Shown here one piece after another: positions 1-64,000 of a stretch of 64,000 bases of DNA. Numbering within the stretch: the first letter of the stretch is position 1; each line of letters begins with the position of its first letter. The translations under genes and the position numbers were made by a program. Source of the stretch: Loktanella sp. IMCC34160 (GTDB lineage: Bacteria; Pseudomonadota; Alphaproteobacteria; Rhodobacterales; Rhodobacteraceae); NCBI RefSeq assembly GCF_004145845.1, contig NZ_SELP01000002.1, positions 1 through 64,000 of the forward strand. The letters run 5' to 3'. Under the pieces are notes generated by a model. The model searched no databases, was not told the DNA's origin, and saw nothing but the letters and a program-made list of their open reading frames with translations.

Positions 1-393
1 CGGGTCTCCTGACGAAATGCCGTGTTCACCGCTCAATACCCTCAAACAACTCAATCCAAGGGCGAACGTAACGGTACACCCCCACAAAGCAAGACGGAAA
101 TGCCGCACACGCAGAATGAATTCGGCCTGACGGCGAACCGCCACACCACGGTCAAACGCGTAGGAACGCAAAATGCCGCACCCGGTGTGACGTGGGCGCG
201 GCACAGTCAGTTTGGCGGCGGCAGCCAAGGCGATTGCCTCTTGGGAGAATTCGACGCCACACATGTTCGCGATCGCAGCGAATGGCCGGTTTGACGGCCG
301 GATTGCAGCCACCTCCCGACTTGGTCCACGGCAGCTCTGCGCTGCTAGCGCCGCACCGGCTGGAACGTGGGCGCTAGCATGGGACGACGCAGA
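1..393. other. Left-edge stretch without a confident gene
   Basis: No gene is called here. The minus-strand frame of rtcB stays open after the rtcB stop codon all the way to the window edge. A start codon at 264 would give an 88-codon open frame running off the left end. Its translation is rich in Arg, Cys and Trp and resembles no family I know, so it may be chance. The short plus-strand open frames have no visible ribosome-binding site and no recognisable domain. The decamer AATGCCGCAC occurs twice (about 98-107 and 171-180). An rtcA or archease gene, which can accompany rtcB, is not visible in this piece. Confidence 0.4.
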
Positions 394-1800
394 CTATCTG
401 CGCCGCCCCTTTCTTTTCTTTTCCAGCCAGAACGGCGGTACATCGCCTGCCATCATGCAGCCGTAGGGGTCAATGTAGTCGACGATTTCCGCCAGTCCGA
501 ACTTTCCGATCTGACGAACCACATTGTCGGCGTTCTTGTAGGACGACGGCAATTCTGACGCGTCAATCCCGCCCGCCGGAAAGCGGACATCTAGGCCCTT
601 TGTCTCCGCCTCCAGCGCCTGTTGGGCTGTTGTCTCGCCCAGACGCCGCCTGTGTTCGGTCCGGGAAAAGTTCCGGCCGGCCCCATGCGGCGAGAAGCCA
701 AGCGAATGCCCCGCGTCCTTCCCCCGCACCACCAGCACAGGCTGTGCCATGTTGAGCGGAATCAGGGTCAGGCCCGTTGCGTCCGCGGCATAGTCGTCCC
801 AGCCCGGTGTGGCCCCCTTGCCGTGGTAGAACAGATCGTCCCGTTTGAAGACGAAGTTGTGTTCGTTCCAGAACCGGTCCTTCGGCTGGGCACCCGAGAA
901 CTCGACCGTGGCCTGATGGATGGCGTTGTGGTTTGCCTTGGTCCACTTGCGGATCAGCTGCAACGCGTCCCAATAGGCCTGCCCATCCTCGGTGTCGGCA
1001 GGGATCCAGGCGTTCTGCTTCAACGTCTCGGGTGACAGCCGCTTGCGGTATCTCTCGGCGACCTCCATCCCCAGTTTGTAAAGCACCGCGCCCGGCCCGC
1101 GCGATCCATGGTGCGTGACCATGGCCGTGCGTCCCGTGTTGCGGGACCGGCCCACGAACAGGAAGTGGTTGCCATCGCCCTGCGTGCCGAGGTGTTCGAC
1201 CGCCATCCGCAAGATCTTGGGGTTGCTCAGAAACCGGTTCGCGCGGAAGTCGTCCATCAGCGCCTGCGACATGGTGAACCGCTGACCGTTGCGCCGCCCG
1301 CCGGGGCCGAAGTGCGTGACCTTTTCGGCTGCGTCCAAGACCGTCTTGGGGTCGATCTCGCCCAGATCCGTCATCATGACGGAACAGCAAATGTCGGCCG
1401 AGTGCATCCCCGGGTGAATCGCATTGCGCGTGGCAACGACGCCGCCAACGGGGATCGTGCCCTCGGGTCCTGCGGGGCAGGCATCGGGCATCACCGCGGC
1501 CGAGACCACCGTCGGGGTCCGCACCACGATCTCCATTGTCTTGCGCACATCCTGAAGGTTCTTGACCTCGTCAGCGTCGTCGCTGGCTTCGATGTTGAAA
1601 TGCAACGGCACGTCCGCCGCATGTTGCAGCGTCAGCGCGGGCGGCGGCTTCATGGCATCAAGCTTGGCGCGGATCTGGTCGTGACCGATGCCCGCGGCCT
1701 CTGCGGCCTGCGCGATTTCAAGAAGGCGGCCAAAATCCCGGCCGGGAATATGGCCCCACGCTTTCAGTGTGTCACTCGTGATTTCAATCTGTGTCATCAT
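394..1800 (-). CDS. rtcB: RtcB family RNA-splicing ligase
   Basis: 468 aa. RtcB joins RNA 2',3'-cyclic phosphate or 3'-phosphate ends to 5'-OH ends using GTP and Mn2+, healing tRNAs cut by endonucleases in the cytoplasm. Family hallmarks visible: the metal-binding segment around residues 105-141 (ending SADICCSV, so Asp136 and Cys138/139), LGTQGDGNH at 204-212, HHGSRG at 230-235, NEHN at 312-315, and the guanylylated-histidine motif HGAGRNFSR from residue 372. Length matches the family. It is the last gene of a minus-strand unit rsr - Y-like RNAs - tRNA - rtcB, with 106 bp of structured DNA between the tRNA and its start. The start has two consecutive ATG codons and only a weak purine tract upstream. 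No RtcA cyclase is adjacent. Confidence 0.95.
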   Translation of the reverse strand: MMTQIEITSDTLKAWGHIPGRDFGRLLEIAQAAEAAGIGHDQIRAKLDAMKPPPALTLQHAADVPLHFNIEASDDADEVKNLQDVRKTMEIVVRTPTVVSAAVMPDACPAGPEGTIPVGGVVATRNAIHPGMHSADICCSVMMTDLGEIDPKTVLDAAEKVTHFGPGGRRNGQRFTMSQALMDDFRANRFLSNPKILRMAVEHLGTQGDGNHFLFVGRSRNTGRTAMVTHHGSRGPGAVLYKLGMEVAERYRKRLSPETLKQNAWIPADTEDGQAYWDALQLIRKWTKANHNAIHQATVEFSGAQPKDRFWNEHNFVFKRDDLFYHGKGATPGWDDYAADATGLTLIPLNMAQPVLVVRGKDAGHSLGFSPHGAGRNFSRTEHRRRLGETTAQQALEAETKGLDVRFPAGGIDASELPSSYKNADNVVRQIGKFGLAEIVDYIDPYGCMMAGDVPPFWLEKKRKGRRR

Positions 1801-1805
1801 TCATA

Positions 1806-1906
1806 CTTTCAACTTGCACGGAGACCGGAACAAGGGCCGTGCAGGATAACAATCCGTCACGACGCCTGCTCTGGCCAGGGACGAGCCTGCCGTCCCTCCT
1901 GTCGTC
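1806..1906 (-). other. Structured leader between tRNA-Gln-like gene and rtcB
   Basis: Read on the minus strand, this spacer contains two local hairpins: AGGGACG/CGTCCCT with a 7-nt loop (about 1879-1899), and GCACGG/CCGTGC (about 1815-1841). Neither is followed by a T run, so they do not look like terminators. They could be processing or stability elements between the RNA genes and the rtcB start. None matches the two-helix stem of the upstream Y-like units. Confidence 0.4.
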
Positions 1907-1982
1907 TGGCTGGAAGGGCAGGGATCGAACCTGCGACCTGCGGTACCAAAAACCGTTGCTCTGCCAGCTGAGCTACCTTCCA
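1907..1982 (-). tRNA. tRNA-Gln(UUG)-like gene with encoded CCA, inside the rsr-rtcB unit
   Basis: A complete cloverleaf reads off the minus strand. Acceptor TGGAAGG/CCTTCCA (1982-1976 with 1917-1911), D-arm GCTC-AGCTGGCA-GAGC, anticodon loop TTTTGGT (1951-1945, anticodon TTG at 1949-1947), T-arm GCAGG-TTCGATC-CCTGC, discriminator G and CCA at 1910-1907. U1-A72, G2-C71, G3-C70 and G73 agree with tRNA-Gln identity elements. One flaw is an A27-C43 mismatch at the top of the anticodon stem. It could be a working minor tRNA-Gln, or a decoy/substrate RNA tied to the repair operon. I cannot see whether the genome has another tRNA-Gln(UUG). Confidence 0.8.
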
Positions 1983-1986
1983 ATTC

Positions 1987-2021
1987 TGGCGTGGATGCCG
2001 GCGGTTGAACCTGCGACATCC
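1987..2021 (-). other. Degenerate tRNA 3'-half-like remnant
   Basis: On the minus strand, 2016-1987 runs GTCGCAGGTTCAACC... to CCACGCCA. It aligns with the 3' half of the neighbouring tRNA-Gln-like gene, which shares GTCGCAGGTTC and has a CCAGCCA end, but the T-stem is broken. Bases 2004-1995 are the exact reverse complement of ATGCCGGCGG at 2085-2076 in Y-like unit D and also at 2213-2204 in unit C. The segment could therefore pair with the 5' strand of those stems and compete with Y-stem formation. It is either a decayed tRNA piece or a switching element. Confidence 0.5.
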
Positions 2022-2029
2022 GGGATGGG

Positions 2030-2091
2030 GGAGGACAAGGGCTTGGCGAGACGCATACATTTGGAAGATGTAGTCCCGCCGGCATTCCTCC
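2030..2091 (-). ncRNA. Y-RNA-like unit D (minimal, hairpin-capped)
   Basis: 62 nt. Outer helix GGAGGA/TCCTCC (2091-2086 with 2035-2030), internal loop ATGCC opposite AAGCCCTTG (2044-2036), inner helix GGCGGGA/TCTCGCC (2080-2074 with 2051-2045, one G-U). It then has the conserved CTACA and a small hairpin TACAT-CTTCCAA-ATGTA (2072-2056). The two-helix stem is the same as in units A-C, with different but still complementary bases. The tRNA-like module is replaced by the short hairpin. By analogy with known Y RNAs the stem should bind the Rsr ring; that is inference. Confidence 0.7.
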
Positions 2092-2105
2092 GGTTCGTGT
2101 TGGGT

Positions 2106-2220
2106 CTGGCAACAAGGGTTTGGCGAAACGAACTTGCTCGACCAACTGAGCTGCCCTGAGAAGTGAAATCAGGGACGGGAATCGAACCCGCGACACTGTA
2201 GTTCCGCCGGCATTTGCCAG
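2106..2220 (-). ncRNA. Y-RNA-like unit C with a circularly permuted tRNA core
   Basis: 115 nt. Stem: outer helix CTGGCAA/TTGCCAG (2220-2214 with 2112-2106), internal loop ATGCC opposite AAACCCTTG, inner helix GGCGGAA/TTTCGCC (2208-2202 with 2128-2122). Enclosed, in order: CTACA, a T-arm GCGGG-TTCGATT-CCCGT (2191-2175), acceptor strand CCCTGA (2174-2169), a 9-nt capping loop, acceptor strand TCAGGG (2159-2154), then a perfect D-arm GCTC-AGTTGGTC-GAGC (2151-2136). The tRNA 3' half thus precedes the 5' half. This is the arrangement expected of YrlA-type bacterial Y RNAs, which are known to mimic tRNA. It is the clearest of the four units. Confidence 0.85.
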
Positions 2221-2231
2221 AGTCTTGGGGT

Positions 2232-2377
2232 TTGGCGACAAGGGTGAAGAAACAGTTGGGGTCCCGCCCCCGCCCATTTGCATGGGCAGTTTGCCGTCTG
2301 GGCGCCTGCAAGGAGAGGAGTCGAACCGTCTCGGATGATCCCATGGGGAGCAATGTAGTTCCTTCGGCATTCGCCAA
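2232..2377 (-). ncRNA. Y-RNA-like unit B (degenerate tRNA-like module)
   Basis: 146 nt. Outer helix TTGGCGA/TCGCCAA (2377-2371 with 2238-2232), internal loop ATGCC opposite ACCCTTG, inner helix GAAGGAA/TTTCTTC (2365-2359 with 2252-2246), then CTACA. Inside are a T-arm-like hairpin with a 7-nt TTCGACT loop and one bulged C (2332-2313), and a perfect hairpin GCCCAT-GCAA-ATGGGC (2287-2272) in place of a normal D-arm. The inner helix differs from units A, C and D at several base pairs but every change is compensated, strong evidence for a selected RNA structure. Confidence 0.75.
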
Positions 2378-2390
2378 GTTTTTCTGCGAT

Positions 2391-2518
2391 CCCGGCGACA
2401 AGTTTTGGTGAAACATGTTGTCTAAGCTACACGGCGTGAACCGTGGCGGGGATCGAACCCGCGACCTCCGATCCTGCGACCGGCGCTCTACCAGGGAGTT
2501 CCACCAGCATCCGCCGGG
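2391..2518 (-). ncRNA. Y-RNA-like unit A (mostly linear tRNA-like module)
   Basis: 128 nt, first RNA after rsr. Outer helix CCCGGCGG/TCGCCGGG (2518-2511 with 2398-2391), internal loop ATGCT opposite AAAACTTG, inner helix GGTGGAA/TTTCACC (2505-2499 with 2413-2407). Enclosed are a D-arm-like CTC-CCTGGTA-GAG with the GG pair, an anticodon-arm-like hairpin CCGGTC/GATCGG (one G-U pair), a perfect T-arm GCGGG-TTCGATC-CCCGC (2462-2446), and a capped acceptor-like hairpin CACGG-TTCACG-CCGTG (2445-2430). It lies about 60 bp after the rsr stop codon, so co-transcription with rsr is likely. Confidence 0.8.
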
Positions 2519-2548
2519 GTGATGTCCTTTGCGTTTTTTTTCTGTGCG

Positions 2549-2578
2549 GGCCGGGCAAATCTGCCCGACCCCTTTTTT
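2549..2578 (+). terminator. Hairpin after rsr; terminator-like only in the antisense direction
   Basis: A 9-bp GC-rich hairpin (arms about 2549-2557 and 2562-2570, 4-nt loop) is followed on the plus strand by CCCTTTTTT. Read from the minus strand, the rsr direction, the A tract precedes the hairpin and no U tract follows. It should therefore not stop the rsr transcript but could stop antisense transcription entering rsr from the RNA array. Confidence 0.5.
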
Positions 2579-4134
2579 CAGATGGCGATCTTTTCGATCT
2601 CGCCGACCCAGTGATCCGGACCCATCCTGCCGCCTGCATAGGCGGCGATCTGGTCAAAGACCGCGTCCGAGAACCCGCCGACGTTCAACACGTCGTCGCG
2701 TTCTTTCGCCTGTGCCGTCCCGTAGGGGGCGATATCGATGCAGACCAGCCTGGCCCCCGGGTTCCGCTGCTTCAGCTTTTCCCAGGCGTGCATCATCGCC
2801 GTCCCGGACCCGCCATGGGCATTGTGTGCCCAGGACTGGTTGTCCGAAACCATGACCACCAGATCGACCGGCTTGCGCCGTGCCAGCAGCCATTCCAACG
2901 GTGCCGCGCAGTTGGTCCCGCCGCCCCACTTTTCCGCCAAACGCCCGGCGTTTGTCAGGATCGTGTCGCGGGGTTCCAGCCGCATTTCCCGGACCTCCAC
3001 CTCGAACGGCAGGACCAGTGCGGACGGGTTGCGCCGAAGCACGGCCGCCGCGACCAGACCGGCCACATCCACGAACCGCGTCGCGGTGGTGGCCCCCTTG
3101 CGGTAGCCGGTCACCGGACCAGACATGGAGCCCGAGACATCCGGACAGACGACAACCCGACCCGGAAGTTCCGGCACATTGCGTACCGCAAGCTCCATCG
3201 CGTCGTGCAGCGCATCCCTGATCTCTTCAGGCATCTCCGCCGACATGGCCTGATAGGCCGTCATCAGCTGGTACGGGAAGACCCGCGCCTTGGCGATCAG
3301 TGCCGGATCCCGCAGACGCGCCGCGATCATCCGGCGCATCTCGGGCAGGGCCAGAACCCCGTGCCGCAGAAACGTGTTCAGGTTCATGCGGGTCATCTGC
3401 CAGGATGCGTTTTCAGCGATCTCTGCCCATTGTTTCGTGGACAAAGGCAACTGCGTCAGCATCTGGAACGGAACATCGGGCACAGGGCCCGTGCCCGCCT
3501 CTTTGAACCGCAGGAAATCCTGCACGGCGTCCGGCAGCAACGCGACATCACACGGCTTGCCGATGATCCAGGCAAACAGCGCCTCACGCGCCGGGTTGCC
3601 CGGTTTCGGGTGCACCAACTTGACCACATCCGCCAGCGACGGATCGTTGCCCACGGCGGCCTGCAAAAGCGCCTTGTCGGACGCTTCGATCAGCCAGTTT
3701 GCAACCATCCGCTTGGGTGCCGAACCGAGCGATTTCCGCCCGGTCTGGCCCGACCGCATGATCTGCACGAAGGTCCGAAGCATCTTGCCGTTATCGACAA
3801 CCTGCCCAAAGACCTGCCGGAACAGAACCGGATCCCGGCCCGCCAGCACCGCCAACAGCAGCGCGGGCATGTCCTTCATGTTACCGGACTTGCGCGTGTA
3901 GACGGCGGTCTTTGCCAGAAAGGTCGGGTCGACCGCGTTTGCGGCTGCCAGCACCTTCGCAAGCTCCTGCAGCGGGTCCTGATAGAATGTTGCGCCAAAG
4001 GTCCCGGTCATCGACAGCTGGGCCAAGGCATGGGCATCGGAATAGGCGTAGGCCGGCGCTTGCGCCAGATTGGTCGTGTCCGCCTTGGACAAGAACCGGC
4101 CTTTGATCGATGCAAACACGGATTTGTTTGCCAT
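2578..4134 (-). CDS. rsr: Rsr: Ro60-like TROVE/vWA ring protein
   Basis: 518 aa from the ATG at 4134, which has an AAGGA site 9 nt upstream; an in-frame ATG at 4185 lacks this and would add 17 residues. Ro60 orthologues form a HEAT-repeat ring that binds misfolded ncRNAs in its cavity and Y RNAs on its outside. The N-terminal TROVE region spans about residues 10-320. The C-terminal von Willebrand A domain carries an intact MIDAS: DVSGS at 332-336, Thr407 in GGGTNC, Asp431. It is the first gene of the rsr - Y-like RNAs - tRNA - rtcB unit and diverges from rtcR. The four RNAs just downstream are the natural candidates for its partners. Confidence 0.93.
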   Translation of the reverse strand: MANKSVFASIKGRFLSKADTTNLAQAPAYAYSDAHALAQLSMTGTFGATFYQDPLQELAKVLAAANAVDPTFLAKTAVYTRKSGNMKDMPALLLAVLAGRDPVLFRQVFGQVVDNGKMLRTFVQIMRSGQTGRKSLGSAPKRMVANWLIEASDKALLQAAVGNDPSLADVVKLVHPKPGNPAREALFAWIIGKPCDVALLPDAVQDFLRFKEAGTGPVPDVPFQMLTQLPLSTKQWAEIAENASWQMTRMNLNTFLRHGVLALPEMRRMIAARLRDPALIAKARVFPYQLMTAYQAMSAEMPEEIRDALHDAMELAVRNVPELPGRVVVCPDVSGSMSGPVTGYRKGATTATRFVDVAGLVAAAVLRRNPSALVLPFEVEVREMRLEPRDTILTNAGRLAEKWGGGTNCAAPLEWLLARRKPVDLVVMVSDNQSWAHNAHGGSGTAMMHAWEKLKQRNPGARLVCIDIAPYGTAQAKERDDVLNVGGFSDAVFDQIAAYAGGRMGPDHWVGEIEKIAI

Positions 4135-4310
4135 TGCTTTCGTCCTTCTTCGTTTGGTGAGGCTGTTTTCGGACAAAAGACGCATCCAGCGAAGATAAAT
4201 CTGCTTTCCTTATAACCTATTGATTTAATGGTATAAATCGGCGTTACCGGGCGGATCCCCGTCCGCAACTATATTATTTCATATAGTATATTATCCTGTA
4301 ATATAGGGTC
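4135..4310. promoter_or_regulatory. Divergent rtcR / rsr control region
   Basis: This 176-bp spacer is far richer in A+T than its surroundings near rtcR. It contains CTATAT/ATATAG (4269-4286, 6-nt loop) and TATATTA-TCCTG-TAATATA (4287-4305), back to back just before the rtcR start, plus GCGGA/TCCGC at about 4251-4266. They could be regulator-binding or promoter elements. I looked on the minus strand for a sigma-54 promoter (GG-N10-GC with TTGC). The only GG-N10-GC match lies in the GC-rich GCGGA repeat and lacks the other conserved bases, so I do not call one. Confidence 0.5.
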
Positions 4311-5885
4311 ATGAAAAAGAGCGTCGTCATAGGGTTTCTGGGCACGAATCTGGATGCAGGAAAGCGCCGTCGCTGGCGGCCTTCTGTTCAGATCAATGAC
4401 CACCCCGACTTTCCGATTGATCGGCTCGAACTCATCCATGGCCGTCGGTGGAGCGGTCTGGCGAACAAGATCAAGGCCGAGGTAGAGCGCAGAAACCCCG
4501 AAACCGAAGTGCTCTTGCATCAGATGGAAATCGCGGACCCCTGGGATTTCGAGGAAATGTACGGCGCGATGTTCGATTTTGCCCGCGATTACGGGTTCGA
4601 CGATGATCGCGAAGACTACTTCGTGCATCTGACGACCGGCACCCATGTCGCACAGATTTGCTGGTTCCTGCTGACCGAGGCACGGCATATCCCCGCGAAA
4701 CTGGTTCAGACCGGCCCGCCCCGGGGGGATGACGACGGTCCGGGGTCCTTGCAGATCGTTGATTTGGACCTGTCCAAGTACAACGCGCTGCAGCAGCGCT
4801 TTGACCTCATTACCAAGGAATACAACACTCTTCTCAAGGGGGGGATCGACACCCGGAACGCCGCCTTCAACGCCATGATCGACCGGATGGAAGTGGTCAC
4901 GTCCAATTCTGACGCGCCGCTACTTCTGGTGGGGCCGACGGGGTCGGGGAAATCCGACCTTGCCGGTCGGTTGTACGAGTTGAAACTGCAGCGCCGCCGC
5001 ATCAAGGGTCGGCTGGTGCATGTGAATTGCTCGACCCTGAAGGGGGAACGGGCCATGTCCACGCTGTTCGGCCACAGGCGGCAGGCGATCCCGGGCGCGG
5101 CGGCGGACCGGCGCGGTCTTCTGCAGGAGGCGGACGGCGGGGTGCTGTTCCTCGATGAGATCGACGAACTTGGCCTCGATGAGCAGGCGATGATCCTGCA
5201 TGCGATCGAGACCGGGAAATACTTTCCCCTTGGGTCGGATTATGAGGTCACGAGCCGGTTTCATCTCATCGCCGGGGCCAGCCGAAACCTTGCCGCTCTC
5301 GTGGCCGAAAACCGGTTTCGCGCGGATCTCTATGCGAGGCTCAACCTTTGGACCTTTGTCTTGCCGGCCCTGAGGGATCGGCCGGAGGATATTGCGCCAA
5401 ACATTGCAAGCGAGATGGCCCAGATGGAAAAGAAGCTGGGGCTGCGGGTTACGTTCAATGCCGATGCCCACGCGGCCTATCTCGCCTTTGCGACAGATCC
5501 CGGGACCCAGTGGCTTGGAAACTTCCGGGATCTCGGGGCCTCGATACAGCGGCTTTGCACACTGGCCCCACGCGGACGGATCACCCAGGCCATGGTCGCC
5601 GAAGAAATCGCCATGCTTCAATCCACCTGGCAGGAATCGTCGCGCGACGAGGATATGCAATTGCTGACCGATCTGATCGGGCCGGAGGCGCTTGGCATTG
5701 ACGAATTCGACAGGGTGCAGCTTGCAGCGGTCGTTCGGATTTGTCGCCAATCCTCCAGCCTCAGCGCCGCGGGACGGCGCCTTTTTGCAGCGTCACGGAC
5801 GATGAAGACCAGCCGAAACGATGCCGACCGGCTCAAGAAGTACCTTGCACGGTTCGGGCTGGATTGGTCGGCCTGCCAGCAATAA
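4311..5885 (+). CDS. rtcR: RtcR: CARF-AAA+ activator of the RNA repair operon, with altered GAFTGA loop
   Basis: 524 aa. RtcR proteins sense cyclic-phosphate-ended tRNA fragments through an N-terminal CARF domain and switch on rsr/rtcB. Visible here: CARF region about 1-180 with the VHLTTGTHVAQ signature (105-115), AAA+ domain with Walker A GPTGSGKS (208-215), Walker B GGVLFLDEID (276-285) and arginine-finger segment RFRADLYARL (335-344). The C-terminal region, about 470-524, ends in the RtcR-type DNA-binding segment. The sigma-54 contact loop following LFGH, normally GAFTGA, is QAIPGA (258-263). The ATPase core thus looks active while the sigma-54 contact is lost. It diverges from rsr. Confidence 0.92.
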   Translation: MKKSVVIGFLGTNLDAGKRRRWRPSVQINDHPDFPIDRLELIHGRRWSGLANKIKAEVERRNPETEVLLHQMEIADPWDFEEMYGAMFDFARDYGFDDDREDYFVHLTTGTHVAQICWFLLTEARHIPAKLVQTGPPRGDDDGPGSLQIVDLDLSKYNALQQRFDLITKEYNTLLKGGIDTRNAAFNAMIDRMEVVTSNSDAPLLLVGPTGSGKSDLAGRLYELKLQRRRIKGRLVHVNCSTLKGERAMSTLFGHRRQAIPGAAADRRGLLQEADGGVLFLDEIDELGLDEQAMILHAIETGKYFPLGSDYEVTSRFHLIAGASRNLAALVAENRFRADLYARLNLWTFVLPALRDRPEDIAPNIASEMAQMEKKLGLRVTFNADAHAAYLAFATDPGTQWLGNFRDLGASIQRLCTLAPRGRITQAMVAEEIAMLQSTWQESSRDEDMQLLTDLIGPEALGIDEFDRVQLAAVVRICRQSSSLSAAGRRLFAASRTMKTSRNDADRLKKYLARFGLDWSACQQ

Positions 5886-6088
5886 CCGGATCACCTGCAA
5901 TCTCGGTCGGACGGATATTCCCCCTCATTGCTCTGCAAGTACAACAGCCTGACCCGCGAACCGCCGGAAACACCTTCGTGCCGAGTGGGCGTATGTGATT
6001 TGACCTGTGTCATGGCGGTGCACTGCCGCCCGACCTAGGCTGGGACTATGGGTGCGGGCCGGTCCGCGCCCCAACCCGCGAGGCCTAG

Positions 6089-6322
6089 ATGATCATGCAA
6101 CACATCTCATCCGACCCAACCGAAATCCGGGCCGAGATCGACGACCTTTTGGCCCTGATCGCCCGCAGCCCGACCCGCCGTCCGGCCGCGCAACCGCGCC
6201 TGCATCGGCTGTTGACGGCCCTGAAGGCGGCGGGCGCGCCTGTCCCGCTTGATCTTCTGGCGCTTGACCAGAAGCTGGTGGATGAAGCGGTTGAAGATAT
6301 GTTCGACAACCTGCCGGTCTAG
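6089..6322 (+). CDS. Small hypothetical protein
   Basis: 77 aa (75 if the ATG at 6095 is used). Rich in charged residues, predicted mainly helical, without signal peptide, membrane span or cysteine. I recognise no family. It lies alone between rtcR and the crotonase-like gene, with about 200 bp upstream in which I see no feature. Codon use is typical of the neighbourhood, favouring a real gene. No function is proposed. Confidence 0.5.
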   Translation: MIMQHISSDPTEIRAEIDDLLALIARSPTRRPAAQPRLHRLLTALKAAGAPVPLDLLALDQKLVDEAVEDMFDNLPV

Positions 6323-6414
6323 AGGGCGGGGTCCACGGCGGCCAAGTAGCCCTTGCCTCTTGGGGCGCCTTCTTGCCTAATGGTGCCAGCTAGGGGAAAC
6401 CGGGGGCGGTCTGA

Positions 6415-7761
6415 ATGGTTGGTTTGGTGAAATCCCGCATACATGACGGGATCGCCGTGATTGCCTTGGACAATCCGCCGGTCAATGCGCTTGGCGCTGG
6501 CCTGCGACGGGATCTGGCGGGCATTCTGGATCACCTGCGCGGTCGTTCGGGCGTTCTGGGCGCGGTCATCGGGGCACCGGGGCGGTCGTTTTCGGCCGGG
6601 CTTGACCTTCAGGATCTGGATGCCCCCATCACCCCGCCGTCCCTGCGTCAAATATGCGACCAGATCGAGGGGCTGCCCTTTCCAACCGTTGCGGTCCTGA
6701 CCGGAAGCACCCTTGGCGCGGGTCTGGAACTTGCACTGTCCTGCACCTGGCGTCTGTCCGACCCCGAGGCGGTGATCGGCCTTCCGGATGTGACCCTTGG
6801 CCTTGTGCCGGGCGCGGGCGGAACCCAACGCCTGCCACGGATCGTGGGGGCGGCGCAGGCGCTGAACATGCTGATGAGCGGGCAATCCATTAAACCCGGC
6901 GCGGCACAGAAGGCCGGGTTGGTGGACGGGATCGTGCGGGGGGAACCCCTGTCCGGCGGGGTACATTTCCTGAAGGCCAAGCAGGCATCGGGCGCGCCTG
7001 TGGTGGCCAGCCGGGACCGGCGCGACGGCTTTGCCGACCCGGATGCCTATTTGCGGCTGGTCTCGGAACGCAAGACCGCGCTGCGACAGTCCCGCTATCT
7101 TGCGCCGCGCCGCATTGCCGACTGTGTCGAGGCGGCGATCCTCTTGCCATTTGACGCCGGAATGGAGTTCGAGGCGGTCGCGCATGAGGAATGCCGGTCG
7201 GGGCCGCAATCCCATGCCCTGCGCCACATGTTCCGGGCCGAGCGCCGGATCGACCCGCGCTTTCTGTCGCGCGCAGACGGCAAGGGATGGGCGCTGCATC
7301 CGGAGGGCGAGGCGGTGGCCGAACGGCTGCGCCGGGCCTTGCGGGCGGCGGTGGACCATTTGGCAAGTCTCGGCGTGACGCCCGAGGCGATTGACCGCGC
7401 TTTGCTGGATCTGGGGTTCACCCAGGTGCCGTTCGGGCATCGGGTTGCGGGTGGCGCGTCGTCACGGGGGCATGACGCGGTGCAGCGGCGGGTCGTTGCC
7501 GCGCTGATGGCCGAAGGGTGCCGGATGGTCGAGGCGGGCGTTGTCGCCCGCGCGTCAGACATCGACGCCATCGCCGTCCACGGCATGTCCTACCCGCGCT
7601 GGCGCGGCGGGCCGATGCGCACTTCGGTGCAGTTCGGGTTGCTGGGATTGAAACGGGACATGGCCCATTGGGCCAAGGAAAGCCGCATCTGGGAGGCGCC
7701 CGCGCTGGTCGGTGAGGCCGTCAAATACGCCGCCGGGTTCGAGGCGCTGCCGACCGTCTAA
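6415..7761 (+). CDS. FadB-like enoyl-CoA hydratase / 3HCDH C-terminal protein lacking the Rossmann domain
   Basis: 448 aa. The N-terminal ~190 residues are a crotonase (enoyl-CoA hydratase/isomerase) domain: oxyanion-hole segment SFSAGLDL (58-65), GAGLELAL (101-108) with catalytic Glu105, and PGAGGTQRLPR (132-142). The second catalytic acid, usually Glu, is Asp125. The C-terminal ~150 residues resemble the C-terminal helical domain of 3-hydroxyacyl-CoA dehydrogenase (GHRVAGGASSRGHDAVQRR, YPRWRGGP). FadB/FadJ proteins are ~700 aa because an NAD-binding Rossmann domain lies between; no GxGxxG motif exists here. The protein can therefore at best hydrate or isomerise enoyl-CoAs. It converges with the small membrane-protein gene downstream. 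Confidence 0.8.
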   Translation: MVGLVKSRIHDGIAVIALDNPPVNALGAGLRRDLAGILDHLRGRSGVLGAVIGAPGRSFSAGLDLQDLDAPITPPSLRQICDQIEGLPFPTVAVLTGSTLGAGLELALSCTWRLSDPEAVIGLPDVTLGLVPGAGGTQRLPRIVGAAQALNMLMSGQSIKPGAAQKAGLVDGIVRGEPLSGGVHFLKAKQASGAPVVASRDRRDGFADPDAYLRLVSERKTALRQSRYLAPRRIADCVEAAILLPFDAGMEFEAVAHEECRSGPQSHALRHMFRAERRIDPRFLSRADGKGWALHPEGEAVAERLRRALRAAVDHLASLGVTPEAIDRALLDLGFTQVPFGHRVAGGASSRGHDAVQRRVVAALMAEGCRMVEAGVVARASDIDAIAVHGMSYPRWRGGPMRTSVQFGLLGLKRDMAHWAKESRIWEAPALVGEAVKYAAGFEALPTV

Positions 7762-7771
7762 CCTTGGTCGC

Positions 7772-7987
7772 TCAGGTCAGGATGACCCCGACCAGAACCA
7801 GAAGAAGCCCAAGGATCGACAAGAGCAGCGCGCCGATGTTGATCGGCAGGATGCGCGACATCCGCGCGCGCAGGGCATCGTCGTCCAGCCCGGCTTTGCG
7901 GGCACGGGCCACGGCGAAAATGCTCCAGACAATGCCGATCAGGCCGATGACAGAAATGCCTGCGCCGATCCAAACCAGTAGTTCCAT
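7772..7987 (-). CDS. Small two-helix membrane protein
   Basis: 71 aa from the ATG at 7987; longer in-frame starts add an unlikely polar leader. Two hydrophobic segments (about 4-24 and 48-70) flank a basic cytoplasmic-type stretch (ARARKAGLDDDALRARMSR). No family recognised beyond small inner-membrane proteins common in this order. It lies tail to tail with the FadB-like gene, 10 bp apart. Confidence 0.6.
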   Translation of the reverse strand: MELLVWIGAGISVIGLIGIVWSIFAVARARKAGLDDDALRARMSRILPINIGALLLSILGLLLVLVGVILT

Positions 7988-8132
7988 CTTGCCCGTTCCC
8001 GTCGTTTCAATTTCCGCCGACTGCCTAGACCCATCGCCCCCGACAGGCAAGGGCAAGCGGGCTTGCAGGACCGGGCGCGGCGGGCTAGGGAAGGGGCCTT
8101 GAATGCAACTTCCGATCAGGTCCGGGGGCCCA

Positions 8133-8384
8133 ATGTCCGAAAACGAATCCAGCGGCGGCGTCTATGGCGCAGAACTGCGCCAGTTCATCGAGCGCTTCGA
8201 ACGGCTTGAAGCCGAAAAGAAAGACATCGCCGATGCCCAGAAAGAGGTGATGGCCGAGGCCAAGGGCCGGGGCTATGACACCAAGGTCATGCGCAAGGTG
8301 ATTGCGCTGCGCAAGCGCGAACCCGATGATCTGGCCGAGGAAGAGGCGATGCTGGAAATGTACAAGGCCGCGCTGGGCATGTGA
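8133..8384 (+). CDS. gapR: GapR-like DUF2312 DNA-binding protein
   Basis: 83 aa from the ATG at 8133, which follows a GGGGG tract; an upstream ATG at 8103 would add 10 unlikely residues. DUF2312 proteins such as Caulobacter GapR are nucleoid-associated dimers/tetramers that clamp overtwisted DNA ahead of replication and transcription. The family pattern is visible: a long first helix ([25 protein letters not shown]), then [21 protein letters not shown] and a terminal acidic helix ending MYKAALGM. A strong terminator follows directly. Confidence 0.85.
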
Positions 8385-8406
8385 CCCGGCCTTGGGCCAG
8401 AACGAC

Positions 8407-8430
8407 AAAGGGCGCCGCTGGCGCCCTTTT
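8407..8430 (+). terminator. Rho-independent terminator after gapR
   Basis: Perfect 7-bp stem GGGCGCC/GGCGCCC (8410-8416 with 8420-8426) with a GCT loop, preceded by AAA and followed by TTTT. It can act in both directions, serving gapR. Confidence 0.85.
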
Positions 8431-8459
8431 GCATTTTCAGCCCAATCATTTGATGCCGG

Positions 8460-9338
8460 TCAGGGCGCGATGAAATTGACCCCCGGCATCCGGGCGATTT
8501 CGTGGACGTCGTCGTCGTAAAGCTCGGTCAGCTGGTCCATCACCTCTTCGGTCCAGCCGGGCAGGTCGTATTCCTCTTCCACCTCGTCATCCTTGGCGAA
8601 TTTGTCGAGGAAGGCCGAGATGATCCGCCGTTTCTGCAATTCGGACTTTGGCGGATGGCCCTTGATGTAGGCCAGAAACCGGCTCATGCCTTCGTCGGTC
8701 ATGATCGACTGGATCAGGTCGAACCCACCCTTGATCGGGGTCAGCGGGTCGATGCCCGACAATTCGCGCAGCAGCTGCGCCCAGATCAGCGGCGTGTCTT
8801 CGTTGCACCAGACCGTGACCGACGCGCGCGGGACAGCGGCCCGGATCCGGGCGATCAGGCTGGACCAACGAATGTCATCCAACGCGATCCCCCCCAGAAA
8901 CTGGGCAAAGTCGTTGCGGTTGTCGCAGTCCCGAAAGACCGCCGGAACAAAGGTGGCCGGATTGCGGATGCCGATGAACAATTCCAGATCGTCCTGCGGA
9001 AACAGGTCGGACAGGCCGGTGACCTTTTGTTCGGCAAGACCGTAGAACTGCCCCTCTTCAAACACCCGGTGCGGAAAGCAGATGAACCGGTCGTGGCTCA
9101 TCACCACCCGGTTGGCCTGTTCGTCGTCCAGGATCGCATCCAACAGGATATCACGCGTGTCGGGCGCGGGCTGTGCCCCATCAAGGTTCTGAATCGTTTC
9201 GCGGATCAGGCGGCGGTATTTCCCCGGCCCGGGAACCTTGATTCCCTGATCGGTGAAGGACTGCGCGTTCTTCAAAAGGGATTTGAGGAGCCGCTCCTCA
9301 TCGGTGCAATTAGCCCCGATATGGTAGACGATCTGCAT
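8460..9338 (-). CDS. Conserved hypothetical protein, possibly sulfotransferase-like
   Basis: 292 aa from the ATG at 9338 (MQIVYHIGANCTDEERLL); an upstream frame extension is unlikely. The N-terminal strand-loop-helix IVYHIGANCTDEERLLKSL recalls the start of sulfotransferase-fold proteins (HIGxxKTGTT), but the lysine/threonine phosphate-binding residues are missing. The rest (IGIRNPATFVPAVFRDC, VTVWCNEDTPLIWAQLL) fits the same fold family loosely. Acidic C-terminus. Divergent from the ABC permease gene. Function unknown; the fold assignment is tentative. Confidence 0.6.
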   Translation of the reverse strand: MQIVYHIGANCTDEERLLKSLLKNAQSFTDQGIKVPGPGKYRRLIRETIQNLDGAQPAPDTRDILLDAILDDEQANRVVMSHDRFICFPHRVFEEGQFYGLAEQKVTGLSDLFPQDDLELFIGIRNPATFVPAVFRDCDNRNDFAQFLGGIALDDIRWSSLIARIRAAVPRASVTVWCNEDTPLIWAQLLRELSGIDPLTPIKGGFDLIQSIMTDEGMSRFLAYIKGHPPKSELQKRRIISAFLDKFAKDDEVEEEYDLPGWTEEVMDQLTELYDDDVHEIARMPGVNFIAP

Positions 9339-9433
9339 TTCCCGACCTGCCCGTCGTTCGTGTTCCGGTTTTCGTTTTGGGCAGTATAACGTCATTTCTG
9401 GACAGTGAAACCGGTTTCCGATAACCGAGCCAT

Positions 9434-11083
9434 ATGTCCGAGCAAACTGGTCAGATATTCACGCCGCGCCGGTTCCGCACCGATCCCTGGTCGGTCGGGG
9501 CGATTGTGATCGCCGTTCTTGTCCTGCTGCCGATCGTGGCGGTTCTTTGGTTCGCCGCGACGCCGACCGACAATATCTGGCCGCACCTGATGCGCACGAC
9601 CCTGCCACGCTATCTGGGCAATACGGCGATCCTGATGTTCGGGGTTGGGCTGCTTACGGCGGCCATCGGCACCGGGGCGGCCTGGCTGGTGACGATGTAC
9701 CGCTTTCCCGGAGTGGGCTGGATTCAATGGGCGCTTTTGCTTCCGTTGGCGGTTCCAGCCTATGTCGGGGCCTTTGCCCTGGTGGATTTCCTTGAATATG
9801 CGGGGCCGGTGCAAACCGCGCTTCGGACGGCCTTCGGTTGGGGCAATGCGCAGGACTACTGGTTCCCCGCGATCCGGACCCGGACGGCGGCGATCATCGT
9901 GCTTGCCGCCTCGCTGTACCCCTACGTCTACATCCTTGCCCGCGCGGCGTTCCGCGAACAAAGCGGCGCCGGGTTCGAGGTCGCCCGCGCGTTGGGTGTC
10001 GGTCCCCTTGGGCGGCTTCTTCGTGTCGGCCTGCCGCTGGCGCGCCCGGCCATCGCCGCCGGTGTGGCCGTGGTGATGATGGAAACGGTCAATGACTTCG
10101 GCACGGTCGATTATTTCGCGGTCCAGACGCTGACGACGGGCATTTTCACCGTCTGGCTTCAGGGCGGCAACCTTGGCGGTGCGGCGCAACTGGCGACGGT
10201 CGTGCTTGGGCTGGTGGTCATTCTGGTGACGCTGGAAAAGATCAGCCGCCGCAAAAGCAGGGTCTACGGGTCGGCGCGCGGGATGCGCCCGGTCACGGCC
10301 ACGCCCTTGCCGGGGCTGGCGGGCTGGGCGGCGACGCTGGCCTGCCTGCTGCCTTTCACGGCGGGGTTCCTGTTGCCGGTGGGTGTGCTTCTGAGCCATG
10401 CGTTCGACGCCTCGGACTGGGCCGCGCCGGGGCTGGTGCGGGCGCTGTGGCACACGGTTGCGGTGGGCGGCATTGCCGCCTTTCTGACGGTGCTTGGCGG
10501 GGTCTTCATGGTCTATGGGGTCCGGCTGTCGGGCTATCGCCTGCCGCGGCTTCTGATGCCTGTCACGGCGATCGGCTATGCCGCGCCGGGGGCGGTTCTG
10601 GGCTTGGGCATTCTGGTGCCGCTGGCGGCCTTGGACAACCGGGTGGCCGATGCGATCTGGGGCGCGACGGGCTGGGACCCCGGCCTGATCCTGACCGGCA
10701 GCGCGGCGGCGCTGGTCGTCGCCTATGTGGTGCGGTTCTTTGCGATTGCGCAGGGGGCGGCGGATGCGGCGCTGGGCCGGGTGTCACCGTCCCTGCCAAT
10801 GGCCGCGCGGTCGCTGGGGCAAACAGCGGGGGGCGCCTTGCGCCGGGTCTACGTGCCGCTGATCCGTGCCTCGATCGGGTCGACCCTGCTTCTGGTCTTC
10901 GTGGATTGCGTCAAGGAACTGCCCGCGACCCTGCTGCTGCGCCCCTTCAACTACGACACGCTGGCGACGCGGGTGCATGAAAAGGCCAGCCTTGAAAATA
11001 TCACCGAGGCGTCGACCGCCGCGCTGATGATCGTGGCGGTGGGGCTGATCGCGGTCGGTCTTTTGGCGCGCGCGAACCGCTGA
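9434..11083 (+). CDS. Iron(III)-type ABC transporter permease (FbpB-like)
   Basis: 549 aa, two fused binding-protein-dependent permease domains with about 12 membrane spans. Each half carries an EAA-type loop: around 185-205 (EVARALGVGPLGRLLRVGLPLARPAI) and around 455-480 (AARSLGQTAGGALRRVYVPLIRASI). This architecture is typical of FbpB/SfuB/HitB ferric-iron importers, where one long polypeptide replaces two permease subunits. The ATPase and periplasmic binding protein are not adjacent and must be encoded elsewhere. Substrate is inferred from family only. Confidence 0.85.
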   Translation: MSEQTGQIFTPRRFRTDPWSVGAIVIAVLVLLPIVAVLWFAATPTDNIWPHLMRTTLPRYLGNTAILMFGVGLLTAAIGTGAAWLVTMYRFPGVGWIQWALLLPLAVPAYVGAFALVDFLEYAGPVQTALRTAFGWGNAQDYWFPAIRTRTAAIIVLAASLYPYVYILARAAFREQSGAGFEVARALGVGPLGRLLRVGLPLARPAIAAGVAVVMMETVNDFGTVDYFAVQTLTTGIFTVWLQGGNLGGAAQLATVVLGLVVILVTLEKISRRKSRVYGSARGMRPVTATPLPGLAGWAATLACLLPFTAGFLLPVGVLLSHAFDASDWAAPGLVRALWHTVAVGGIAAFLTVLGGVFMVYGVRLSGYRLPRLLMPVTAIGYAAPGAVLGLGILVPLAALDNRVADAIWGATGWDPGLILTGSAAALVVAYVVRFFAIAQGAADAALGRVSPSLPMAARSLGQTAGGALRRVYVPLIRASIGSTLLLVFVDCVKELPATLLLRPFNYDTLATRVHEKASLENITEASTAALMIVAVGLIAVGLLARANR

Positions 11084-11130
11084 AACAGGGTTGCAAGGGC
11101 CGCGCCGCCCGCGTAAATCCGTGCCCGAGT

Positions 11131-11206
11131 GCCCCTATAGCTCAGCTGGTAGAGCAACTGATTTGTAATCAGTGGGTCGGGAGTTCGAGTCTCTCTGGGG
11201 GCACCA
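11131..11206 (+). tRNA. tRNA-Thr(UGU)
   Basis: Complete 76-nt cloverleaf with encoded CCA. Acceptor GCCCCTA/TGGGGGC, D-arm GCTC-AGCTGGTA-GAGC, anticodon arm ACTGA-TTTGTAA-TCAGT giving anticodon TGT, T-arm GGGAG-TTCGAGT-CTCTC, then ACCA. A strong terminator follows. Confidence 0.97.
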
Positions 11207-11211
11207 TTTCA

Positions 11212-11250
11212 GCAAAGGGCCTGCCCGATCGGGGCGGGCCCTTTGCTTTG
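11212..11250 (+). terminator. Terminator after tRNA-Thr
   Basis: Stem GCAAAGGGCC/GGCCCTTTGC with an inner GCCC/GGGC extension, followed by TTTGT. The 200 bp from here to the next gene show nothing else I can identify. Confidence 0.75.
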
Positions 11251-11465
11251 TCTGATGTGGCAAAGCGCGGTCTGGCGCGCGACGGCATCAAACGGCCAGC
11301 CTTGCAGGCTGCATCGCCGATATCTGCCTGATTTTTGTGCGCGACCGGGCCGACTGCCTGAAAGGCGGGCGCGTCCGTGGCGCAATTGCCTTTCCACATG
11401 CGGGATTTTGTCTGTAGCGTGAGGGAGATGTCTGGCCATGATTACGAAGGACTGGGGAAGACCTG

Positions 11466-12890
11466 ATGACCGACGCGGCACTATTCGACGAGATGTGGGG
11501 CAGCGACAACGCCCTGCGCGACCCCTATCGTACGTTTCACGGTTGGCTGGATCAGGAAGACCCGGCCCGGCTGCGGGCCAAGCAGCGCGAGGCGGAAGAC
11601 CTGTTTCGCCTTACCGGCATTACATTCAACGTCTATGGCAAGGCCGATGCCGAGGAGCGGCTGATCCCCTTCGACATCATCCCGCGCATCATTTCCGGCG
11701 CGGAATGGTACCGGTTGTCGCGTGGGATCGAACAGCGGGTCCGGGCAATCAACGCATTTCTGCACGACATCTACCACAAGCAGGAGATCGTGAAGGCCGG
11801 GCGCATCCCCGAAGAGATGATCAGCCGGAACGAGGCCTTCCTGCCGCAGATGATCGGGGTGGAGCCGCCGGGTGGTGTCTATACCCATATCGTGGGCATC
11901 GACCTTGTGCGTACTGGTCCGGGCGAGTTTTTCGTGCTCGAGGACAACGCCCGCACCCCGTCCGGGGTGAGCTATATGCTGGAAAACCGGGAAACCATGC
12001 TGCAGATGTTCCCAGAACTGTTCTCGCAGAACCGCGTGCAGTCGGTGCAGAACTATCCGGTGGATCTGCGCCGGTCCCTGTCGGCCTGCGCGCCCGCCTG
12101 TGCGGCGGCGGATCCGGTGGTCGCGGTGCTGACGCCCGGGATCTACAATTCGGCCTATTACGAACATGCCTTCCTTGCCGACCAGATGGGCGTGGAACTG
12201 GTCGAAGGGCACGATCTGCGGGTCGTTGACGGGCGGGTCGCCATGCGCACCACCCGTGGCTACAAGGCGATTGACGTGCTGTATCGCCGGGTCGACGACG
12301 ATTTCCTTGATCCGCTGAATTTCGATCCCGAAAGCATGTTGGGCGTTCCGGGGATCATGGATGTCTACCGGGCCGGGGGGATCACCATCGCCAACGCGCC
12401 GGGCACCGGCATTGCCGACGACAAGGCGATCTACAGCTACATGCCCGAGATCGTGGAATTCTACACCGGAGAGCAGCCGCTGCTGCCGAACGTCCAGACG
12501 TGGCGCTGTTCGGAACCGGACGCGCTGGCCTATGTCCTCGACAATCTAGAAGATCTCGTCGTGAAAGAGGTGCACGGGTCGGGCGGCTATGGGATGCTGA
12601 TCGGCCCGACCGCGACGAAGAAGGATATCGCGACCTTCCGCAAGAAACTTCAGGCGCGGCCGGGAAACTACATCGCCCAACCGACGCTGTCGCTGTCCAC
12701 CGTGCCTATCTTTTCCCGCGCGGGGCTGACCCCCCGCCACGTGGACCTGCGGCCCTTCGTCCTTGTCAGCCCCGGCAAGGTGCATGTCACCCCCGGCGGG
12801 TTGACCCGCGTGGCCCTGAAGAAGGGGTCGCTCGTGGTCAATTCCTCGCAAGGGGGCGGGACCAAGGACACCTGGGTGCTGGAGGACTGA
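11466..12890 (+). CDS. Circularly permuted type 2 ATP-grasp protein
   Basis: 474 aa, cytoplasmic. Circularly permuted ATP-grasp enzymes are predicted amide/peptide-bond ligases. Family landmarks: FNVYG near the N-terminus, EDNARTPSGVSYMLENR (about 158-174), LTPGIYNSAYYEHAFLADQMG (about 223-243), the nucleotide-binding segment VVKEVHGSGGYGMLIGP (about 362-378) and the C-terminal RPFVLV...GLTRVA. Its stop codon overlaps the start of the alpha-E gene (TGATG), and four genes follow one another closely. Comparative genomics by others links ATP-grasp, alpha-E, transglutaminase and Anbu-type protease as one peptide-synthesis system; the substrate is unknown. Confidence 0.9.
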   Translation: MTDAALFDEMWGSDNALRDPYRTFHGWLDQEDPARLRAKQREAEDLFRLTGITFNVYGKADAEERLIPFDIIPRIISGAEWYRLSRGIEQRVRAINAFLHDIYHKQEIVKAGRIPEEMISRNEAFLPQMIGVEPPGGVYTHIVGIDLVRTGPGEFFVLEDNARTPSGVSYMLENRETMLQMFPELFSQNRVQSVQNYPVDLRRSLSACAPACAAADPVVAVLTPGIYNSAYYEHAFLADQMGVELVEGHDLRVVDGRVAMRTTRGYKAIDVLYRRVDDDFLDPLNFDPESMLGVPGIMDVYRAGGITIANAPGTGIADDKAIYSYMPEIVEFYTGEQPLLPNVQTWRCSEPDALAYVLDNLEDLVVKEVHGSGGYGMLIGPTATKKDIATFRKKLQARPGNYIAQPTLSLSTVPIFSRAGLTPRHVDLRPFVLVSPGKVHVTPGGLTRVALKKGSLVVNSSQGGGTKDTWVLED

Positions 12891-13837
12891 TGGCCATGCT
12901 GGGGAAAACTGCAAACGGGCTGTTCTGGATGTCCCGCTATCTTGAGCGGGCGGAGAATATCGCGCGGCTGATCGAAACCGGGCAGCGGATCGGGCTGACC
13001 CGCCTGGGCAATAGCGAAGAGGAATGGACTTCGGTGCTGGAATCCGCCGGGTCGCTGGGGGCCTTTCTGGCGGAAAACGGCACGGTGACGAAGGAGGCGG
13101 CGATCAACTGGATGTTGCGCGCCCGCGAAAATCCGTCGTCGATTCAGTCCTGTATCCATTCGGCCCGCCAGAACGCGCGGCTTGTGCGCACCGCGATCAC
13201 GGGCGAACTGTGGGAGGCGATCAACGCCACCTATATGGACAGCAAGACCCTGCTGGCCCGCAAGGTTTCGGAACGGGACATGCCCCATGTCATGCGGCTG
13301 ATCCGGCAGAACGCGGCACTGGTGCGGGGCATGACCCACGGGACAATGCTGCGCAATGAAATCTATGATTTCCTGCGCCTTGGCACCTTTCTGGAACGGG
13401 CCGACAACACCGCCCGCATTCTTGACGTGAAATACTACGTCCTGCTTCCCTCGGTCCGGTCGGTCGGCACCTCGATCGACAACGTCCAGTGGGAAAGCAT
13501 CCTGCGGTCGGTGTCGGCGCGGGGCGGGTTCCGCATGGAATACGGGGCCACCGGCGGGCCGCAGGAAATCACGCATTTCCTGATCCTCGACAAACGGATG
13601 CCGCGCAGCCTTGCCTTCTGCGTCAACAAACTGAAAACCAACCTCGGATACCTCAATTCCGGCCAGCCGCAGCGCTGCCCGGCGCAGCGGCTCGTTGCCG
13701 ATTTGGAAAGCCGCTACCTGTCGCACGACGTCGCTGCGATCTTCGACTACGGGCTGCACGAATTCATCCAGGATGTGCTGGACAGCCTGTCAAAGGTGTC
13801 GCGGCAAATCGAAATCGACTTCAGGTTCTATGAGTGA
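12890..13837 (+). CDS. Alpha-E domain protein (DUF403)
   Basis: 315 aa from the ATG at 12890 overlapping the previous stop. All-helical alpha-E domain, recognised by the opening MLGKTANGLFWMSRYLERAENIARLIE and by FLERADNTARILDVKYY in the middle. These proteins nearly always accompany circularly permuted ATP-grasp enzymes and transglutaminases; biochemical role undefined. Its end overlaps the start of the transglutaminase gene by 8 nt, indicating translational coupling. Confidence 0.9.
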   Translation: MAMLGKTANGLFWMSRYLERAENIARLIETGQRIGLTRLGNSEEEWTSVLESAGSLGAFLAENGTVTKEAAINWMLRARENPSSIQSCIHSARQNARLVRTAITGELWEAINATYMDSKTLLARKVSERDMPHVMRLIRQNAALVRGMTHGTMLRNEIYDFLRLGTFLERADNTARILDVKYYVLLPSVRSVGTSIDNVQWESILRSVSARGGFRMEYGATGGPQEITHFLILDKRMPRSLAFCVNKLKTNLGYLNSGQPQRCPAQRLVADLESRYLSHDVAAIFDYGLHEFIQDVLDSLSKVSRQIEIDFRFYE

Positions 13838-14639
13838 CCCCATGCGTCTGACCATCCATCACACGACCCGCTATCGCTTTGCCGAACCGGTGACCTTTGC
13901 CTTGCAGCAAGTGCGCAAGACGCCAAAATCGACCGCCCAGCAAACGGTTGTCGACTGGCAGACCAATGTGCAGGGCGGGCGCAAGGAGTTGTCGTTCGAA
14001 GACCATCACAACAACACCGTCGAACTGGTCAGCATGGACCGCGGGGTTGTCGAACTGGACATCGTGTCGGATGGGACAGTGGACTTGACCGAAACACACG
14101 GCGTTGTCGGGCCGCACCGGGGGCCGGCGCCGCTGTGGCTCTACCTGCGGTCCACCGACCGGACCGAGGCCGGGCCGGGCGTCCGGGACCTGCTGCGCGG
14201 CATGGACGCAGACCAGCCGCTTCCCGCCCTGCATGAGCTGTCCGAACGGATTCGTGACAGGATCGCCTATGAGATCGGCGCTTCTGAATCCAGCTGGGGC
14301 GCAGAAGAGGCGATCGCCGCCGGGCGCGGCGTTTGTCAGGACCATGCCCACGCCTTTCTTGCCTGCGCCCGCCGCCTTGGCATCCCCGCACGGTATGTGT
14401 CGGGCTATCTGATGCTGGACGACCGGACCACGCAGGACGCGATGCACGCCTGGGCCGAAGCCCATGTCGAGGGGCTGGGCTGGGTCGGGTTCGACGTGTC
14501 AAACGGCATTTCCCCTGATACCCGCTATGTCCGGGTCGCAACGGGGCTGGACTATTCCGATGCCGCGCCGGTATCTGGCACACGGGTCGGCGGCGCGGGC
14601 GAGGTGCTCGAGGTGCGGATCGACGTGGCACAGCAGTGA
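13830..14639 (+). CDS. Transglutaminase-like cysteine protease family protein
   Basis: 269 aa from the ATG at 13830; the ATG at 13842 (MRLTIHHTTRYRF) matches the usual start of the family and may be the true one. N-terminal bacterial transglutaminase-like domain, then a papain-fold core with the triad visible: Cys in GVCQDHAHAF, His in AMHAWAE, Asp in GFDVSNG. In this operon type the enzyme is expected to hydrolyse or transfer the peptide bonds made by the ATP-grasp ligase. No signal peptide, so cytoplasmic. Confidence 0.9.
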   Translation: MSDPMRLTIHHTTRYRFAEPVTFALQQVRKTPKSTAQQTVVDWQTNVQGGRKELSFEDHHNNTVELVSMDRGVVELDIVSDGTVDLTETHGVVGPHRGPAPLWLYLRSTDRTEAGPGVRDLLRGMDADQPLPALHELSERIRDRIAYEIGASESSWGAEEAIAAGRGVCQDHAHAFLACARRLGIPARYVSGYLMLDDRTTQDAMHAWAEAHVEGLGWVGFDVSNGISPDTRYVRVATGLDYSDAAPVSGTRVGGAGEVLEVRIDVAQQ

Positions 14640-14646
14640 GGGCCGG

Positions 14647-15387
14647 ATGACATATTGCGTTGGAATGATGCTGGACGCGGGCCTTGTGTTCATGTCCGAC
14701 ACCCGCACGAACGCCGGCATCGACAATATCTCCAGCTTTCGCAAGATGACGGTCTGGGAAGAGCCGGGCGACAGGGTCATTACCCTTCTGTCCTCTGGCA
14801 ATCTTGCCACCACGCAGGCCGTTGTCAGCCTGCTGGACGAACGCACCAAGACGCCCGAGGATCGACAGCCTTCCCTGCTGGCCGCCCCGTCGATGTTTCA
14901 GGCGGCGCGGCTGGTTGCCGCGACCCTGCGCGAGGTGATCAGCCAGCACCGCGAGGGCGGGCAGGAAGCAGCAAGCTCTTTTGGGGCGACCCTGATCCTT
15001 GGCGGGCAGATCGCGGGCGGGCCGCCGCGCCTGTTCCTGATCTACCCCGAAGGCAATTTCATCGAGGCCAGCCCCGACACCCCGTTCTTCCAGATCGGCG
15101 AGACGAAGTATGGCCGTCCGATCCTTGTCCGGGCCTACAATCCCGCCATGGGCTTTGAAGAGGCGATGCGCCTTTTGCTGGTCAGCTTCGATTCGACGGT
15201 AAAGGCCAATCTTTCGGTGGGCGCGCCGTTCGATTTCCATATCTACAGCACCGACAGCCTTGCGGTCGAAACCCGAGGCCGGATCGACGCGGATGATCCC
15301 TATCTTCTGTCGATCTCGGAGGGGTGGGGCGACGCGCTGAAGGCGGCGCTGGACCGGCTGCCGCCCTTTACCCTGCCCGCGGAATAG
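14647..15387 (+). CDS. Anbu-type proteasome-related peptidase
   Basis: 246 aa from the ATG at 14647. Anbu is an Ntn-hydrolase related to proteasome beta subunits. The start MTYCVGM exposes Thr after Met removal, the expected nucleophile, and MSDTRTNAGIDNISSFRKM provides the conserved Asp/Arg and Lys region. It is the last gene of the ATP-grasp operon, 7 bp after the transglutaminase gene. Likely an ATP-independent peptidase for products of this pathway; that link is inferred from conserved neighbourhood. Confidence 0.9.
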   Translation: MTYCVGMMLDAGLVFMSDTRTNAGIDNISSFRKMTVWEEPGDRVITLLSSGNLATTQAVVSLLDERTKTPEDRQPSLLAAPSMFQAARLVAATLREVISQHREGGQEAASSFGATLILGGQIAGGPPRLFLIYPEGNFIEASPDTPFFQIGETKYGRPILVRAYNPAMGFEEAMRLLLVSFDSTVKANLSVGAPFDFHIYSTDSLAVETRGRIDADDPYLLSISEGWGDALKAALDRLPPFTLPAE

Positions 15388-15394
15388 GCGCGGG

Positions 15395-16378
15395 TCAGCA
15401 GTAGCGTTCGACCGACTTCCATTGGCCTTCCGAATATCGGTCACCGTGGGCAAAGCCCGCGGGCAGGACGGATTCGATCCGGGCAATGTCTTCGGCCGAG
15501 AGATGGATCGTATCCGCATCGGCCCAGTCTGACAGGTGTTCGGCGGTCCGTGTGCCGGGGATCGGGATCACCCGGTCGCTGCGCGACAAGAGCCAGGCCA
15601 GCGCCAGCGCCGACGGGGTCTGTCCCATCTCTTCGGCAAGGGTGCGGAACCGCTGGATATGGGCAAGGTTGGCAGGGTAGTTTGCGGGCGAAAACCGGGG
15701 AATGTCGCGACGCAGGTCGTTTTCGCCCATGGTCGCCGGATCCGGCGCGACCCGCCCGAACATGCCCCGCGCCAGCGGTGCAAAGGCGACAAGGCTGATC
15801 CCCAGCGCCTCGCAAGTCTGAAGCACGCCCAGTTCCGGCAGCCGGGTCCAAAGCGAATATTCGCTTTGCACTGCAAGGCAGGGGTGGATGGCATGGGCGG
15901 CGCGGATCGTGTGCGGGGCCACCTCGGACAATCCATAGCCGCCGATCTTGCCCTCCGCCACAAGGTCGGCCAGCCCGCCGATCGTGTCCTCCAGCGGCAC
16001 CGAAGGATCACGCCGGTGGACGTAATAGAGGTCCACCCGGTCCACCCCCAGTCGCGCCAGCGATCCCTCCAGTTCAGCCCGCAGATAGGCGGGGTCGTTG
16101 TTGGTAGGCCGGGCCGGGTCGCGGGTGATGCCGCCTTTGGTGGCCAGCGTGACCTGCGTGCCCGTAGATTTCAGCCAGCGGCCCAGAACCTCTTCTGACC
16201 GGCCCGCGCCATAGATATTGGCCGTGTCCAGAAAGGTGATCCCGGCATCGACGGCGGCGTCCAGACAGCGAAAGCTGTCCTCGTCCCGCGCCGTGCCGAA
16301 GGCCCCGGCAAAGCTCATGCAGCCCAGTCCGATGGCGGGGATCGTTGGCCCGTTCTGGCCCAGTGTCCGGTCTTGCAT
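15395..16378 (-). CDS. Aldo/keto reductase
   Basis: 327 aa from the ATG at 16378 (MQDRTLGQNG); the longer open frame upstream is out of family. NADPH-dependent (beta/alpha)8 oxidoreductase. Catalytic tetrad region visible: Asp and Tyr in FLDTANIYGAGRSEEVLGRWL, Lys in LATKGG, His in YYVHRRD. The C-terminal cofactor site includes VIPIPGTRTAEHL. It resembles the AKR13/YakC-type group. Converges with the Anbu gene; 19 bp downstream of the D-amino-acid dehydrogenase gene, possibly co-transcribed. Confidence 0.9.
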   Translation of the reverse strand: MQDRTLGQNGPTIPAIGLGCMSFAGAFGTARDEDSFRCLDAAVDAGITFLDTANIYGAGRSEEVLGRWLKSTGTQVTLATKGGITRDPARPTNNDPAYLRAELEGSLARLGVDRVDLYYVHRRDPSVPLEDTIGGLADLVAEGKIGGYGLSEVAPHTIRAAHAIHPCLAVQSEYSLWTRLPELGVLQTCEALGISLVAFAPLARGMFGRVAPDPATMGENDLRRDIPRFSPANYPANLAHIQRFRTLAEEMGQTPSALALAWLLSRSDRVIPIPGTRTAEHLSDWADADTIHLSAEDIARIESVLPAGFAHGDRYSEGQWKSVERYC

Positions 16379-16397
16379 GGTGCGTCCTTTCGTTGGG

Positions 16398-17639
16398 TCA
16401 GGCGTAGCGGCGGTCGGGGGCAAAACCTGCGATGGGCAGGTTCGGCTGCCGACCTTCGGCAAGGTCCGCGACGATCCGCCCGGTGATCCCTCCAAGGGTC
16501 AGCCCAAGGTGCTGATGCCCGAAAGCATGGATGATCCTGTCGCTGTGCGGCGCGCGGCCAATCACCGGCAGGCTATCGGGCATGGTCGGCCGGTAGCCCA
16601 GCCAATGGCTGGTCGGTTCGGGCAGGGGGCCAAGCATTTCGGCCCCTTTACGGGCGATATAGGCGAGCCGACCCTGATTGACCCGCTTGCGCAGGGATGC
16701 GATTTCAACCGTTCCGGCAAGGCGCAGCCCCTGTGCCATGGGCACCGCGTAGAACCCGCCTTCGGCCCAGCCGACGGGGCGGGTGACCCGGTGCTTCTCC
16801 CCACCAAAGATCAGGTGATAGCCCCGTTCGGTCCCCAGCGGCAGATGTTCGGCCCCCGACCCGCGCACCGATTTCGAATGGGCCCCGGCGGTGATCACCA
16901 CATGGGCGGCATCAATCCGATCCTCGCCGCAGGTCACTTCGACGCCGCCCGTGTAGGCCCGTGTTTCGGTGACGGCGGCCTGTTTCCACTGCCCGCCAAG
17001 CGCAAGGAACCTGCGGTGCATCCGGGTGATCAGCTCCTGTGGGTCTTCGATGGACCGGGCGGCGTGGTAGTGCACTGCTGAATGGATCGGCTGTTTCAGG
17101 CCGGGTTCGAGGGCCAGCGCTTCTGCCGGTCCGATTTCGCGAAATGGAATGCCCTGTGCCTTGCGGAACTCCAGCCCGGCGCGGTCGCCTTCTGCAGCCG
17201 CACGGGTGGACCAGACGGACAATTGCCCGCGATTGTGGATCAGGTCTTCGGCCCCGGCCTCGGCGATCAAGGGGTTCAGCCCGGCATCGGCATGGCCCAT
17301 GATATCCGCCAGTTGCCGGGCGATATGATCGGCGCGGGCGGGGCGGCAATTGGCCAGAAAGGACAGCATCCACAGGGGGTTGCGCATCGCGTGCAGGTAG
17401 TCGACCGACAACGGGCTGTCCGATCCGAACATCAGTTTCGGCAGGTTGCGCAGGATGGACGGGTTGTTGACCGGCATCACCGCATAGGTCGCCAGCGTGC
17501 AGGCATTGCCGAAACTGGTGCCCGATCCGGGCGGGTTCGGGTCGCACAAAAGCACCGACAACCCCCGCTTGCGCGCCCATAGGGCCGAGGCCGTGCCGAC
17601 GATCCCGGCGCCTACCACCACAAGGTCAAAGTCCTGCAT
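16398..17639 (-). CDS. FAD-dependent D-amino-acid dehydrogenase (DadA-like)
   Basis: 413 aa. N-terminal FAD-binding motif DLVVVGAGIVGTASAL (residues 5-20) followed by the DAO fold; GYRPTMPDSLPVIG and GHQHLGLTLGGITGRIVADL near the C-terminus are typical of DadA. Expected to oxidise D-amino acids to keto acids and pass electrons to the respiratory chain, membrane-associated. Divergent from the acyltransferase gene. Exact substrate unknown. Confidence 0.88.
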   Translation of the reverse strand: MQDFDLVVVGAGIVGTASALWARKRGLSVLLCDPNPPGSGTSFGNACTLATYAVMPVNNPSILRNLPKLMFGSDSPLSVDYLHAMRNPLWMLSFLANCRPARADHIARQLADIMGHADAGLNPLIAEAGAEDLIHNRGQLSVWSTRAAAEGDRAGLEFRKAQGIPFREIGPAEALALEPGLKQPIHSAVHYHAARSIEDPQELITRMHRRFLALGGQWKQAAVTETRAYTGGVEVTCGEDRIDAAHVVITAGAHSKSVRGSGAEHLPLGTERGYHLIFGGEKHRVTRPVGWAEGGFYAVPMAQGLRLAGTVEIASLRKRVNQGRLAYIARKGAEMLGPLPEPTSHWLGYRPTMPDSLPVIGRAPHSDRIIHAFGHQHLGLTLGGITGRIVADLAEGRQPNLPIAGFAPDRRYA

Positions 17640-17761
17640 CCACGTCCCCTTTGCTTGCGGCAGAAGTGGCCACGGGGCGGGGGGCTTGTCAATTGGCCTT
17701 GGTTGACTTGGCTTCGGGTGACCCGCATAGGTTTGGCCGAGTGTTCAACGGGGCTTGGCGC

Positions 17762-18451
17762 ATGGGACTTCGTCGCCGGATCGAGAATTCCGACCTGCTG
17801 GCCGGGCTGATTGCCCGCGGGCTGGCGGGATACCTGCGCCTGTCGTTTCGCAGCATGTCCTGGCAGATCGAAGGGCGGGATGCCTTTGAACAGGCGGCCC
17901 GGTCGGGTCCGGTGGTTCTGGTCATGTGGCATTCGCGTATCCTGCTGGCCCCGGCGATCGTGAAACCCACGGGCGCGCGGTTGGTCACCCTGCGCGATCC
18001 GTCGCCTATGGGCCGGGTGTCGGGCGCGGTGCAGCAGCGGTTCGGATTCCTGTCGCTGGCGATGTCCGCGGCGGCGTCGAACCGGGCCACGTCCAAGGCG
18101 ATCATGCGCCAGTTGAAGGACGGCCACGGTATCGCCCTGACTGCCGACGGCCCGACGGGCCCGGCGCGGGTGCTGAAGGCGCCACCGCTGGAATGGGCGC
18201 GGATCAGCGGCGCGCCGGTCTTCACCTTTGCCTTTTCGACCACGCGGCAGCGGCGGCTGAACAGTTGGGACCGGATGCTGTTTCCCCGTCTGTTCGGGCG
18301 CGGGGCGGCGGTGTTTACCCGCTGGGACCACGAGGTGCCGCGCAAGCGATCTGAGGCGGAGCTGGCCGACCTGACCGAGGCACTGACCGGGGCGCTGAAC
18401 CAGACGCAGGCGCAGGCCGACGCGCTGTTGGACCTGCCACCGGGGCCTTAG
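17762..18451 (+). CDS. Lysophospholipid acyltransferase family protein (DUF374)
   Basis: 229 aa from the ATG at 17762 with a GGGG tract upstream; a GTG at 17741 is an alternative. DUF374 proteins belong to the LPLAT superfamily and sit at the inner membrane. Motifs visible: the catalytic-type motif MWHSRILLAP (HxxxxxxP-like), GIALTADGPTGPARVLKAPPLEWARISGAPVF for substrate binding. Its role in lipid A or other lipid acylation is not clear from sequence. A GC-rich stem-loop lies between it and dnaE2. Confidence 0.85.
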   Translation: MGLRRRIENSDLLAGLIARGLAGYLRLSFRSMSWQIEGRDAFEQAARSGPVVLVMWHSRILLAPAIVKPTGARLVTLRDPSPMGRVSGAVQQRFGFLSLAMSAAASNRATSKAIMRQLKDGHGIALTADGPTGPARVLKAPPLEWARISGAPVFTFAFSTTRQRRLNSWDRMLFPRLFGRGAAVFTRWDHEVPRKRSEAELADLTEALTGALNQTQAQADALLDLPPGP

Positions 18452-18499
18452 CCGATTTCACACAAGGGGCAGGCACGCGCCCGTCCGGGTGGGCGTGGA

Positions 18500-18526
18500 A
18501 CACGCCCGCCTTGGGGGCGGGCGTGT
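18500..18526. terminator. GC-rich stem-loop between convergent genes
   Basis: Perfect 11-bp stem ACACGCCCGCC/GGCGGGCGTGT with a TTGGG loop. It lacks a T run on either side, so intrinsic termination is uncertain, but position between two convergent genes suggests a bidirectional transcript end. Confidence 0.5.
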
Positions 18527-18555
18527 GCCGGGCCGCTGCGCAACCCGGCGATGAC

Positions 18556-21500
18556 CTAGTGGAAATCCCGGCTTTTGGGGATGATCCTTGCGTTGCGTGG
18601 GTGCCGGTGGGTCGGGCCGGGGATCGGTTTGACCACCTCGTCGGCATGGGACAGGGGCGGCGCGATCCCTTCCGGGGCCAGCCGCATCAGCGCATCGGTC
18701 CGGTCTTCCAGATGCTGGGCGATGACATGGATGATCTCGGCATCGCGCTGCACATAGCCTTCGATCATCAGCAGGCGCGATTGCATCACCACCTTGCGAT
18801 AGACCTCCATCACCTTGGGCCAGACCACAAGGTTGGCGACGCCCACCTCGTCCTCGATGGTGATGAAACAGACGCCCTTGGCGGTGCCGGGGCGCTGCCG
18901 GATCAGGACCAGCCCGGCCATGCGCACCTTTTGCCAGTTCTGGGTGGATTTCAGCGCGGCGATGTCGATGAACCCCTGCTTGCGCATGCTTTGACGCAGA
19001 AAGGACATCGGGTGCGCCTTCAGGGACAGGCGCAGGGTCTGGTAATCGGCAACCACCTGTTCGCAGACCGGCATGACGGGCAGGGGGACGGGCACCTCGT
19101 CCCCTTCATCGCGGGAGGTGCGGAACAGGGGCAGGTCGGGGGCATCGCGCAGGGCCTTCGCCTCCCACAGGGCCTGACGGCGGTCGATGAACAGGGACCG
19201 CATCGCGTCGGCCTCGGCCAGCCGGCGGATATGGGCGGCGGACAGGCGGCCCCGTTCCTGCAGATCCTTCACGTCGCGATAGGGCGCGTCGCGGGCGGCG
19301 ATCAGCCGGGCGGCGGCCTCTTCCCGGAACCCGCCGATCTGACGCAGCCCCAACCGCAGGGCAAACCGGGGCGGCCCGCCAGCCCGGCGCGGGGTGGTGT
19401 CGTATCGGTCGGCGATGGGTTCCAGCGTGTTGTCCCAGTCGGAATAATTCACATCCGGCGCGCGCACCTCGACCCCGTGGTCCTGCGCGTCGCGGACGAT
19501 CTGGGCCGGGGCGTAGAAGCCCATCGGCTGGGAATTGAGAAGGGCACAGGCAAAGGCCGCCGGGTAATGCCGTTTCAGCCAACTTGAGACATAGACCAGA
19601 TGGGCGAAACTGGCGGCGTGGCTTTCGGGAAACCCGTATTCGCCAAAGCCCTTGATCTGATCAAAGCAGCGGTGGGCAAAGTCGGGGTCATAGCCACGGG
19701 CGACCATGCGGCCGACCATCTTGTCTTCCAACAGACCGATGGTGCCCTTGGACCGAAATGTCGCCATGGCCTTGCGCAGCTCGTTCGCCTCGGCCGGGGA
19801 AAACTTGGCCGCGTCGATGGCGATCTTCATCGCCTGTTCCTGAAAGATCGGCACACCAAGGGTGCGGCCCAGGATGTTTTTCAGTTCCAGCGGGTCGTGC
19901 GGCGGCGCGGGCGAGGGGTATTCGACCGCCTCTTCGCCATTCCGGCGGCGCAGGTAGGGATGGACCATATCGCCCTGGATCGGGCCGGGGCGGACGATGG
20001 CGACCTCGATCACAAGGTCGTAAAATTCGCGCGGACGCAACCGGGGCAGCATGTTGATCTGGGCCCGGCTTTCCACCTGAAACACGCCCACGCTGTCACC
20101 CTTGCACAGCATGTCATAGACGCGCGGGTCTTCGCGCGGGGTATCGGCCAGCGTCAGCGGGCGGTGGTAATGGGCCTTTAGCAGATCGAACACCTTGCGG
20201 ATGCAGGTCAGCATCCCCAGTGCCAGAATATCGACCTTGAGGATCCCCAGCGCGTCGATGTCGTCCTTGTCCCATTCGATGAAGGACCGGTCGACCATGG
20301 CCCCGTTGCCGATGGGCACGGTTTCGGTCAGCGGGCGTTCGGTCAGGATAAAGCCGCCGACATGCTGGCCCAGATGCCGGGGCATCCCGATCAACTGGCG
20401 GGCGACGATCAGGGTGCGGCGCAGGGTCCGGTCGGACAGGTCCACGCCCGCCTCTTTCGCGTGGCTTTCATCGACGGTGGTGCCCCAGCTGCCCCAGACG
20501 GTTTTCGCCAGCGCCCCGGTCACATCCTCGGACAGGCCCATGACCTTGCCCACCTCGCGGATCGCCGAGCGGGGGCGGTAATGGATCACCGTGGCGCAGA
20601 GCCCCGCCCGGTCGCGCCCGTATTTCTGGTAGATGTGCTGGATCACCTCCTCGCGCCGTTCGTGTTCGAAATCCACGTCGATGTCGGGCGGCTCTTTCCG
20701 TTCCTCGCTGATGAAGCGTTCGAACAAAAGCTGGTGCTGGGCCGGGTCCACGGCGGTGATCCCAAGAACAAAGCAGACGGCGGAATTGGCCGCCGATCCG
20801 CGCCCCTGGCACAGGATCGGCGGGGTCGCCTCGTGCCGGGCATAGCGGATGATGTCATGGATGGTCAGGAAATAGCGGGCGATGTCGAGTTTCTCGATCA
20901 TCGCCAGTTCCTTTTTCAGAACCGCGCGCGTGGGCAGGGGGATGCCTTCCGGGTAACGCTCTGCCGCGCCCGCCCATGTGAGCTGCTCCAGATAGGCTTG
21001 CGGGGTCATGTCCGGCGGCGTCACCTCGCGCGGGTATTCATAGGACAGGTCGGACAGGTCAAAGGTGATCCGGTCGGCGATTTCGCGGCTGGCGCGGATC
21101 GCGTGGGGCCATTCGGCGAACAGGCGGACCATCTCGGACGGGGGGCGCAGGTGGCGTTCGGCGTTGGGTTCCAACAGGCGGCCCGCGCGGGCCAGCGTGG
21201 TCTTTTCCCGGATGCAGGTCATCACGTCCTGAAGCGGGCGGCGGTCGGGCGCGTGATACAGGACATCGCCCGTGGCCAGCAGGGCCAACCCGTGGCGGGT
21301 GGCCAGCCGGTCCAGCCGGGTGATCCGGGCCCGGTCGTCGCCCCGGAACCGGTGGGCGGCGGCGATATGGGACAGGGTCGGCAGGCGGCGGATCAGCCGG
21401 GGCAGGGCGCGGGCGAACCCCTCCAGATCCTCGGGCGGGACCGCGATCAGGATCAGCCCCTCGGCATGGGCGGCCAGATCATTCAGCGTCAGGTCGCAGA

Positions 21501-21897
21501 CCCCCTTGGCCTGCCACGTGCCGTCAGGATCGTGCCGCTTGCCCTTGGTCAGCAGGCGGGACAGGCGGCCATAGGCCTCCCGGTCGGTGGGATAGGTCAG
21601 AAACTCCTCGCCCCCCAGAAGCCGCAGGCGGCAGCCGGTCAGCGGGCGCAGGCTGGCCTTGCGGGCCTCGGACCACAGGCGCACCACCCCGGCCAGCGTG
21701 TTCAGGTCGGCGCAGCCGATCGTGTCATAGCCCTGCGCCCAGGCCTCCTGCGCGATGTCCACCGCGTCCGAGGCGCCGCGCAGGAAGGAAAAACAGGTGG
21801 CCAGTCCCAGTTCGACAAAGGGCGCGCGCGGGTTGGGGGGGAAGTTGCCATCCTCGGGCAGGGTGCGGCGGGGGATCGCATGGTCATTTTCCGGCAT
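18556..21897 (-). CDS. dnaE2: Error-prone DNA polymerase III alpha subunit DnaE2
   Basis: 1113 aa. C-family polymerase of the SOS mutasome, partner of ImuA and ImuB in damage-induced mutagenesis. N-terminal PHP domain begins at ELGLATCFSFLRGASD (29-44). The usual RGASH histidine is Asp44, as expected for a PHP domain with lost metal sites. The polymerase palm follows, with CQGRGSAANSAVC (363-375) and PDIDVDF (404-410) supplying catalytic aspartates. The helix-hairpin-helix and OB-fold follow at about 860-1060 (ISMKAHP-like LSLKAHPMSFLRQ; VLIRQRPGTAKGVCFITIEDE). Last gene of imuA-imuB-dnaE2, but separated from imuB by 432 bp of repeats. Confidence 0.95.
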   Translation of the reverse strand: MPENDHAIPRRTLPEDGNFPPNPRAPFVELGLATCFSFLRGASDAVDIAQEAWAQGYDTIGCADLNTLAGVVRLWSEARKASLRPLTGCRLRLLGGEEFLTYPTDREAYGRLSRLLTKGKRHDPDGTWQAKGVCDLTLNDLAAHAEGLILIAVPPEDLEGFARALPRLIRRLPTLSHIAAAHRFRGDDRARITRLDRLATRHGLALLATGDVLYHAPDRRPLQDVMTCIREKTTLARAGRLLEPNAERHLRPPSEMVRLFAEWPHAIRASREIADRITFDLSDLSYEYPREVTPPDMTPQAYLEQLTWAGAAERYPEGIPLPTRAVLKKELAMIEKLDIARYFLTIHDIIRYARHEATPPILCQGRGSAANSAVCFVLGITAVDPAQHQLLFERFISEERKEPPDIDVDFEHERREEVIQHIYQKYGRDRAGLCATVIHYRPRSAIREVGKVMGLSEDVTGALAKTVWGSWGTTVDESHAKEAGVDLSDRTLRRTLIVARQLIGMPRHLGQHVGGFILTERPLTETVPIGNGAMVDRSFIEWDKDDIDALGILKVDILALGMLTCIRKVFDLLKAHYHRPLTLADTPREDPRVYDMLCKGDSVGVFQVESRAQINMLPRLRPREFYDLVIEVAIVRPGPIQGDMVHPYLRRRNGEEAVEYPSPAPPHDPLELKNILGRTLGVPIFQEQAMKIAIDAAKFSPAEANELRKAMATFRSKGTIGLLEDKMVGRMVARGYDPDFAHRCFDQIKGFGEYGFPESHAASFAHLVYVSSWLKRHYPAAFACALLNSQPMGFYAPAQIVRDAQDHGVEVRAPDVNYSDWDNTLEPIADRYDTTPRRAGGPPRFALRLGLRQIGGFREEAAARLIAARDAPYRDVKDLQERGRLSAAHIRRLAEADAMRSLFIDRRQALWEAKALRDAPDLPLFRTSRDEGDEVPVPLPVMPVCEQVVADYQTLRLSLKAHPMSFLRQSMRKQGFIDIAALKSTQNWQKVRMAGLVLIRQRPGTAKGVCFITIEDEVGVANLVVWPKVMEVYRKVVMQSRLLMIEGYVQRDAEIIHVIAQHLEDRTDALMRLAPEGIAPPLSHADEVVKPIPGPTHRHPRNARIIPKSRDFH

Positions 21898-21983
21898 GAC
21901 GGCCCCCGCCGGCGGGCCATGGGTTGAAACCCATGGTGACTTGGTGCGCAGCGGTCGGGATGGCGCAGGTCGGCGGGCCGGGC

Positions 21984-22047
21984 AGGGGGGCGCTGCCCCC
22001 CGTCCGCTTGCGCGGCCTCCCCCCGGGATATTTGTAACCCAAAGAAG
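21984..22047 (+). repeat. Composite hairpin repeat, copy R1
   Basis: Three parts in order: a perfect hairpin GGGGGGC..GCCCCCC, a second short GC hairpin (CGCTTGCGCG), then the block CCCCCGGGATATTT-N3-ACCCAAAGAAG. The same architecture recurs in R2 (inverted, 22173-22235), R3 and R4. Sits between imuB and dnaE2. Confidence 0.75.
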
Positions 22048-22329
22048 ACAGGGGACAGGTCCAGCCCCCCGGACGGTTCAACGCTGCCGGGGGGCCTTCT
22101 CCGGGTGCGGCCATCGGCGTCCCCGCCTGTTCCGCACCTTCTTCATGGCCCATTAAGGTTAATGGTTCCTTGCTTCTTTGGGTCAATAAATATCCCGGGG
22201 GTGAATTCGCGCAGCGAAGAGGGGGCAGAGCCCCCTGCCTTTCCTTGCCGCCGGGGGCCCCACGGCGGGCGTGTTCCCCGCCCCCCCGGGCGGTTGCGTG
22301 CCTGTGGTGGATATCCCCCTCTTCGTAGG
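22048..22329. other. Remainder of the imuB-dnaE2 gap
   Basis: Between R1 and R2 lies about 125 bp with no open frame worth calling. It contains a perfect inverted repeat CCATTAA-GG-TTAATGG at 22150-22165. After R2 there are about 90 bp of GC-rich sequence up to the imuB stop. No promoter for dnaE2 is evident, so dnaE2 is probably read from imuA through the repeats. Confidence 0.5.
22173..22235 (-). repeat. Composite hairpin repeat, copy R2 (inverted)
   Basis: On the minus strand: GGGGGC..GCCCCC hairpin, then TTCGCTGCGCGAA hairpin, then CCCCCGGGATATTT-N4-ACCCAAAGAAG. It faces R1 across 125 bp so that both CAAAGAAG ends point inward. The second hairpin differs in sequence from R1 but keeps its pairing. 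Confidence 0.75.
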
Positions 22330-24123
22330 TCATCGGAACACCCCGTGCACGAACCATTGTGGCATGTGCCCCCGCTGGTCCCCCAACACCCCGTCCCGGT
22401 AGATCCACAGCCGCAGCCCATGGTCGCTTTCGACCTTGTAGTAGTCCCGCAGCCGGGTGCCGGGGCTGTCGGCCCACCATTCCGGGGCGATCCGTTCGGG
22501 TCCGGAAAACCGCGCCACCCGGCGCGGCACCCGGCGCCAGACGAACTGCGCGGGCGGCCCTTCGGGCACGGCGTAGAGCACCCGGATTTCCTCGGGCGTG
22601 TCGAACAGGTGCAGCGGCCGGTCCGGCCCGGCGGGGGCGGTGGCGGCGGCCCGCCCGGCGGGGGCATGAGGCCAGCGTTCGGCCCGTTCGGGGATATGGC
22701 TGTGCGACAGCGCCGGAGACCGCAGCGTGCCCGGCCCCAGCCGCGCGCCGATCCGGTCCATCAGCCGCGCCACTTCGGTCCCGTCGTCGCTGCCGCCCTC
22801 GATCCGGGTTTGCACCCGGTCCACCGGTTCGGTCAGCCCGGCCTCGAGCGTGATCAGGTCAAAGCCGAAGCCGGGGTCGATCCGGTCGAGCCGCCCGTCG
22901 AACAGCCGCGCCATATGCGCCCCGTCCCGGCTGGCCTGCGCCAGCCGCAGGCTGACCGAGGAGACCTCTCCATCCGTGCGGTAGACCGTCAGCCGGACCT
23001 GCCGCGCGCCCATGCCCGCCGCCGCCAGCCCGCCGCATAATTCGTCGCACAGCCCCGGCACCCAGTCCGAGGGATCGGCCACGGGATCGGCCAGCCGCGA
23101 TTGCACGGCAAAGCGGGGCGGCTCTTCGGGCGGGCTGACCGGTTCGGCCAGCCGTCCCATCATCTGGTCCAGCCGCAACAGGGGATTGTCGGGCAGCTCT
23201 GCGCGGTTGAACCGCCGCGCCAGCGACAGCCGGGGCACGGCGGCAAGGTCGCCCACGGTTTTCAGCCCCAGCCGGTTGAGGAGTTGCACCGCATCGCCCC
23301 GCAGCCGCAGCGCCCGGACCGGCATCGGCCCCATCCGCAGGGCCAGCCGGTCCGGGGCGCAGACCTCGCGCACGCGGCCGAACCGCGCCAGCGCCCAGGC
23401 CGCCCCATGGGTGGGCGCCACCGCCAGCGCGGCGCTAAGCCCCAGCCGCGACAGCTCCTCCTCCATCCCGCGCAGCATCGCCGCCTCGCCGCCCATCAGG
23501 TGATCCGATCCGGTGGTGTCCAGAACCAGCCCGTCATCGCCGTCCACCGCCGTCCAGGGGCACCAGCGCCGCGCCCAGAGCATCAGCCGCTCCAGCGCGG
23601 CCCGGTCCCCGGCGAGATCGGCGTAATCGACCCGCAGTTCGGGGCAGAGCGCGCGCATGTCCACCACCCGCGCGCCCCGGTGCACCCCGGCCTGTTCAGC
23701 GGGCCGGTTGGTGGCATGGATCACCGGCCCGTGCGGCCCTTCCACGGCCAGCGCGACGGGCAGGTCATCGGGCGGGGCATCGTTGCGCCCGGCGGCCCAT
23801 TTCTGCCAGCGTTCCATGGCGAAGCGGGGCAGGTGGATCGCGGTGATCCGCCGCCCCAGCGGATTGCGTTCGTCCCGGTCCCGGCCTTCGCGCTGGGCGG
23901 GGGTGGCGGCCCCGGCCCGGTCGGCGCGGGCCTTGCCGGGATCACCCCCGGCCCGCCAGGCGGGGCGCGCGGCGGGGCTGTCCTGCCGGGGCAGTTGGCG
24001 CAGGTCCGCCTCCAGCGCCCCGCGCAGCACGGACAGCGCCTCGTCAAAGGCGGTTTTGTCGCCCGTCTGCGGGGCCTGCTGGGCAGTCTGCGAGAGGACG
24101 GGCAGCTTGTCCTCGTGTTTCAT
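22330..24123 (-). CDS. imuB: ImuB, Y-family polymerase-like mutasome subunit
   Basis: 597 aa. ImuB is a catalytically inactive Y-family (DinB/UmuC) homologue that bridges ImuA, DnaE2 and the sliding clamp. The Y-family body starts near residue 92 (RRITAIHLPRFAMERW), with little finger and helix-hairpin-helix segments following (LLNRLGLKTVGDLAAVPRLSLARRF). A clamp-binding-like RPLHLFD lies near the C-terminus. The first ~90 residues are an Arg/Ala/Asp-rich extension not normally seen. The ATG at 24123 lies 17 bp after the imuA stop, which supports this start. Confidence 0.92.
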   Translation of the reverse strand: MKHEDKLPVLSQTAQQAPQTGDKTAFDEALSVLRGALEADLRQLPRQDSPAARPAWRAGGDPGKARADRAGAATPAQREGRDRDERNPLGRRITAIHLPRFAMERWQKWAAGRNDAPPDDLPVALAVEGPHGPVIHATNRPAEQAGVHRGARVVDMRALCPELRVDYADLAGDRAALERLMLWARRWCPWTAVDGDDGLVLDTTGSDHLMGGEAAMLRGMEEELSRLGLSAALAVAPTHGAAWALARFGRVREVCAPDRLALRMGPMPVRALRLRGDAVQLLNRLGLKTVGDLAAVPRLSLARRFNRAELPDNPLLRLDQMMGRLAEPVSPPEEPPRFAVQSRLADPVADPSDWVPGLCDELCGGLAAAGMGARQVRLTVYRTDGEVSSVSLRLAQASRDGAHMARLFDGRLDRIDPGFGFDLITLEAGLTEPVDRVQTRIEGGSDDGTEVARLMDRIGARLGPGTLRSPALSHSHIPERAERWPHAPAGRAAATAPAGPDRPLHLFDTPEEIRVLYAVPEGPPAQFVWRRVPRRVARFSGPERIAPEWWADSPGTRLRDYYKVESDHGLRLWIYRDGVLGDQRGHMPQWFVHGVFR

Positions 24124-24140
24124 CGGGTTCGTGTCCTGCG

Positions 24141-24872
24141 TTAACCTGTCCGTTCTTCGGGTGGGGCGGCGTTCTGTTCCATGCCGTGGTCAAGGTGCAG
24201 CCCGCCGTCCTGCATCGGCCGGGCCACCCATTGCCCCGGGGGCCGCCAGCGGGCGCGGAACAGGTCGGCCTGCCAGACGGGCGCGCCGGGCGCGCGGCTG
24301 TCGTCGGGGTGGGTCAGCGATTGCAGCGATCCGACCCGCCAGCGTTCCCGCGCCGCGGACAGGTTTGCCTGCCCGCCCCGCCGGATCAGCCAGCAGGGCA
24401 CGCCATGCGCCTCGGCCCGCATTGCCAGCCGTTTCGTTGCGGTGAAATCCAGCGCGGGCGGATCGCCCCAAAGCTCTCCGATCACGGCGCCAAGGCCGGG
24501 GCAGCCGACCCCCTGTTCCAGCACCCACAAAAGATCGGCGGCCTTGCCGACGCAGGCGTAGAGGATCGGCCGGTCGTGTCCGGCCTGCGCCAGCCCGTGC
24601 AGATAGGGGCGGCCCATGTCGCGCCGGGTCACCCGGTCCTGCACCCAGAGGATCGGCTTGTCCGTCGCGCCCTTGCGCCCGGCCTGATCGGCGCGCAGCC
24701 GGGCCAGCACGAATCCCGTCGCCGCCCCGTCCATTGGGCTGTCGGCAAAGACCTCGGCCAGGGTTGGAGCAGAGACGGAGGCCTCGTCCGTCCTGTCCGT
24801 CTGTCCGGGGCGCGTGGCGCGGCCCCGCAGCAACTGGGTCGCGGTTTTCGGAGGGGGAGGGGCGCTGTGCAT
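24141..24872 (-). CDS. imuA: ImuA, RecA/SulA-like mutasome protein
   Basis: 243 aa. First gene of the SOS mutagenesis cassette; ImuA is a RecA-like protein needed with ImuB and DnaE2 for translesion synthesis. Recognisable from FVLARLRADQAGRKGATDKPILWVQDRVTRRDMGRPYLHGL and the later segment ALDFTATKRLAMRAEAHGVPCWLIRRGG. The start codon is preceded by AGGAG 6 nt upstream. A LexA box lies 21-35 bp upstream of the start codon, so SOS induction of the whole cassette is expected. Confidence 0.92.
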   Translation of the reverse strand: MHSAPPPPKTATQLLRGRATRPGQTDRTDEASVSAPTLAEVFADSPMDGAATGFVLARLRADQAGRKGATDKPILWVQDRVTRRDMGRPYLHGLAQAGHDRPILYACVGKAADLLWVLEQGVGCPGLGAVIGELWGDPPALDFTATKRLAMRAEAHGVPCWLIRRGGQANLSAARERWRVGSLQSLTHPDDSRAPGAPVWQADLFRARWRPPGQWVARPMQDGGLHLDHGMEQNAAPPEERTG

Positions 24873-24892
24873 GAGTCTCCTCGCCGGTTAAT

Positions 24893-24907
24893 GTTCTCTT
24901 TTTGTTC
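24893..24907 (-). promoter_or_regulatory. LexA box upstream of imuA
   Basis: GTTC-TCTTTTT-GTTC on the plus strand (GAAC-N7-GAAC on the coding strand), exactly the GTTC-N7-GTTC direct-repeat operator described for Rhodobacter-type LexA. Confidence 0.88.
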
Positions 24908-25175
24908 TAGTCCGGAAGGCGGGATTGGTCAAGAAAAGGGAGGGGGTGATCTGACCGGCATGGACCGGGCGACCAGCCCGGAGCGGGCGCGGCCCTCAAT
25001 GGCGCGGGAACAAGGCCGAAGGCCGCCCGCGCATCGCCGGCCCGTCCCGGCGGGCTGGCGATATGGGGACGTCCGGAAGCCGCGGCAATGTCATTCGGGG
25101 TGACCCGATAAATCGCGCCGCCCAACCGGCACAATCGCCATCCCACGGGCCGGCGACGCGCGGGCAATGCGCCTC
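24908..25175. other. Gap between imuA operator and the TetR gene
   Basis: GC-rich spacer that follows the end of the TetR-type gene and leads into the imuA promoter region. I see no open frame with a credible start, no tRNA and no convincing terminator. Confidence 0.4.
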
Positions 25176-25766
25176 TCAGGCTGCGACGGCCTTGCGCACG
25201 AGGTTGAGGTAGATCTCTTCGATCTCGGCAAGGTCAAGACGGCCGCCCTTGCGATACCAGTTCGTCACCCCGGTCAAGAGGGCGATCACCGCCATGGTGG
25301 TCACCCGCAGGTCGGTGACGCTGAAATCGCCGGTTTCGACGCCGGCCTGCAAAACGGCCTCCAGCCGGTCCTCGTAGGCGCGGCGCATCGCTTCGACCCG
25401 GGCGAAATTGTCCGGCTCCAGATTGCGCAATTCCATATAGGCGATGAACACCTGATCGGCCCGGTCCATGTGGAACCCGATATGGTGACGCACGAAATGG
25501 TCCAGCCGGGCCGGGGGCGGGGCAGTGGGGGCTGCCGTGCCATCGAAAGAGGCCAGCAATTCCGACAGGTGGTCCTCCATCAGGTCGAACAGCAGGCTTT
25601 GCTTGTCCGGGGTGTAGTTATACAGCGCCCCGGCCTGCACCCCGACCTCGGCCGCGATCTGGCGCATCGACACGGCGGCATAGCCGTGACGGGCGAACAG
25701 CCGCCGGGCGGCCTCGCGCACCTTGGGGCCTGTGATATCAGAATGGGAACCGCGTTTCCGTGCCAT
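25176..25766 (-). CDS. TetR family transcriptional regulator
   Basis: 196 aa. N-terminal helix-turn-helix at about 14-60 (VREAARRLFARHGYAAVSMRQIAAEVGVQAGALYNYTPDKQSLL) is textbook TetR; the C-terminal helices form the ligand/dimer domain and recall regulators of fatty-acid or acyl-CoA genes, but the ligand cannot be deduced. It stands alone, divergent from a lipoprotein gene, and may regulate itself. No operator palindrome is called. Confidence 0.9.
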   Translation of the reverse strand: MARKRGSHSDITGPKVREAARRLFARHGYAAVSMRQIAAEVGVQAGALYNYTPDKQSLLFDLMEDHLSELLASFDGTAAPTAPPPARLDHFVRHHIGFHMDRADQVFIAYMELRNLEPDNFARVEAMRRAYEDRLEAVLQAGVETGDFSVTDLRVTTMAVIALLTGVTNWYRKGGRLDLAEIEEIYLNLVRKAVAA

Positions 25767-25884
25767 GCACCCATGTAACTGAACGAATGTTCATTTGAAA
25801 AGGGGGCGGCCGCGCCGGGCGGGCCTTGCGGGAGGGGGCGGGCTGCCTGTATCGTCGGGCGAAACCACGGGGCCGTCACGCCGA

Positions 25885-26190
25885 ATGAAATTCAAGTATC
25901 TGATACCATTGGCACTTCTTGCCGCTTGCGCCGAATTTCCGGCGCTGGACCGGGTCGATGTCGCTTCGGCGGAACGGGCCCCCTATCCGGCGATCATTCC
26001 GCTGGGTCCGGTTCTGGCCGGGCTGGACCAGACCAGCGGCCAAAGCCCGCTGACGCCGGAGTTTGCCGCGAGCCTGACCGCCCGGCTGCGGGCGTTGCAG
26101 GCACGGGCGGCGCGGCTGCGGGGTCCGGTGATCGACGGCACCACCCGCGCCCGAATGCGGGCCGGGGTGAACAGCACCGCGTTGCAGTAG
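25885..26190 (+). CDS. Small lipoprotein of unknown function
   Basis: 101 aa from the ATG at 25885. Lipoprotein signal [15 protein letters not shown] with a lipobox LAAC, Cys15 as the lipidated residue. The mature part is short, Ala/Arg-rich and has one long helix (LTARLRALQARAARLRG). No family recognised. Lies 55 bp upstream of hom. Confidence 0.7.
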   Translation: MKFKYLIPLALLAACAEFPALDRVDVASAERAPYPAIIPLGPVLAGLDQTSGQSPLTPEFAASLTARLRALQARAARLRGPVIDGTTRARMRAGVNSTALQ

Positions 26191-26245
26191 GGCCGACTTC
26201 CGGGTAACAGCCTTTCGAACTTGCAAGAAACCTACGGGAATCCCC

Positions 26246-27532
26246 ATGTCCGAACCCCTTCGTCTTGGTATCGCCGGTCTTGGCACTGTCGGCGTGGGCG
26301 TCGTCAAGATCGTCCGAAAACACGCCGCCCTGCTGGAGGCCCGCGCGGGCCGTCCGGTGACCATTTCGGCGGTCTCGGCCCGGTCGCGCGGCAAAGATCG
26401 TGGCGTGTCGATTTCGGACTTCGCATGGGAAGACGACCCTGTCACGTTGGCCAAGCGGGACGATGTGGATGTCTTCGTCGAACTGATGGGCGGGGAAAAC
26501 GGCCCGGCCAAGGCCGCGACCGAGGCGGCGCTGGCCGCGGGCAAGGATGTGGTCACCGCCAACAAGGCGCTTCTGGCCCACCACGGGCAGGCGCTGGCCA
26601 TTCAGGCCGAGGCCGCAGGTCGGTCGATCCGCTACGAGGCGGCCGTCGCGGGCGGCATCCCGGTAATCAAATCCCTGCTGGAAGGGCTGGCCGGGAACCA
26701 GATTTCCCGCGTCATGGGCGTGATGAATGGCACCTGCAATTACATCCTGACCCGGATGGAAAGCGCGGGCCTGACCTATGATCAGGCCTTTGCCGAAGCC
26801 GACGGGCTGGGCTACCTCGAGGCCGATCCGCAGTTGGACGTGGGCGGCATCGACGCGGGCCACAAACTGTCGATCCTGTCGGCCATCGCGTTTGGAACGC
26901 AGGTGGATTTCGACGCGGTCGAGCTTGAGGGGATCGGCGCGATCACCATCGAAGACATCCGCGCCGCCGCCGACATGGACTATAAGATCAAGCTTCTGGG
27001 TGTGGCTCAGATGACGGGCCGGGGGCTGGAACAGCGCATGTCGCCCTGTCTCGTGCCCGACAGCTCGCCGCTGGGTCAGTTGCAGGGTGGAACCAATATG
27101 GTCGTGCTGGAAGGTGACAGCGTGGGCCAGATCGTTCTGCGCGGCGCCGGTGCGGGCGAAGGCCCGACCGCCAGCGCGGTGATGGGCGACATCGTCGATA
27201 TCGCGCGCGGGATCCGGCTGCCGGTCTTCGGCCAGCCCGCGACCGGGCTGCGCAATGTGCCCGCCGCCCGCGCCGCCGTGCCCGCCCCCTATTACCTACG
27301 CATCCAGTTGCAGGACAAACCCGGCGCGCTGGCCAAGATCGCGCGGGTTCTGGGCGAAAGCGGCATCTCGATCGACCGGATGCGCCAATATGGGCATGAA
27401 GACACCACCGCACCGGTTCTGATCGTGACGCACAAGACCACGCGGTCGGCGCTGGAACAGGCGCTTGCCGGGTTCCGCGAAACCGGCGTGGTCGAGGGCG
27501 AACCGGTCGCGATCCGCATCGAAGCGGTCTGA
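26246..27532 (+). CDS. hom: Homoserine dehydrogenase
   Basis: 428 aa. NAD(P)H-dependent reduction of aspartate semialdehyde to homoserine, in threonine/methionine synthesis. Rossmann motif GIAGLGTVGVGVVKI (about 8-22), catalytic-domain signature GVMNGTCNYILTRM and EADGLGYLEADPQLDVGGIDAGHKLSIL. C-terminal ACT domain (YYLRIQLQDKPGALAKIARVL) for feedback control by threonine. Length is standard. Upstream of glpX by 120 bp. Confidence 0.96.
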   Translation: MSEPLRLGIAGLGTVGVGVVKIVRKHAALLEARAGRPVTISAVSARSRGKDRGVSISDFAWEDDPVTLAKRDDVDVFVELMGGENGPAKAATEAALAAGKDVVTANKALLAHHGQALAIQAEAAGRSIRYEAAVAGGIPVIKSLLEGLAGNQISRVMGVMNGTCNYILTRMESAGLTYDQAFAEADGLGYLEADPQLDVGGIDAGHKLSILSAIAFGTQVDFDAVELEGIGAITIEDIRAAADMDYKIKLLGVAQMTGRGLEQRMSPCLVPDSSPLGQLQGGTNMVVLEGDSVGQIVLRGAGAGEGPTASAVMGDIVDIARGIRLPVFGQPATGLRNVPAARAAVPAPYYLRIQLQDKPGALAKIARVLGESGISIDRMRQYGHEDTTAPVLIVTHKTTRSALEQALAGFRETGVVEGEPVAIRIEAV

Positions 27533-27652
27533 TCGCGGCGGGCGCTGTGCCCGTTAGCGTTATCATCCCTCTGCGGTTGCGGGTCGGGCTTGTCATCGGG
27601 GCGTGTGGGCGGCTAGGTGACCGTCAACGCACTCCGGAACAAGGGACCGACC

Positions 27653-28618
27653 ATGGCCAAGGCTTCTGAATTTCACGACCGCATGTTGTCCCTGGGCCTT
27701 GCCCGCGTGTCCGAGGCGGCGGCGCTTGCCTCGGCCGGGCTAATCGGGCGCGGCGACGAAAAGGCGGCGGATCAGGCCGCGGTCAACGCCATGCGCGAAC
27801 AGCTGAACCTGCTGGACATCGCCGGCGTCGTGGTGATCGGCGAGGGCGAGCGGGACGAGGCACCGATGTTGTTCATCGGCGAAGAGGTCGGCACCGGCAA
27901 CGGCCCGGCGGTGGATATCGCGCTGGACCCGCTGGAAGGCACCACCCTGACCGCCAAGGATATGCCCAACGCGCTGACCGTCATCGCCATGGGGCCGCGC
28001 GGGTCGATGCTGCACGCCCCCGACACCTATATGGACAAGCTGGCCATTGGGCCGGGGCTGAAGCCGGGCACCGTGACCCTTGCCATGTCCCCGTCCGAAC
28101 GGGTGTCGGCGCTGGCCGCCGCCAAGGGCTGTTCGACCGAGGATATCACTGTCTGCGTCCTTGACCGCCCCCGGCACGAAGAGATGATCGCCGAGATCCG
28201 GTCCACCGGCGCGGCGATCCGACTGATCACCGATGGCGACGTGGCCGGCGTGATGCATTGCGCCGAACCCACCACGGGCATCGACATGTATATGGGGCAG
28301 GGCGGCGCGCCCGAGGGCGTTCTGGCCGCCGCCGCGCTGAAGTGCATGGGCGGGCAGATGTTTGGCAAGCTGGTGTTCCGCAACGAAGACGAGAAGGCCC
28401 GCGCCGCGAAGGCCGGGATCACCAACTTTGACCGGGTTTACACCCGCGACGACATGGTGACGGGCGACGTAATCTTTGCCGCGACCGGCGTGACCGACGG
28501 ATCGATCCTTCAGGGGATCAAGCGTGATCCGGGGATGCTGACCGCCGAAACCATCCTGATGCGGTCCAAGACCGGGTCGGTCCGGCGGATGACCTACCAG
28601 CACCCCACCGGGAAATGA
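27653..28618 (+). CDS. glpX: Class II fructose-1,6-bisphosphatase (GlpX)
   Basis: 321 aa from the ATG at 27653 with an AAGGGA site; the in-frame ATG at 27617 is less likely. Gluconeogenic/Calvin-cycle phosphatase of the Li+-sensitive fold. Metal-binding residues lie in VVIGEGERDEAPMLFIGEEVG and DPLEGTTLTAKDMPNALTV. Ends with an ATGA overlap with the following cysteine hydrolase gene, so the two are translationally coupled. Confidence 0.95.
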   Translation: MAKASEFHDRMLSLGLARVSEAAALASAGLIGRGDEKAADQAAVNAMREQLNLLDIAGVVVIGEGERDEAPMLFIGEEVGTGNGPAVDIALDPLEGTTLTAKDMPNALTVIAMGPRGSMLHAPDTYMDKLAIGPGLKPGTVTLAMSPSERVSALAAAKGCSTEDITVCVLDRPRHEEMIAEIRSTGAAIRLITDGDVAGVMHCAEPTTGIDMYMGQGGAPEGVLAAAALKCMGGQMFGKLVFRNEDEKARAAKAGITNFDRVYTRDDMVTGDVIFAATGVTDGSILQGIKRDPGMLTAETILMRSKTGSVRRMTYQHPTGK

Positions 28619-29169
28619 CAGCGCCCGCGCTGATCCTGATTGATATCCAGACCGGTTTCGACAGCCCGGTCTGGGGCGACCGGAACAACCCCGACGCCGA
28701 GGACAAGGCGGGTGATCTTCTGGCCCGCTGGCGAAGGGCGGGCGCGCCGGTAATCCACATCCGTCACGTCAGCACCGAACCGGGCAGTCCGCTAGGCCCC
28801 GCGACGGGCGGCACCGCGTTCAAACCGCAGGTCACGCCTGTGGCCGGCGAGGTGATTTTCGACAAATCGGTCAACTCTGCCTTCATCGGAACCGGGCTGG
28901 AGGCGCATTTGCGTGACATCGGGGCGACCGATCTGGTGATTTGCGGTCTGACCACGCCGCATTGCGTGTCGACCACTTGCCGGATGGCCGCGAACCTTGG
29001 GTTCCGGGTCAGCCTTGCCCATGATGCCTGCGCCGCCTTTACGGGCAATGCGAACAGCGGGTGGGCCGACCTGCCCGCGATGACGGCGACAGAGATACAC
29101 ACCAGCGCCGTGTCGCATCTGCATGGCGAGTTCGTCACGGCGGTCCGGGCGGAAGACGCGCGACCCTAG
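28615..29169 (+). CDS. Isochorismatase-family cysteine hydrolase
   Basis: 184 aa. Starts within the glpX stop codon. Catalytic triad of the family visible: Asp9 in LIDIQTGF, Lys in IFDKSVNSAFIGTGLEAHLR, Cys in VICGLTTPHCVSTTCRMA. Substrate could be an amide such as nicotinamide or a carbamoyl compound; the sequence does not decide. No signal peptide. Confidence 0.88.
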   Translation: MTAPALILIDIQTGFDSPVWGDRNNPDAEDKAGDLLARWRRAGAPVIHIRHVSTEPGSPLGPATGGTAFKPQVTPVAGEVIFDKSVNSAFIGTGLEAHLRDIGATDLVICGLTTPHCVSTTCRMAANLGFRVSLAHDACAAFTGNANSGWADLPAMTATEIHTSAVSHLHGEFVTAVRAEDARP

Positions 29170-29172
29170 GCC

Positions 29173-30153
29173 CTACTCGGCCGCCAGCGCATCCGGCAGG
29201 TATTGGGCCACGATATGGCGGACAAGGCGGCGCACGATGAATTGCGACACATGCACCTTGTCGGCGTCGTAGGCCACGATCCCGGCGGTGCGCACCGTTT
29301 CGTAGATCGGGACATAGTCCAGATGGGAATGCGCCTGCCAAAGCTCCTCGACCACGATGCGCAGCACGGATTTCGAATATTCATTGGCGGTGACGCAATC
29401 CATCCCGGTAAAGCTGTTGCCGATGGGGACCGGGGACACCGTCAGGATCACGTTGACCCTCAGATCGCCCAAGCGTCCGATTGCGGGGTCGAGGAGCGAC
29501 AGCGCCGTGTCTGGCCCAAGACGGCGAAAGGTGAACCGGTTCGGGTCGCGTTCGGCGATGCGCGGGTCCGGCAGACGGTTCAGGTAGCATTGGGTCAGAT
29601 GGTCGAACCAACTTTCGACATGACCCAACGTGATCACGACGGTCGAGGATTGCGGCAACCAGCGATAAAGCTGGTCGATCTCCGCACGCCGGTCCAGCGC
29701 GCGCTCACGCGTCACGGGCTGGCCACCAGCCAAAAGAAGATCCGAAAAGGCTTCTGGTTCTACCTCGACAATGGTTTCTGCGGGGATTTCAGTGCCCTGC
29801 ACCGCCCAGTTGATCCGCTGCGCCATGGTGCCGGGGGTGAATTCGTTCAGGATTCCATTGGCGCGGGGCCAGGGCCATTCCGATTTCGGAACTCCGTATC
29901 CGGCGACAGGAACATTGGCACCTTGCCGTTCCAATTCGGATTCTACGTTGCGGGCAAAACAGGACCCGAGGGTAAAGACCGGACGTCCATCAGTCAGGTT
30001 CATCGTGAACCTTGGCGACAGTTTCGGCAGGATCAGCCCATCCACTTCGCGCGGGTCATTGCGGCCCGGATACTTGCGTGCCGGTCCGATCTGACGCATC
30101 TGCGCCATGGCGGTTTCGAACGAAACCTCGGGGATGCTGGTGGGGCTGCTCAC
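29173..30153 (-). CDS. GSCFA-domain protein
   Basis: 326 aa from a GTG at 30153 preceded by AGGA; a TTG at 30219 would add 22 residues, but a TTGACA motif inside that stretch suggests a promoter there. The family name motif is visible as FTLGSCFARNVE near residue 60. GSCFA domains resemble SGNH/GDSL esterases and are mostly uncharacterised; some lie near polysaccharide genes. Converges with the cysteine hydrolase, 3 bp apart. Confidence 0.85.
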   Translation of the reverse strand: MSSPTSIPEVSFETAMAQMRQIGPARKYPGRNDPREVDGLILPKLSPRFTMNLTDGRPVFTLGSCFARNVESELERQGANVPVAGYGVPKSEWPWPRANGILNEFTPGTMAQRINWAVQGTEIPAETIVEVEPEAFSDLLLAGGQPVTRERALDRRAEIDQLYRWLPQSSTVVITLGHVESWFDHLTQCYLNRLPDPRIAERDPNRFTFRRLGPDTALSLLDPAIGRLGDLRVNVILTVSPVPIGNSFTGMDCVTANEYSKSVLRIVVEELWQAHSHLDYVPIYETVRTAGIVAYDADKVHVSQFIVRRLVRHIVAQYLPDALAAE

Positions 30154-30718
30154 TAGATCCTGTGTCTTATTGGTTTGGGTCACCCTCAGGATTTGTGGCC
30201 GATATGTCAACGTGCACAATAGGTGGTAGGCGCGTCGGTCAGGTCGCGCCGGGCCGGGCCAGACCTCATGCTTTGCGTCAAGGCTGCCGCCTAAGGCCCC
30301 CGGATATCAAAACTTTCCAAAATCGAACATTTGGATGCACAGGAATTAACCATCTGTGGGTAACTCGGGGGAGGAATCGGCGGACCCTGCACTTAGGGTC
30401 ATGGTCAACAGATTTTTCCTACATCTAGTCTAAAAATAACCGTTGACCCCCTAGGGGTAGATACGCCAGTTTGTGCGAGCCGGCCGATACGATACAACAT
30501 TTAGTGGCAGGGACGGCGCAAACAGAACGAAACAAGGGTTGCCCGTGACGCGGGTGATTCACACTGACGCGGTTCGTCTGCTGGGGCGGGCCGCGACCGG
30601 GATCGGTTTGCGCGGGGGCCCACTTGTATCGCATCGGCCACGAGAGAGAGAGGGCGGCATCTGGGTGTCGCAGGACAAGGGATCAGCCGCAACGTCGGCA
30701 ACCAAGGGGCAAGGCGCG
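30154..30718. other. Long leader between the GSCFA gene and nrdJ
   Basis: 565 bp without a gene. Contains a perfect 10-bp palindrome CCCCTAGGGG (about 30448-30457) just after TTGACC, AT-rich stretches, and two copies of ACATYTAGT (30421-30429 and 30497-30505, 76 bp apart) that could be operators. The open frame of nrdJ extends upstream to 30473 but without a good start. I looked for a cobalamin riboswitch (B12-box type) and did not find one. Confidence 0.45.
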
Positions 30719-33700
30719 ATGAAGATCGAACGCAACTTCACGAAGGCAGGCAAGGACGCATATGCAGAGGTCGAATTCCGGACCACGTCGTCCGAGATTC
30801 GCAACCCGGACGGCACCGTCGTCTTCAAGCTGGACAACTGCGAAGTTCCGGTGAAATGGAGCCAGGTGGCCTCTGACGTCATCGCGCAGAAGTATTTCCG
30901 CAAGGCGGGTGTTCCCTCCGAAATGAAGAAGGTCAAGGAAAAGGGCGTGCCCGAATTCCTGTGGCGGTCGGCACCGGCCGAAGGCGCGACCTTCTCGGGC
31001 GAAACCTCGGCCAAGCAGGTATTCGACCGTCTGGCCGGCGCCTGGGCCTATTGGGGCTGGAAGGGCGGCTATTTCTCGACCGAGGAAGACGCCCGCGCCT
31101 ATTACGACGAAATGCGCTTCATGCTGGCCACCCAGCGCGCCGCGCCGAACAGCCCGCAGTGGTTCAACACCGGCCTGCATTGGGCTTACGGCATCGACGG
31201 CCCGGCGCAGGGTCACCACTATGTCGACTACAAGACCGGCAAGCTGACGAAATCGACCTCGTCCTACGAGCATCCGCAGCCGCACGCCTGCTTCATCCAG
31301 TCGGTCAGCGATGACCTTGTGAACGATGGCGGCATCATGGACCTTTGGGTGCGCGAGGCGCGCCTGTTCAAATACGGCTCTGGCACCGGCACCAACTTCT
31401 CGTCCCTGCGGGCCGAGGGCGAGGGCCTGTCCGGTGGCGGCAAGTCGTCGGGCCTGATGGGCTTCCTCAAGATTGGCGACCGCGCCGCGGGTGCGATCAA
31501 GTCGGGCGGCACCACCCGCCGCGCGGCCAAGATGGTGATCGTCGACGCCGACCACCCGGATATCGAGGACTTCATCGACTGGAAGGTTCTGGAAGAACAG
31601 AAGGTCGCCAGCATCGTCGCCGGATCGAAGATGCACGAGCAAAAGCTGAACGGCATCTTCAAGGCGATCAAGACATGGGACGGCAAGGCGGACGACGCCT
31701 ATGACCCGTCGGTGAACGACGCGCTGAAAGAGGCCGTGCGCGATGCCAAGCGGGTCGCCATCCCGGAAACCTACATCAAGCGGGTGCTGGATTACGCCAA
31801 GCAGGGCTATGACAGCATCGAATTCCCGACCTACGACACCGATTGGGACAGCGAAGCCTACAACTCCGTTTCGGGCCAGAACTCGAACAACTCGATCCGC
31901 GTGACCGATGCCTTCCTGCAGGCCGTCCGGGATGACGCCGATTGGGATCTGATCAACCGCACCAACGGCAAGGTCGCCAAGACCGTCAAGGCCCGCGATC
32001 TGTGGGAAAAGGTCGGCCATGCCGCCTGGGCCTGTGCCGATCCGGGCATCCAGTTCCACGACACCGTCAACGCCTGGCACACCTGCCCCGAAGACGGGCA
32101 GATCCGCGGGTCGAACCCCTGTTCGGAATACATGTTCCTTGACGACACGGCCTGTAACCTCGCGTCGATGAACCTGCTGACCTTCTACAAGAACGGCGAG
32201 TTCCAGGTCGAAGACTACATGCACGCGACCCGCCTGTGGACCGTGACGCTGGAAATCTCGGTCATGATGGCGCAGTTCCCGTCCAAGGAGATCGCGCAGC
32301 GGTCCTATGACTTCCGGACCCTTGGTCTTGGCTATGCCAACATCGGCGGGCTGTTGATGAACATGGGTTTTGGCTATGACAGCGACGAGGGCCGCGCGCT
32401 GGCCGGTGCCCTGACTGCGATCATGACCGGTGTGGCCTATGCCACCTCGGCCGAGATGGCGGGCGAGCTGGGCGCCTTCGCCAAGTTTGACAAGAACCGC
32501 GACCACATGCTGCGGGTGATCCGCAACCACCGGACCGCGGCCTATGGCAAAGCCGAGGGTTATGAGCAGCTTGCGGTCAAGCCGGTCGCGCTGGACCACG
32601 CCAACTGCCCCGACCAGCGTCTGGTCAAGCTGGCCATGGAAGCCTGGGACGAGGCGCTGAGCCTTGGGGAAAAGCACGGCTACCGCAACGCCCAGACCAG
32701 CGTGATCGCCCCCACCGGCACCATCGGTCTGGTGATGGACTGCGACACCACCGGGATTGAACCGGACTTTGCGCTGGTGAAGTTCAAAAAGCTGGCCGGT
32801 GGCGGCTACTTCAAGATCATCAACCAGTCGGTTCCCGCCGCGCTTGAAAAGCTGGGCTATGGCAGCGCCGAGATCGAAGAGATCATCGCCTATGCGGTCG
32901 GCCACGGCTCCATCGGGCAGGCCCCGGCGATCAACCACACCTCGCTGATCGGCCACGGCTTTGGTCAGGCGGAACTGGACAAGGTTGAAGCGGCGCTGAA
33001 ATCCGCCTTCGACATCCGCTTTGTCTTCAACCAGTGGACCCTGGGCGAGGCGTTCTGCCAGAAGACGCTGGGTATCCCGGCGGAGAAGCTGAACGACCCG
33101 ACCTTCGATCTGCTGCGCCATCTTGGGTTCTCGAAAGCCGAGATCGACGCCGCCAACGATCATGTCTGCGGGACGATGACGCTGGAAGGGGCACCGCACC
33201 TGAAGGAAGAGCACCTGACCGTGTTCGACTGCGCCAACCCCTGCGGCAAGAAGGGCAAGCGGTATCTGTCGGTCAACAGCCATATCTACATGATGGCCGC
33301 CGCACAGTCCTTCATCTCGGGCGCGATCTCCAAGACGATCAACATGGCCAACCACGCCTCGATCGAAGATTGCCAGAAGGCCTACGAGCTGTCCTGGTCG
33401 CTGGGGATCAAGGCCAACGCGCTCTATCGGGATGGCTCCAAGCTGTCGCAGCCGCTGGCCGCCGCGCTGGTCGAGGATGACGACGAGGCTGCCGAGACCC
33501 TCGCAACAGGGTCCGCACAGGAAAAGGCCGCCGTTCTGGCCGAGAAGGTGGTCGAAAAGATCATCATCAAGGAAGTCCTGCGCACCCAACGCGAAAAGAT
33601 GCCGGAGCGCCGCAAGGGCTATACCCAGAAGGCGATCGTCGGGGGCCACAAGGTCTATCTGCGGACGGGCGAATATCAGGACGGCAGCCTTGGCGAGATC

Positions 33701-34387
33701 TTCATCGACATGCACAAGGAAGGCGCTGGCTTCCGGGCGATGATGAACAACTTCGCCATCGCGGTGTCCGTGGGCCTGCAATACGGGGTGCCGCTGGAAG
33801 AGTTCGTCGATGCTTTCACCTTCACCAAGTTCGAACCGGCCGGGATGGTGCAGGGCAACGACTCGATCAAGTCGGCGACCTCGATCCTCGACTACATCTT
33901 CCGCGAACTGGCCGTGTCCTATCTGGACCGCACCGATCTGGCCCATGTGAAGCCCGAAGGCGCGTCCTTCGACGATCTGGGCCGGGGCGAGGAAGAGGGC
34001 GTGTCGAACGTGACCACCCCCTCCGAAAGCGCCGCCTCCAAGTCGCTGGAAGTGCTCAAGCAGATCAGCTCCACCGGCTACCTGCGCAAGCGTCTTCCGC
34101 AGGAACTGGTCGTGCTTCAAGGCGGGATCGGGGCCACGGCATTTGCCGGGGCGGGCGATGCCTCAGCCGCGCTGCAAACGCTGGTGCCCGAAGTGGCCAC
34201 GGCACAGGTCGCCGTCGGAGGAAGCACCGCGCTCTCGTCCGGATCGGTCAGCATCTCGGCCCGCGACAAGGCCAAGATGCAGGGCTACGAAGGCGATCCC
34301 TGCGGGGAATGCGGCAACTACACGCTGGTGCGCAACGGCACCTGCATGAAGTGCAACACCTGCGGGGGGACCAGCGGGTGTAGCTAA
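30719..34387 (+). CDS. nrdJ: Adenosylcobalamin-dependent class II ribonucleotide reductase
   Basis: 1222 aa from the ATG at 30719 after an AAGGGGCAAGG tract. Makes deoxyribonucleotides using a cobalamin radical, independent of oxygen. Motifs: [22 protein letters not shown], the CNLASMNL active-site region, and [23 protein letters not shown]. The C-terminal domain ends in a zinc-ribbon-like CGECG...CMKCNTCGG segment thought to carry redox-active cysteines. Length is typical for the long alphaproteobacterial type. Single gene with terminators after it; cobS/cobT occur 16 kb away. Confidence 0.95.
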
Positions 34388-34395
34388 GAAGATTG

Positions 34396-34442
34396 ACGGG
34401 GCAGACTCATGTCTGCCCCGTCGGAACGCCTCTGGCGTTCCA
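34396..34442 (+). terminator. Two stem-loops directly after nrdJ
   Basis: A perfect 12-bp hairpin GACGGGGCAGAC/GTCTGCCCCGTC (34396-34423, TCAT loop) and next to it GGAACGCC/GGCGTTCC (34424-34442). Neither is followed by a T run; they may protect the mRNA 3' end or cause rho-assisted termination. Confidence 0.55.
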
Positions 34443-34537
34443 ACGTGGTCCGGCGAGGGTGCGCCCGCGCCGCCGACGTTCAGGCCGCAGGCAGAAACCG
34501 GGCGGTACACAGAATGAGCCTGAACGGCGAAACTTTC

Positions 34538-34563
34538 AGAGGGGCTTCGGCCCCTCTTTTTTC
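34538..34563 (+). terminator. Strong intrinsic terminator (nrdJ side)
   Basis: 8-bp stem AGAGGGGC/GCCCCTCT closed by a TTCG tetraloop and followed by seven T. Lies between nrdJ and the convergent thioesterase gene. The 100 bp before it hold no gene I can support. Confidence 0.88.
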
Positions 34564-34592
34564 TTGTTCCGCAACGGGTTGTCGGGCGGTGT

Positions 34593-35069
34593 TCAGGTGG
34601 CGCGCGCGGCCCCGTCGATCCCTTCGAAGACCTTCAGAAAGCTGTCGGGCAGCGGCATCTTCCCCGACCCATCGGGATACATCGCAACCATGATCCCACG
34701 GAACCGGCTGCACAGCCTGCCGCCGGCCCAAAGTTCGTTTTCAAGGGTAAAGCTGGAGGTGCGGAAGCCCACGCAGCGGCAGGTGATGACATAGTCCTGT
34801 TCCGCGAAAAGCTCTGCCAGATAGTCGATCTCGGCCCGGAAGATGACAAGACGCGGCTCGTCCGGGCCAAAGCTGGTCAGCCCGTGATGCCGCAAATACC
34901 GAACCCGCGCGGTTTCATACCAGACGGTATAGGCCGCGTTGTTGGCATGCCCCAGCGCGTCGATCTCGTTAAAGCGGACCCGGTCGGCAAGGGCGAAGGG
35001 GGCAGGGCTTGCCACGCCTGCGGCGCGCTGTTCGTCGTCGGTCAGGCAGTCGTGATAGCGCATGGTCAA
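34593..35069 (-). CDS. Acyl-CoA thioesterase, hot-dog fold
   Basis: 158 aa (156 from the ATG at 35063). 4-hydroxybenzoyl-CoA thioesterase/YbgC-type domain: RVRFNEIDALGHANNAAYTVWYETARVRYLR carries the family's conserved region, with Asp38 and Asn-rich loop. Likely hydrolyses a short or medium acyl-CoA. Its start overlaps the end of the cupin gene by 4 nt, and three genes (HAD, cupin, thioesterase) form one minus-strand operon. Confidence 0.85.
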   Translation of the reverse strand: MTMRYHDCLTDDEQRAAGVASPAPFALADRVRFNEIDALGHANNAAYTVWYETARVRYLRHHGLTSFGPDEPRLVIFRAEIDYLAELFAEQDYVITCRCVGFRTSSFTLENELWAGGRLCSRFRGIMVAMYPDGSGKMPLPDSFLKVFEGIDGAARAT

Positions 35070-35497
35070 TCGTCCTTTGCGGGGATGTCAAAGTCGGGCG
35101 GGGCCAGTTCAAAGCCGCTGAACTGAAAACCGGGCGACACGGTGCAGCCGACCAGCGTGTAGTCGCCGGTTGTCTGCGCGGATTGCCAGAACCCTTCGGG
35201 AACAATGGCTTGCGGGCCGGTGTTCGTCTCGATCTCCGGGCAAAGCCGGTGCCGCATGGCAGGCCCCGCCGCTGTTTCCGCGATGAACAGGTCAAGCGGC
35301 GCGCCCGCGTAGAAATGCCAGATCTCGACCGCGTCGACCCGGTGCCAATGGCTCCGCTCGCCCGCCTTCAGCAGGAAATAGATGCAGGTGCCGGCCGGGC
35401 GGCCCGGTCCCCCGGCAACCCATGTCTGGCGGTAATGGCCACCTTCGGGATGCGGCTCCAGCCCCAATTGGGCGATAATGTCGTCTGCCGTGCTCAA
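35066..35497 (-). CDS. Cupin-domain protein (DUF985)
   Basis: 143 aa from a TTG codon at 35497 that overlaps the HAD stop codon; the ATG-less upstream frame would overlap the HAD gene more. Single cupin barrel with GGHYRQTW, SHWHRVDAVEIWHFYAGAPLDLFIAE and VPEGFWQSAQTTGDYTLVGCTVSPGF, the DUF985 pattern. Probable metal-binding histidines in the second segment. Function unknown. Confidence 0.82.
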   Translation of the reverse strand: MSTADDIIAQLGLEPHPEGGHYRQTWVAGGPGRPAGTCIYFLLKAGERSHWHRVDAVEIWHFYAGAPLDLFIAETAAGPAMRHRLCPEIETNTGPQAIVPEGFWQSAQTTGDYTLVGCTVSPGFQFSGFELAPPDFDIPAKDD

Positions 35498-36162
35498 ACC
35501 TTGTCCGCCAAGTCGTTGAAATCGCGTGCGATGATGTCCCATTTGTCGCCGGGTTCCAGATCCGCGGTCTGGGTCGGGCCGTATTCCGTCGGGCGGGGAA
35601 TGAACCCGGTTTTCAGGCCCGTCGCCCGGGCCGCGTGCAGGTCGCCATTGTGGGCGGCGACCATCATCACCTCGGACGGGTCAAGGCGCAGCGCGGCGCA
35701 GGCGGCCAGATAGACCGCGGGCTTGGGTTTGTAATCGCGGGCAATCTCGGCCCCTAGGATGCAGTCCCATGGCAGCCCCGCATAGCGCGCAAGGCGGGTC
35801 ATCAGGGCAATGGACCCGTTGGAGCACGGTGCGATGATTGCCTTTTGTTTCAAACGGCTAAGGCCCGAAGTTACATCGGCCCATGGGTCCAGACGTTCCC
35901 ATGCTGCGTTCAGGCTGTCCGGGGCGTCCACCCCAAACCGCCGGGCCACGGTGCGCAGGTTTTCCAGGTGCAGATCGTCCAGCGGCACATAGCCCCGGTT
36001 CCCCTCGCGCACCCGCGCCATCGCCGGGTCATATTCCGCGCGCCAGGCATCGGCAAAGGCCAGCGCGTCAACCTGAGGCAGCACCGCTGCAACCTCGCGC
36101 GCGACGGAGGTGCGCCAGTCCACGCAGGTGCCGAAAACATCGAAGATGAACGCCTTGACCAT
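35494..36162 (-). CDS. Type II haloacid dehalogenase-like HAD hydrolase
   Basis: 222 aa from the ATG at 36162. Motif I FIFDVFGTCVDWR provides the nucleophile Asp10. Later motifs are PCSNGS, Lys in DYKPKPAVYLAACAALRL and VAAHNGDL. The FGT form of motif I is that of L-2-haloacid dehalogenases rather than phosphatases. First gene of the HAD-cupin-thioesterase unit, 46 bp from eno. Confidence 0.87.
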   Translation of the reverse strand: MVKAFIFDVFGTCVDWRTSVAREVAAVLPQVDALAFADAWRAEYDPAMARVREGNRGYVPLDDLHLENLRTVARRFGVDAPDSLNAAWERLDPWADVTSGLSRLKQKAIIAPCSNGSIALMTRLARYAGLPWDCILGAEIARDYKPKPAVYLAACAALRLDPSEVMMVAAHNGDLHAARATGLKTGFIPRPTEYGPTQTADLEPGDKWDIIARDFNDLADKV

Positions 36163-36207
36163 GGGGGCAGAGTGCCTGCGCACCCAGCCCCCTTCAAGGC
36201 GAAAAGA

Positions 36208-37494
<1,287 letters not shown>

Positions 37495-37528
37495 CTATCG
37501 GGCAGGGATGTTAGCGATAACGGGCGCT

Positions 37529-38422
37529 CTATAGCGCCTCGGGTTTGGAAAGGGAAGCGCGGCGCTTTGCCTGAGTTTCGCGCCAAAAACTGTAAAGGCC
37601 AGAGACGACGATGATGACAGCCCCCAAAAGGGTCCAGCCATCGAGGGTTTCGCGGAAGATGATGACGCCAAGGGCAAGGCCAAAGACGATCCGTGTGTAG
37701 CGGAAGGGGGCGACAAAACTGACATCGCCGACCCGCATCGAGGCAACCATCGCGTAGACCGCCGGGATGAACAGGAAGCAGGCCCCACCAAGGTAGAGCC
37801 ATGCCATGCCTTCGGGCCGAAGGGGCGGCGTGTTCTGCGCCACGCCCAGCAGGAAGCCCGCCGCGATCAGGGCCACGAAGGCCGCAGCCGACAGTTGCAG
37901 CGTGTGAATATCGCGGTTGACCATACGGGTGACAATGTCGCGCGAGGCTTGCAGGATGACGCCCAGAACCACGAGGATCGCGGCGGGCGTGAAACTGTCG
38001 CCAGTCGGTCGCAGCACGATCAGCACACCGCACAGCCCGACCATGATCGCGGTCCAGCGGCGCCAGCCGACCGGTTCGCCCAGAAAGATGGCGGCCCCAA
38101 GGACGACCAGCAGCGGGTTGGCCTGAACAATTGTGGTGAACAGCGACAGGTCCACATCCCGCAGCGCAAAGACGAAAAAGACCGATGCGCCCGCGTCGAA
38201 GACCCCCCGCATCAGCGCAGCACCCCGAAAGACCTGCACGGGCAGCGGTTTCAGTCCCTTGGATTTCGCGGCGAGCGAGAAGGCGACCAGACCGACGATC
38301 CCGATTGCCACCAGCACCTGTGCCTTGGGCATGGTTTCGGTGGCCAGTTTGATGCAGCTGTCCACGATGGCATAAAGCCCCATGGCCAAGGTCATCCAGC
38401 CCGCGCCCTTGAGGTTGCCCAC
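37529..38422 (-). CDS. DMT-superfamily transporter (EamA)
   Basis: 297 aa, ten predicted membrane spans in two EamA repeats. Starts with GTG at 38422, immediately after the fur/mur stop codon (CTAG-GTG), so it is probably translated from the same message. Substrate unknown; members export amino acids or other metabolites. Confidence 0.88.
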   Translation of the reverse strand: MGNLKGAGWMTLAMGLYAIVDSCIKLATETMPKAQVLVAIGIVGLVAFSLAAKSKGLKPLPVQVFRGAALMRGVFDAGASVFFVFALRDVDLSLFTTIVQANPLLVVLGAAIFLGEPVGWRRWTAIMVGLCGVLIVLRPTGDSFTPAAILVVLGVILQASRDIVTRMVNRDIHTLQLSAAAFVALIAAGFLLGVAQNTPPLRPEGMAWLYLGGACFLFIPAVYAMVASMRVGDVSFVAPFRYTRIVFGLALGVIIFRETLDGWTLLGAVIIVVSGLYSFWRETQAKRRASLSKPEAL

Positions 38423-38842
38423 CTAGGATTTCCTGTCTTTCAGAGGGACGCCGTAGAGTTCCAGCCGGTGCCCCTTGATTTCATAGCCCAGCTTGCGGGC
38501 GATCTTTTCCTGCAGCGCCTCGATCTCCTCGTCGACGAATTCGATGACGTCGCCGCTGTTGAGGTCGATCAGGTGATCGTGGTGGGCCCGGTCTGCCGCC
38601 TCATAGCGGGCGCGCCCATCGCCGAATTCGTGCTTTTCAAGGATGCCGGATTCTTCGAGCAGTTTGACGGTGCGGTAGACCGTGGCGAGCGAGATTCGGT
38701 TGTCGCGGTCGCTGGCCCGGCGGTAAAGCTCTTCGACATCCGGGTGATCGTCGGAATCCTGCAAAACCGAGGCAATGACCCGGCGCTGGTCGGTCATACG
38801 CAGGCCCTTGGCCTCGCAACGGTCAAGAATGGTCTCGGTCAT
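38423..38842 (-). CDS. Fur/Mur family metal-responsive repressor
   Basis: 139 aa from the ATG at 38842. Winged-helix domain RMTDQRRVIASVLQDSDDHPDVEELYRRA...ISLATVYRTVKLLEESGILEKHEF and dimer domain with HHDHLIDLNSGDVIEF. The C-terminal CxxC structural zinc sites of classical Fur are absent. In Rhodobacterales such proteins often act as the manganese regulator Mur, so iron or manganese control is equally possible. Followed at once by the DMT transporter. Confidence 0.88.
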   Translation of the reverse strand: MTETILDRCEAKGLRMTDQRRVIASVLQDSDDHPDVEELYRRASDRDNRISLATVYRTVKLLEESGILEKHEFGDGRARYEAADRAHHDHLIDLNSGDVIEFVDEEIEALQEKIARKLGYEIKGHRLELYGVPLKDRKS

Positions 38843-38903
38843 CTTGGGGCAGTCTTTAGGGGAAAGCGGCGCGTGGCTCCACACCCAATTTGCGGGCTGG
38901 GCG

Positions 38904-39746
38904 CTAACACGCAAGGGTTCCGGCCATGGTGCGGACGGCGTTGCCCGAAATGGTGACCATCCCGTCACCGGTTTCGGCCCGGATGACCGAGGGGCGGCCC
39001 ATGTCCATGCCCTGATGGATCGTCAGGGTCTGGTCGGCCTTGCCGATCCGGGCCAGCAAGGCGGTCAGGGTCGCCGCGGCGCTGCCGGTGGCCGGATCTT
39101 CGGGGATGTTGTCCAAGGGCGCGAACATGCGCGCATCCACCCGGTCGCCGTCCCGCACATAGGCATATATCGCGAAATCCAGCGGGGTGGGGAACCGGCG
39201 GGCGCCTTCGCGGAAGGCGTCGGTCACGGGCAGGCAGGCCGACAGGCTGTCGCGGCTGTCCAGCCGGACAAAGGTGAAGGGCAAGCCCAGAGAGCATTGG
39301 ATCGGCGCGTGGACGGTACAGTCCACCGCCGCGGCAGGCAGGCCAAGGCAGGCGGCGACAAGGTCCGGGTCAGGCTGGCCGAAATCTTCCAGTTTCGCCG
39401 GGACGCTGAATTCGGCGGCGCCATCCTTCGCGTGGGCGGGCAGGGGGCCGATGCCAAGCTCCAGGATCATCTCCGGCCCCTTGCCAAGGTCGGACAGGGC
39501 CACCGCCGCGCCAATGGTCGGGTGGCCGGCAAAGGGCACCTCCATCGTCGGGGTGAAGATCCGCAGCCGGGCGGTGTGTTCAGCGGCATGGGACGGGTAA
39601 AGGAACACGGTCTCCGAGAAATTGAATTCGCGCGCGATCTTTTGCAGCTTGTCTTCGGGCAGGGCCGTGGCGTCGGGGATCACCGCAAGCTGGTTGCCGC
39701 CAAAGGGCGCGTCGGTGAAGACGTCATAGACGAAGAACTCAGTCAT
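38904..39746 (-). CDS. PhzF family isomerase/epimerase
   Basis: 280 aa from the ATG at 39746. PhzF fold: VYDVFTDAPFGGNQLAVIPDA at the start with the catalytic-type Glu in EFNFSETVFLYP, FAGHPTIGAAVAL and DPATGSAAATLTALL. Substrate unknown. Overlaps the end of the antiporter gene by 8 nt, indicating co-translation. Confidence 0.88.
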   Translation of the reverse strand: MTEFFVYDVFTDAPFGGNQLAVIPDATALPEDKLQKIAREFNFSETVFLYPSHAAEHTARLRIFTPTMEVPFAGHPTIGAAVALSDLGKGPEMILELGIGPLPAHAKDGAAEFSVPAKLEDFGQPDPDLVAACLGLPAAAVDCTVHAPIQCSLGLPFTFVRLDSRDSLSACLPVTDAFREGARRFPTPLDFAIYAYVRDGDRVDARMFAPLDNIPEDPATGSAAATLTALLARIGKADQTLTIHQGMDMGRPSVIRAETGDGMVTISGNAVRTMAGTLAC

Positions 39747-40992
39747 GGGGCAACTCCGGCGCGCGGCCAAACCGTTCGGCCACACGCGTTACGGTCAGAC
39801 CCTGCACGATGATCGAGAAGATCACGACGATATAGGTGCAGGTCAGGATCAGCGGTTTCCATTCGGTGTCGGGCAGGGACAGGGCCAGTGCGACCGATAT
39901 CCCACCCTTCAGGCCGCCCCACGTCATGATCGGGATCACGCCGGGACTGAAGTCGCGGAACGGGCGCAGGACAAGGATGGGGACCGCGACGGCCGCCAGC
40001 CGCGCGACCAATGCCAGCGCAATGGACAGGGCCCCGGTCAGGAGGAAGCTGGTATCAAAGGCGACGGCGAAGACCTCGAACCCGATCATCAGGAACAGGA
40101 CGGCGTTCAGGATTTCGTCGATCAGTTTCCAGAAGGCTTCGACGTATCTGCGGGTTTCTTCGGACATGCCGTATTTCGCGCCCACGTCGCCGATCAGCAG
40201 TCCGGCGCAGACCGCCATGATCGGGGCCGAAACATGCAGCCAAACGGCCAGTTCGTAGCCGCCGAAGGCAAGGCCAAGCGTGATCAGCACCTCGAGCGAA
40301 TAATCGTCGATCAGGCGCATGACCCGGAAGGTCAGCCAGCCCAGGACGATCCCCAGAAGTGCGCCGCCAATCGCCTCTTGCACGAACAGGGTCAGCGCGG
40401 CGGACAGACCAGAGGCGTGATGGTCGCCTGCGGGAAAGGCCAGCCCGATCAGCACAAGGAAGACGACGTAGCCAACCCCGTCGTTGAACAGGCTTTCGCC
40501 CGCGATCTTGGTTTCCAGCGATTTGCGCAGGTCGGCTTCGCGCAGGACCCCCAGAACGGCGACAGGGTCGGTCGGCGAAATCAACGCGCCGAAGACCAGC
40601 GCGACCAGCAGCGGCATCCCGGTGATCCAGCTGAACCCGACCCCGACGATCAGGGTGGATAGACCGACCCCCAGCGTCGCCATCAAGAGGACGGGCAGCC
40701 ATTGCGCACGAAGGTCGCCCAGTTTCACATGCAGCGCACCCGCGAACAGCAGAAGGCCCAGCATCCCTTCAAGAAGGGCGTCGGAAAACTCGATCTCCAG
40801 CACCTCGGCGCGGATCGCCTCTTCGACCGTCAGCGCGGGGAACAGCGCATCGGTCGCGATCACAGCAAAAGAGGCCAGAAGCGCCACCACAAGGATGCCG
40901 ATGGCAGAGGGCAGCCGCAGAAACAGGTAGTTGATGGCCCCGAACGCCCCAGCGAGGACAATCAGGAGAGAGGCGATCTGCAAAAGCGACAT
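39739..40992 (-). CDS. CPA1-type sodium/proton antiporter
   Basis: 417 aa, about 12 membrane spans. NhaP/CPA1 features: PTDPVAVLG and ESLFNDGVGYVVFLV, where the ND pair marks the ion-binding helix, and WGGLKGGISVALALSLP late in the protein. Expected at the inner membrane, exchanging Na+ or K+ for protons. Operon with the PhzF-like gene. Confidence 0.9.
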   Translation of the reverse strand: MSLLQIASLLIVLAGAFGAINYLFLRLPSAIGILVVALLASFAVIATDALFPALTVEEAIRAEVLEIEFSDALLEGMLGLLLFAGALHVKLGDLRAQWLPVLLMATLGVGLSTLIVGVGFSWITGMPLLVALVFGALISPTDPVAVLGVLREADLRKSLETKIAGESLFNDGVGYVVFLVLIGLAFPAGDHHASGLSAALTLFVQEAIGGALLGIVLGWLTFRVMRLIDDYSLEVLITLGLAFGGYELAVWLHVSAPIMAVCAGLLIGDVGAKYGMSEETRRYVEAFWKLIDEILNAVLFLMIGFEVFAVAFDTSFLLTGALSIALALVARLAAVAVPILVLRPFRDFSPGVIPIMTWGGLKGGISVALALSLPDTEWKPLILTCTYIVVIFSIIVQGLTVTRVAERFGRAPELPHD

Positions 40993-41068
40993 GGGGTGGC
41001 CCGGCTGTTTCGTTTCACCCGTTATAGCGGCCTGCGGGCCGCCGGGGGAACCGCAAACCGTTCCCGGC

Positions 41069-41956
41069 TTATCCCGCGCGTGTCAGGCGCAGCCAGCTTC
41101 CTCCCAACGGGATCGCCTCTGCCCCGCTGCCCAGTTTGAACCGGGCGAGGCCGGGGGCGGCTTCGGTGTCGATGGTGCCAAGGTCGATCCGGCGAATGCC
41201 CCGGTCCGCCAGCCAGTCCGACGCCCGCGCAAGCAGCAGGTTATGGGCGTGCATTTCCCGCCCGATCGCCCCGTTCCAGCCGATCTGATAGGTGGCCACG
41301 GGCCCATGCATCAGAAACAGCATGGCCGCGACCCGTTCCCGCCCGTCATAGGCCACGAACAGACGGGCCTTGCCCGGGTTCTGGGTGGCCCAGGCCGCCG
41401 AGAAAGCAGGCGGAAACCCCTTGTATTTTTTCGCCTTCTGCTGGCGCGCCTCTTCCGCCAAAAGCCAATGATCCGCCTCCCCTTCGTACCGCAGGGATCG
41501 CCAGCGCAGCCCGCTGCGTTCCGCGCGCGACAGGCGGTTTCGCCATTTCACATCCATCCGGGCGCGGCGGGCATCCTCGCCCCCGCGAAGGTCCAGTTGG
41601 GCGATATGGGCGGCGGTCATCACCTTACGAAACCCTGCATCGGTCAGGGCCCCGTCTTCGCCGCTGGTGGCATTGATCAGGCGCACGCCCTGTGCCGAGA
41701 GGCCGCGGAACCCGTCGATCCGTTCGGCAATGGTGGGGGGATTGGCCCAATAGGGGCCCTGCGATACCAATCCGAACCGCCCCATGACCAAGGTATTGCG
41801 TGCGACCATGACCGCGTGACCCAATCGGTGCGGCCCGGACCGTAGCGTCAGGCAACAGGCGTCCCGCCCCATCGCACAGAGGGTCTGGGCGAATTGCGGA
41901 TGCTGCTGCAGGGGCAGCGGCAACTGGGGGTCAGGAAGGGCGTCGGTAATCTGCAT
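41069..41956 (-). CDS. FemAB/GNAT-like acyltransferase
   Basis: 295 aa. Resembles the lipid II:glycine transferase-like (FemAB) branch of the GNAT fold: DVKWRNRLSRAERSGLRWR in the middle, ARLFVAYDGRERVAAMLFL and YQIGWNGAIGREMHAHNLLLARASDWLADRGIRRIDLGT. In Gram-negative bacteria such proteins may transfer amino acids or acyl groups to peptidoglycan or other acceptors. Acceptor unknown. Confidence 0.75.
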   Translation of the reverse strand: MQITDALPDPQLPLPLQQHPQFAQTLCAMGRDACCLTLRSGPHRLGHAVMVARNTLVMGRFGLVSQGPYWANPPTIAERIDGFRGLSAQGVRLINATSGEDGALTDAGFRKVMTAAHIAQLDLRGGEDARRARMDVKWRNRLSRAERSGLRWRSLRYEGEADHWLLAEEARQQKAKKYKGFPPAFSAAWATQNPGKARLFVAYDGRERVAAMLFLMHGPVATYQIGWNGAIGREMHAHNLLLARASDWLADRGIRRIDLGTIDTEAAPGLARFKLGSGAEAIPLGGSWLRLTRAG

Positions 41957-42002
41957 CCCCGCCGTTAAGGCAGAGGAAACCTAAATCCCGGTTAATCAGG
42001 GC

Positions 42003-42164
42003 ATGAGCCGCAGCGATTCTCGATCCGTTTCAGACGTCTATGGCACCTCCGCCCCGTCGGTTCGGTTGACGGTTCGGGGCGCGGCGCTGCTTGCGGCGGC
42101 GGCCGCCCTTGCGGGCGGCGCGCTGTTGTTGATCGGCGAGGTTGTGGTTCGGGTTCTCTGGTGA
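42003..42164 (+). CDS. Small single-span membrane protein (53 aa)
   Basis: ATG at 42003 with AGGG just upstream; stop at 42162-42164, ending exactly one base before the tyrS stop on the other strand. Polar N-terminus (MSRSDSRSVSDVYG) followed by one Ala/Leu-rich hydrophobic helix (about 27-50). Codon use matches the neighbourhood. No family recognised. Confidence 0.55.
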   Translation: MSRSDSRSVSDVYGTSAPSVRLTVRGAALLAAAAALAGGALLLIGEVVVRVLW

Positions 42165-43415
42165 TTATCCCAGTTGAACCAGCGCGTGGCGCTTCTTGCC
42201 CGCGCTCAGCTTGACCGGGGTGGCCATATCGGCGGCGCTGAACATCCGACCGGCATCGGTGCAGGTCTCGTCGTTCACCTTCAACCCGCCCTCGGCGATC
42301 AGGCGCTTGCCATCCTTTCCCGACTTGGCAAGGCCCGAGCGGACGACAAGCTGGGCCAGTGAAATGCCCTCTGCCGCCTCGGACGCGGGCAGGGTGAGGG
42401 TGGGCAGGTCATCGCCCACGCCGCCCTTCTCGAATACCTCGCGGGCGGTGGCCTCGGCCGCGGCGGCGGCCTCGGCCCCGTGCAAAAGGGTCGTCACCTC
42501 ATTCGCCAGAACGATCTTGGCGTCGTTGATCTCGGACCCTTCCAATGCGCCCAGACGGTTGCACTCCTCGACCGGAAGCTCGGTATAGAGCTTCAGGAAC
42601 CGGCCCACATCGGCATCGGTTGTGTTGCGCCAGAACTGCCAGAATTCATAGGGCGAGCGCATGTCGGCGTTCAGCCAGACCGCGCCATCGGCGGATTTGC
42701 CCATCTTCTTGCCGTCCGAGGTGGTCAGAAGCGGCGAGGTCAGCCCGTAGATTTCATGATCCAGCACCCGGCGGGTCAGGTCGATCCCGTTGACGATATT
42801 GCCCCACTGGTCCGACCCGCCCATCTGCAACAGACAGCCATAGCGGCGGTTCAACTCAAGAAAGTCATAGGCCTGCAGGATCATGTAGTTGAATTCGAGG
42901 AAGGACAGGCTCTGTTCCCGGTCCAGCCGCGATTTCACCGATTCAAACGACAACATCCGGTTGACGCTGAAATGCCGCCCGATGTCGCGCAGGAAATCGA
43001 GGTAGTTCAGCCCGTCCAGCCATTCGGCGTTGTTCAGCATCAGGGCAGGGTTCTCGGCACGGTCATAGTCGATGTAGGCCGCAAAGACCTTCTTGATCCC
43101 GGCGATGTTGTCGTCGATCTGGTCCGCCGTCAAAAGCGGGCGTTCATCAGCGCGGAACGACGGGTCGCCCACCTTGGTGGTGCCGCCGCCCATCAGGGTG
43201 ATCGGCTGGTGGCCGGTCTTTTGCAGCCAGCGCAGCATCATGATCTGGATGAGAGAGCCCACGTGAAGGGACTTGGCGGTGGCGTCAAAGCCGATATAGG
43301 CGGGGACGACGCCCTTTACCAATGCCTCGTCGAGGCCCTGGTAATCCGTGCAGTCCGACAGGAACCCGCGTTCCATCATGACGGCCATGAAATCGGATTT
43401 GGGATGGTAGGTCAT
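42165..43415 (-). CDS. tyrS: Tyrosyl-tRNA synthetase
   Basis: 416 aa from the ATG at 43415; the open frame upstream is chance. Class I synthetase charging tRNA-Tyr. HIGH-like motif in [14 protein letters not shown], tyrosine-binding [19 protein letters not shown]...[11 protein letters not shown], and KMSKS-like DGKKMGKS. C-terminal S4 RNA-binding domain (about 350-410). Divergent from anmK, a common arrangement in this group. Confidence 0.96.
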
Positions 43416-43478
43416 CGTCTTGTCCTTCGGCTTTGGTCGGGGCACTCTATAAGCGGCAGGGAGCGCAAGGAAAAGCAG

Positions 43479-44579
43479 ATGTTGAAGGGTGAACCGGTTC
43501 GGGTGCTTGGGGCCATGTCCGGGACCTCGCTGGATGGGGTGGATGCGGCGGTGCTGACCACCGATGGAGAGCGGATTCTGGACTTTGGCGAAAGCCGATT
43601 TCGCCCCTATTCGGCAGAGGAACAAGCGATCCTGCGCGCGGCCCTTGGGAAGTGGGAGGGGCCAGAAGTCATTGCGGCGGCCGAACTGACATTGACCGCC
43701 CATATTGAGGCGCTGTCGGGGGTCGGGCCGGTCGACCTTGTCGGCTTTCACGGGCAGACCGTGGCCCATGATCCGGCCGGATGCGGCACGCTGCAACTGG
43801 GCGACGGGGCGGCCCTGGCCGAGGCGCTGGGCCTGCCGGTGGTTTGGGATTTCCGCAGCGCCGATGTGCGTCTGGGCGGGCAGGGGGCGCCGCTGGCCCC
43901 CTTCTATCATTTCGCGCTGGCCAAATGGATCGGCGCCGATGCGCCGCTGGCCTTTTTGAACCTTGGGGGCGTGGGCAACCTGACATGGGTGGACCCGGGC
44001 AAGAATCGGCCCGAGGCAGAGGGCGCGCTTCTGGCCTTTGACACCGGCCCGGCGAATGCGCCGATCAACGACCTGATGCAGGAACGGCGTGGAGAGCCCT
44101 ATGACCAGGACGGGGCGCTGGCCGCAATCGGGCAGGTGGTCGATGGCGCGCTGGAACTGTTCCTGGACGAGGGGTATTTTCTGAAGGTGCCGCCGAAGTC
44201 ATTGGACCGGAATGATTTTTCCCTGATGCTGGATCTTGTACGGGAGTTGGGCGATGCCGATGCCGCCGCCACCATGACCGCGATGAGTGCGGCGGCGGTG
44301 ATGCAGGGGATGCAATTTTGCCCGCGCCCGCCGGACCGCGTTCTGGTTACCGGAGGCGGGCGGCATAACCCTGTAATGATGGAAATGCTCGCCGCCGGTC
44401 TGGATTGCCCCGTCGAGCCGGTGGAGGCGGTCGGGCTTGACGGCGATATGCTGGAAGCGCAGGCCTTTGCCTTTCTTGCGGCGCGGGTCGCGCGGGGATT
44501 GCCCACCTCTGGCCCCGCTACGACAGGCGTGCGGGCGCTGGTCGGCGGCGGCACGATCAGCACCCCCGGCGGCGTGTAA
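43479..44579 (+). CDS. anmK: Anhydro-N-acetylmuramic acid kinase
   Basis: 366 aa from the ATG at 43479 after AAGGA. Phosphorylates 1,6-anhydro-MurNAc from cell-wall recycling to MurNAc-6-phosphate. Signature [15 protein letters not shown] (11-25), [29 protein letters not shown], and the ATP-site [13 protein letters not shown]. Divergent from tyrS with a 63-bp shared promoter region. Confidence 0.96.
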
Positions 44580-44657
44580 TCCAATTGCGCGGCTGCCGCC
44601 GCATTCCGATTCTTGAAATCGGCACCGCGACACGATGGTTTTGGCGTTGCGCGTGCC

Positions 44658-44704
44658 GAGGCGGCGGATGCCTCCGGCGGGAGTATTTGGGGCAAAATGA
44701 GAGT
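44658..44704 (+). repeat. Composite hairpin repeat, copy R3
   Basis: GAGGC/GCCTC hairpin (44658-44674), then a CCGGCGGGAGTATTT-N3-GGCAAAATGAGAG block. Lacks the leading G5C5 hairpin present in R1, R2 and R4. It faces R4 across 114 bp. Confidence 0.65.
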
Positions 44705-44818
44705 GGCCTCATCTTGCCCCAAACGGTGGGTCTGAACCCTCACCTTGCACGGTCATCGGCTCTCCAGCCTGTACCGTGCCTCCTATCTGCGCCGTTAACC
44801 TTAATGCGGCATTAACGG

Positions 44819-44882
44819 CTCTCATTTTGCCAGAAATACTCCGGGGGTGAGGCCCGGACCGGGCCGAGGGGGCAGCGCCCCC
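44819..44882 (-). repeat. Composite hairpin repeat, copy R4 (inverted)
   Basis: On the minus strand: GGGGGC..GCCCCC hairpin, CGGCCCGGTCCGGGCC hairpin, then CCCCCGGAGTATTT-N3-GGCAAAATGAGAG. Its outer end abuts the stop codon of the mttB-like gene, so the G5C5 hairpin would be the first structure after that coding region. Confidence 0.72.
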
Positions 44883-46454
44883 TTAGCCCGGTAGGTGAAT
44901 GCGGAAACGTTCGCGGATCGCCGCGTCGGTGGCCGGGTCGAAGCGGGCCGCGGCCCGTTCGGACAGGATCCGCTCTTTCCGCGCGGTGGCCTTTTCGATC
45001 AGGTCGGGTTTGCCCTTTTCCGCCCATTCCTTGGGTGAGGTTCGGTCGCCAAGTGTCGGATATACGTGATCCTTTTGCATCCGGCTGAGCGTTGCGTCGG
45101 TCCCAAGATAATGCCCGGTTCCGCCGAGGCAGACCTCGCGCATCTGTTCCAGCGCAAGGGTGGTGTCGTCCACCTCGATCCCGCGCACGCAGCGCAGCGC
45201 CTGCCCGATCAGGTCGTCCCCGAGGATCAGGCTTTCGTGGCAGAACCCGAGGAGAGAGGCATGCATCCCTGCCGCCTCGTAGACCATGTTCAGACCGGCC
45301 AGACCGGCCATCACGTTGGAACACATCTGTTCCCAGCCCGCCTGCATGTCCGGCAGTTTGCTGTCGGCGATCCCGGCGGCGGCCCCGCCGGGCAGGTCGT
45401 AGAATTTGTGCATCTGGGCGCAGCCTGCGGTCAGCAGGGCCTGTTCCCCGGACCCGCCGGTCATCGCCCCGGTGCGCAGGTCCAGCCCGAAGGGCCATGT
45501 GCCGAAGATCGCCGGGTGTCCGGGCTTGATCGCGTTCACATAGACGACCCCCGCAAGACATTCGGCCACGGCCTGCACGATCGCACCTGCCACGGTCGAG
45601 GGCGCGGTGGCCCCGGCCATGCCCGCGGACAGAAGCAGCACCGGCATACCGCCCGCGATGCATTCCTCCATCACCTTGCAGCTTTCGGTGGCGAATTTCA
45701 TCGGCGGCACGACGAAGCAGTTGGAGTTCGACACGAAGGGCCGGGCGCGCCATTCGGCCTCTCCCCCGGCGATCATGTGCAACATTTCCATCGCGTCGCC
45801 GACATAGTCGGGATCGGTGAAGGAGACGCCCACATGTTTCGTGGTTCCAGCACAGCTGGCATAGACCGAGTTGAGGTCCATTTCCCGGTTGTCGGCGATG
45901 TCCCGGCACACCATGGGGCGTTGCAGGAAGTGGATGTTGTCCAGCTGGTCGACGATCCGGGCGGCGTCGTGCAGGTCCTGCACTGTGCTGTCGCGGTAGT
46001 TTTTCCCGGCCACGTCAACCATATGCACCGCGGCCCCGGCGGTGCCGTAGTGCACATTGGCGCCAGCAAGGTGCAGGTCACGGGCCGGGTCGCGCCCGTG
46101 CAGGGTGATCCCGCGGGCGGCCTTGGCCAGCATGTCTTCGACCAGCGCGCGGGGAATGCGGATGCGCCCGTCATCGCCAAGGATCGCGCCTGCGCCGGTC
46201 AGGATCTCGACCCCGCTGGGCGGCGCGTCGGCCAGACCGATCTGTTCCAGCGCCTGAAGCGCGGTTTCGTGAATTCGGGCCACCTGCGCATCGGTCAGGG
46301 GCTTGTACTGGCCGCCCGGCATACCGGGCCGGATCGGGCGCATATCATCGGACAGGGGGGCGGCGCGGGCGGCCTTGCGGGCGGCGCGGCCACCGGAGCG
46401 GCTGCCCCGGGCGCTGGTGTTGGACGGGGTCGGGGTTTCGATTTCAATCGACAT
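44883..46454 (-). CDS. MttB-family trimethylamine methyltransferase-like protein (non-pyrrolysine)
   Basis: 523 aa. Full-length MttB-superfamily barrel read without an internal amber codon, so it belongs to the non-pyrrolysine branch. Some members of this branch demethylate glycine betaine or other quaternary amines and transfer the methyl group to a corrinoid protein. Landmarks: HYGTAGAAVHMVD, RPFVSNSNCFVVPPMKFA, NAIKPGHPAIFGTWPFGLDLRTGAMTGG. The first ~35 residues are an Arg/Ala/Ser-rich tail. No corrinoid protein is adjacent. Substrate not deducible. Confidence 0.88.
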   Translation of the reverse strand: MSIEIETPTPSNTSARGSRSGGRAARKAARAAPLSDDMRPIRPGMPGGQYKPLTDAQVARIHETALQALEQIGLADAPPSGVEILTGAGAILGDDGRIRIPRALVEDMLAKAARGITLHGRDPARDLHLAGANVHYGTAGAAVHMVDVAGKNYRDSTVQDLHDAARIVDQLDNIHFLQRPMVCRDIADNREMDLNSVYASCAGTTKHVGVSFTDPDYVGDAMEMLHMIAGGEAEWRARPFVSNSNCFVVPPMKFATESCKVMEECIAGGMPVLLLSAGMAGATAPSTVAGAIVQAVAECLAGVVYVNAIKPGHPAIFGTWPFGLDLRTGAMTGGSGEQALLTAGCAQMHKFYDLPGGAAAGIADSKLPDMQAGWEQMCSNVMAGLAGLNMVYEAAGMHASLLGFCHESLILGDDLIGQALRCVRGIEVDDTTLALEQMREVCLGGTGHYLGTDATLSRMQKDHVYPTLGDRTSPKEWAEKGKPDLIEKATARKERILSERAAARFDPATDAAIRERFRIHLPG

Positions 46455-46520
46455 GGATCAGCCTGTAGCAGGACACGGGGAATAGCGGGGAAGGCGGGCA
46501 GAAAAGATCGAGGGGGCCGA

Positions 46521-46601
46521 TTACGGACGGCCGCGCGCAGCACGGCCCCGCCGCGCACCGATGGTGCGGGTCACGAGGTCGAGGATGCTGGTTTCGCTCA
46601 T
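46521..46601 (-). CDS. 26-aa basic mini-ORF upstream of the MttB-like gene
   Basis: ATG at 46601 preceded by AGGATCAAG, a good ribosome-binding site; stop TAA at 46521. The peptide begins MSETSILDLVTRTIG and ends ARRGRAARGRP. It lies 66 bp upstream of the MttB-like start on the same strand. Its basic end echoes the GRAARKAAR stretch near the N-terminus of that protein. Could be a leader peptide, a small protein, or chance. Confidence 0.45.
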   Translation of the reverse strand: MSETSILDLVTRTIGARRGRAARGRP

Positions 46602-46934
46602 CTTGATCCTGCGGAGGGGCCGGTTGGGCCGATGATCCGACTATTCAAGTGATTCATCCGCCATTCTTTCCCAATTGCGACAGGGCGTCGTTTTTGGTGG
46701 GCCGGTTGCCGCCAGCCCGTCGGCGAAACGCTGCCTTGGGCTGGGATGGATGGGGCCGGCGCGTGCCCGCGGGCAGAAGTTTGCCAGTTGTATCCGGGTG
46801 TTTCAGCGGCTTTGCGCCGCGATTTTCCGGGGGGCTTGGAAAGTGGCTGCGGCGGTTTCACCTAGGGTCCGATCACAGGATCACCCGTCGCGACCCTGCG
46901 GCGGGCAGGACTCGAGACAGTAAGGACAAGCCTC
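46602..46934. other. Divergent promoter region, mttB side and outer-membrane protein
   Basis: 333 bp between divergent genes. No open frame or RNA gene that I can support. Several G-rich runs; no confident -35/-10 pair. A GTAAGGA ribosome-binding site lies at its right end for the outer-membrane protein. Confidence 0.4.
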
Positions 46935-47546
46935 ATGAAGAAGACACTTCCGACCCTTTCCGCGATGGTGCTGACCACCGCGCTTGCCGCCCCGGCCTTT
47001 GCGGGCGGCCCAACCGAGCCGATCATCGAACCGGCGCCGATGCCGGTCATCACGCCTGCCCCTGTCGCGACGGGCGGGGACTGGACCGGATTCTATGCGG
47101 GTGGATCGCTTGGCTATGCCGATGTCACCGGGTCCTCGACCCTTGGGGACGAGGTCAACGGGCTGACCTATGGCGTGCACGCGGGCTATCTTCAGGATCT
47201 CGGCAGCATCGTCCTGGGCGGCGAGCTGGAGCTGTCGGGCGCCGATATCACCGATGACGTCAGCGGGCTGTCGGTGGACAGCGTGGCACGAGCCAAGGCG
47301 CGTGTTGGTTATGACGCGGGCCAGTTCATGCCCTATCTGACCGCCGGTGCGGCGCAGCTGACCACCTCGGGCGCGATTGACGACAAGGACACCGGATACT
47401 TCGGCGGGATCGGGCTGGACTACCAACTGTCCGACCAGTTGACCATCGGGGGCGAGGTGCTTCAGCACAAGTTCGACGACTTCGCGGGCAGCGGCATTGA
47501 CGTTGAAGCGATGAGCGTCAGCGCGCGGGTCAGCTTCCGCTTCTGA
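46935..47546 (+). CDS. Outer-membrane beta-barrel protein
   Basis: 203 aa. Sec signal peptide MKKTLPTLSAMVLTTALAAPAFA (cleavage after AFA, about residue 23), a Pro-rich linker (EPAPMPVITPAPV), then an eight-stranded OmpA/Opa-like barrel starting GDWTGFYAGGSLGYADV and ending in VSARVSFRF. The terminal Phe is the expected barrel-assembly signal. Good ribosome-binding site. Function beyond membrane structure unknown. Confidence 0.88.
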   Translation: MKKTLPTLSAMVLTTALAAPAFAGGPTEPIIEPAPMPVITPAPVATGGDWTGFYAGGSLGYADVTGSSTLGDEVNGLTYGVHAGYLQDLGSIVLGGELELSGADITDDVSGLSVDSVARAKARVGYDAGQFMPYLTAGAAQLTTSGAIDDKDTGYFGGIGLDYQLSDQLTIGGEVLQHKFDDFAGSGIDVEAMSVSARVSFRF

Positions 47547-47572
47547 CCTGTGTGCGGGGCCGGGCGGGAGGG

Positions 47573-48430
47573 CTACCAGCTTCCGCCCGCGCCTCCGCCA
47601 CCGGATGACCCGCCCCCGAAACTGCCGCCCGAGCTGGAACTGTTCGACGACGTTGACAGGGCCGCGATGGCATAGGTGCTTGTCGCGACGTGGCCGCAAT
47701 GCGGGCAGGTCAGGGTCAGCCGTCCCTCGCCCTTTCGGCCGCGGGTTGCCTTGGTCAGCACTTCCTTCTGCCGGTTCAGCCCTTTCTGGCCGCAGCTTTC
47801 GCAGGGCTGATTGCGTCGCCGCCATGCGGCAAAGCCAAAGCCACCGGCAACAAGGGCAATCGGGATGCCGAGGAAGGCCGCAAGGATCGCGAAACCATTG
47901 GTCCCGCCGCCGCTGCGTTCCGGGGCATCGGCGCCTGCCTTGAACGGGGTCACGATCCGCCGGATCAGCCCCTCGACCCCAGCCTCGATCCCCGCGGAAT
48001 AGTTGCCGTCGCGAAACTGGGGCAAGATATCTGTGTTGACCGTTCCCTGGGCTTCGTAGTTCCAGTTGTTGTCATAGCCGAGGCCCAGTTCGATCCACAG
48101 CTCGCGGTCGTCGCGGAAGACCATCATCAGGATGCCATCATTGGTTGCAGCCTTGCCCACCCCCCAATGGTCGAACAGTGCGCGGGCATATTCTTCGACG
48201 GTCATGTCTTCGGCGTAATAGGCGAGCGACGACAGGGTGACGACGGTCAGTTCGACACCGGTCTCGGCTTCCAGCTTGGTCAAGGTTTCGACCAGCCGGA
48301 CCGTCGTTTCGTCGTCGATCAGGCCCGAGAAATCGTTGACCGTGGTGCTGTCCGGGTCCGGGAACAGTTGCGCCTGCGCCATAAAGGGCAGGAGGGCGGA
48401 AAACAGGAAAGCGGCAAGAAAACGGATCAT
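47573..48430 (-). CDS. TPM-domain (YgcG family) exported membrane protein
   Basis: 285 aa from the ATG at 48430. Signal peptide to about residue 20 (MIRFLAAFLFSALLPFMAQAQ), TPM domain (VNDFSGLIDDETTVRLVETLTKLE...FDHWGVGKAATNDGILMMVFRDDRELWIELGLGY), one membrane helix (about 185-205), then a zinc-ribbon-like CESCGQ...CPHCGH and a Gly/Ser-rich end closing in GGSW. The Gly-rich tail is characteristic of YgcG proteins. Role possibly in envelope stress or photosystem-type repair in other groups; unknown here. Confidence 0.85.
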   Translation of the reverse strand: MIRFLAAFLFSALLPFMAQAQLFPDPDSTTVNDFSGLIDDETTVRLVETLTKLEAETGVELTVVTLSSLAYYAEDMTVEEYARALFDHWGVGKAATNDGILMMVFRDDRELWIELGLGYDNNWNYEAQGTVNTDILPQFRDGNYSAGIEAGVEGLIRRIVTPFKAGADAPERSGGGTNGFAILAAFLGIPIALVAGGFGFAAWRRRNQPCESCGQKGLNRQKEVLTKATRGRKGEGRLTLTCPHCGHVATSTYAIAALSTSSNSSSSGGSFGGGSSGGGGAGGSW

Positions 48431-48498
48431 GACTATCCCCCAATGAAATATGGGGGAAGTCTGCATGATCGGGGGGGCTTTGGGCAAGGTCCGCGTGA

Positions 48499-48840
48499 TC
48501 AGACCTGTTCGACGGCAACCTTGGACGGGTAGAAGGCCAGATATCCGGCGATCTCCTTCGCCACCTCTTTCGGGGTCTCATAGCTCCACGCCGCGTCGTT
48601 GATCGGGCCGCTTTTCGCGATGATGTTGAAATAGACAGCGTCGCCCTTGAACGGGCAATGCGACCCGGTGGCCGAGGCGTCAAGGAAGGCCATCGCGATG
48701 TCGTCACGCGGGAAATAGATGACTGGCGGGTAGTCGCCTTCGACCAGTTCCAGCGCCGCCTTGCTTTCGCCGATGACGGCCCCGCCGGCGCGAACCACCC
48801 ATGTGCCATCTGCCGGGCGGATCTTGATATGGTCGGTCAT
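48499..48840 (-). CDS. DUF427 domain protein
   Basis: 113 aa from the ATG at 48840. Compact DUF427 fold: WVVRAGGAVIGESKAALELVEGDYPPVIYFPRDDIAMAFLDAS followed by SHCPFKGDAVYF and WSYETPKEVAKEIAGYLAFYPSKV. Family is cytoplasmic and uncharacterised. Confidence 0.88.
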   Translation of the reverse strand: MTDHIKIRPADGTWVVRAGGAVIGESKAALELVEGDYPPVIYFPRDDIAMAFLDASATGSHCPFKGDAVYFNIIAKSGPINDAAWSYETPKEVAKEIAGYLAFYPSKVAVEQV

Positions 48841-48939
48841 TGTCGTTTCTCCCTCGTCGTCTGTCATAGGAACCCCGTGCCACGAAGGCGGGTCGCCATC
48901 GTGCGGGGCAGTCTGAACCGTTTTCGTAACGGTGGTGCG

Positions 48940-50742
48940 TCAGAGCGGCGCGCAGGCCGCCTTCAGCCAGTCGGACGCAGCGCCATCCAGCCGCGGTCCG
49001 ATCCGCGCCAACGTATCCGCATGATAGGCATCAATCCAAGCCTTTTCGTCTGGTGACAGGAGGGATGCGTCAATCAGCCCGCGATCCAGCGGCACGAAGG
49101 TCAGCGTTTCAAAGCCCATCAGCGCCCGATGTGCATCCCCGCCGGGGAACGGGGCGGGGTCGGTCACGGCCACAAGGTTTTCGATCCGGATGCCAAAGGC
49201 CCCGTTGCGATAGTAGCCGGGTTCGTTCGACAGGATCATGCCGGGCTCCAGCGGCACGGAGGACCGGCGCGACAGCCCCTGCGGCCCTTCGTGGACGCAG
49301 AGGTAGACGCCCACCCCATGCCCGGTGCCGTGGTCGAAATCCATTCCGTCCGCCCAAAGCGGCGCGCGGGCGAGCGCATCAAGATGCTGTCCGCCAACCC
49401 CCTTGGGAAAGCGGGCGCGGGAAATGGCGACCATTCCCTGTAGGACCCGGGTGTAGCAGCGCCGTTCGTCCGCCCCGACCGTGCCGATCCCCATCGTCCG
49501 CGTGATGTCGGTCGTCCCGTCGATGTATTGGCCGCCGGAATCCACCACGATCAGATCGCCGTCTTTTAGCGCGCGATTGGTCCGGTTCGTCACCCGGTAA
49601 TGCATGATCGCCCCGTTCGGCCCGGTTCCGGCGATCGTATCGAAGGAAATATCCAGAAGCGCGTTGGTGTCCCGCCGGAAGCCTTCCAGCGCGGTGACCA
49701 CGTCGATCTCGGTCAGGGTGCCCTTGGGCGCGGCCTCGGACAGCCAGTGCAGGAACCGGCACATGGCCGCGCCGTCGCGCAGGTGCGCCTCGCGCATGCC
49801 CTTCAGCTCGGTCGGGTTCTTGCGGGCCTTGGGCAGGGCGCAGGGGTCTGCGCCGTCTTCCGTGGCCACCTTTGCGCCCGCCAGCGCATCGGCCAGCGCG
49901 CGGGGGGTGGATTTCGGGTCGATCAGGACTGGCCCGGTCAGGTCCGCAAGGTCGCGGGTCAGGTCGTCCAACAGGTGAACCGTGACCTCGGCGCCAAGGT
50001 GATCCCGGATCGCGTCGGCCCTGCCGTCGCGGGCATAAAGGGCGCAAGTGCCGTTCGCGCGCAGGATCGCGAAGGATTGGGGCACCGGGTTCTTTTCGAT
50101 ATCCGCGCCGCGGATGTTCAGCAGCCAGGCGATGGAATCGGGCTGGCACAGAAGGGCGGCGGTCTGGCCGTTTCCGGACAGGGATTTGCCCAGACGTGCC
50201 CGTTTGTCCACGCTGGTTTCGCCCGCATTTTCAATCGGGTAGGCGAAGAAGGGCGCATCGGGCGGGGCGGGGCGGTCGGGCCAGATCGGGTCGATCAGGT
50301 TGGGCGTCGCCCGCAGGGTAAGCCCCTTCTTTTCCAGCGTGCTCCGCAGGGTGTCGACCTCGGCCACGGTATGCAGCCAGGGGTCGAACCCGACCACCGC
50401 GCCAGGGGCCAACCGTTCGGTCAGCCAGTCGCCCAGCTGCACCTCGGGCCAGTCGACGGGGGTGAAGACATCCGCCACCTCGTCATGGACCTGCACCCGG
50501 TAGCGGCCATCGACAAAGACCCCCGCCTGATCGGCCAGAACGGCGCAGAACCCGGCCGATCCGGTGAAACCGGTCAGCCATGCCAACCGTTCGTCGCAGG
50601 GGGCCACATATTCGCCCTGCCAGGCATCGGCGCGCGGCACGATGAAGGCATCCAGCCGCGCAGCCGCCATCCCGGCCCGCAGCGCGGCAAGCCGTTCCGG
50701 CCCTTTGGACCCATCGGCCTTTTCATCGAAGGTCTGAAACAT
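48940..50742 (-). CDS. Aminopeptidase P family protein (Xaa-Pro peptidase)
   Basis: 600 aa from the ATG at 50742 with GGAAGG upstream. Three-domain type: two creatinase-like N-terminal domains and a C-terminal pita-bread metallopeptidase. Metal ligands are visible in VVDSGGQYIDGTTDITRT, FDHGTGHGVGVYLCVHEGP, NEPGYYRNGAFGIRIENL and the late FETLTFVPLD. Cleaves N-terminal residues ahead of proline. The length fits the long bacterial/eukaryotic cytosolic type. Confidence 0.92.
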   Translation of the reverse strand: MFQTFDEKADGSKGPERLAALRAGMAAARLDAFIVPRADAWQGEYVAPCDERLAWLTGFTGSAGFCAVLADQAGVFVDGRYRVQVHDEVADVFTPVDWPEVQLGDWLTERLAPGAVVGFDPWLHTVAEVDTLRSTLEKKGLTLRATPNLIDPIWPDRPAPPDAPFFAYPIENAGETSVDKRARLGKSLSGNGQTAALLCQPDSIAWLLNIRGADIEKNPVPQSFAILRANGTCALYARDGRADAIRDHLGAEVTVHLLDDLTRDLADLTGPVLIDPKSTPRALADALAGAKVATEDGADPCALPKARKNPTELKGMREAHLRDGAAMCRFLHWLSEAAPKGTLTEIDVVTALEGFRRDTNALLDISFDTIAGTGPNGAIMHYRVTNRTNRALKDGDLIVVDSGGQYIDGTTDITRTMGIGTVGADERRCYTRVLQGMVAISRARFPKGVGGQHLDALARAPLWADGMDFDHGTGHGVGVYLCVHEGPQGLSRRSSVPLEPGMILSNEPGYYRNGAFGIRIENLVAVTDPAPFPGGDAHRALMGFETLTFVPLDRGLIDASLLSPDEKAWIDAYHADTLARIGPRLDGAASDWLKAACAPL

Positions 50743-50770
50743 CTGCGGCCTTCCCATCGTCTGACGGCGG

Positions 50771-52645
50771 TTATCCGACCCTGCGCATCCCCAGCACACG
50801 GGCGCGTTTGCGCGGGTCGCTGTCGAACAGGCTGGCCAATTGTTCGGTCATTGCCCCGGCAAGCTGGTCCACATCGGTGATCGTCACCGCGCGGTTGTAA
50901 TAGCGGGTCACGTCATGGCCGATGCCGATGGCGATCAGTTCAACGAATTTCTTCTTTTCCACCATGGCGATAACGTCGCGCAGGTGTTTTTCCAGATAGT
51001 TCGCCGGGTTGACCGACAGGGTGCTGTCATCAACCGGGGCGCCATCGGAAATGACCATCAGGATCTTGCGCGCCTCGGGGCGGCCCATCATCCGGCGATA
51101 GGCCCATTCCAGCGCCTCGCCGTCGATGTTTTCCTTCAGCAGCCCTTCCTTCATCATCAGCCCAAGGTTGGGCCGGGTCCGCCGCCACGGGGCATCGGCG
51201 GATTTGTAGATGATATGGCGCAGGTCGTTCAGGCGGCCCGGTTGCAGCGGGCGGCCATCGGCCAGCCATTTTTCGCGGCTTTGCCCGCCCTTCCACGCGC
51301 GGGTGGTGAACCCAAGGATTTCCACCTTCACGTTGCAGCGTTCCAGCGTCCGGGCCAGCACATCGGCGCAGATCGCCGCGATGGAAATCGGGCGTCCGCG
51401 CATCGAACCGGAGTTGTCCAGAAGCAGCGTCACCACGGTGTCGCGGAATTCAGTGTCTTTTTCGACCTTGAAGGACAGCGGCGTCGTCGGGTTGGCCACC
51501 ACGCGGGCAAGGCGGCCCGCGTCAAGGATGCCTTCCTCGCGGTCGAATTCCCAGCTGCGGTTCTGCTGGGCCTGAAGGCGGCGCTGCAGCTTGTTGGCCA
51601 GCCGGGACACCGCGCCCTTCAACGGTTCCAACTGCTGGTCAAGATAGGCGCGCAGCCGTTCTAGTTCGGCCGGTTCGGCAAGGTCTTCGGCACCGATCTC
51701 TTCGTCGAAGTCGGTCAGCCAGGCGCTGTAGTCCGGGTCGGCGTCGGAAATGGGGGCGGGCGGCGGCGGCTCCAGCGGGGCCTCGCCCTCGGGCATTTCC
51801 GCCTCTTCGTCCAGTTCGGCGTCGGCCATGTCATCGGCCGAGACCTCGGCCTGACTGTCGTCCTGGGTTTCTTCCTGGCTTTGCTCGGGGCTGGCCTCGG
51901 TCTGCTCTTCCTCGGACTGGTCCTCGCCGGTCGAGTCCGGGTCGTCCTCTGCCGCCTCTTCGCTGGCGTCGTCGGGGGCCTCGTCGTCCTCCATGTCCGG
52001 GTCGTCGCCCAGCTGGTCGCCATAACCGAGGTCGGAGATGACCTGTCGCGCGAATTTGGCGAATGCCTTCTGGTCGTCCAGCGCCTCGGTCAGACCGTCC
52101 AGCGTGCCGCCGGCCTGATCCTCGATGAACCCGCGCCACAGTTCCATCACGTTGTCGGCGCCGCGGGGCAGGGGGCGGCCGGTGGCCAGATGCCGGATCA
52201 GGTAGCCCGCGGCCACCGACAGGGGCGCGTCCGAGGCCTGGGTGATCTGGTCATATCCCTTGCGGGCGGCCTCGTTCCCGATCTTGGCGTCGATGTTGCC
52301 CGCCGTGCCGGGCATGTATTTCGCGCCCACGGCTTCGACCCGGGCGGCCTCCATCGCGTCGTAAAGATCGCGGGCCATCTGGCCCTGCGGCATGTAGCGG
52401 TTGGCGACAGCCTCGTCATGGAACTTGTGGCGCAGCGCAAAGGCATCCGCCGTGCCGCGCGCCAGAAGCACCTCGTCGCGGGTCATGCGGCGGCTGACCT
52501 GCGGCAGGCGCACGCTGTCGTTCGACAGGCCGGGTGGGTCGACCGAATAGGTGACCGACAATTCGGGATTGTCGGCCAGAACCTTGGTCGCCTCGGCCAG
52601 CGCCTTCTTGAACGGATCGGCGGGGTTGTCGCTGGGTTTGCTCAT
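50771..52645 (-). CDS. cobT: Cobaltochelatase subunit CobT
   Basis: 624 aa. CobT with CobS forms the AAA+/vWA chaperone pair that helps CobN insert cobalt into hydrogenobyrinic acid diamide (aerobic B12 pathway). N-terminal domain to about 200, a very acidic linker (about 205-295, mostly Asp/Glu/Ala), and a C-terminal vWA domain with [16 protein letters not shown]. Translational overlap with the small exported-protein gene upstream, which in turn overlaps cobS. CobN is not in the window. Confidence 0.95.
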
Positions 52646-53016
52646 GGCAAGAGGCCCGCTGTTTCGTCATAGCCCGCCGCCAGCCCTTCGCAGAAGGCGC
52701 GCGACTGGTCGATCATCGCCTGTGCCGAGGGGTTGCTGTCGTAGGTCTGGAAGAAGGGAACCAGCATCGGGGTCGTGCCCTCCAGCTTGGCCGCGACATC
52801 CGCCTCGGCCTGGCCAGATGTGCGGGCGGCCAGCGCGACAAAGCCCGCCGCCAGCGGCTGGTCCGCGCCCAGATGCGCGCCTTCGGCAAGGTAGAAGCCC
52901 GCGCAATAGCCGATCTGCTGATCTTCGGGCAGGGTGTCGAACCCCTGCGCCTGCGCGGCCCCGCCCAAAAGGGCAAGGCCAAGGGCGATATGAAGCGCCT
53001 TAGCCAAGGCTCGCAC
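52642..53016 (-). CDS. Small exported protein between cobS and cobT
   Basis: 124 aa from a GTG at 53016; an ATG at 53046 would add 10 residues. Signal peptide ([24 protein letters not shown]), mature part about 100 aa with two Cys ([13 protein letters not shown]) that could form a disulfide. It overlaps the end of cobS by 17 nt and the start of cobT by 4 nt, so the three are one operon. No family recognised; a periplasmic protein in the middle of a cytoplasmic chelatase pair is odd. Confidence 0.65.
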
Positions 53017-53986
53017 TGGCTGCCGACTCTGGCAGTTCCTCGTCAAAGCAGCGCTGGTAGAATTCGGCGACCGTCTGCCGTTCCAGTTCGTCGCATTTGT
53101 TCAGGAACGACAGGCGGAAGGCATAGCCCACGTCGCGGAAGATTTGGGCGTTCTGGGCCCAGTTGATCACGGTCCGGGGCGACATGACGGTGGACAGGTC
53201 GCCGTTCATGAAGGCGGTCCGGGTCAGGTCGGCGACGGTGACCATCTGGCTGACGGTCTTGCGCCCCTCGGCGGTGTTGTAGGTCGGCGATTTCGACAGG
53301 ACGATCGCGGCCTCGGCGTCATGCGACAGGTAGTTGAGGGTGGACACAAGGCTCCACCGGTCCATCTGCGCCTGGTTGATCTGCTGGGTGCCGTGATAGA
53401 GGCCCGTCGTGTCGCCCAGACCCACGGTGTTGGCCGTGGCGAACAGGCGGAAATACTTGTGCGGGGTGATGATCTCGTTCTGGTCCAGCAAGGTCAGCTT
53501 GCCGTCGTGTTCCAGAACCCGCTGGATCACGAACATCACGTCGGCGCGGCCGGCGTCGTATTCGTCGAACACGATGGCAACGGGATTGCGCAGCGCCCAG
53601 GGCAGGATGCCTTCGTGGAATTCCGTCACCTGCTTACCATCACGCAGCTTGATCGCGTCTTTGCCGATCAGGTCGATCCGGCTGATGTGGCTGTCAAGGT
53701 TGACGCGCACGGCGGGCCAGTTCAGCCGGGCGGCGACCTGTTCGATATGGGTGGATTTCCCGGTGCCGTGGTAGCCCTGGATCATCACCCGGCGGTTCCA
53801 GCCAAAGCCCGCAAGGATCGCCAGCGTGGTTTCGGGATCGAACTTGTAGGTGGGGTCGATTTCCGGCACCCGGTCTGACCGCTCTGCAAAGCCCTTGATG
53901 GTCATATCGGTATTGATACCGAACACCTCGCGAACCGAGATTTCCTCGGTCGGTTTCATCTGCGGGTCAAGCGTAAGGTCGGACAT
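53000..53986 (-). CDS. cobS: Cobaltochelatase subunit CobS
   Basis: 328 aa from the ATG at 53986. MoxR-type AAA+ ATPase partner of CobT. Walker [11 protein letters not shown], Walker [25 protein letters not shown], sensor segment [22 protein letters not shown]. The N-terminal segment [21 protein letters not shown] is typical of CobS. First gene of cobS - small exported protein - cobT. Confidence 0.96.
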
Positions 53987-54205
53987 GCGGCAGGCTTTCC
54001 TGAAATATCTTTCGTCGGATTCGGGATGCAACATAACGGGCGGGGCGGCAAGGGAAAGGCCAAGCGGCGACATTTGCCGGGGAAATTCGCCTGATCCGCG
54101 GCGGAACCTTCACGCCCTGTCACAAGGACGTGCGTCACGGGCTTGCGACTGGGCGGGGCGGGGGTGGGCCTGATATTGCTGGCACGAACAGGAAAGGACC
54201 CCGTT

Positions 54206-54670
54206 ATGAACCGTCGCATGTTTACCCGTCTTGGCCTTGCCAGCCTTCTGGCCCCCGCCGCCACCGCCCTGCGCGCCCAGAGTTTCGAGGTGACCCGCAC
54301 GGACGCGGAATGGCGGGCGATGCTGTCCGACCTTGAATATCGGGTCATGCGGCATGAAGCGACGGAACGGGCCGGGTCCAGCCCGCTGGACAAGAACTAT
54401 GCCGCGGGCGTCTATCACTGCCGCGGCTGCGATCTGGCGCTCTACTCCTCGGCCCATAAATTCGACAGTGGCACCGGCTGGCCCAGCTTCTGGCAATCGC
54501 TGCCCAATGCCATCGGCACCAAAGAGGACAACACCCTGTTCACCACCCGGACCGAATGCCATTGCCGCCGCTGCGGATCGCATCTTGGGCATATCTTCAA
54601 CGATGGCCCGGCCCCGACAGGCAAGCGGCATTGCATCAATGGGGTCAGCCTTGTGTTCCGGGCCGCCTGA
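54206..54670 (+). CDS. msrB: Exported methionine-(R)-sulfoxide reductase MsrB
   Basis: 154 aa from the ATG at 54206. N-terminal signal MNRRMFTRLGLASLLAPAATALRA has an RR pair and resembles a Tat signal, placing the enzyme in the periplasm. Family marks: zinc site CRGCD and CRRCGSH, FDSGTGWPSFW, and the catalytic Cys in RHCINGVSL; ECHC may supply the resolving cysteine. Repairs oxidised methionine in exported proteins. Confidence 0.92.
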   Translation: MNRRMFTRLGLASLLAPAATALRAQSFEVTRTDAEWRAMLSDLEYRVMRHEATERAGSSPLDKNYAAGVYHCRGCDLALYSSAHKFDSGTGWPSFWQSLPNAIGTKEDNTLFTTRTECHCRRCGSHLGHIFNDGPAPTGKRHCINGVSLVFRAA

Positions 54671-54857
54671 CGTTCTTGCGCCGGGCGCGGCCGATTCCAC
54701 CGGCCCGCAAACAATGCGTTTCAGGGCCTGATATTGCACCCCGCGCGGGGACAATTATCCCGAAAATTGTTGAAAAATGTGAAGGACTTCAGGAAGTTCT
54801 GGATTGGCAGGCGGAATTGCCGCATTCATCAGGTGCAACCTGCCAAATCCGGATCCG

Positions 54858-55385
54858 ATGAAGCGACACCTGCAAAAACTGACAGGGGCGACAGACGGCG
54901 ACAAATGTCGCTGGCTTGCCTATGCGCTGATCGCCGCCTTTGGCGCGGGGATCAGCCTTGTCGCGGTTGCGCGGATCGGACATGGGGCCGGGCTGTCCCA
55001 CGCCATGTCGGCCTATGAACAGTGGATCGTGGTCGCCGGGGCGATCGGCGCGGCCACGGGGCTGTTCGTCGCGCGGGACCGGTTTGGCCTGCCGGGGATG
55101 CAGGGGGCGCTGCGGGCAGCACGCGGCGGGGTGATCGCCACGATCACCGGTCCGGTTGTCGCGGGCACCTTGGCGCTGCCGCTTTATGGCACGATGTTCG
55201 GGCCGTTCACCTTTGTGGTGATGCTGGCAGGCGCGCCCATTCTGGCGGTTCTGTGGGTTCTGAACCTGTCGGCGATCCATGTCCTGTTCCGGGCATGGCG
55301 CAAGGAACGGGACAGTATTTTCACCGGGACTGACGACAGCCCGCAAAGCCGGCGGCCCCGCATGGGGCGACTGGCGCGGGGATAG
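54858..55385 (+). CDS. Hypothetical membrane protein, four spans
   Basis: 175 aa from the ATG at 54858. Hydrophobic segments at about 20-42, 52-70, 88-110 and 115-140, then a basic C-terminal tail (AWRKERDS...RRPRMGRLARG). No family recognised. Convergent with the J-domain gene. The start choice rests on loss of hydrophobic continuity upstream; there is no strong ribosome-binding site. Confidence 0.6.
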   Translation: MKRHLQKLTGATDGDKCRWLAYALIAAFGAGISLVAVARIGHGAGLSHAMSAYEQWIVVAGAIGAATGLFVARDRFGLPGMQGALRAARGGVIATITGPVVAGTLALPLYGTMFGPFTFVVMLAGAPILAVLWVLNLSAIHVLFRAWRKERDSIFTGTDDSPQSRRPRMGRLARG

Positions 55386-55397
55386 CCCGGCGCGGGG

Positions 55398-56033
55398 TCA
55401 GTCCTTGAAGTGGCGGCTGACCTTGATCTGATCCCAGGCCCAGACCACCTCGGTCAGCTGTTCTTCCTGACTGCGGTCGCCGCCGTTCATGTCCGGGTGC
55501 AGCACCTTGATCAGCGATTTGTAGACCTTGCGGATTTCCGCCTTGGTCATGTTGTCCTTGGCATCAAGGATTTCGATCGCCTTGCGTTCGGTCGGGGGCA
55601 GCTTGCGGCCCGCGCCCGCCGCGCGGCCGGGATTGCGGGTGGCGTTTTCGCCCAGAACCTGATGCGGGTCATCGACGCCCAGCCGGGCCCAGGCCCGTTC
55701 CTCGGCCGACCGCTTGAACGGCTTGGTCTCGCGTTCCCAGACCCGGTCCTTGTCGACCTGGGCCATATATTCCGCCTCGGTCGCGCCGTCGAAGAAGTTC
55801 CACTTCAGGTTATATTCGCGCACGTGGTCTTTGCAGAACCAGAAGAAGTCATCGAGGATATCGGGGCTTTTGGGCGCCCGGTACTGTCCCGCTTCCTGGC
55901 AACCGTCATGATCGCAGACGCGGGTCGACGTTTCGAAGGCACCTGACATGCCCCGGCGACCGCGCGGATTTTTCTTCTTCGACGCGGATACCGACATATC
56001 GAACCCGAAGGGATCTGGTTTGGGCATGGGCAA
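55398..56033 (-). CDS. J-domain co-chaperone
   Basis: 211 aa. A C-terminal J domain (about 150-205) contains the HPD motif in IKVLHPDMNGGD and is preceded by ERKAIEILDAKDNMTKAEIRKVYKSL. The N-terminal part has CDHDGCQEAG and FWFCKDHV, a possible zinc-binding pair. Alphaproteobacteria commonly carry this long-N-terminus type (DnaJ-like), a DnaK partner of unknown client. Divergent from bolA. Confidence 0.9.
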   Translation of the reverse strand: MPMPKPDPFGFDMSVSASKKKNPRGRRGMSGAFETSTRVCDHDGCQEAGQYRAPKSPDILDDFFWFCKDHVREYNLKWNFFDGATEAEYMAQVDKDRVWERETKPFKRSAEERAWARLGVDDPHQVLGENATRNPGRAAGAGRKLPPTERKAIEILDAKDNMTKAEIRKVYKSLIKVLHPDMNGGDRSQEEQLTEVVWAWDQIKVSRHFKD

Positions 56034-56105
56034 AGCCTCGCTTTTCGACTCGGACGCAGGAGTTTAAGCGATGTGTCACGAGATTGAAGGGGGTCAGGAA
56101 AAATA

Positions 56106-56366
56106 ATGGGACTTGCGGAACAGATCGAAATGCGCCTGCGCGAGGCATTCGCGCCAGAACAGCTTGAGGTGCGCAACGACAGCGCCCGTCACGCGGGCCA
56201 CGCGGGCGATGACGGAACCGGCGAAAGCCACTGGCACGTCACCATCGTTTCGGCGGGCTTTGCCGGCCAGTCGCGGATCGCCCGTCACCGCGCGGTTCAC
56301 GCGGCGCTGGGCGCAGACATCATGGGCCGGATACACGCGCTGGGGCTGGACCTGCGCGAAGTGTAG
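56106..56366 (+). CDS. bolA: BolA family protein
   Basis: 86 aa. BolA fold with conserved ESHWHVTIVSAGFAGQSRIARHRAVHAAL. The His pair and the region after it bind a [2Fe-2S] cluster together with monothiol glutaredoxins. Involved in iron-sulfur trafficking or stress morphology. Divergent from the J-domain gene, a frequent pairing in this order. Confidence 0.92.
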   Translation: MGLAEQIEMRLREAFAPEQLEVRNDSARHAGHAGDDGTGESHWHVTIVSAGFAGQSRIARHRAVHAALGADIMGRIHALGLDLREV

Positions 56367-56374
56367 GTGACGCG

Positions 56375-56794
56375 TCAGGCCTTTTCCTGCTCGGGCAGGG
56401 GCGTCTCCTCGCCGGCGTCCTCCCCGACCTCCGGCTCGGCTGGCTCGGCATCAGCGGGGGGCAGGGCCTCGTCCTCATCGGCTTCCGGGTCATCGGCAAG
56501 GTCCGCAGTCTCGTCATGGGATTCGGCAAGGATCTGGTCAAGGATCTCTTCGTCCGTGGGCGGCAGGGCCCGGCGGAACACCAGCAGGTTCTGGTAGACG
56601 GTCGTGCGCCCGGTCAACCCGCTGCGCTCTTCCGAGGGCAGGGTGTCGGCGCGGATGTATTCCCAGCCCTCTGCGGCAAGCCCGTTGATGACCTGCTCCA
56701 TCGACAGCGCAAAGCGGTCTTCGGCGGTCTTTACCCCACGTGCCTTGGTGCCGCGTTTCGGCGCCGGCACGATCTTGTACTCGAACATTCCCAT
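56375..56794 (-). CDS. DUF4177-like protein with acidic tail
   Basis: 139 aa from the ATG at 56794 (or 56788). First ~75 residues form a DUF4177-type domain (MFEYKIVPAP, GLAAEGWEYIRADTLP, YQNLLVFRR). The remaining ~60 residues are strongly acidic and Pro/Ala-rich without predicted fold. Function unknown; cytoplasmic. Confidence 0.75.
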   Translation of the reverse strand: MGMFEYKIVPAPKRGTKARGVKTAEDRFALSMEQVINGLAAEGWEYIRADTLPSEERSGLTGRTTVYQNLLVFRRALPPTDEEILDQILAESHDETADLADDPEADEDEALPPADAEPAEPEVGEDAGEETPLPEQEKA

Positions 56795-56879
56795 ACTGGA
56801 CTTTCCTTCAGGTTGGCCGCTGTTGTCCGCCGCCGCGTATAGCAACCGCATGGGCACAGTCCAAGCCCGCAATGAAAAA

Positions 56880-56905
56880 GGGCGCCTTCATGGTCGAAGG
56901 CGCCC
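56880..56905 (-). terminator. Terminator of the cytochrome c gene
   Basis: On the minus strand, 9-bp stem GGGCGCCTT/AAGGCGCCC with an 8-nt loop followed by CTTTTTCATT. Lies 26 bp after the cytochrome stop codon. Confidence 0.85.
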
Positions 56906-56930
56906 CGGAAACTGTCGTGAATCTGGCCGA

Positions 56931-57386
56931 TTATTCGGCTTGGGCTTCTTCCTCTTCCTCTTCTCCGGCCGAGAAGGTCGCGAGGTAGGCGTAGATGTCT
57001 TCGGCATCGTCTTCCGAGCGGACGCGGAACGACATCTTGGACCGCGCGCGGCGGTCATCAAGGGTCACGCGCAGCCAATCGGTCGGGTCCTGGACGTAGG
57101 CGACAAAGCTGTCTTCGTCCCAGATCGCCCCGGCCTCACCGGCGGCAAGGATCGCCTCGCCGTAGTTGAAGCCTTCCACGGCCCCGACGGGCCCGCCGAT
57201 GATCCCGAACAGGTTCGGGCCGGTGCGGGCATTGCGCCCGGCCAGCACCTCGCCCTCGGCGTTGGCGACGACGTGGCAGGACACGCATTGGCGGCCGAAC
57301 AGCTCTTCCCCGGCGGCTGCATCCCCTTCGGCAAGAACGGGCGTTCCCAGAACGGCGACAAGGGCGGCGAGTTTCAGCTTGGTCAT
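56931..57386 (-). CDS. Soluble periplasmic cytochrome c
   Basis: 151 aa from the ATG at 57386 with AGGAG upstream. Signal peptide MTKLKLAALVAVLGTPVLA, single haem site CVSCH (about residues 34-38), GRNARTGPNLFGIIGG, and the axial-Met region (RARSKMSFRV). Resembles class I c-type cytochromes such as cytochrome c2/c552. The last ~14 residues are almost all Glu/Ala, perhaps for electrostatic docking. Electron carrier in the periplasm. Confidence 0.9.
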   Translation of the reverse strand: MTKLKLAALVAVLGTPVLAEGDAAAGEELFGRQCVSCHVVANAEGEVLAGRNARTGPNLFGIIGGPVGAVEGFNYGEAILAAGEAGAIWDEDSFVAYVQDPTDWLRVTLDDRRARSKMSFRVRSEDDAEDIYAYLATFSAGEEEEEEAQAE

Positions 57387-57554
57387 GATCGACTCCTGAC
57401 TGGTTGGCCGGGTGATCCGGCCCTGATGGGTTCTGTGCAGACCATAGTCCTGTCGCCGGACGGGGAAAAGGGGCCGCGCCAATTCGCCACGTTTCAGGGG
57501 GGAATTCACCGCTGGGGACTTCCCAAGGCGCGCGGTTCGGGGCAAGAGGCGGCC

Positions 57555-58085
57555 ATGACTGGACAAGACCAACAGATGATCCCGACCTGGGTGGAGGGGG
57601 TGCTGACCCCGGTGGAGAAGCTGGAGGCGCATATCCGCGGCCTGCGGCACCGCGCGGTCAGCGTCTTTCTGCGCGATCCCGCCGGACGGTTGCTGATCCA
57701 GCGCCGGGCGCTGGGCAAGTATCACACCCCCGGCCTGTGGGCGAATACCTGCTGCACCCATCCCCTGTGGGACGAGGCGCCGCTGGACTGCGCAAACCGG
57801 CGTCTGGATCAGGAACTGGGCATCACCGGGGTGGTACCGGTCTGGCGGCAACAGGTGGAATACCGGGCCGACGTGGGCGGCGGGCTGACCGAACATGAGG
57901 TCGTGGACATCTTCCTTGTGGACACGCCGGAGGACGTGGCCGTCACCCCGAACCCGGAAGAGGTGATGGACACCGACTGGCTGACCCTGCCCGAGTTGGA
58001 GAGCCAGATCGCCCTGGCACCTGAGCGGTACACCCCGTGGCTGCGGATCTATCTGGACCAGCACAAGGCGGCGATCTTCGGATAG
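57555..58085 (+). CDS. idi: Isopentenyl-diphosphate delta-isomerase (type I)
   Basis: 176 aa from the ATG at 57555 (57576 is an alternative). Nudix-like fold. Conserved residues: Cys in WANTCCTHPLWDE, Glu in VEYRADVGGGLTEHEVVDIF, and RRLDQELGI as the Nudix-type segment. Interconverts IPP and DMAPP for isoprenoids (quinones, carotenoids). Divergent from the cytochrome gene. A palindromic repeat lies 3 bp after the stop. Confidence 0.93.
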   Translation: MTGQDQQMIPTWVEGVLTPVEKLEAHIRGLRHRAVSVFLRDPAGRLLIQRRALGKYHTPGLWANTCCTHPLWDEAPLDCANRRLDQELGITGVVPVWRQQVEYRADVGGGLTEHEVVDIFLVDTPEDVAVTPNPEEVMDTDWLTLPELESQIALAPERYTPWLRIYLDQHKAAIFG

Positions 58086-58088
58086 GAT

Positions 58089-58106
58089 GGTGGGTTGAAA
58101 CCCACC
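58089..58106. repeat. 18-bp palindrome, copy P1
   Basis: GGTGGGTT-GA-AACCCACC followed by TTAC. First of four copies in 1.7 kb; just downstream of idi. Confidence 0.85.
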
Positions 58107-58263
58107 TTACGTAGGGGCGCAGTCCCGGAGCCACGCAAGGTCCGGCTGACCTGATGAAACGTGGAGGGTCAGATGGGCGGGCGACGGGGGATCAGGTCGG
58201 AGCCGGTGTGTTGCAATCACGAAAGGGGCGACCAAGTACTCGGACGGTCATTGGGAAGCGAGG
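58107..58263. other. Spacer between P1 and the first orphan exported-protein gene
   Basis: 157 bp with lower coding character than the neighbourhood. I see no gene, RNA or terminator beyond the P1 palindrome at its left end. Confidence 0.35.
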
Positions 58264-58869
58264 CTAGCTGCCTGATCCGATGCAGCCATTGCCCCAAAAT
58301 CCTTCCAAACCTGAACTTCGCATCGCTTCGCCGAAGTCTGTCAGCGAAGACCCTTCCAACCGGCTACAAGGCATTGCCCCGAGAGAACCATCCAGATAGA
58401 TTTCAGTTTCCCCTCCCTCTGAGAAAAAATTGCAGCTTCGGCGTTGCAGTCGTCGTAGAGACTCACGGGGAATAAATGTCTCCATGGGGACCGCTTCTCC
58501 TGGCCCAACCCGCGTTAGCTCGGGTTCCGCCAGCACCCCAGGTGGCCTTCCTTCGAACCCAAGATGGTTCTTGTCGTGAGCGGCGTCCGCACAGCTTGCC
58601 GAATTACCCCCCTCACCATTTCTCAAATGAACAAATCCGAGCCAGCCGATTCCGCCACGGGTTATGAGGCACAGTGGCTCGTTTAGTTCATTCGTGAGGC
58701 GGAGTTCAAATCTCAGACCACTTGCTATCGAGCCTTCTACGGTTTCCACAACCAGACGCCCCGGCAATCGTTCCAAAGAGTGAACGGATGAACGGCAATC
58801 CGCAGCGTAGGAGCCGGTTCCTGCCAGCGCCAGAAGAATGGATAAGAGCTTCAATATAGCTGACCTCAA
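58264..58869 (-). CDS. Orphan exported protein, Cys-rich
   Basis: 201 aa. Signal peptide MRSAILKLLSILLALAGTGSYA. The mature protein has six or more Cys (DCRSS, LCLIT, SCADA, SCNFF, PCSRL, GCIG), suggesting disulfides in the periplasm. Predicted beta-rich (RFELRLTNELNEPLCLITRGG looks like a DUF-type sandwich strand). Base composition is lower in G+C than neighbours and it sits between palindromic repeats, hinting at acquisition. No family recognised. Confidence 0.6.
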   Translation of the reverse strand: MRSAILKLLSILLALAGTGSYAADCRSSVHSLERLPGRLVVETVEGSIASGLRFELRLTNELNEPLCLITRGGIGWLGFVHLRNGEGGNSASCADAAHDKNHLGFEGRPPGVLAEPELTRVGPGEAVPMETFIPRESLRRLQRRSCNFFSEGGETEIYLDGSLGAMPCSRLEGSSLTDFGEAMRSSGLEGFWGNGCIGSGS

Positions 58870-59003
58870 AATACTCCAAACACATGCAACCTATTGCCAT
58901 TTCGGGCAGGGAAGAAGAGCCATTTTCAGCCGACAGCTGCGCGTTTGCCAGACTGTAGATCGCTATCTCGTGCGGCTACGCAAGAGTCCGCCAGAATAGT
59001 TGG

Positions 59004-59041
59004 CCACGCCCGGCCCGTGGTGGGTCAAGACCCACCTTACC
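59004..59041. repeat. 38-bp direct repeat with palindrome, copy P2
   Basis: CCACGCCCGGCCCGTG leading into GGTGGGTC-AA-GACCCACC (59019-59036) and TTACC. Matches P3 (59753-59790) with one mismatch over 38 bp; the two bracket the orphan lipoprotein gene. Confidence 0.9.
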
Positions 59042-59064
59042 CCATAGACACTCTGGCCCCTGAC

Positions 59065-59691
59065 CTAGGGTGACATAACCAAATCTTCACCGTGGAAAAA
59101 TCGCTCTTCCATTAAATCACTTTCAGCTCTGATGAGTTGCTTGTTTAGTATGACCGCCTCCAGCAACTCGTGGCCCGTATCATCAACAGAGCATCTAGAT
59201 ATGAGAATTGACCAGATGAATTGATATTCAAAACTGGCATTGATCGCCCGCATGCTTTCCTGAACATCACGGTCAGCCTCATCCGGATCCCCATGTCCCA
59301 AGACCACTATTCTGCCATTTCTGTCGATATCAATCTTCCCATCTACTCCAATTGATAGACCAGCGTCGGCAGGAAGAACCAAGACCTCTTCGGGCGCGCG
59401 AATGACCGGCCTCAACACTGTCTGCAAGAGGGGAGAACCTATCGGACGATCATCAAGCGCAAGGAGATCGACCCCAAAGCCATAGAGGCACAGCATGTCC
59501 CCCGAAACGTTTTGCAGATCGGCATGACCTTCGAATTGAAAGCCCTCTTTTGCTAAAACTGCGGATTGATGCAGGTCGACCCATCCGGTGTGGATGGGAT
59601 AGACCGAGCCCGGACCACTGGGAGAGGGCACATAATCACATGCCGTCAATGCGAGCAGTCCCGAACAAGCCGCCATCAACAATCTGTACAT
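59065..59691 (-). CDS. Orphan lipoprotein between direct repeats
   Basis: 208 aa from the ATG at 59691 (MYRLLMAACSGLLALTACDYVP); lipobox LTAC, Cys18. The mature part includes GHADLQNVSGDMLCLYGFGVDLLALDDRPIG, which recalls the NELNEPLCLITRGG segment of the other orphan exported protein and may be a shared fold. Codon use is clearly lower in G+C than its neighbours. Flanked by the 38-bp repeats P2 and P3. No family recognised. Confidence 0.6.
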   Translation of the reverse strand: MYRLLMAACSGLLALTACDYVPSPSGPGSVYPIHTGWVDLHQSAVLAKEGFQFEGHADLQNVSGDMLCLYGFGVDLLALDDRPIGSPLLQTVLRPVIRAPEEVLVLPADAGLSIGVDGKIDIDRNGRIVVLGHGDPDEADRDVQESMRAINASFEYQFIWSILISRCSVDDTGHELLEAVILNKQLIRAESDLMEERFFHGEDLVMSP

Positions 59692-59752
59692 TTCCAAAAA
59701 ACCTCGAAGAAGAACGGCGCAGAAGGCACCAAACTTTGCTTGTGTCCATTTT

Positions 59753-59790
59753 CCACACCCGGCCCGTGGTGGGTCAAGACCCACCTTACC
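59753..59790. repeat. 38-bp direct repeat with palindrome, copy P3
   Basis: CCACACCCGGCCCGTG, GGTGGGTC-AA-GACCCACC (59768-59785), TTACC. Same orientation as P2. Nineteen base pairs further on lies P4. Confidence 0.9.
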
Positions 59791-59809
59791 ACCAACGCCG
59801 CCCCCGTAA

Positions 59810-59827
59810 GGTGGGTTTCAACCCACC
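59810..59827. repeat. 18-bp palindrome, copy P4
   Basis: GGTGGGTT-TC-AACCCACC preceded by GTAA, i.e. the reverse orientation of P1 (GA centre). Lies 65 bp upstream of trpA. Confidence 0.85.
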
Positions 59828-59892
59828 GCCCCCATTGATTTTCCCGCCCCTTTGCCGCAAACCGCTGCGAGGACCGCAGAAGGGAGCCCCGC

Positions 59893-60684
59893 ATGACTCG
59901 GATCGACGCAAAATTCGCCGCCCTGAAGGCTGAGGGTCGCAAGGCGTTCGTCGCCTATGTCATGGCGGGTGACCCGGACTATGATACCTCGGTCGAGATC
60001 GTGAAGGGCCTGCCGGGCGCGGGCGTGGATATCATCGAACTGGGCCTGCCCTTTACCGACCCGATGGCCGATGGCCCAACGATCCAGCTGGCCGGTCAGC
60101 GGGCGCTGGAGGGGGGGCAAACCCTTCTCAAGACCCTTCAGATCGCGCGCGAGTTGCGCAAAGAAGACGATACAACCCCGATCGTCCTGATGGGCTATTA
60201 CAACCCGATCTATTCGCGCGGCGTAGACCGGTTTTTGGCCGAGGCGAAAGAGGCCGGGATCGACGGTCTGATCGTCGTGGACCTGCCGCCCGAAGAGGAT
60301 GCGGAACTGTGCATTCCGGCGCAGGCGGCGGGAATGAATTTCATCCGTCTTGCCACGCCCACGACCGATGACAAGCGCCTGCCCAAGGTGCTGCAGAACA
60401 CCAGTGGCTTTGTCTATTACGTGTCGATCACCGGGATCACCGGGGCCGCGAATGCCGAGGCTGGCGATGTCGGCCCGGAAGTGGCCCGGATCAAGTCCCA
60501 GACCGACCTGCCGGTGATCGTCGGCTTTGGCATCAAGACCCCCGAGGCCGCCGAGACCATCGCCAAGGTGGCCGATGGCGCCGTGGTCGGGTCGGCCATC
60601 GTCGACCGGATCGGCAAGGGCGACAACGTGGCCGATGTGCTGGCCTTCGTCAAAGGGCTGGCCTATGGGGCGCACCGCGCCTGA
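59893..60684 (+). CDS. trpA: Tryptophan synthase alpha chain
   Basis: 263 aa. Cleaves indole-3-glycerol phosphate to indole and glyceraldehyde-3-phosphate. Catalytic Glu in [21 protein letters not shown] and Asp in [12 protein letters not shown], phosphate loop GFGIKTPE and GSAIVDRIG. No trpB next to it; it stands as a single gene upstream of ctaA. Confidence 0.97.
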
Positions 60685-60790
60685 GGCCCCGTGGCGGGGC
60701 CGGGGGCGCGACAGGCTGTCCCCACCCCTTGCCCAAGGTGCCGCCCCGCAATAGCTTGCGCCGCAACCCATGCAAGCTGACAGGTGCCCG

Positions 60791-61936
60791 ATGGCCGACA
60801 AACCCCGCTCCATCTTTGAAGATGTCCAGACCAGCCAGAAGCCGGCCGCCGCGCCGGGCGCGATTGACCGCGCAGGCGGGCAGGGGGCGCGGGGCGCGAT
60901 CCGCCGCTGGCTGATGGTGATCTTTGCCCTTGTGGCCCTGATGATCGCCGTGGGCGGCATGACCCGCCTGACCGACAGCGGGCTGTCGATCACCGAATGG
61001 AAGCCCGTCACCGGGGCGATCCCGCCGATGACCGCCGCCGCTTGGGAGGTGGAGTTCGAAAAATACCGCGCCATTCCCGAATACCAGTTGCAGAACGCCG
61101 GCATGACCCTGTCCGAGTTCAAGGCAATCTATTGGTGGGAATGGGGGCATCGGCAGCTGGGTCGGGTGATCGGACTTGTCTGGGCGCTGGGCTTTGCGTG
61201 GTTCTACCTTGCCCGCAAGATCCCCACCGGCTGGACCCGCCGCCTGCTGCTTCTGGGGGCTTTGGGCGGCCTGCAGGGCGCAATCGGCTGGTGGATGGTC
61301 CATTCGGGCCTGCAAGAGGGGATGCTGGATGTCGCCTCTTACCGGTTGGCGACCCATCTTGGCCTGGCCTTCGTGATCTTCGGGTTCCTCGCCTGGTATG
61401 TGTTCCTTCTGGGCCGGCGCGAGGCCGACCTGATGCAGGCCCGCCGCGCCGGAGAGTCCCACCTGTTCGGGATGAGCACCGGGCTGATGCATTTCGCCTT
61501 TCTGCAAATCATCCTTGGCGCCTTGGTCGCGGGGATCGACGCGGGCCGGGCCTTTCCCACCTGGCCGCTGATGGGCGACGGGTTCCTGCCGCCTGATCCC
61601 TTCACCCTGACACCGCTGTGGCGAAACTTTTTCGAAGATGCCGGGCTGGTGCAATTCGTGCACCGGATGGTGGCCTATGGCCTGTTCGCCTATGGCATTT
61701 TCGTCTGGACCCGTGCCCGGCGCAGTCCGAACCACCGCACCCGCTTTGCCTTTAACGCGATGCTGGCGGTGATGTTCCTTCAGGTCGTTCTGGGGATTGT
61801 CACGGCGCTTTACTCTGCCCCGGTCCAGATCGCGATCCTGCATCAGATCGGCGCGGTGGCCCTGTGGGTGCTGATCCTGCGGGCCCGCTACCTTGCCCGC
61901 TACCCGCTGGCGCAATCCATCCGCGAAGGGGCATAG
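60791..61936 (+). CDS. ctaA: Heme A synthase CtaA
   Basis: 381 aa from the ATG at 60791 (an upstream ATG at 60770 adds 7 residues). Inner-membrane enzyme oxidising heme O to heme A for cytochrome aa3. Eight spans; conserved MTRLTDSGLSITEWKPVTGAIPP, WWEWGHRQLGR, GWWMVHSGL, RLATHLGLA and VQFVHRMVAY supply the haem-ligand histidines. Type 2 CtaA length. Followed by the M32 gene with one base between stop and start. Confidence 0.95.
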   Translation: MADKPRSIFEDVQTSQKPAAAPGAIDRAGGQGARGAIRRWLMVIFALVALMIAVGGMTRLTDSGLSITEWKPVTGAIPPMTAAAWEVEFEKYRAIPEYQLQNAGMTLSEFKAIYWWEWGHRQLGRVIGLVWALGFAWFYLARKIPTGWTRRLLLLGALGGLQGAIGWWMVHSGLQEGMLDVASYRLATHLGLAFVIFGFLAWYVFLLGRREADLMQARRAGESHLFGMSTGLMHFAFLQIILGALVAGIDAGRAFPTWPLMGDGFLPPDPFTLTPLWRNFFEDAGLVQFVHRMVAYGLFAYGIFVWTRARRSPNHRTRFAFNAMLAVMFLQVVLGIVTALYSAPVQIAILHQIGAVALWVLILRARYLARYPLAQSIREGA

Positions 61937-61937
61937 A

Positions 61938-63407
61938 ATGACCGCATTCGACGACTTGATGGCCTTCCAGCGCGAGACAGAGGCGCTGGGCCAGATTGCG
62001 GGCCGCCTTGGCTGGGATCAGGAAACCATGATGCCCGAAGGCGCGACCGACCAGCGGGCCGAGGAACATGGCGCGATTGCCAATGTCCTGCACGCCCGCC
62101 GGACCGATCCGCGCATCGGCGACTGGCTCGACCGGGCCGAGGCCCCGGATGCCGCGGGCGCCGCGCAACTGCGCCTGATCCGCCGCAGCTATGACCGGAC
62201 GATGAAGGTGTCCGCCGCGCTGGCCGCCGAGATCGCCCGCACCACCAGCCGGGCGCATAGGGTCTGGGCCGATGCCCGCGCGGCCGAGGACGTGGCCGCC
62301 TTTTTGCCGATGCTGGACAAGGTGGTGGCGCTGCGCCGGGAAGAGGCCGCTGCACTGGCGCAGGGTGGCGATCTTTATGATGCGCTGATCGACGATTACG
62401 AACCCGGCGCCAGCGGTGCAGAGCTGGCCGCGATGTTCGATGCGATGCGCCCGCGCCTTGTGGCCCTGCGGGCGGCGATCCTTGATCGCCCGCAACCCAA
62501 GGGGCTGTCTGGCAATTTCGACGAGGCGGGGCAGCTGAAACTGTCCACCTTGCTGGCCCGGACCTTTGGCTATGACATGAACCTCGGCCGGATCGACAAG
62601 GCAGTGCATCCGTTCTCTTCCGGCTCGGGTCTTGATGTGCGGATTACAACGCGGACCGCCCCGGAGGATCCGTTCAACTGCTTCTATTCCACCATTCACG
62701 AGGTCGGCCACGCCGCCTATGAACAGGGGATCGACCGGGCCTATCTTCTGACCCCGCTTGGGTCGGGCGTGTCGATGGGCGTGCACGAAAGCCAAAGCCG
62801 GATCTACGAAAACCAATTGGGGCGCAGCCGCGCCTTCACCGGCTGGCTGTATGGCCAGATGTGCGACACCTTCGGGGATATCGGCGTGGAAGGGCCGGAC
62901 GCCTTCTATGCCGCCGTCAATGCGGTGCGGAACGGATACATCCGGACCGAGGCGGATGAGGTGCAATACAACCTGCACATCATGCTGCGCTTTGATCTGG
63001 AACGCGCCCTGATTGCCGGGGATTTGCAGGTGGGCGATCTGGAAGCCGCGTGGAACGACAGGTTCGCCGCCGATTTCGGCTATGCAGTGGACCGGCCATC
63101 GAACGGGGTCTTGCAGGATGTGCACTGGTCCGAAGGGTTGTTCGGATATTTCCCGACCTACAGCTTGGGAAATGTCTACGCCGGGTGCCTTTACAAGGCG
63201 CTGGCCCGCGATGTGCCGCAGGTGAACGAAGGCTTGGCCAAGGGCGATACCAGCCCTGCCACCGGCTGGCTGCGGCAGAACCTGCAACAGTTCGGCGGGT
63301 TGCGCGACCCGAAGGCCACGATCGAACACGCCTGCGGCGAAGCGCCGTCGGAAGCGCCGCTTCTGGGCTATCTCGAAGCGAAGTTCGGCGAGCTGTACGA
63401 CCTTTAG
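61938..63407 (+). CDS. M32 family carboxypeptidase
   Basis: 489 aa from the ATG at 61938. Zn/Co metallocarboxypeptidase of the Taq type. Active site HEVGH in TIHEVGHAAYEQG with the downstream Glu in GVHESQSRIYENQLGRSR; DVRITTR and PTYSLGNVYAG are further family motifs. All-helical, cytoplasmic, removes C-terminal residues. Directly follows ctaA. Confidence 0.94.
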   Translation: MTAFDDLMAFQRETEALGQIAGRLGWDQETMMPEGATDQRAEEHGAIANVLHARRTDPRIGDWLDRAEAPDAAGAAQLRLIRRSYDRTMKVSAALAAEIARTTSRAHRVWADARAAEDVAAFLPMLDKVVALRREEAAALAQGGDLYDALIDDYEPGASGAELAAMFDAMRPRLVALRAAILDRPQPKGLSGNFDEAGQLKLSTLLARTFGYDMNLGRIDKAVHPFSSGSGLDVRITTRTAPEDPFNCFYSTIHEVGHAAYEQGIDRAYLLTPLGSGVSMGVHESQSRIYENQLGRSRAFTGWLYGQMCDTFGDIGVEGPDAFYAAVNAVRNGYIRTEADEVQYNLHIMLRFDLERALIAGDLQVGDLEAAWNDRFAADFGYAVDRPSNGVLQDVHWSEGLFGYFPTYSLGNVYAGCLYKALARDVPQVNEGLAKGDTSPATGWLRQNLQQFGGLRDPKATIEHACGEAPSEAPLLGYLEAKFGELYDL

Positions 63408-63512
63408 GCGATCTGTGGGGCGGCAGGCCACGCTGCCCCACCGTTCCCCCTTGGCCTGCCTGATGGGGGGCGCTAAGACAGGCGTCCGACCCCAGTTCAG
63501 ACGGAGGCCCTC

Positions 63513-64000
63513 TTGGACATCGCAGCCCGTATCGCCGCCACCATCGCCACTGAAATCGACGCAAGGCCGCAGCAGGTTTCCGCCGCCGTGGCCCTGTTGG
63601 ACGAGGGGGCGACCGTGCCCTTCATTGCGCGCTATCGCAAAGAGGTGACGGGCGGGCTGGACGATACGCAGTTGCGCAAGTTGGCCGATCGGCTGAGCTA
63701 TTTGCGCGAGATGGAAGACCGGCGCGCCGCCATCCTTCAGTCGATCCAATCGCAGGACAAGCTGACCGACGATCTGGCCAAAGCGATTGCACAGGCCGAA
63801 ACCAAGGCCGCGCTGGAAGACATCTACCTGCCTTACAAGCCCAAGCGGCGGACCCGCGCCATGATCGCCCGCGAAAACGGGCTGGAGCCGCTTCTGGACG
63901 CGATCCTTGCTGACCACGCGGCCGAGCCTGAGGCCTTGGCTGCGGGTTATGTAACAGAGGCCGTGCCGGGGGTGAAAGAGGCGTTGGACGGTGCCCGCGA
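63513..64000 (+). CDS. tex: Tex family RNA-binding transcription accessory protein (partial)
   Basis: First ~162 residues only; runs off the right end. Starts with TTG at 63513, preceded by GGAGG 5 nt upstream. The Tex N-terminal helix-turn-helix region is clear: GATVPFIARYRKEVTGGLDDTQLRKLADRLSYL and DIYLPYKPKRRTRAMIARENGLEPL. Tex binds single-stranded nucleic acid via a later S1 domain, outside this window. Confidence 0.93.
   Translation, partial: MDIAARIAATIATEIDARPQQVSAAVALLDEGATVPFIARYRKEVTGGLDDTQLRKLADRLSYLREMEDRRAAILQSIQSQDKLTDDLAKAIAQAETKAALEDIYLPYKPKRRTRAMIARENGLEPLLDAILADHAAEPEALAAGYVTEAVPGVKEALDGAR

Follow-up and report, generated by a model that had tools for sequence, protein, structure and literature searches.

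The closest described relative of the locus analysed here is the rsr-yrlBA-rtcBA operon of Salmonella, in which, as described in PMC7790460, a divergent rtcR is followed by rsr, the Y RNAs and rtcB under the control of RtcR. According to the same source, cleavage in anticodon loops yields 5′ tRNA halves bearing a cyclic phosphate, which activate RtcR, and its authors propose that the tRNA-like domain of YrlA could competitively inhibit the nuclease. In the Salmonella experiments reported there, YrlA was uncut by the SOS-linked nuclease and YrlA fragments were unseen, so that in this organism a role as a "sacrificial substrate" is unsupported and only that of an inhibitor is left (PMC7790460). 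YrlA (RF02553), the Y RNA type of Salmonella and Deinococcus, has D, T and acceptor arms according to PMC8394870, and YrlB (RF02565) carries one apical hairpin on the docking stem.

The locus lies near the start of a 64,000-nt stretch of Loktanella sp. IMCC34160 (contig NZ_SELP01000002.1, positions 1 to 64,000), hereafter the window, and its type is that of the RNA-repair operon with Ro60 as described for Salmonella (PMC7790460). Unlike the Salmonella operon, the one in the window has four Y RNAs plus one additional tRNA-Gln gene, and its rsr-rtcB gap is too small to hold rtcA. Judged from sequence comparisons, the non-coding part of this RtcR-type operon could well act as a set of tRNA and anticodon decoys docked on Rsr, a reading which we put forward tentatively and stop short of calling probable.

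Organisation of the locus and of its Y RNA array

The order along the minus strand is rsr, Y1, Y2, Y3, Y4, tRNA-Gln(UUG) and rtcB, with rtcR running in the opposite direction. The rsr gene (2581–4134, minus strand) encodes a Ro60-like protein of 518 aa (Pfam vWA_Ro60 2.3e-15, TROVE 2e-8), for which PDB entry 2nvo, "Ro sixty-related protein, RSR", is the best match among solved structures (4.5e-23). The product of rtcB (394–1800, minus strand) is an RNA ligase (PF01139, 1.1e-36) that is only 23–32% identical to the RtcBs of the other phyla compared, and rtcR (4311–5885, plus strand, divergent from rsr) encodes a sigma54 activator with an RtcR domain (PF06956 3.9e-72, PF00158 2.2e-38). The three genes, all with Pfam scores over the cut-offs, form one locus, and they are found together in most of the relatives examined as well. 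A candidate sigma54 site of the −24/−12 kind is located 54 nt upstream of the window rsr, and the identical pattern occurs in 0 of 30 relatives. A tRNA-Asn called by ARAGORN at 3808–3891, inside rsr, is presumed to be a false call, with Rfam giving no match there. The tRNA-Gln(UUG) gene at 1907–1982, the divergent rtcR and the anticodon parts of Y1 and Y4 had been omitted from the preliminary description of the array, which was made from the sequence alone.

The four Y RNA units, Y1 (2391–2518), Y2 (2232–2377), Y3 (2106–2220) and Y4 (2030–2091), follow each other on the minus strand with spacers of 13, 11 and 14 nt, just as originally delimited. A pairing scan of the region between rsr and rtcB, asking for an outer and an inner helix with ATGC on one strand and TTG on the other between them, returned these four units and no others, with 13 of 13 pairs formed in every one, and in all of them the AUGC/UUG internal loop is flanked by the outer and the inner helix. 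The common closing scheme reported earlier, with an inner G-U at the identical place in every unit, is thereby reproduced, as is the CTACA element in three of the four (Y2–Y4), Y1 having CTCCC instead. A chance origin of the array is rejected, since 2000 shuffles of the gap gave a mean of 0.0035 units and never more than one, and the reverse-complement background contained 15 matches with at least 12 pairs per 788,215 nt.

Against the Rfam Y RNA families, a comparison already envisaged in the preliminary description, all four units align to positions 1–114 of RF02553, and of these only Y3 exceeds the gathering cut-off of 69 bits (Y3 72.1, Y1 43.3, Y4 27.9 and Y2 22.3 bits; E-values of 1.7e-16, 3.5e-8, 9.9e-4 and 0.04, respectively, on an 821-nt stretch). 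When the whole genome is searched with the same model, Y2 and Y4 fall short of an E-value of 0.001 and ordinary neighbouring tRNA genes score 29.0 and 34.5 bits; the assignment of Y2 and Y4 therefore rests on the pairing scan and on orthologues. The additional matches from this search, at G000:C9:675312-675430 and C10:356412-356507, were rejected as Y RNAs, both being located on ordinary tRNA pairs. The closing double stem forms in the minimum free energy (MFE) folds of all four isolated units, with folding z-scores of −2.4 for Y1, −1.2 for Y2, −2.2 for Y3 and −3.9 for Y4, which means that the stability of Y2 is not unusual.

Covariation had initially been claimed from the four paralogues, which alone lend it thin support, and it is the relatives that supply the double changes. 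These are present in 11 of 37 consensus pairs in the class of Y2 (13 sequences), where seven lie outside the closing helices and several have up to 4 of 13 broken cells, and in 6 of 37 pairs in the class of Y1 (5 sequences), all six in the anticodon and acceptor stems. A further class, termed class e and missing from the window, has double changes in 8 of 37 pairs (10 sequences), four of them acceptor-stem pairs. Pairing of the closing helices was already a requirement of the scan by which the members of these classes were first identified, so the weight is to be placed on the inner stems. In a check of six relatives by cmscan with E-values up to 1, which is independent of the pairing scan, 24 of 41 scanned units were listed as YrlA, seven of them over the cut-off, and 17 were unlisted. 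The view that only one of the units is a real Y RNA and the rest are degenerate was discarded, as the Y1 and Y2 types recur as orthologues with compensated stems; Y4, too, is not a degenerate remnant, its type recurring in relatives.

The array was then compared across 32 Rhodobacteraceae operons, namely the window, 14 from GTDB contigs and 17 from other family genomes, after dropping the duplicates L103, L104 and L108 (taken as L012, L013 and L015); one of the loci, L016, ends at a contig end. Each operon holds 2–8 units, with a median of 5 and a total of 160, and 27 of the 32 have at least four, all unit counts being lower bounds because units with fewer than 12 of the 13 pairs were excluded. 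Eight units each are found in the relatives L007, L011 and L017, and the four of the window are a reduced set of theirs. There are 3–5 units in each of 18 Pseudomonas operons and 0–6 in 33 loci from other phyla, with at least two in 21 of these. Across genomes drawn from the Rhodobacteraceae, rsr was detected in 23 of 394, the own genome included, so the operon is patchy in the family; two of the 22 other rsr-positive genomes (those behind L100 and L101) fall outside the set of 32.

The Y RNA units lie directly downstream of rsr in the window and likewise beside rsr in the relatives. Their initial interpretation as Y RNAs placed between rsr and rtcB, with a common docking stem and differing inserts, agrees with these data and with the Pfam and 2nvo matches of the neighbouring genes. 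The number four, on the other hand, which had been singled out as remarkable, loses that standing, with at least two units in every operon examined from these two groups (32 of 32 in the Rhodobacteraceae, 18 of 18 in Pseudomonas). The Chen 2014 abstract reportedly speaks of "at least one Y RNA in each species", which is taken to imply several per species. As a Y RNA array within an RNA-repair operon, the locus is of a familiar kind.

tRNA-like modules and spare tRNA genes

All four units share the docking double stem, which consists of the outer helix, the AUGC/CUUG internal loop and the inner helix, usually followed by CUACA, and onto this stem of the YrlA type a changeable tRNA part is set: T, acceptor-like and D arms in Y3, a permuted tRNA in Y1, a T-arm module in Y2 and a bare stem-loop in Y4. 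The docking double stem, the AUGC/UUG internal loop, the CUA element and the adjacency to rsr are common to YrlA and the window units, and a tRNA-like domain with T, acceptor-like and D arms is seen in Y3 and Y1, whereas Y2 has only a T-arm-like hairpin and Y4 none of it. Y3 is a YrlA by score and also by its classical plan, in which a T arm, an acceptor-like stem and a D arm follow each other without an anticodon arm, and its core, when doubled, yields no ARAGORN call. The other units depart from YrlA, Y1 by an added anticodon arm and a permutation in the D loop, Y2 by another fold, and Y4 by consisting of an anticodon-type hairpin alone.

By its sequence, Y1 contains a four-arm tRNA core that is circularly permuted in the D loop. 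The opening within the D loop leaves all four stems (D, anticodon, T and acceptor) intact in the consensus fold of five orthologues, and the double changes are found in the anticodon and acceptor stems. The anticodon arm lies at about 2468–2483, with a short and sealed loop, and the T arm at about 2446–2462. ARAGORN calls the doubled core of Y1 as a tRNA in 46 of 99 ways of trimming its ends, in most cases with an anticodon loop of irregular form, and at the DNA level Y1 weakly resembles the operonic tRNA-Gln (76%, E 0.0055). Y2, which has 13 orthologues, combines the T-arm-like hairpin with a G+C-rich fold of its own; when circularised, it gives no ARAGORN tRNA call under any of 99 trims, and its class as a whole retains the T arm within another fold, with no tRNA call. 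Y4 corresponds to YrlB in size and plan, with one apical hairpin on the docking stem (UACAU-CUUCCAA-AUGUA in the MFE fold, 2056–2072, minus strand), although its RF02565 score of 21.2 bits is below the cut-off of 97 bits. The 7-nt loop of this hairpin (2061–2067) is identical to the anticodon loop of tRNA-Gly(UCC) of a family genome, in contrast to the 6-nt apical loop of the YrlB consensus.

The permuted arrangement is not confined to Y1. From the 160 units, 109 have a core of at least 60 nt, and these cores were doubled, each trimmed at the ends in 99 ways and run through ARAGORN. A tRNA was called under at least one trim in 64 of the 109, compared with 0 of 109 for single copies and 0 of 109 for each of three shuffled sets trimmed alike. 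With stricter demands on the number of trims the calls amount to 58 (at least 10 trims), 54 (at least 25) and 44 (at least 50), and the threshold of 25 trims is reached by some unit in 29 of the 32 operons. Some of the calls have irregular anticodon loops, and 45 of the 109 long cores give no tRNA call. Units in tandem provide a natural version of this doubling: the Rfam tRNA model, with a cut-off of 29 bits, bridges two neighbouring units with 35.3 bits (E 9.8e-4) in L017 and with 31.3 bits (E 0.012) in L011, and a corresponding junction in L010 stays below the cut-off (25.6 bits, E 0.46). Two permutation plans recur, that of Y1's class and that of class e, in which the Y stem is inserted between the D arm and the anticodon stem and the CCA end continues into the 5′ acceptor strand. 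By their sequences and predicted folds, many of the Y RNAs are tRNAs whose two ends have been joined and which have been opened anew at the Rsr stem.

Besides the Y RNAs, the operon of the window includes a second tRNA-Gln(UUG) gene (1907–1982, minus strand; ARAGORN, RF00005 61.7 bits) with a full cloverleaf, the anticodon and a CCA end. The housekeeping tRNA-Gln(UUG) gene is located elsewhere in the genome (G000:C17:162920-162991), and the two are alike in the anticodon arm and differ in the body, with 58 of 78 aligned columns identical. Among the Rhodobacteraceae, ARAGORN finds tRNA genes between the units in 24 of 32 operons, for Asn(GUU), Gln(UUG), Pro(UGG or CGG) and Lys(UUU); the gaps of the 18 Pseudomonas loci contain no tRNA genes, so the spare tRNA genes are not a general feature. 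The operonic tRNA-Asn genes of two relatives are closer to each other (70/75) than to the housekeeping tRNA-Asn (61/79 and 63/78), which suggests that they move together with the operon. The operonic Asn and Lys genes and the Gln gene of the window keep the anticodon loop of the housekeeping copy and are thus not obviously resistant to cleavage, while in operonic Pro and in the Gln of L007 the loop differs from it. A post hoc count of operons with a tRNA-Asn gene that lack an Asn-type Y RNA gave P = 0.33; including the doubled-core calls it gave P = 0.037, a value that was set aside as evidence.

Spare tRNA genes with a related role have been described in two other systems. The stress tRNA operon of Anabaena, a trn array repressed by TrcR as rtcB is, has reserve tRNA genes co-regulated with the RNA ligase, although in that organism rtcB lies apart from the locus of the 26 tRNA genes, and Ro60 is absent from the main text of the paper (PMC10272220). 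The tRNA-Lys of phage T5, as described in PMC11455837, likewise counters tRNA cleavage, by PARIS in that case; it escapes through changes in the anticodon stem-loop, whereas the operonic tRNA-Gln of the window keeps the housekeeping arm.

Anticodon loops and their exchange between lineages

For a survey of the loops displayed by the units, hairpins were sought only in the initial part of the core, where the CUACA element follows the inner helix, and the loops were compared with 41 anticodon loops taken from 149 ARAGORN calls (some genes repeated) in stretches of four family genomes. Of the 160 units, 89 have such a hairpin with a loop of 7 nt, 50 of these with U33 and 45 with both U33 and R37, and 21 of the 89 loops are letter-identical to one of the 41 real family tRNA loops. 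The corresponding means in shuffled sequences are 14.3 for U33, 7.0 for U33 with R37 and 0.14 for exact loops, with at most two exact loops in 300 rounds, and permuting the letters within the loops leaves 0.5 exact loops expected, with a maximum of 4 in 2000. Since the CUNNNAA consensus alone would often match real loops, the columns were also permuted among the 45 loops with U33 and R37. Of these, 37 match a real tRNA at positions 33–37, against 18.0 by column permutation, a number as high being reached in 0 of 5000 permutations; counted as distinct loops, 24 of 31 match, against 13.6 expected, which permutation likewise never reached. That the loops are merely stable U-turn hairpins is thus rejected.

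The matches at 33–37 are to Arg(ACG) and Asn (5 each), Gly(UCC) and Asp (4 each), His, Gln and Ser(UGA) (3 each) and eight rarer types, so that GUN anticodons (Asn, Asp and His) make up 12 of the 37. They are spread over 25 of the 32 operons, and exact loops over 16. A match is found in only 37 of the 160 units and is lacking in the remaining 123; Y3 and the class of Y2 have no anticodon loop, and that of Y1 is sealed. Of 41 short units, 23 form their most stable hairpin with a 7-nt loop, eight with a loop of 8 nt, four with one of 9 nt and six with one of 5 or 6 nt.

Outside the family, identical units were counted once, as opposed to the Rhodobacteraceae loop counts, in which repeats were kept. 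The Pseudomonas set has 59 distinct units with 28 hairpins, 13 of them with U33 and R37 (2.6 expected) and one exact (0.07 expected), and the other phyla have 82 units with 45 hairpins, 17 with U33 and R37 (4.1 expected) and four exact (0.06 expected), the reference loops being alphaproteobacterial for both. Fifty viral contig pieces with an rsr relative carry 93 distinct units on 30 pieces, 85 of them with a TACA element; 19 pieces have at least two units, the maximum being 11. The 53 hairpins of these viral units include 22 with U33 and R37 (5.2 expected) and seven exact anticodon loops (0.12 expected, maximum 3 in 300). Both units and tRNA genes are present on 14 of the 50 pieces, and on one of them, L270, 35 ARAGORN tRNA calls are interleaved with eight units.

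How the loops change can be followed in class e. Its 13 orthologues display the loops CTACGAA, TTACGAA, TTGTGGA, TTTTGGA, TTCATAA and TTCTTAA, which are of the Arg(ACG), His, Gln, Met and Lys(CUU) types, the last of them, TTCTTAA, missing from the reference loop set. Column 34, the wobble position, is the most variable of 131 in the alignment (1.92 bits) and column 35 ranks fifth, and the changes in the loop fall at positions 32, 34–36 and 37, with U33 and A38 invariant, the flanks nearly constant and most of the body conserved. Position 37 moreover tracks the anticodon as in genuine tRNAs, being G with GTG and TTG and A with ACG and CAT. The 13 include close relatives, the units of L005, L006 and L014 being identical, as are those of L007 and L009, so the independent swaps number fewer than 13. 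In the RNAalifold consensus, the class-e loop is closed by two further pairs to a triloop.

Possible functions of the array

While the content and structure of the locus, the tRNA identity of the loops and the exchange of anticodons are read directly from the sequences, the function of the array is what we infer from them. On the tentatively preferred reading as a decoy panel, anticodon nucleases or other damage would cut tRNAs, and the resulting tRNA halves would activate the operon via RtcR. RtcB would rejoin the cut tRNAs, and lost isoacceptors would be replaced from the operonic tRNA genes, Gln in the window and Asn, Pro, Lys and Gln in relatives. The Y RNAs on the Rsr ring, in turn, would occupy or divert the tRNA-cutting enzymes, and the enzyme engaged would be set by the displayed anticodon, hence the anticodon change between lineages. 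The Y RNA arrays might then be evolving, exchangeable anticodon displays on the Rsr ring, made of permuted tRNAs and bare stem-loops, with the triplet exchanged from lineage to lineage as the tRNA-cutting toxins and the phage or host nucleases encountered by each exert selection, a possibility that we take seriously but hold with caution.

The four units had first been proposed to act as gates or adaptors of the Rsr ring, and the differing inserts on a common stem fit that idea, whereas the nature of the inserts, with permuted tRNAs and tRNA-specific loops, points more to tRNA and anticodon mimicry. In its fuller form, the proposal is that the Rsr ring would be covered or opened by the Y RNAs and tethered through them to PNPase or further enzymes, with inserts that suit different partners or substrates and a tRNA likeness that serves only folding, modification enzymes or partner binding. 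Rsr and Y RNA do act with PNPase, as in the Deinococcus machine (PMC8394870, PMC7790460), and units with T, acceptor and D arms and no anticodon arm exist, including Y3 of the window, as do the 45 long cores without a tRNA call. Such gates or tethers, however, would not predict loops that match isoacceptors beyond the consensus, nor a constant body with a changing anticodon, and we consider this reading rather unlikely. It is improbable that the loops are functionless traces of Y RNAs which repeatedly arise from operonic tRNA genes by permutation and gene conversion. The patchy occurrence of the operon (23 of 394), the tRNA genes adjoining the units, the loops of 5, 6, 8 and 9 nt and the modules that, judged by eye, swap places between frames would all suit an evolutionary residue, but decay would not preserve real tRNA combinations (37 of 45 against 18.0), and the class-e loop varies at 32, 34–36 and 37 with U33, A38, the flanks and most of the body constant.

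Enzymes that modify anticodon loops could be titrated by such hairpins, an example being the enzyme for G34 in UGU loops. That the hairpins serve this end, or that they bind the codon in an empty A site, is nevertheless highly improbable in spite of the exact anticodon loops with U33 and R37, the GUN anticodons among the matches and the description of YrlA as a substrate of DusA and TruB (PMC8394870). For an A site, moreover, a permuted tRNA whose anticodon side bears the Rsr stem would seem bulky.

Y RNAs with isoacceptor-specific anticodon arms were not found in the open-licence papers searched, which lack the main ones on bacterial Y RNAs, and the same holds for the permutation of a whole tRNA in the D loop and for spare tRNA genes in operons of this kind; part of these findings may thus already be in print. 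For the reading as a decoy panel, the isoacceptor loops that change on a constant body offer a handle on Y RNA function, in the form of an anticodon swap set against a nuclease. If it is true, then Rsr, the Y RNAs, RtcB, RtcR and the spare tRNA genes would constitute one tRNA-defence unit, in bacteria as well as on viral contigs.

Y RNA arrays and tRNA genes

Y RNA arrays and tRNA genes occur together on viral contigs that carry rsr: L270, a piece of one such contig, holds eight Y units along with 35 ARAGORN calls, and a second, L244, has eleven Y units and four calls. Among the 32 Rhodobacteraceae operons, those that contain a tRNA-Asn gene rarely encode a Y RNA whose anticodon loop is of Asn type (one of 16), whereas four of the 16 that lack this gene do (P = 0.33), and when the ARAGORN calls on Y unit cores joined end to end in two copies are added, the latter count rises to 7/16 (P = 0.037), both P values being those of a post hoc comparison.

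Further elements in the operons and the window

In the Octadecabacter algicola operon (L007), a long hairpin at about 6500-6630 lies between two Y units and contains a T-arm-like stretch; it lacks the Y docking frame, and its likeness to the inner part of the class of Y2, the second window unit, was judged by eye. Directly past the rsr stop codon, the window has a G+C-rich stem-loop (2549-2578), and the corresponding place is taken by a short Y unit in L007 and two other relatives, L009 and L013. A further relative, L017, has a calcineurin-like phosphoesterase frame (6104-6577; Pfam 5.1e-4, narrowly below the cut-off) separating rsr from its Y units. Elsewhere, the minus strand of the window matches PYLIS_3, the pyrrolysine insertion element of mttB, at 45272-45370 (Rfam 43.8 bits, cut-off 38).

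The RtcB ligase

Within the same operon as rsr and the Y units, O. algicola has a single open frame (L007:8469-10532) matching both RNA 2'-phosphotransferase (Tpt1/KptA; Pfam 4e-44) and RtcB (1.6e-35), and a second repair enzyme has apparently been fused to the ligase. When the Rhodobacteraceae operons are compared with the Pseudomonas, planctomycete and acidobacterial loci, identity is only 23-32% for RtcB (window 394-1800) but about 46-57% for Rsr and RtcR, which suggests that the ligase was exchanged.
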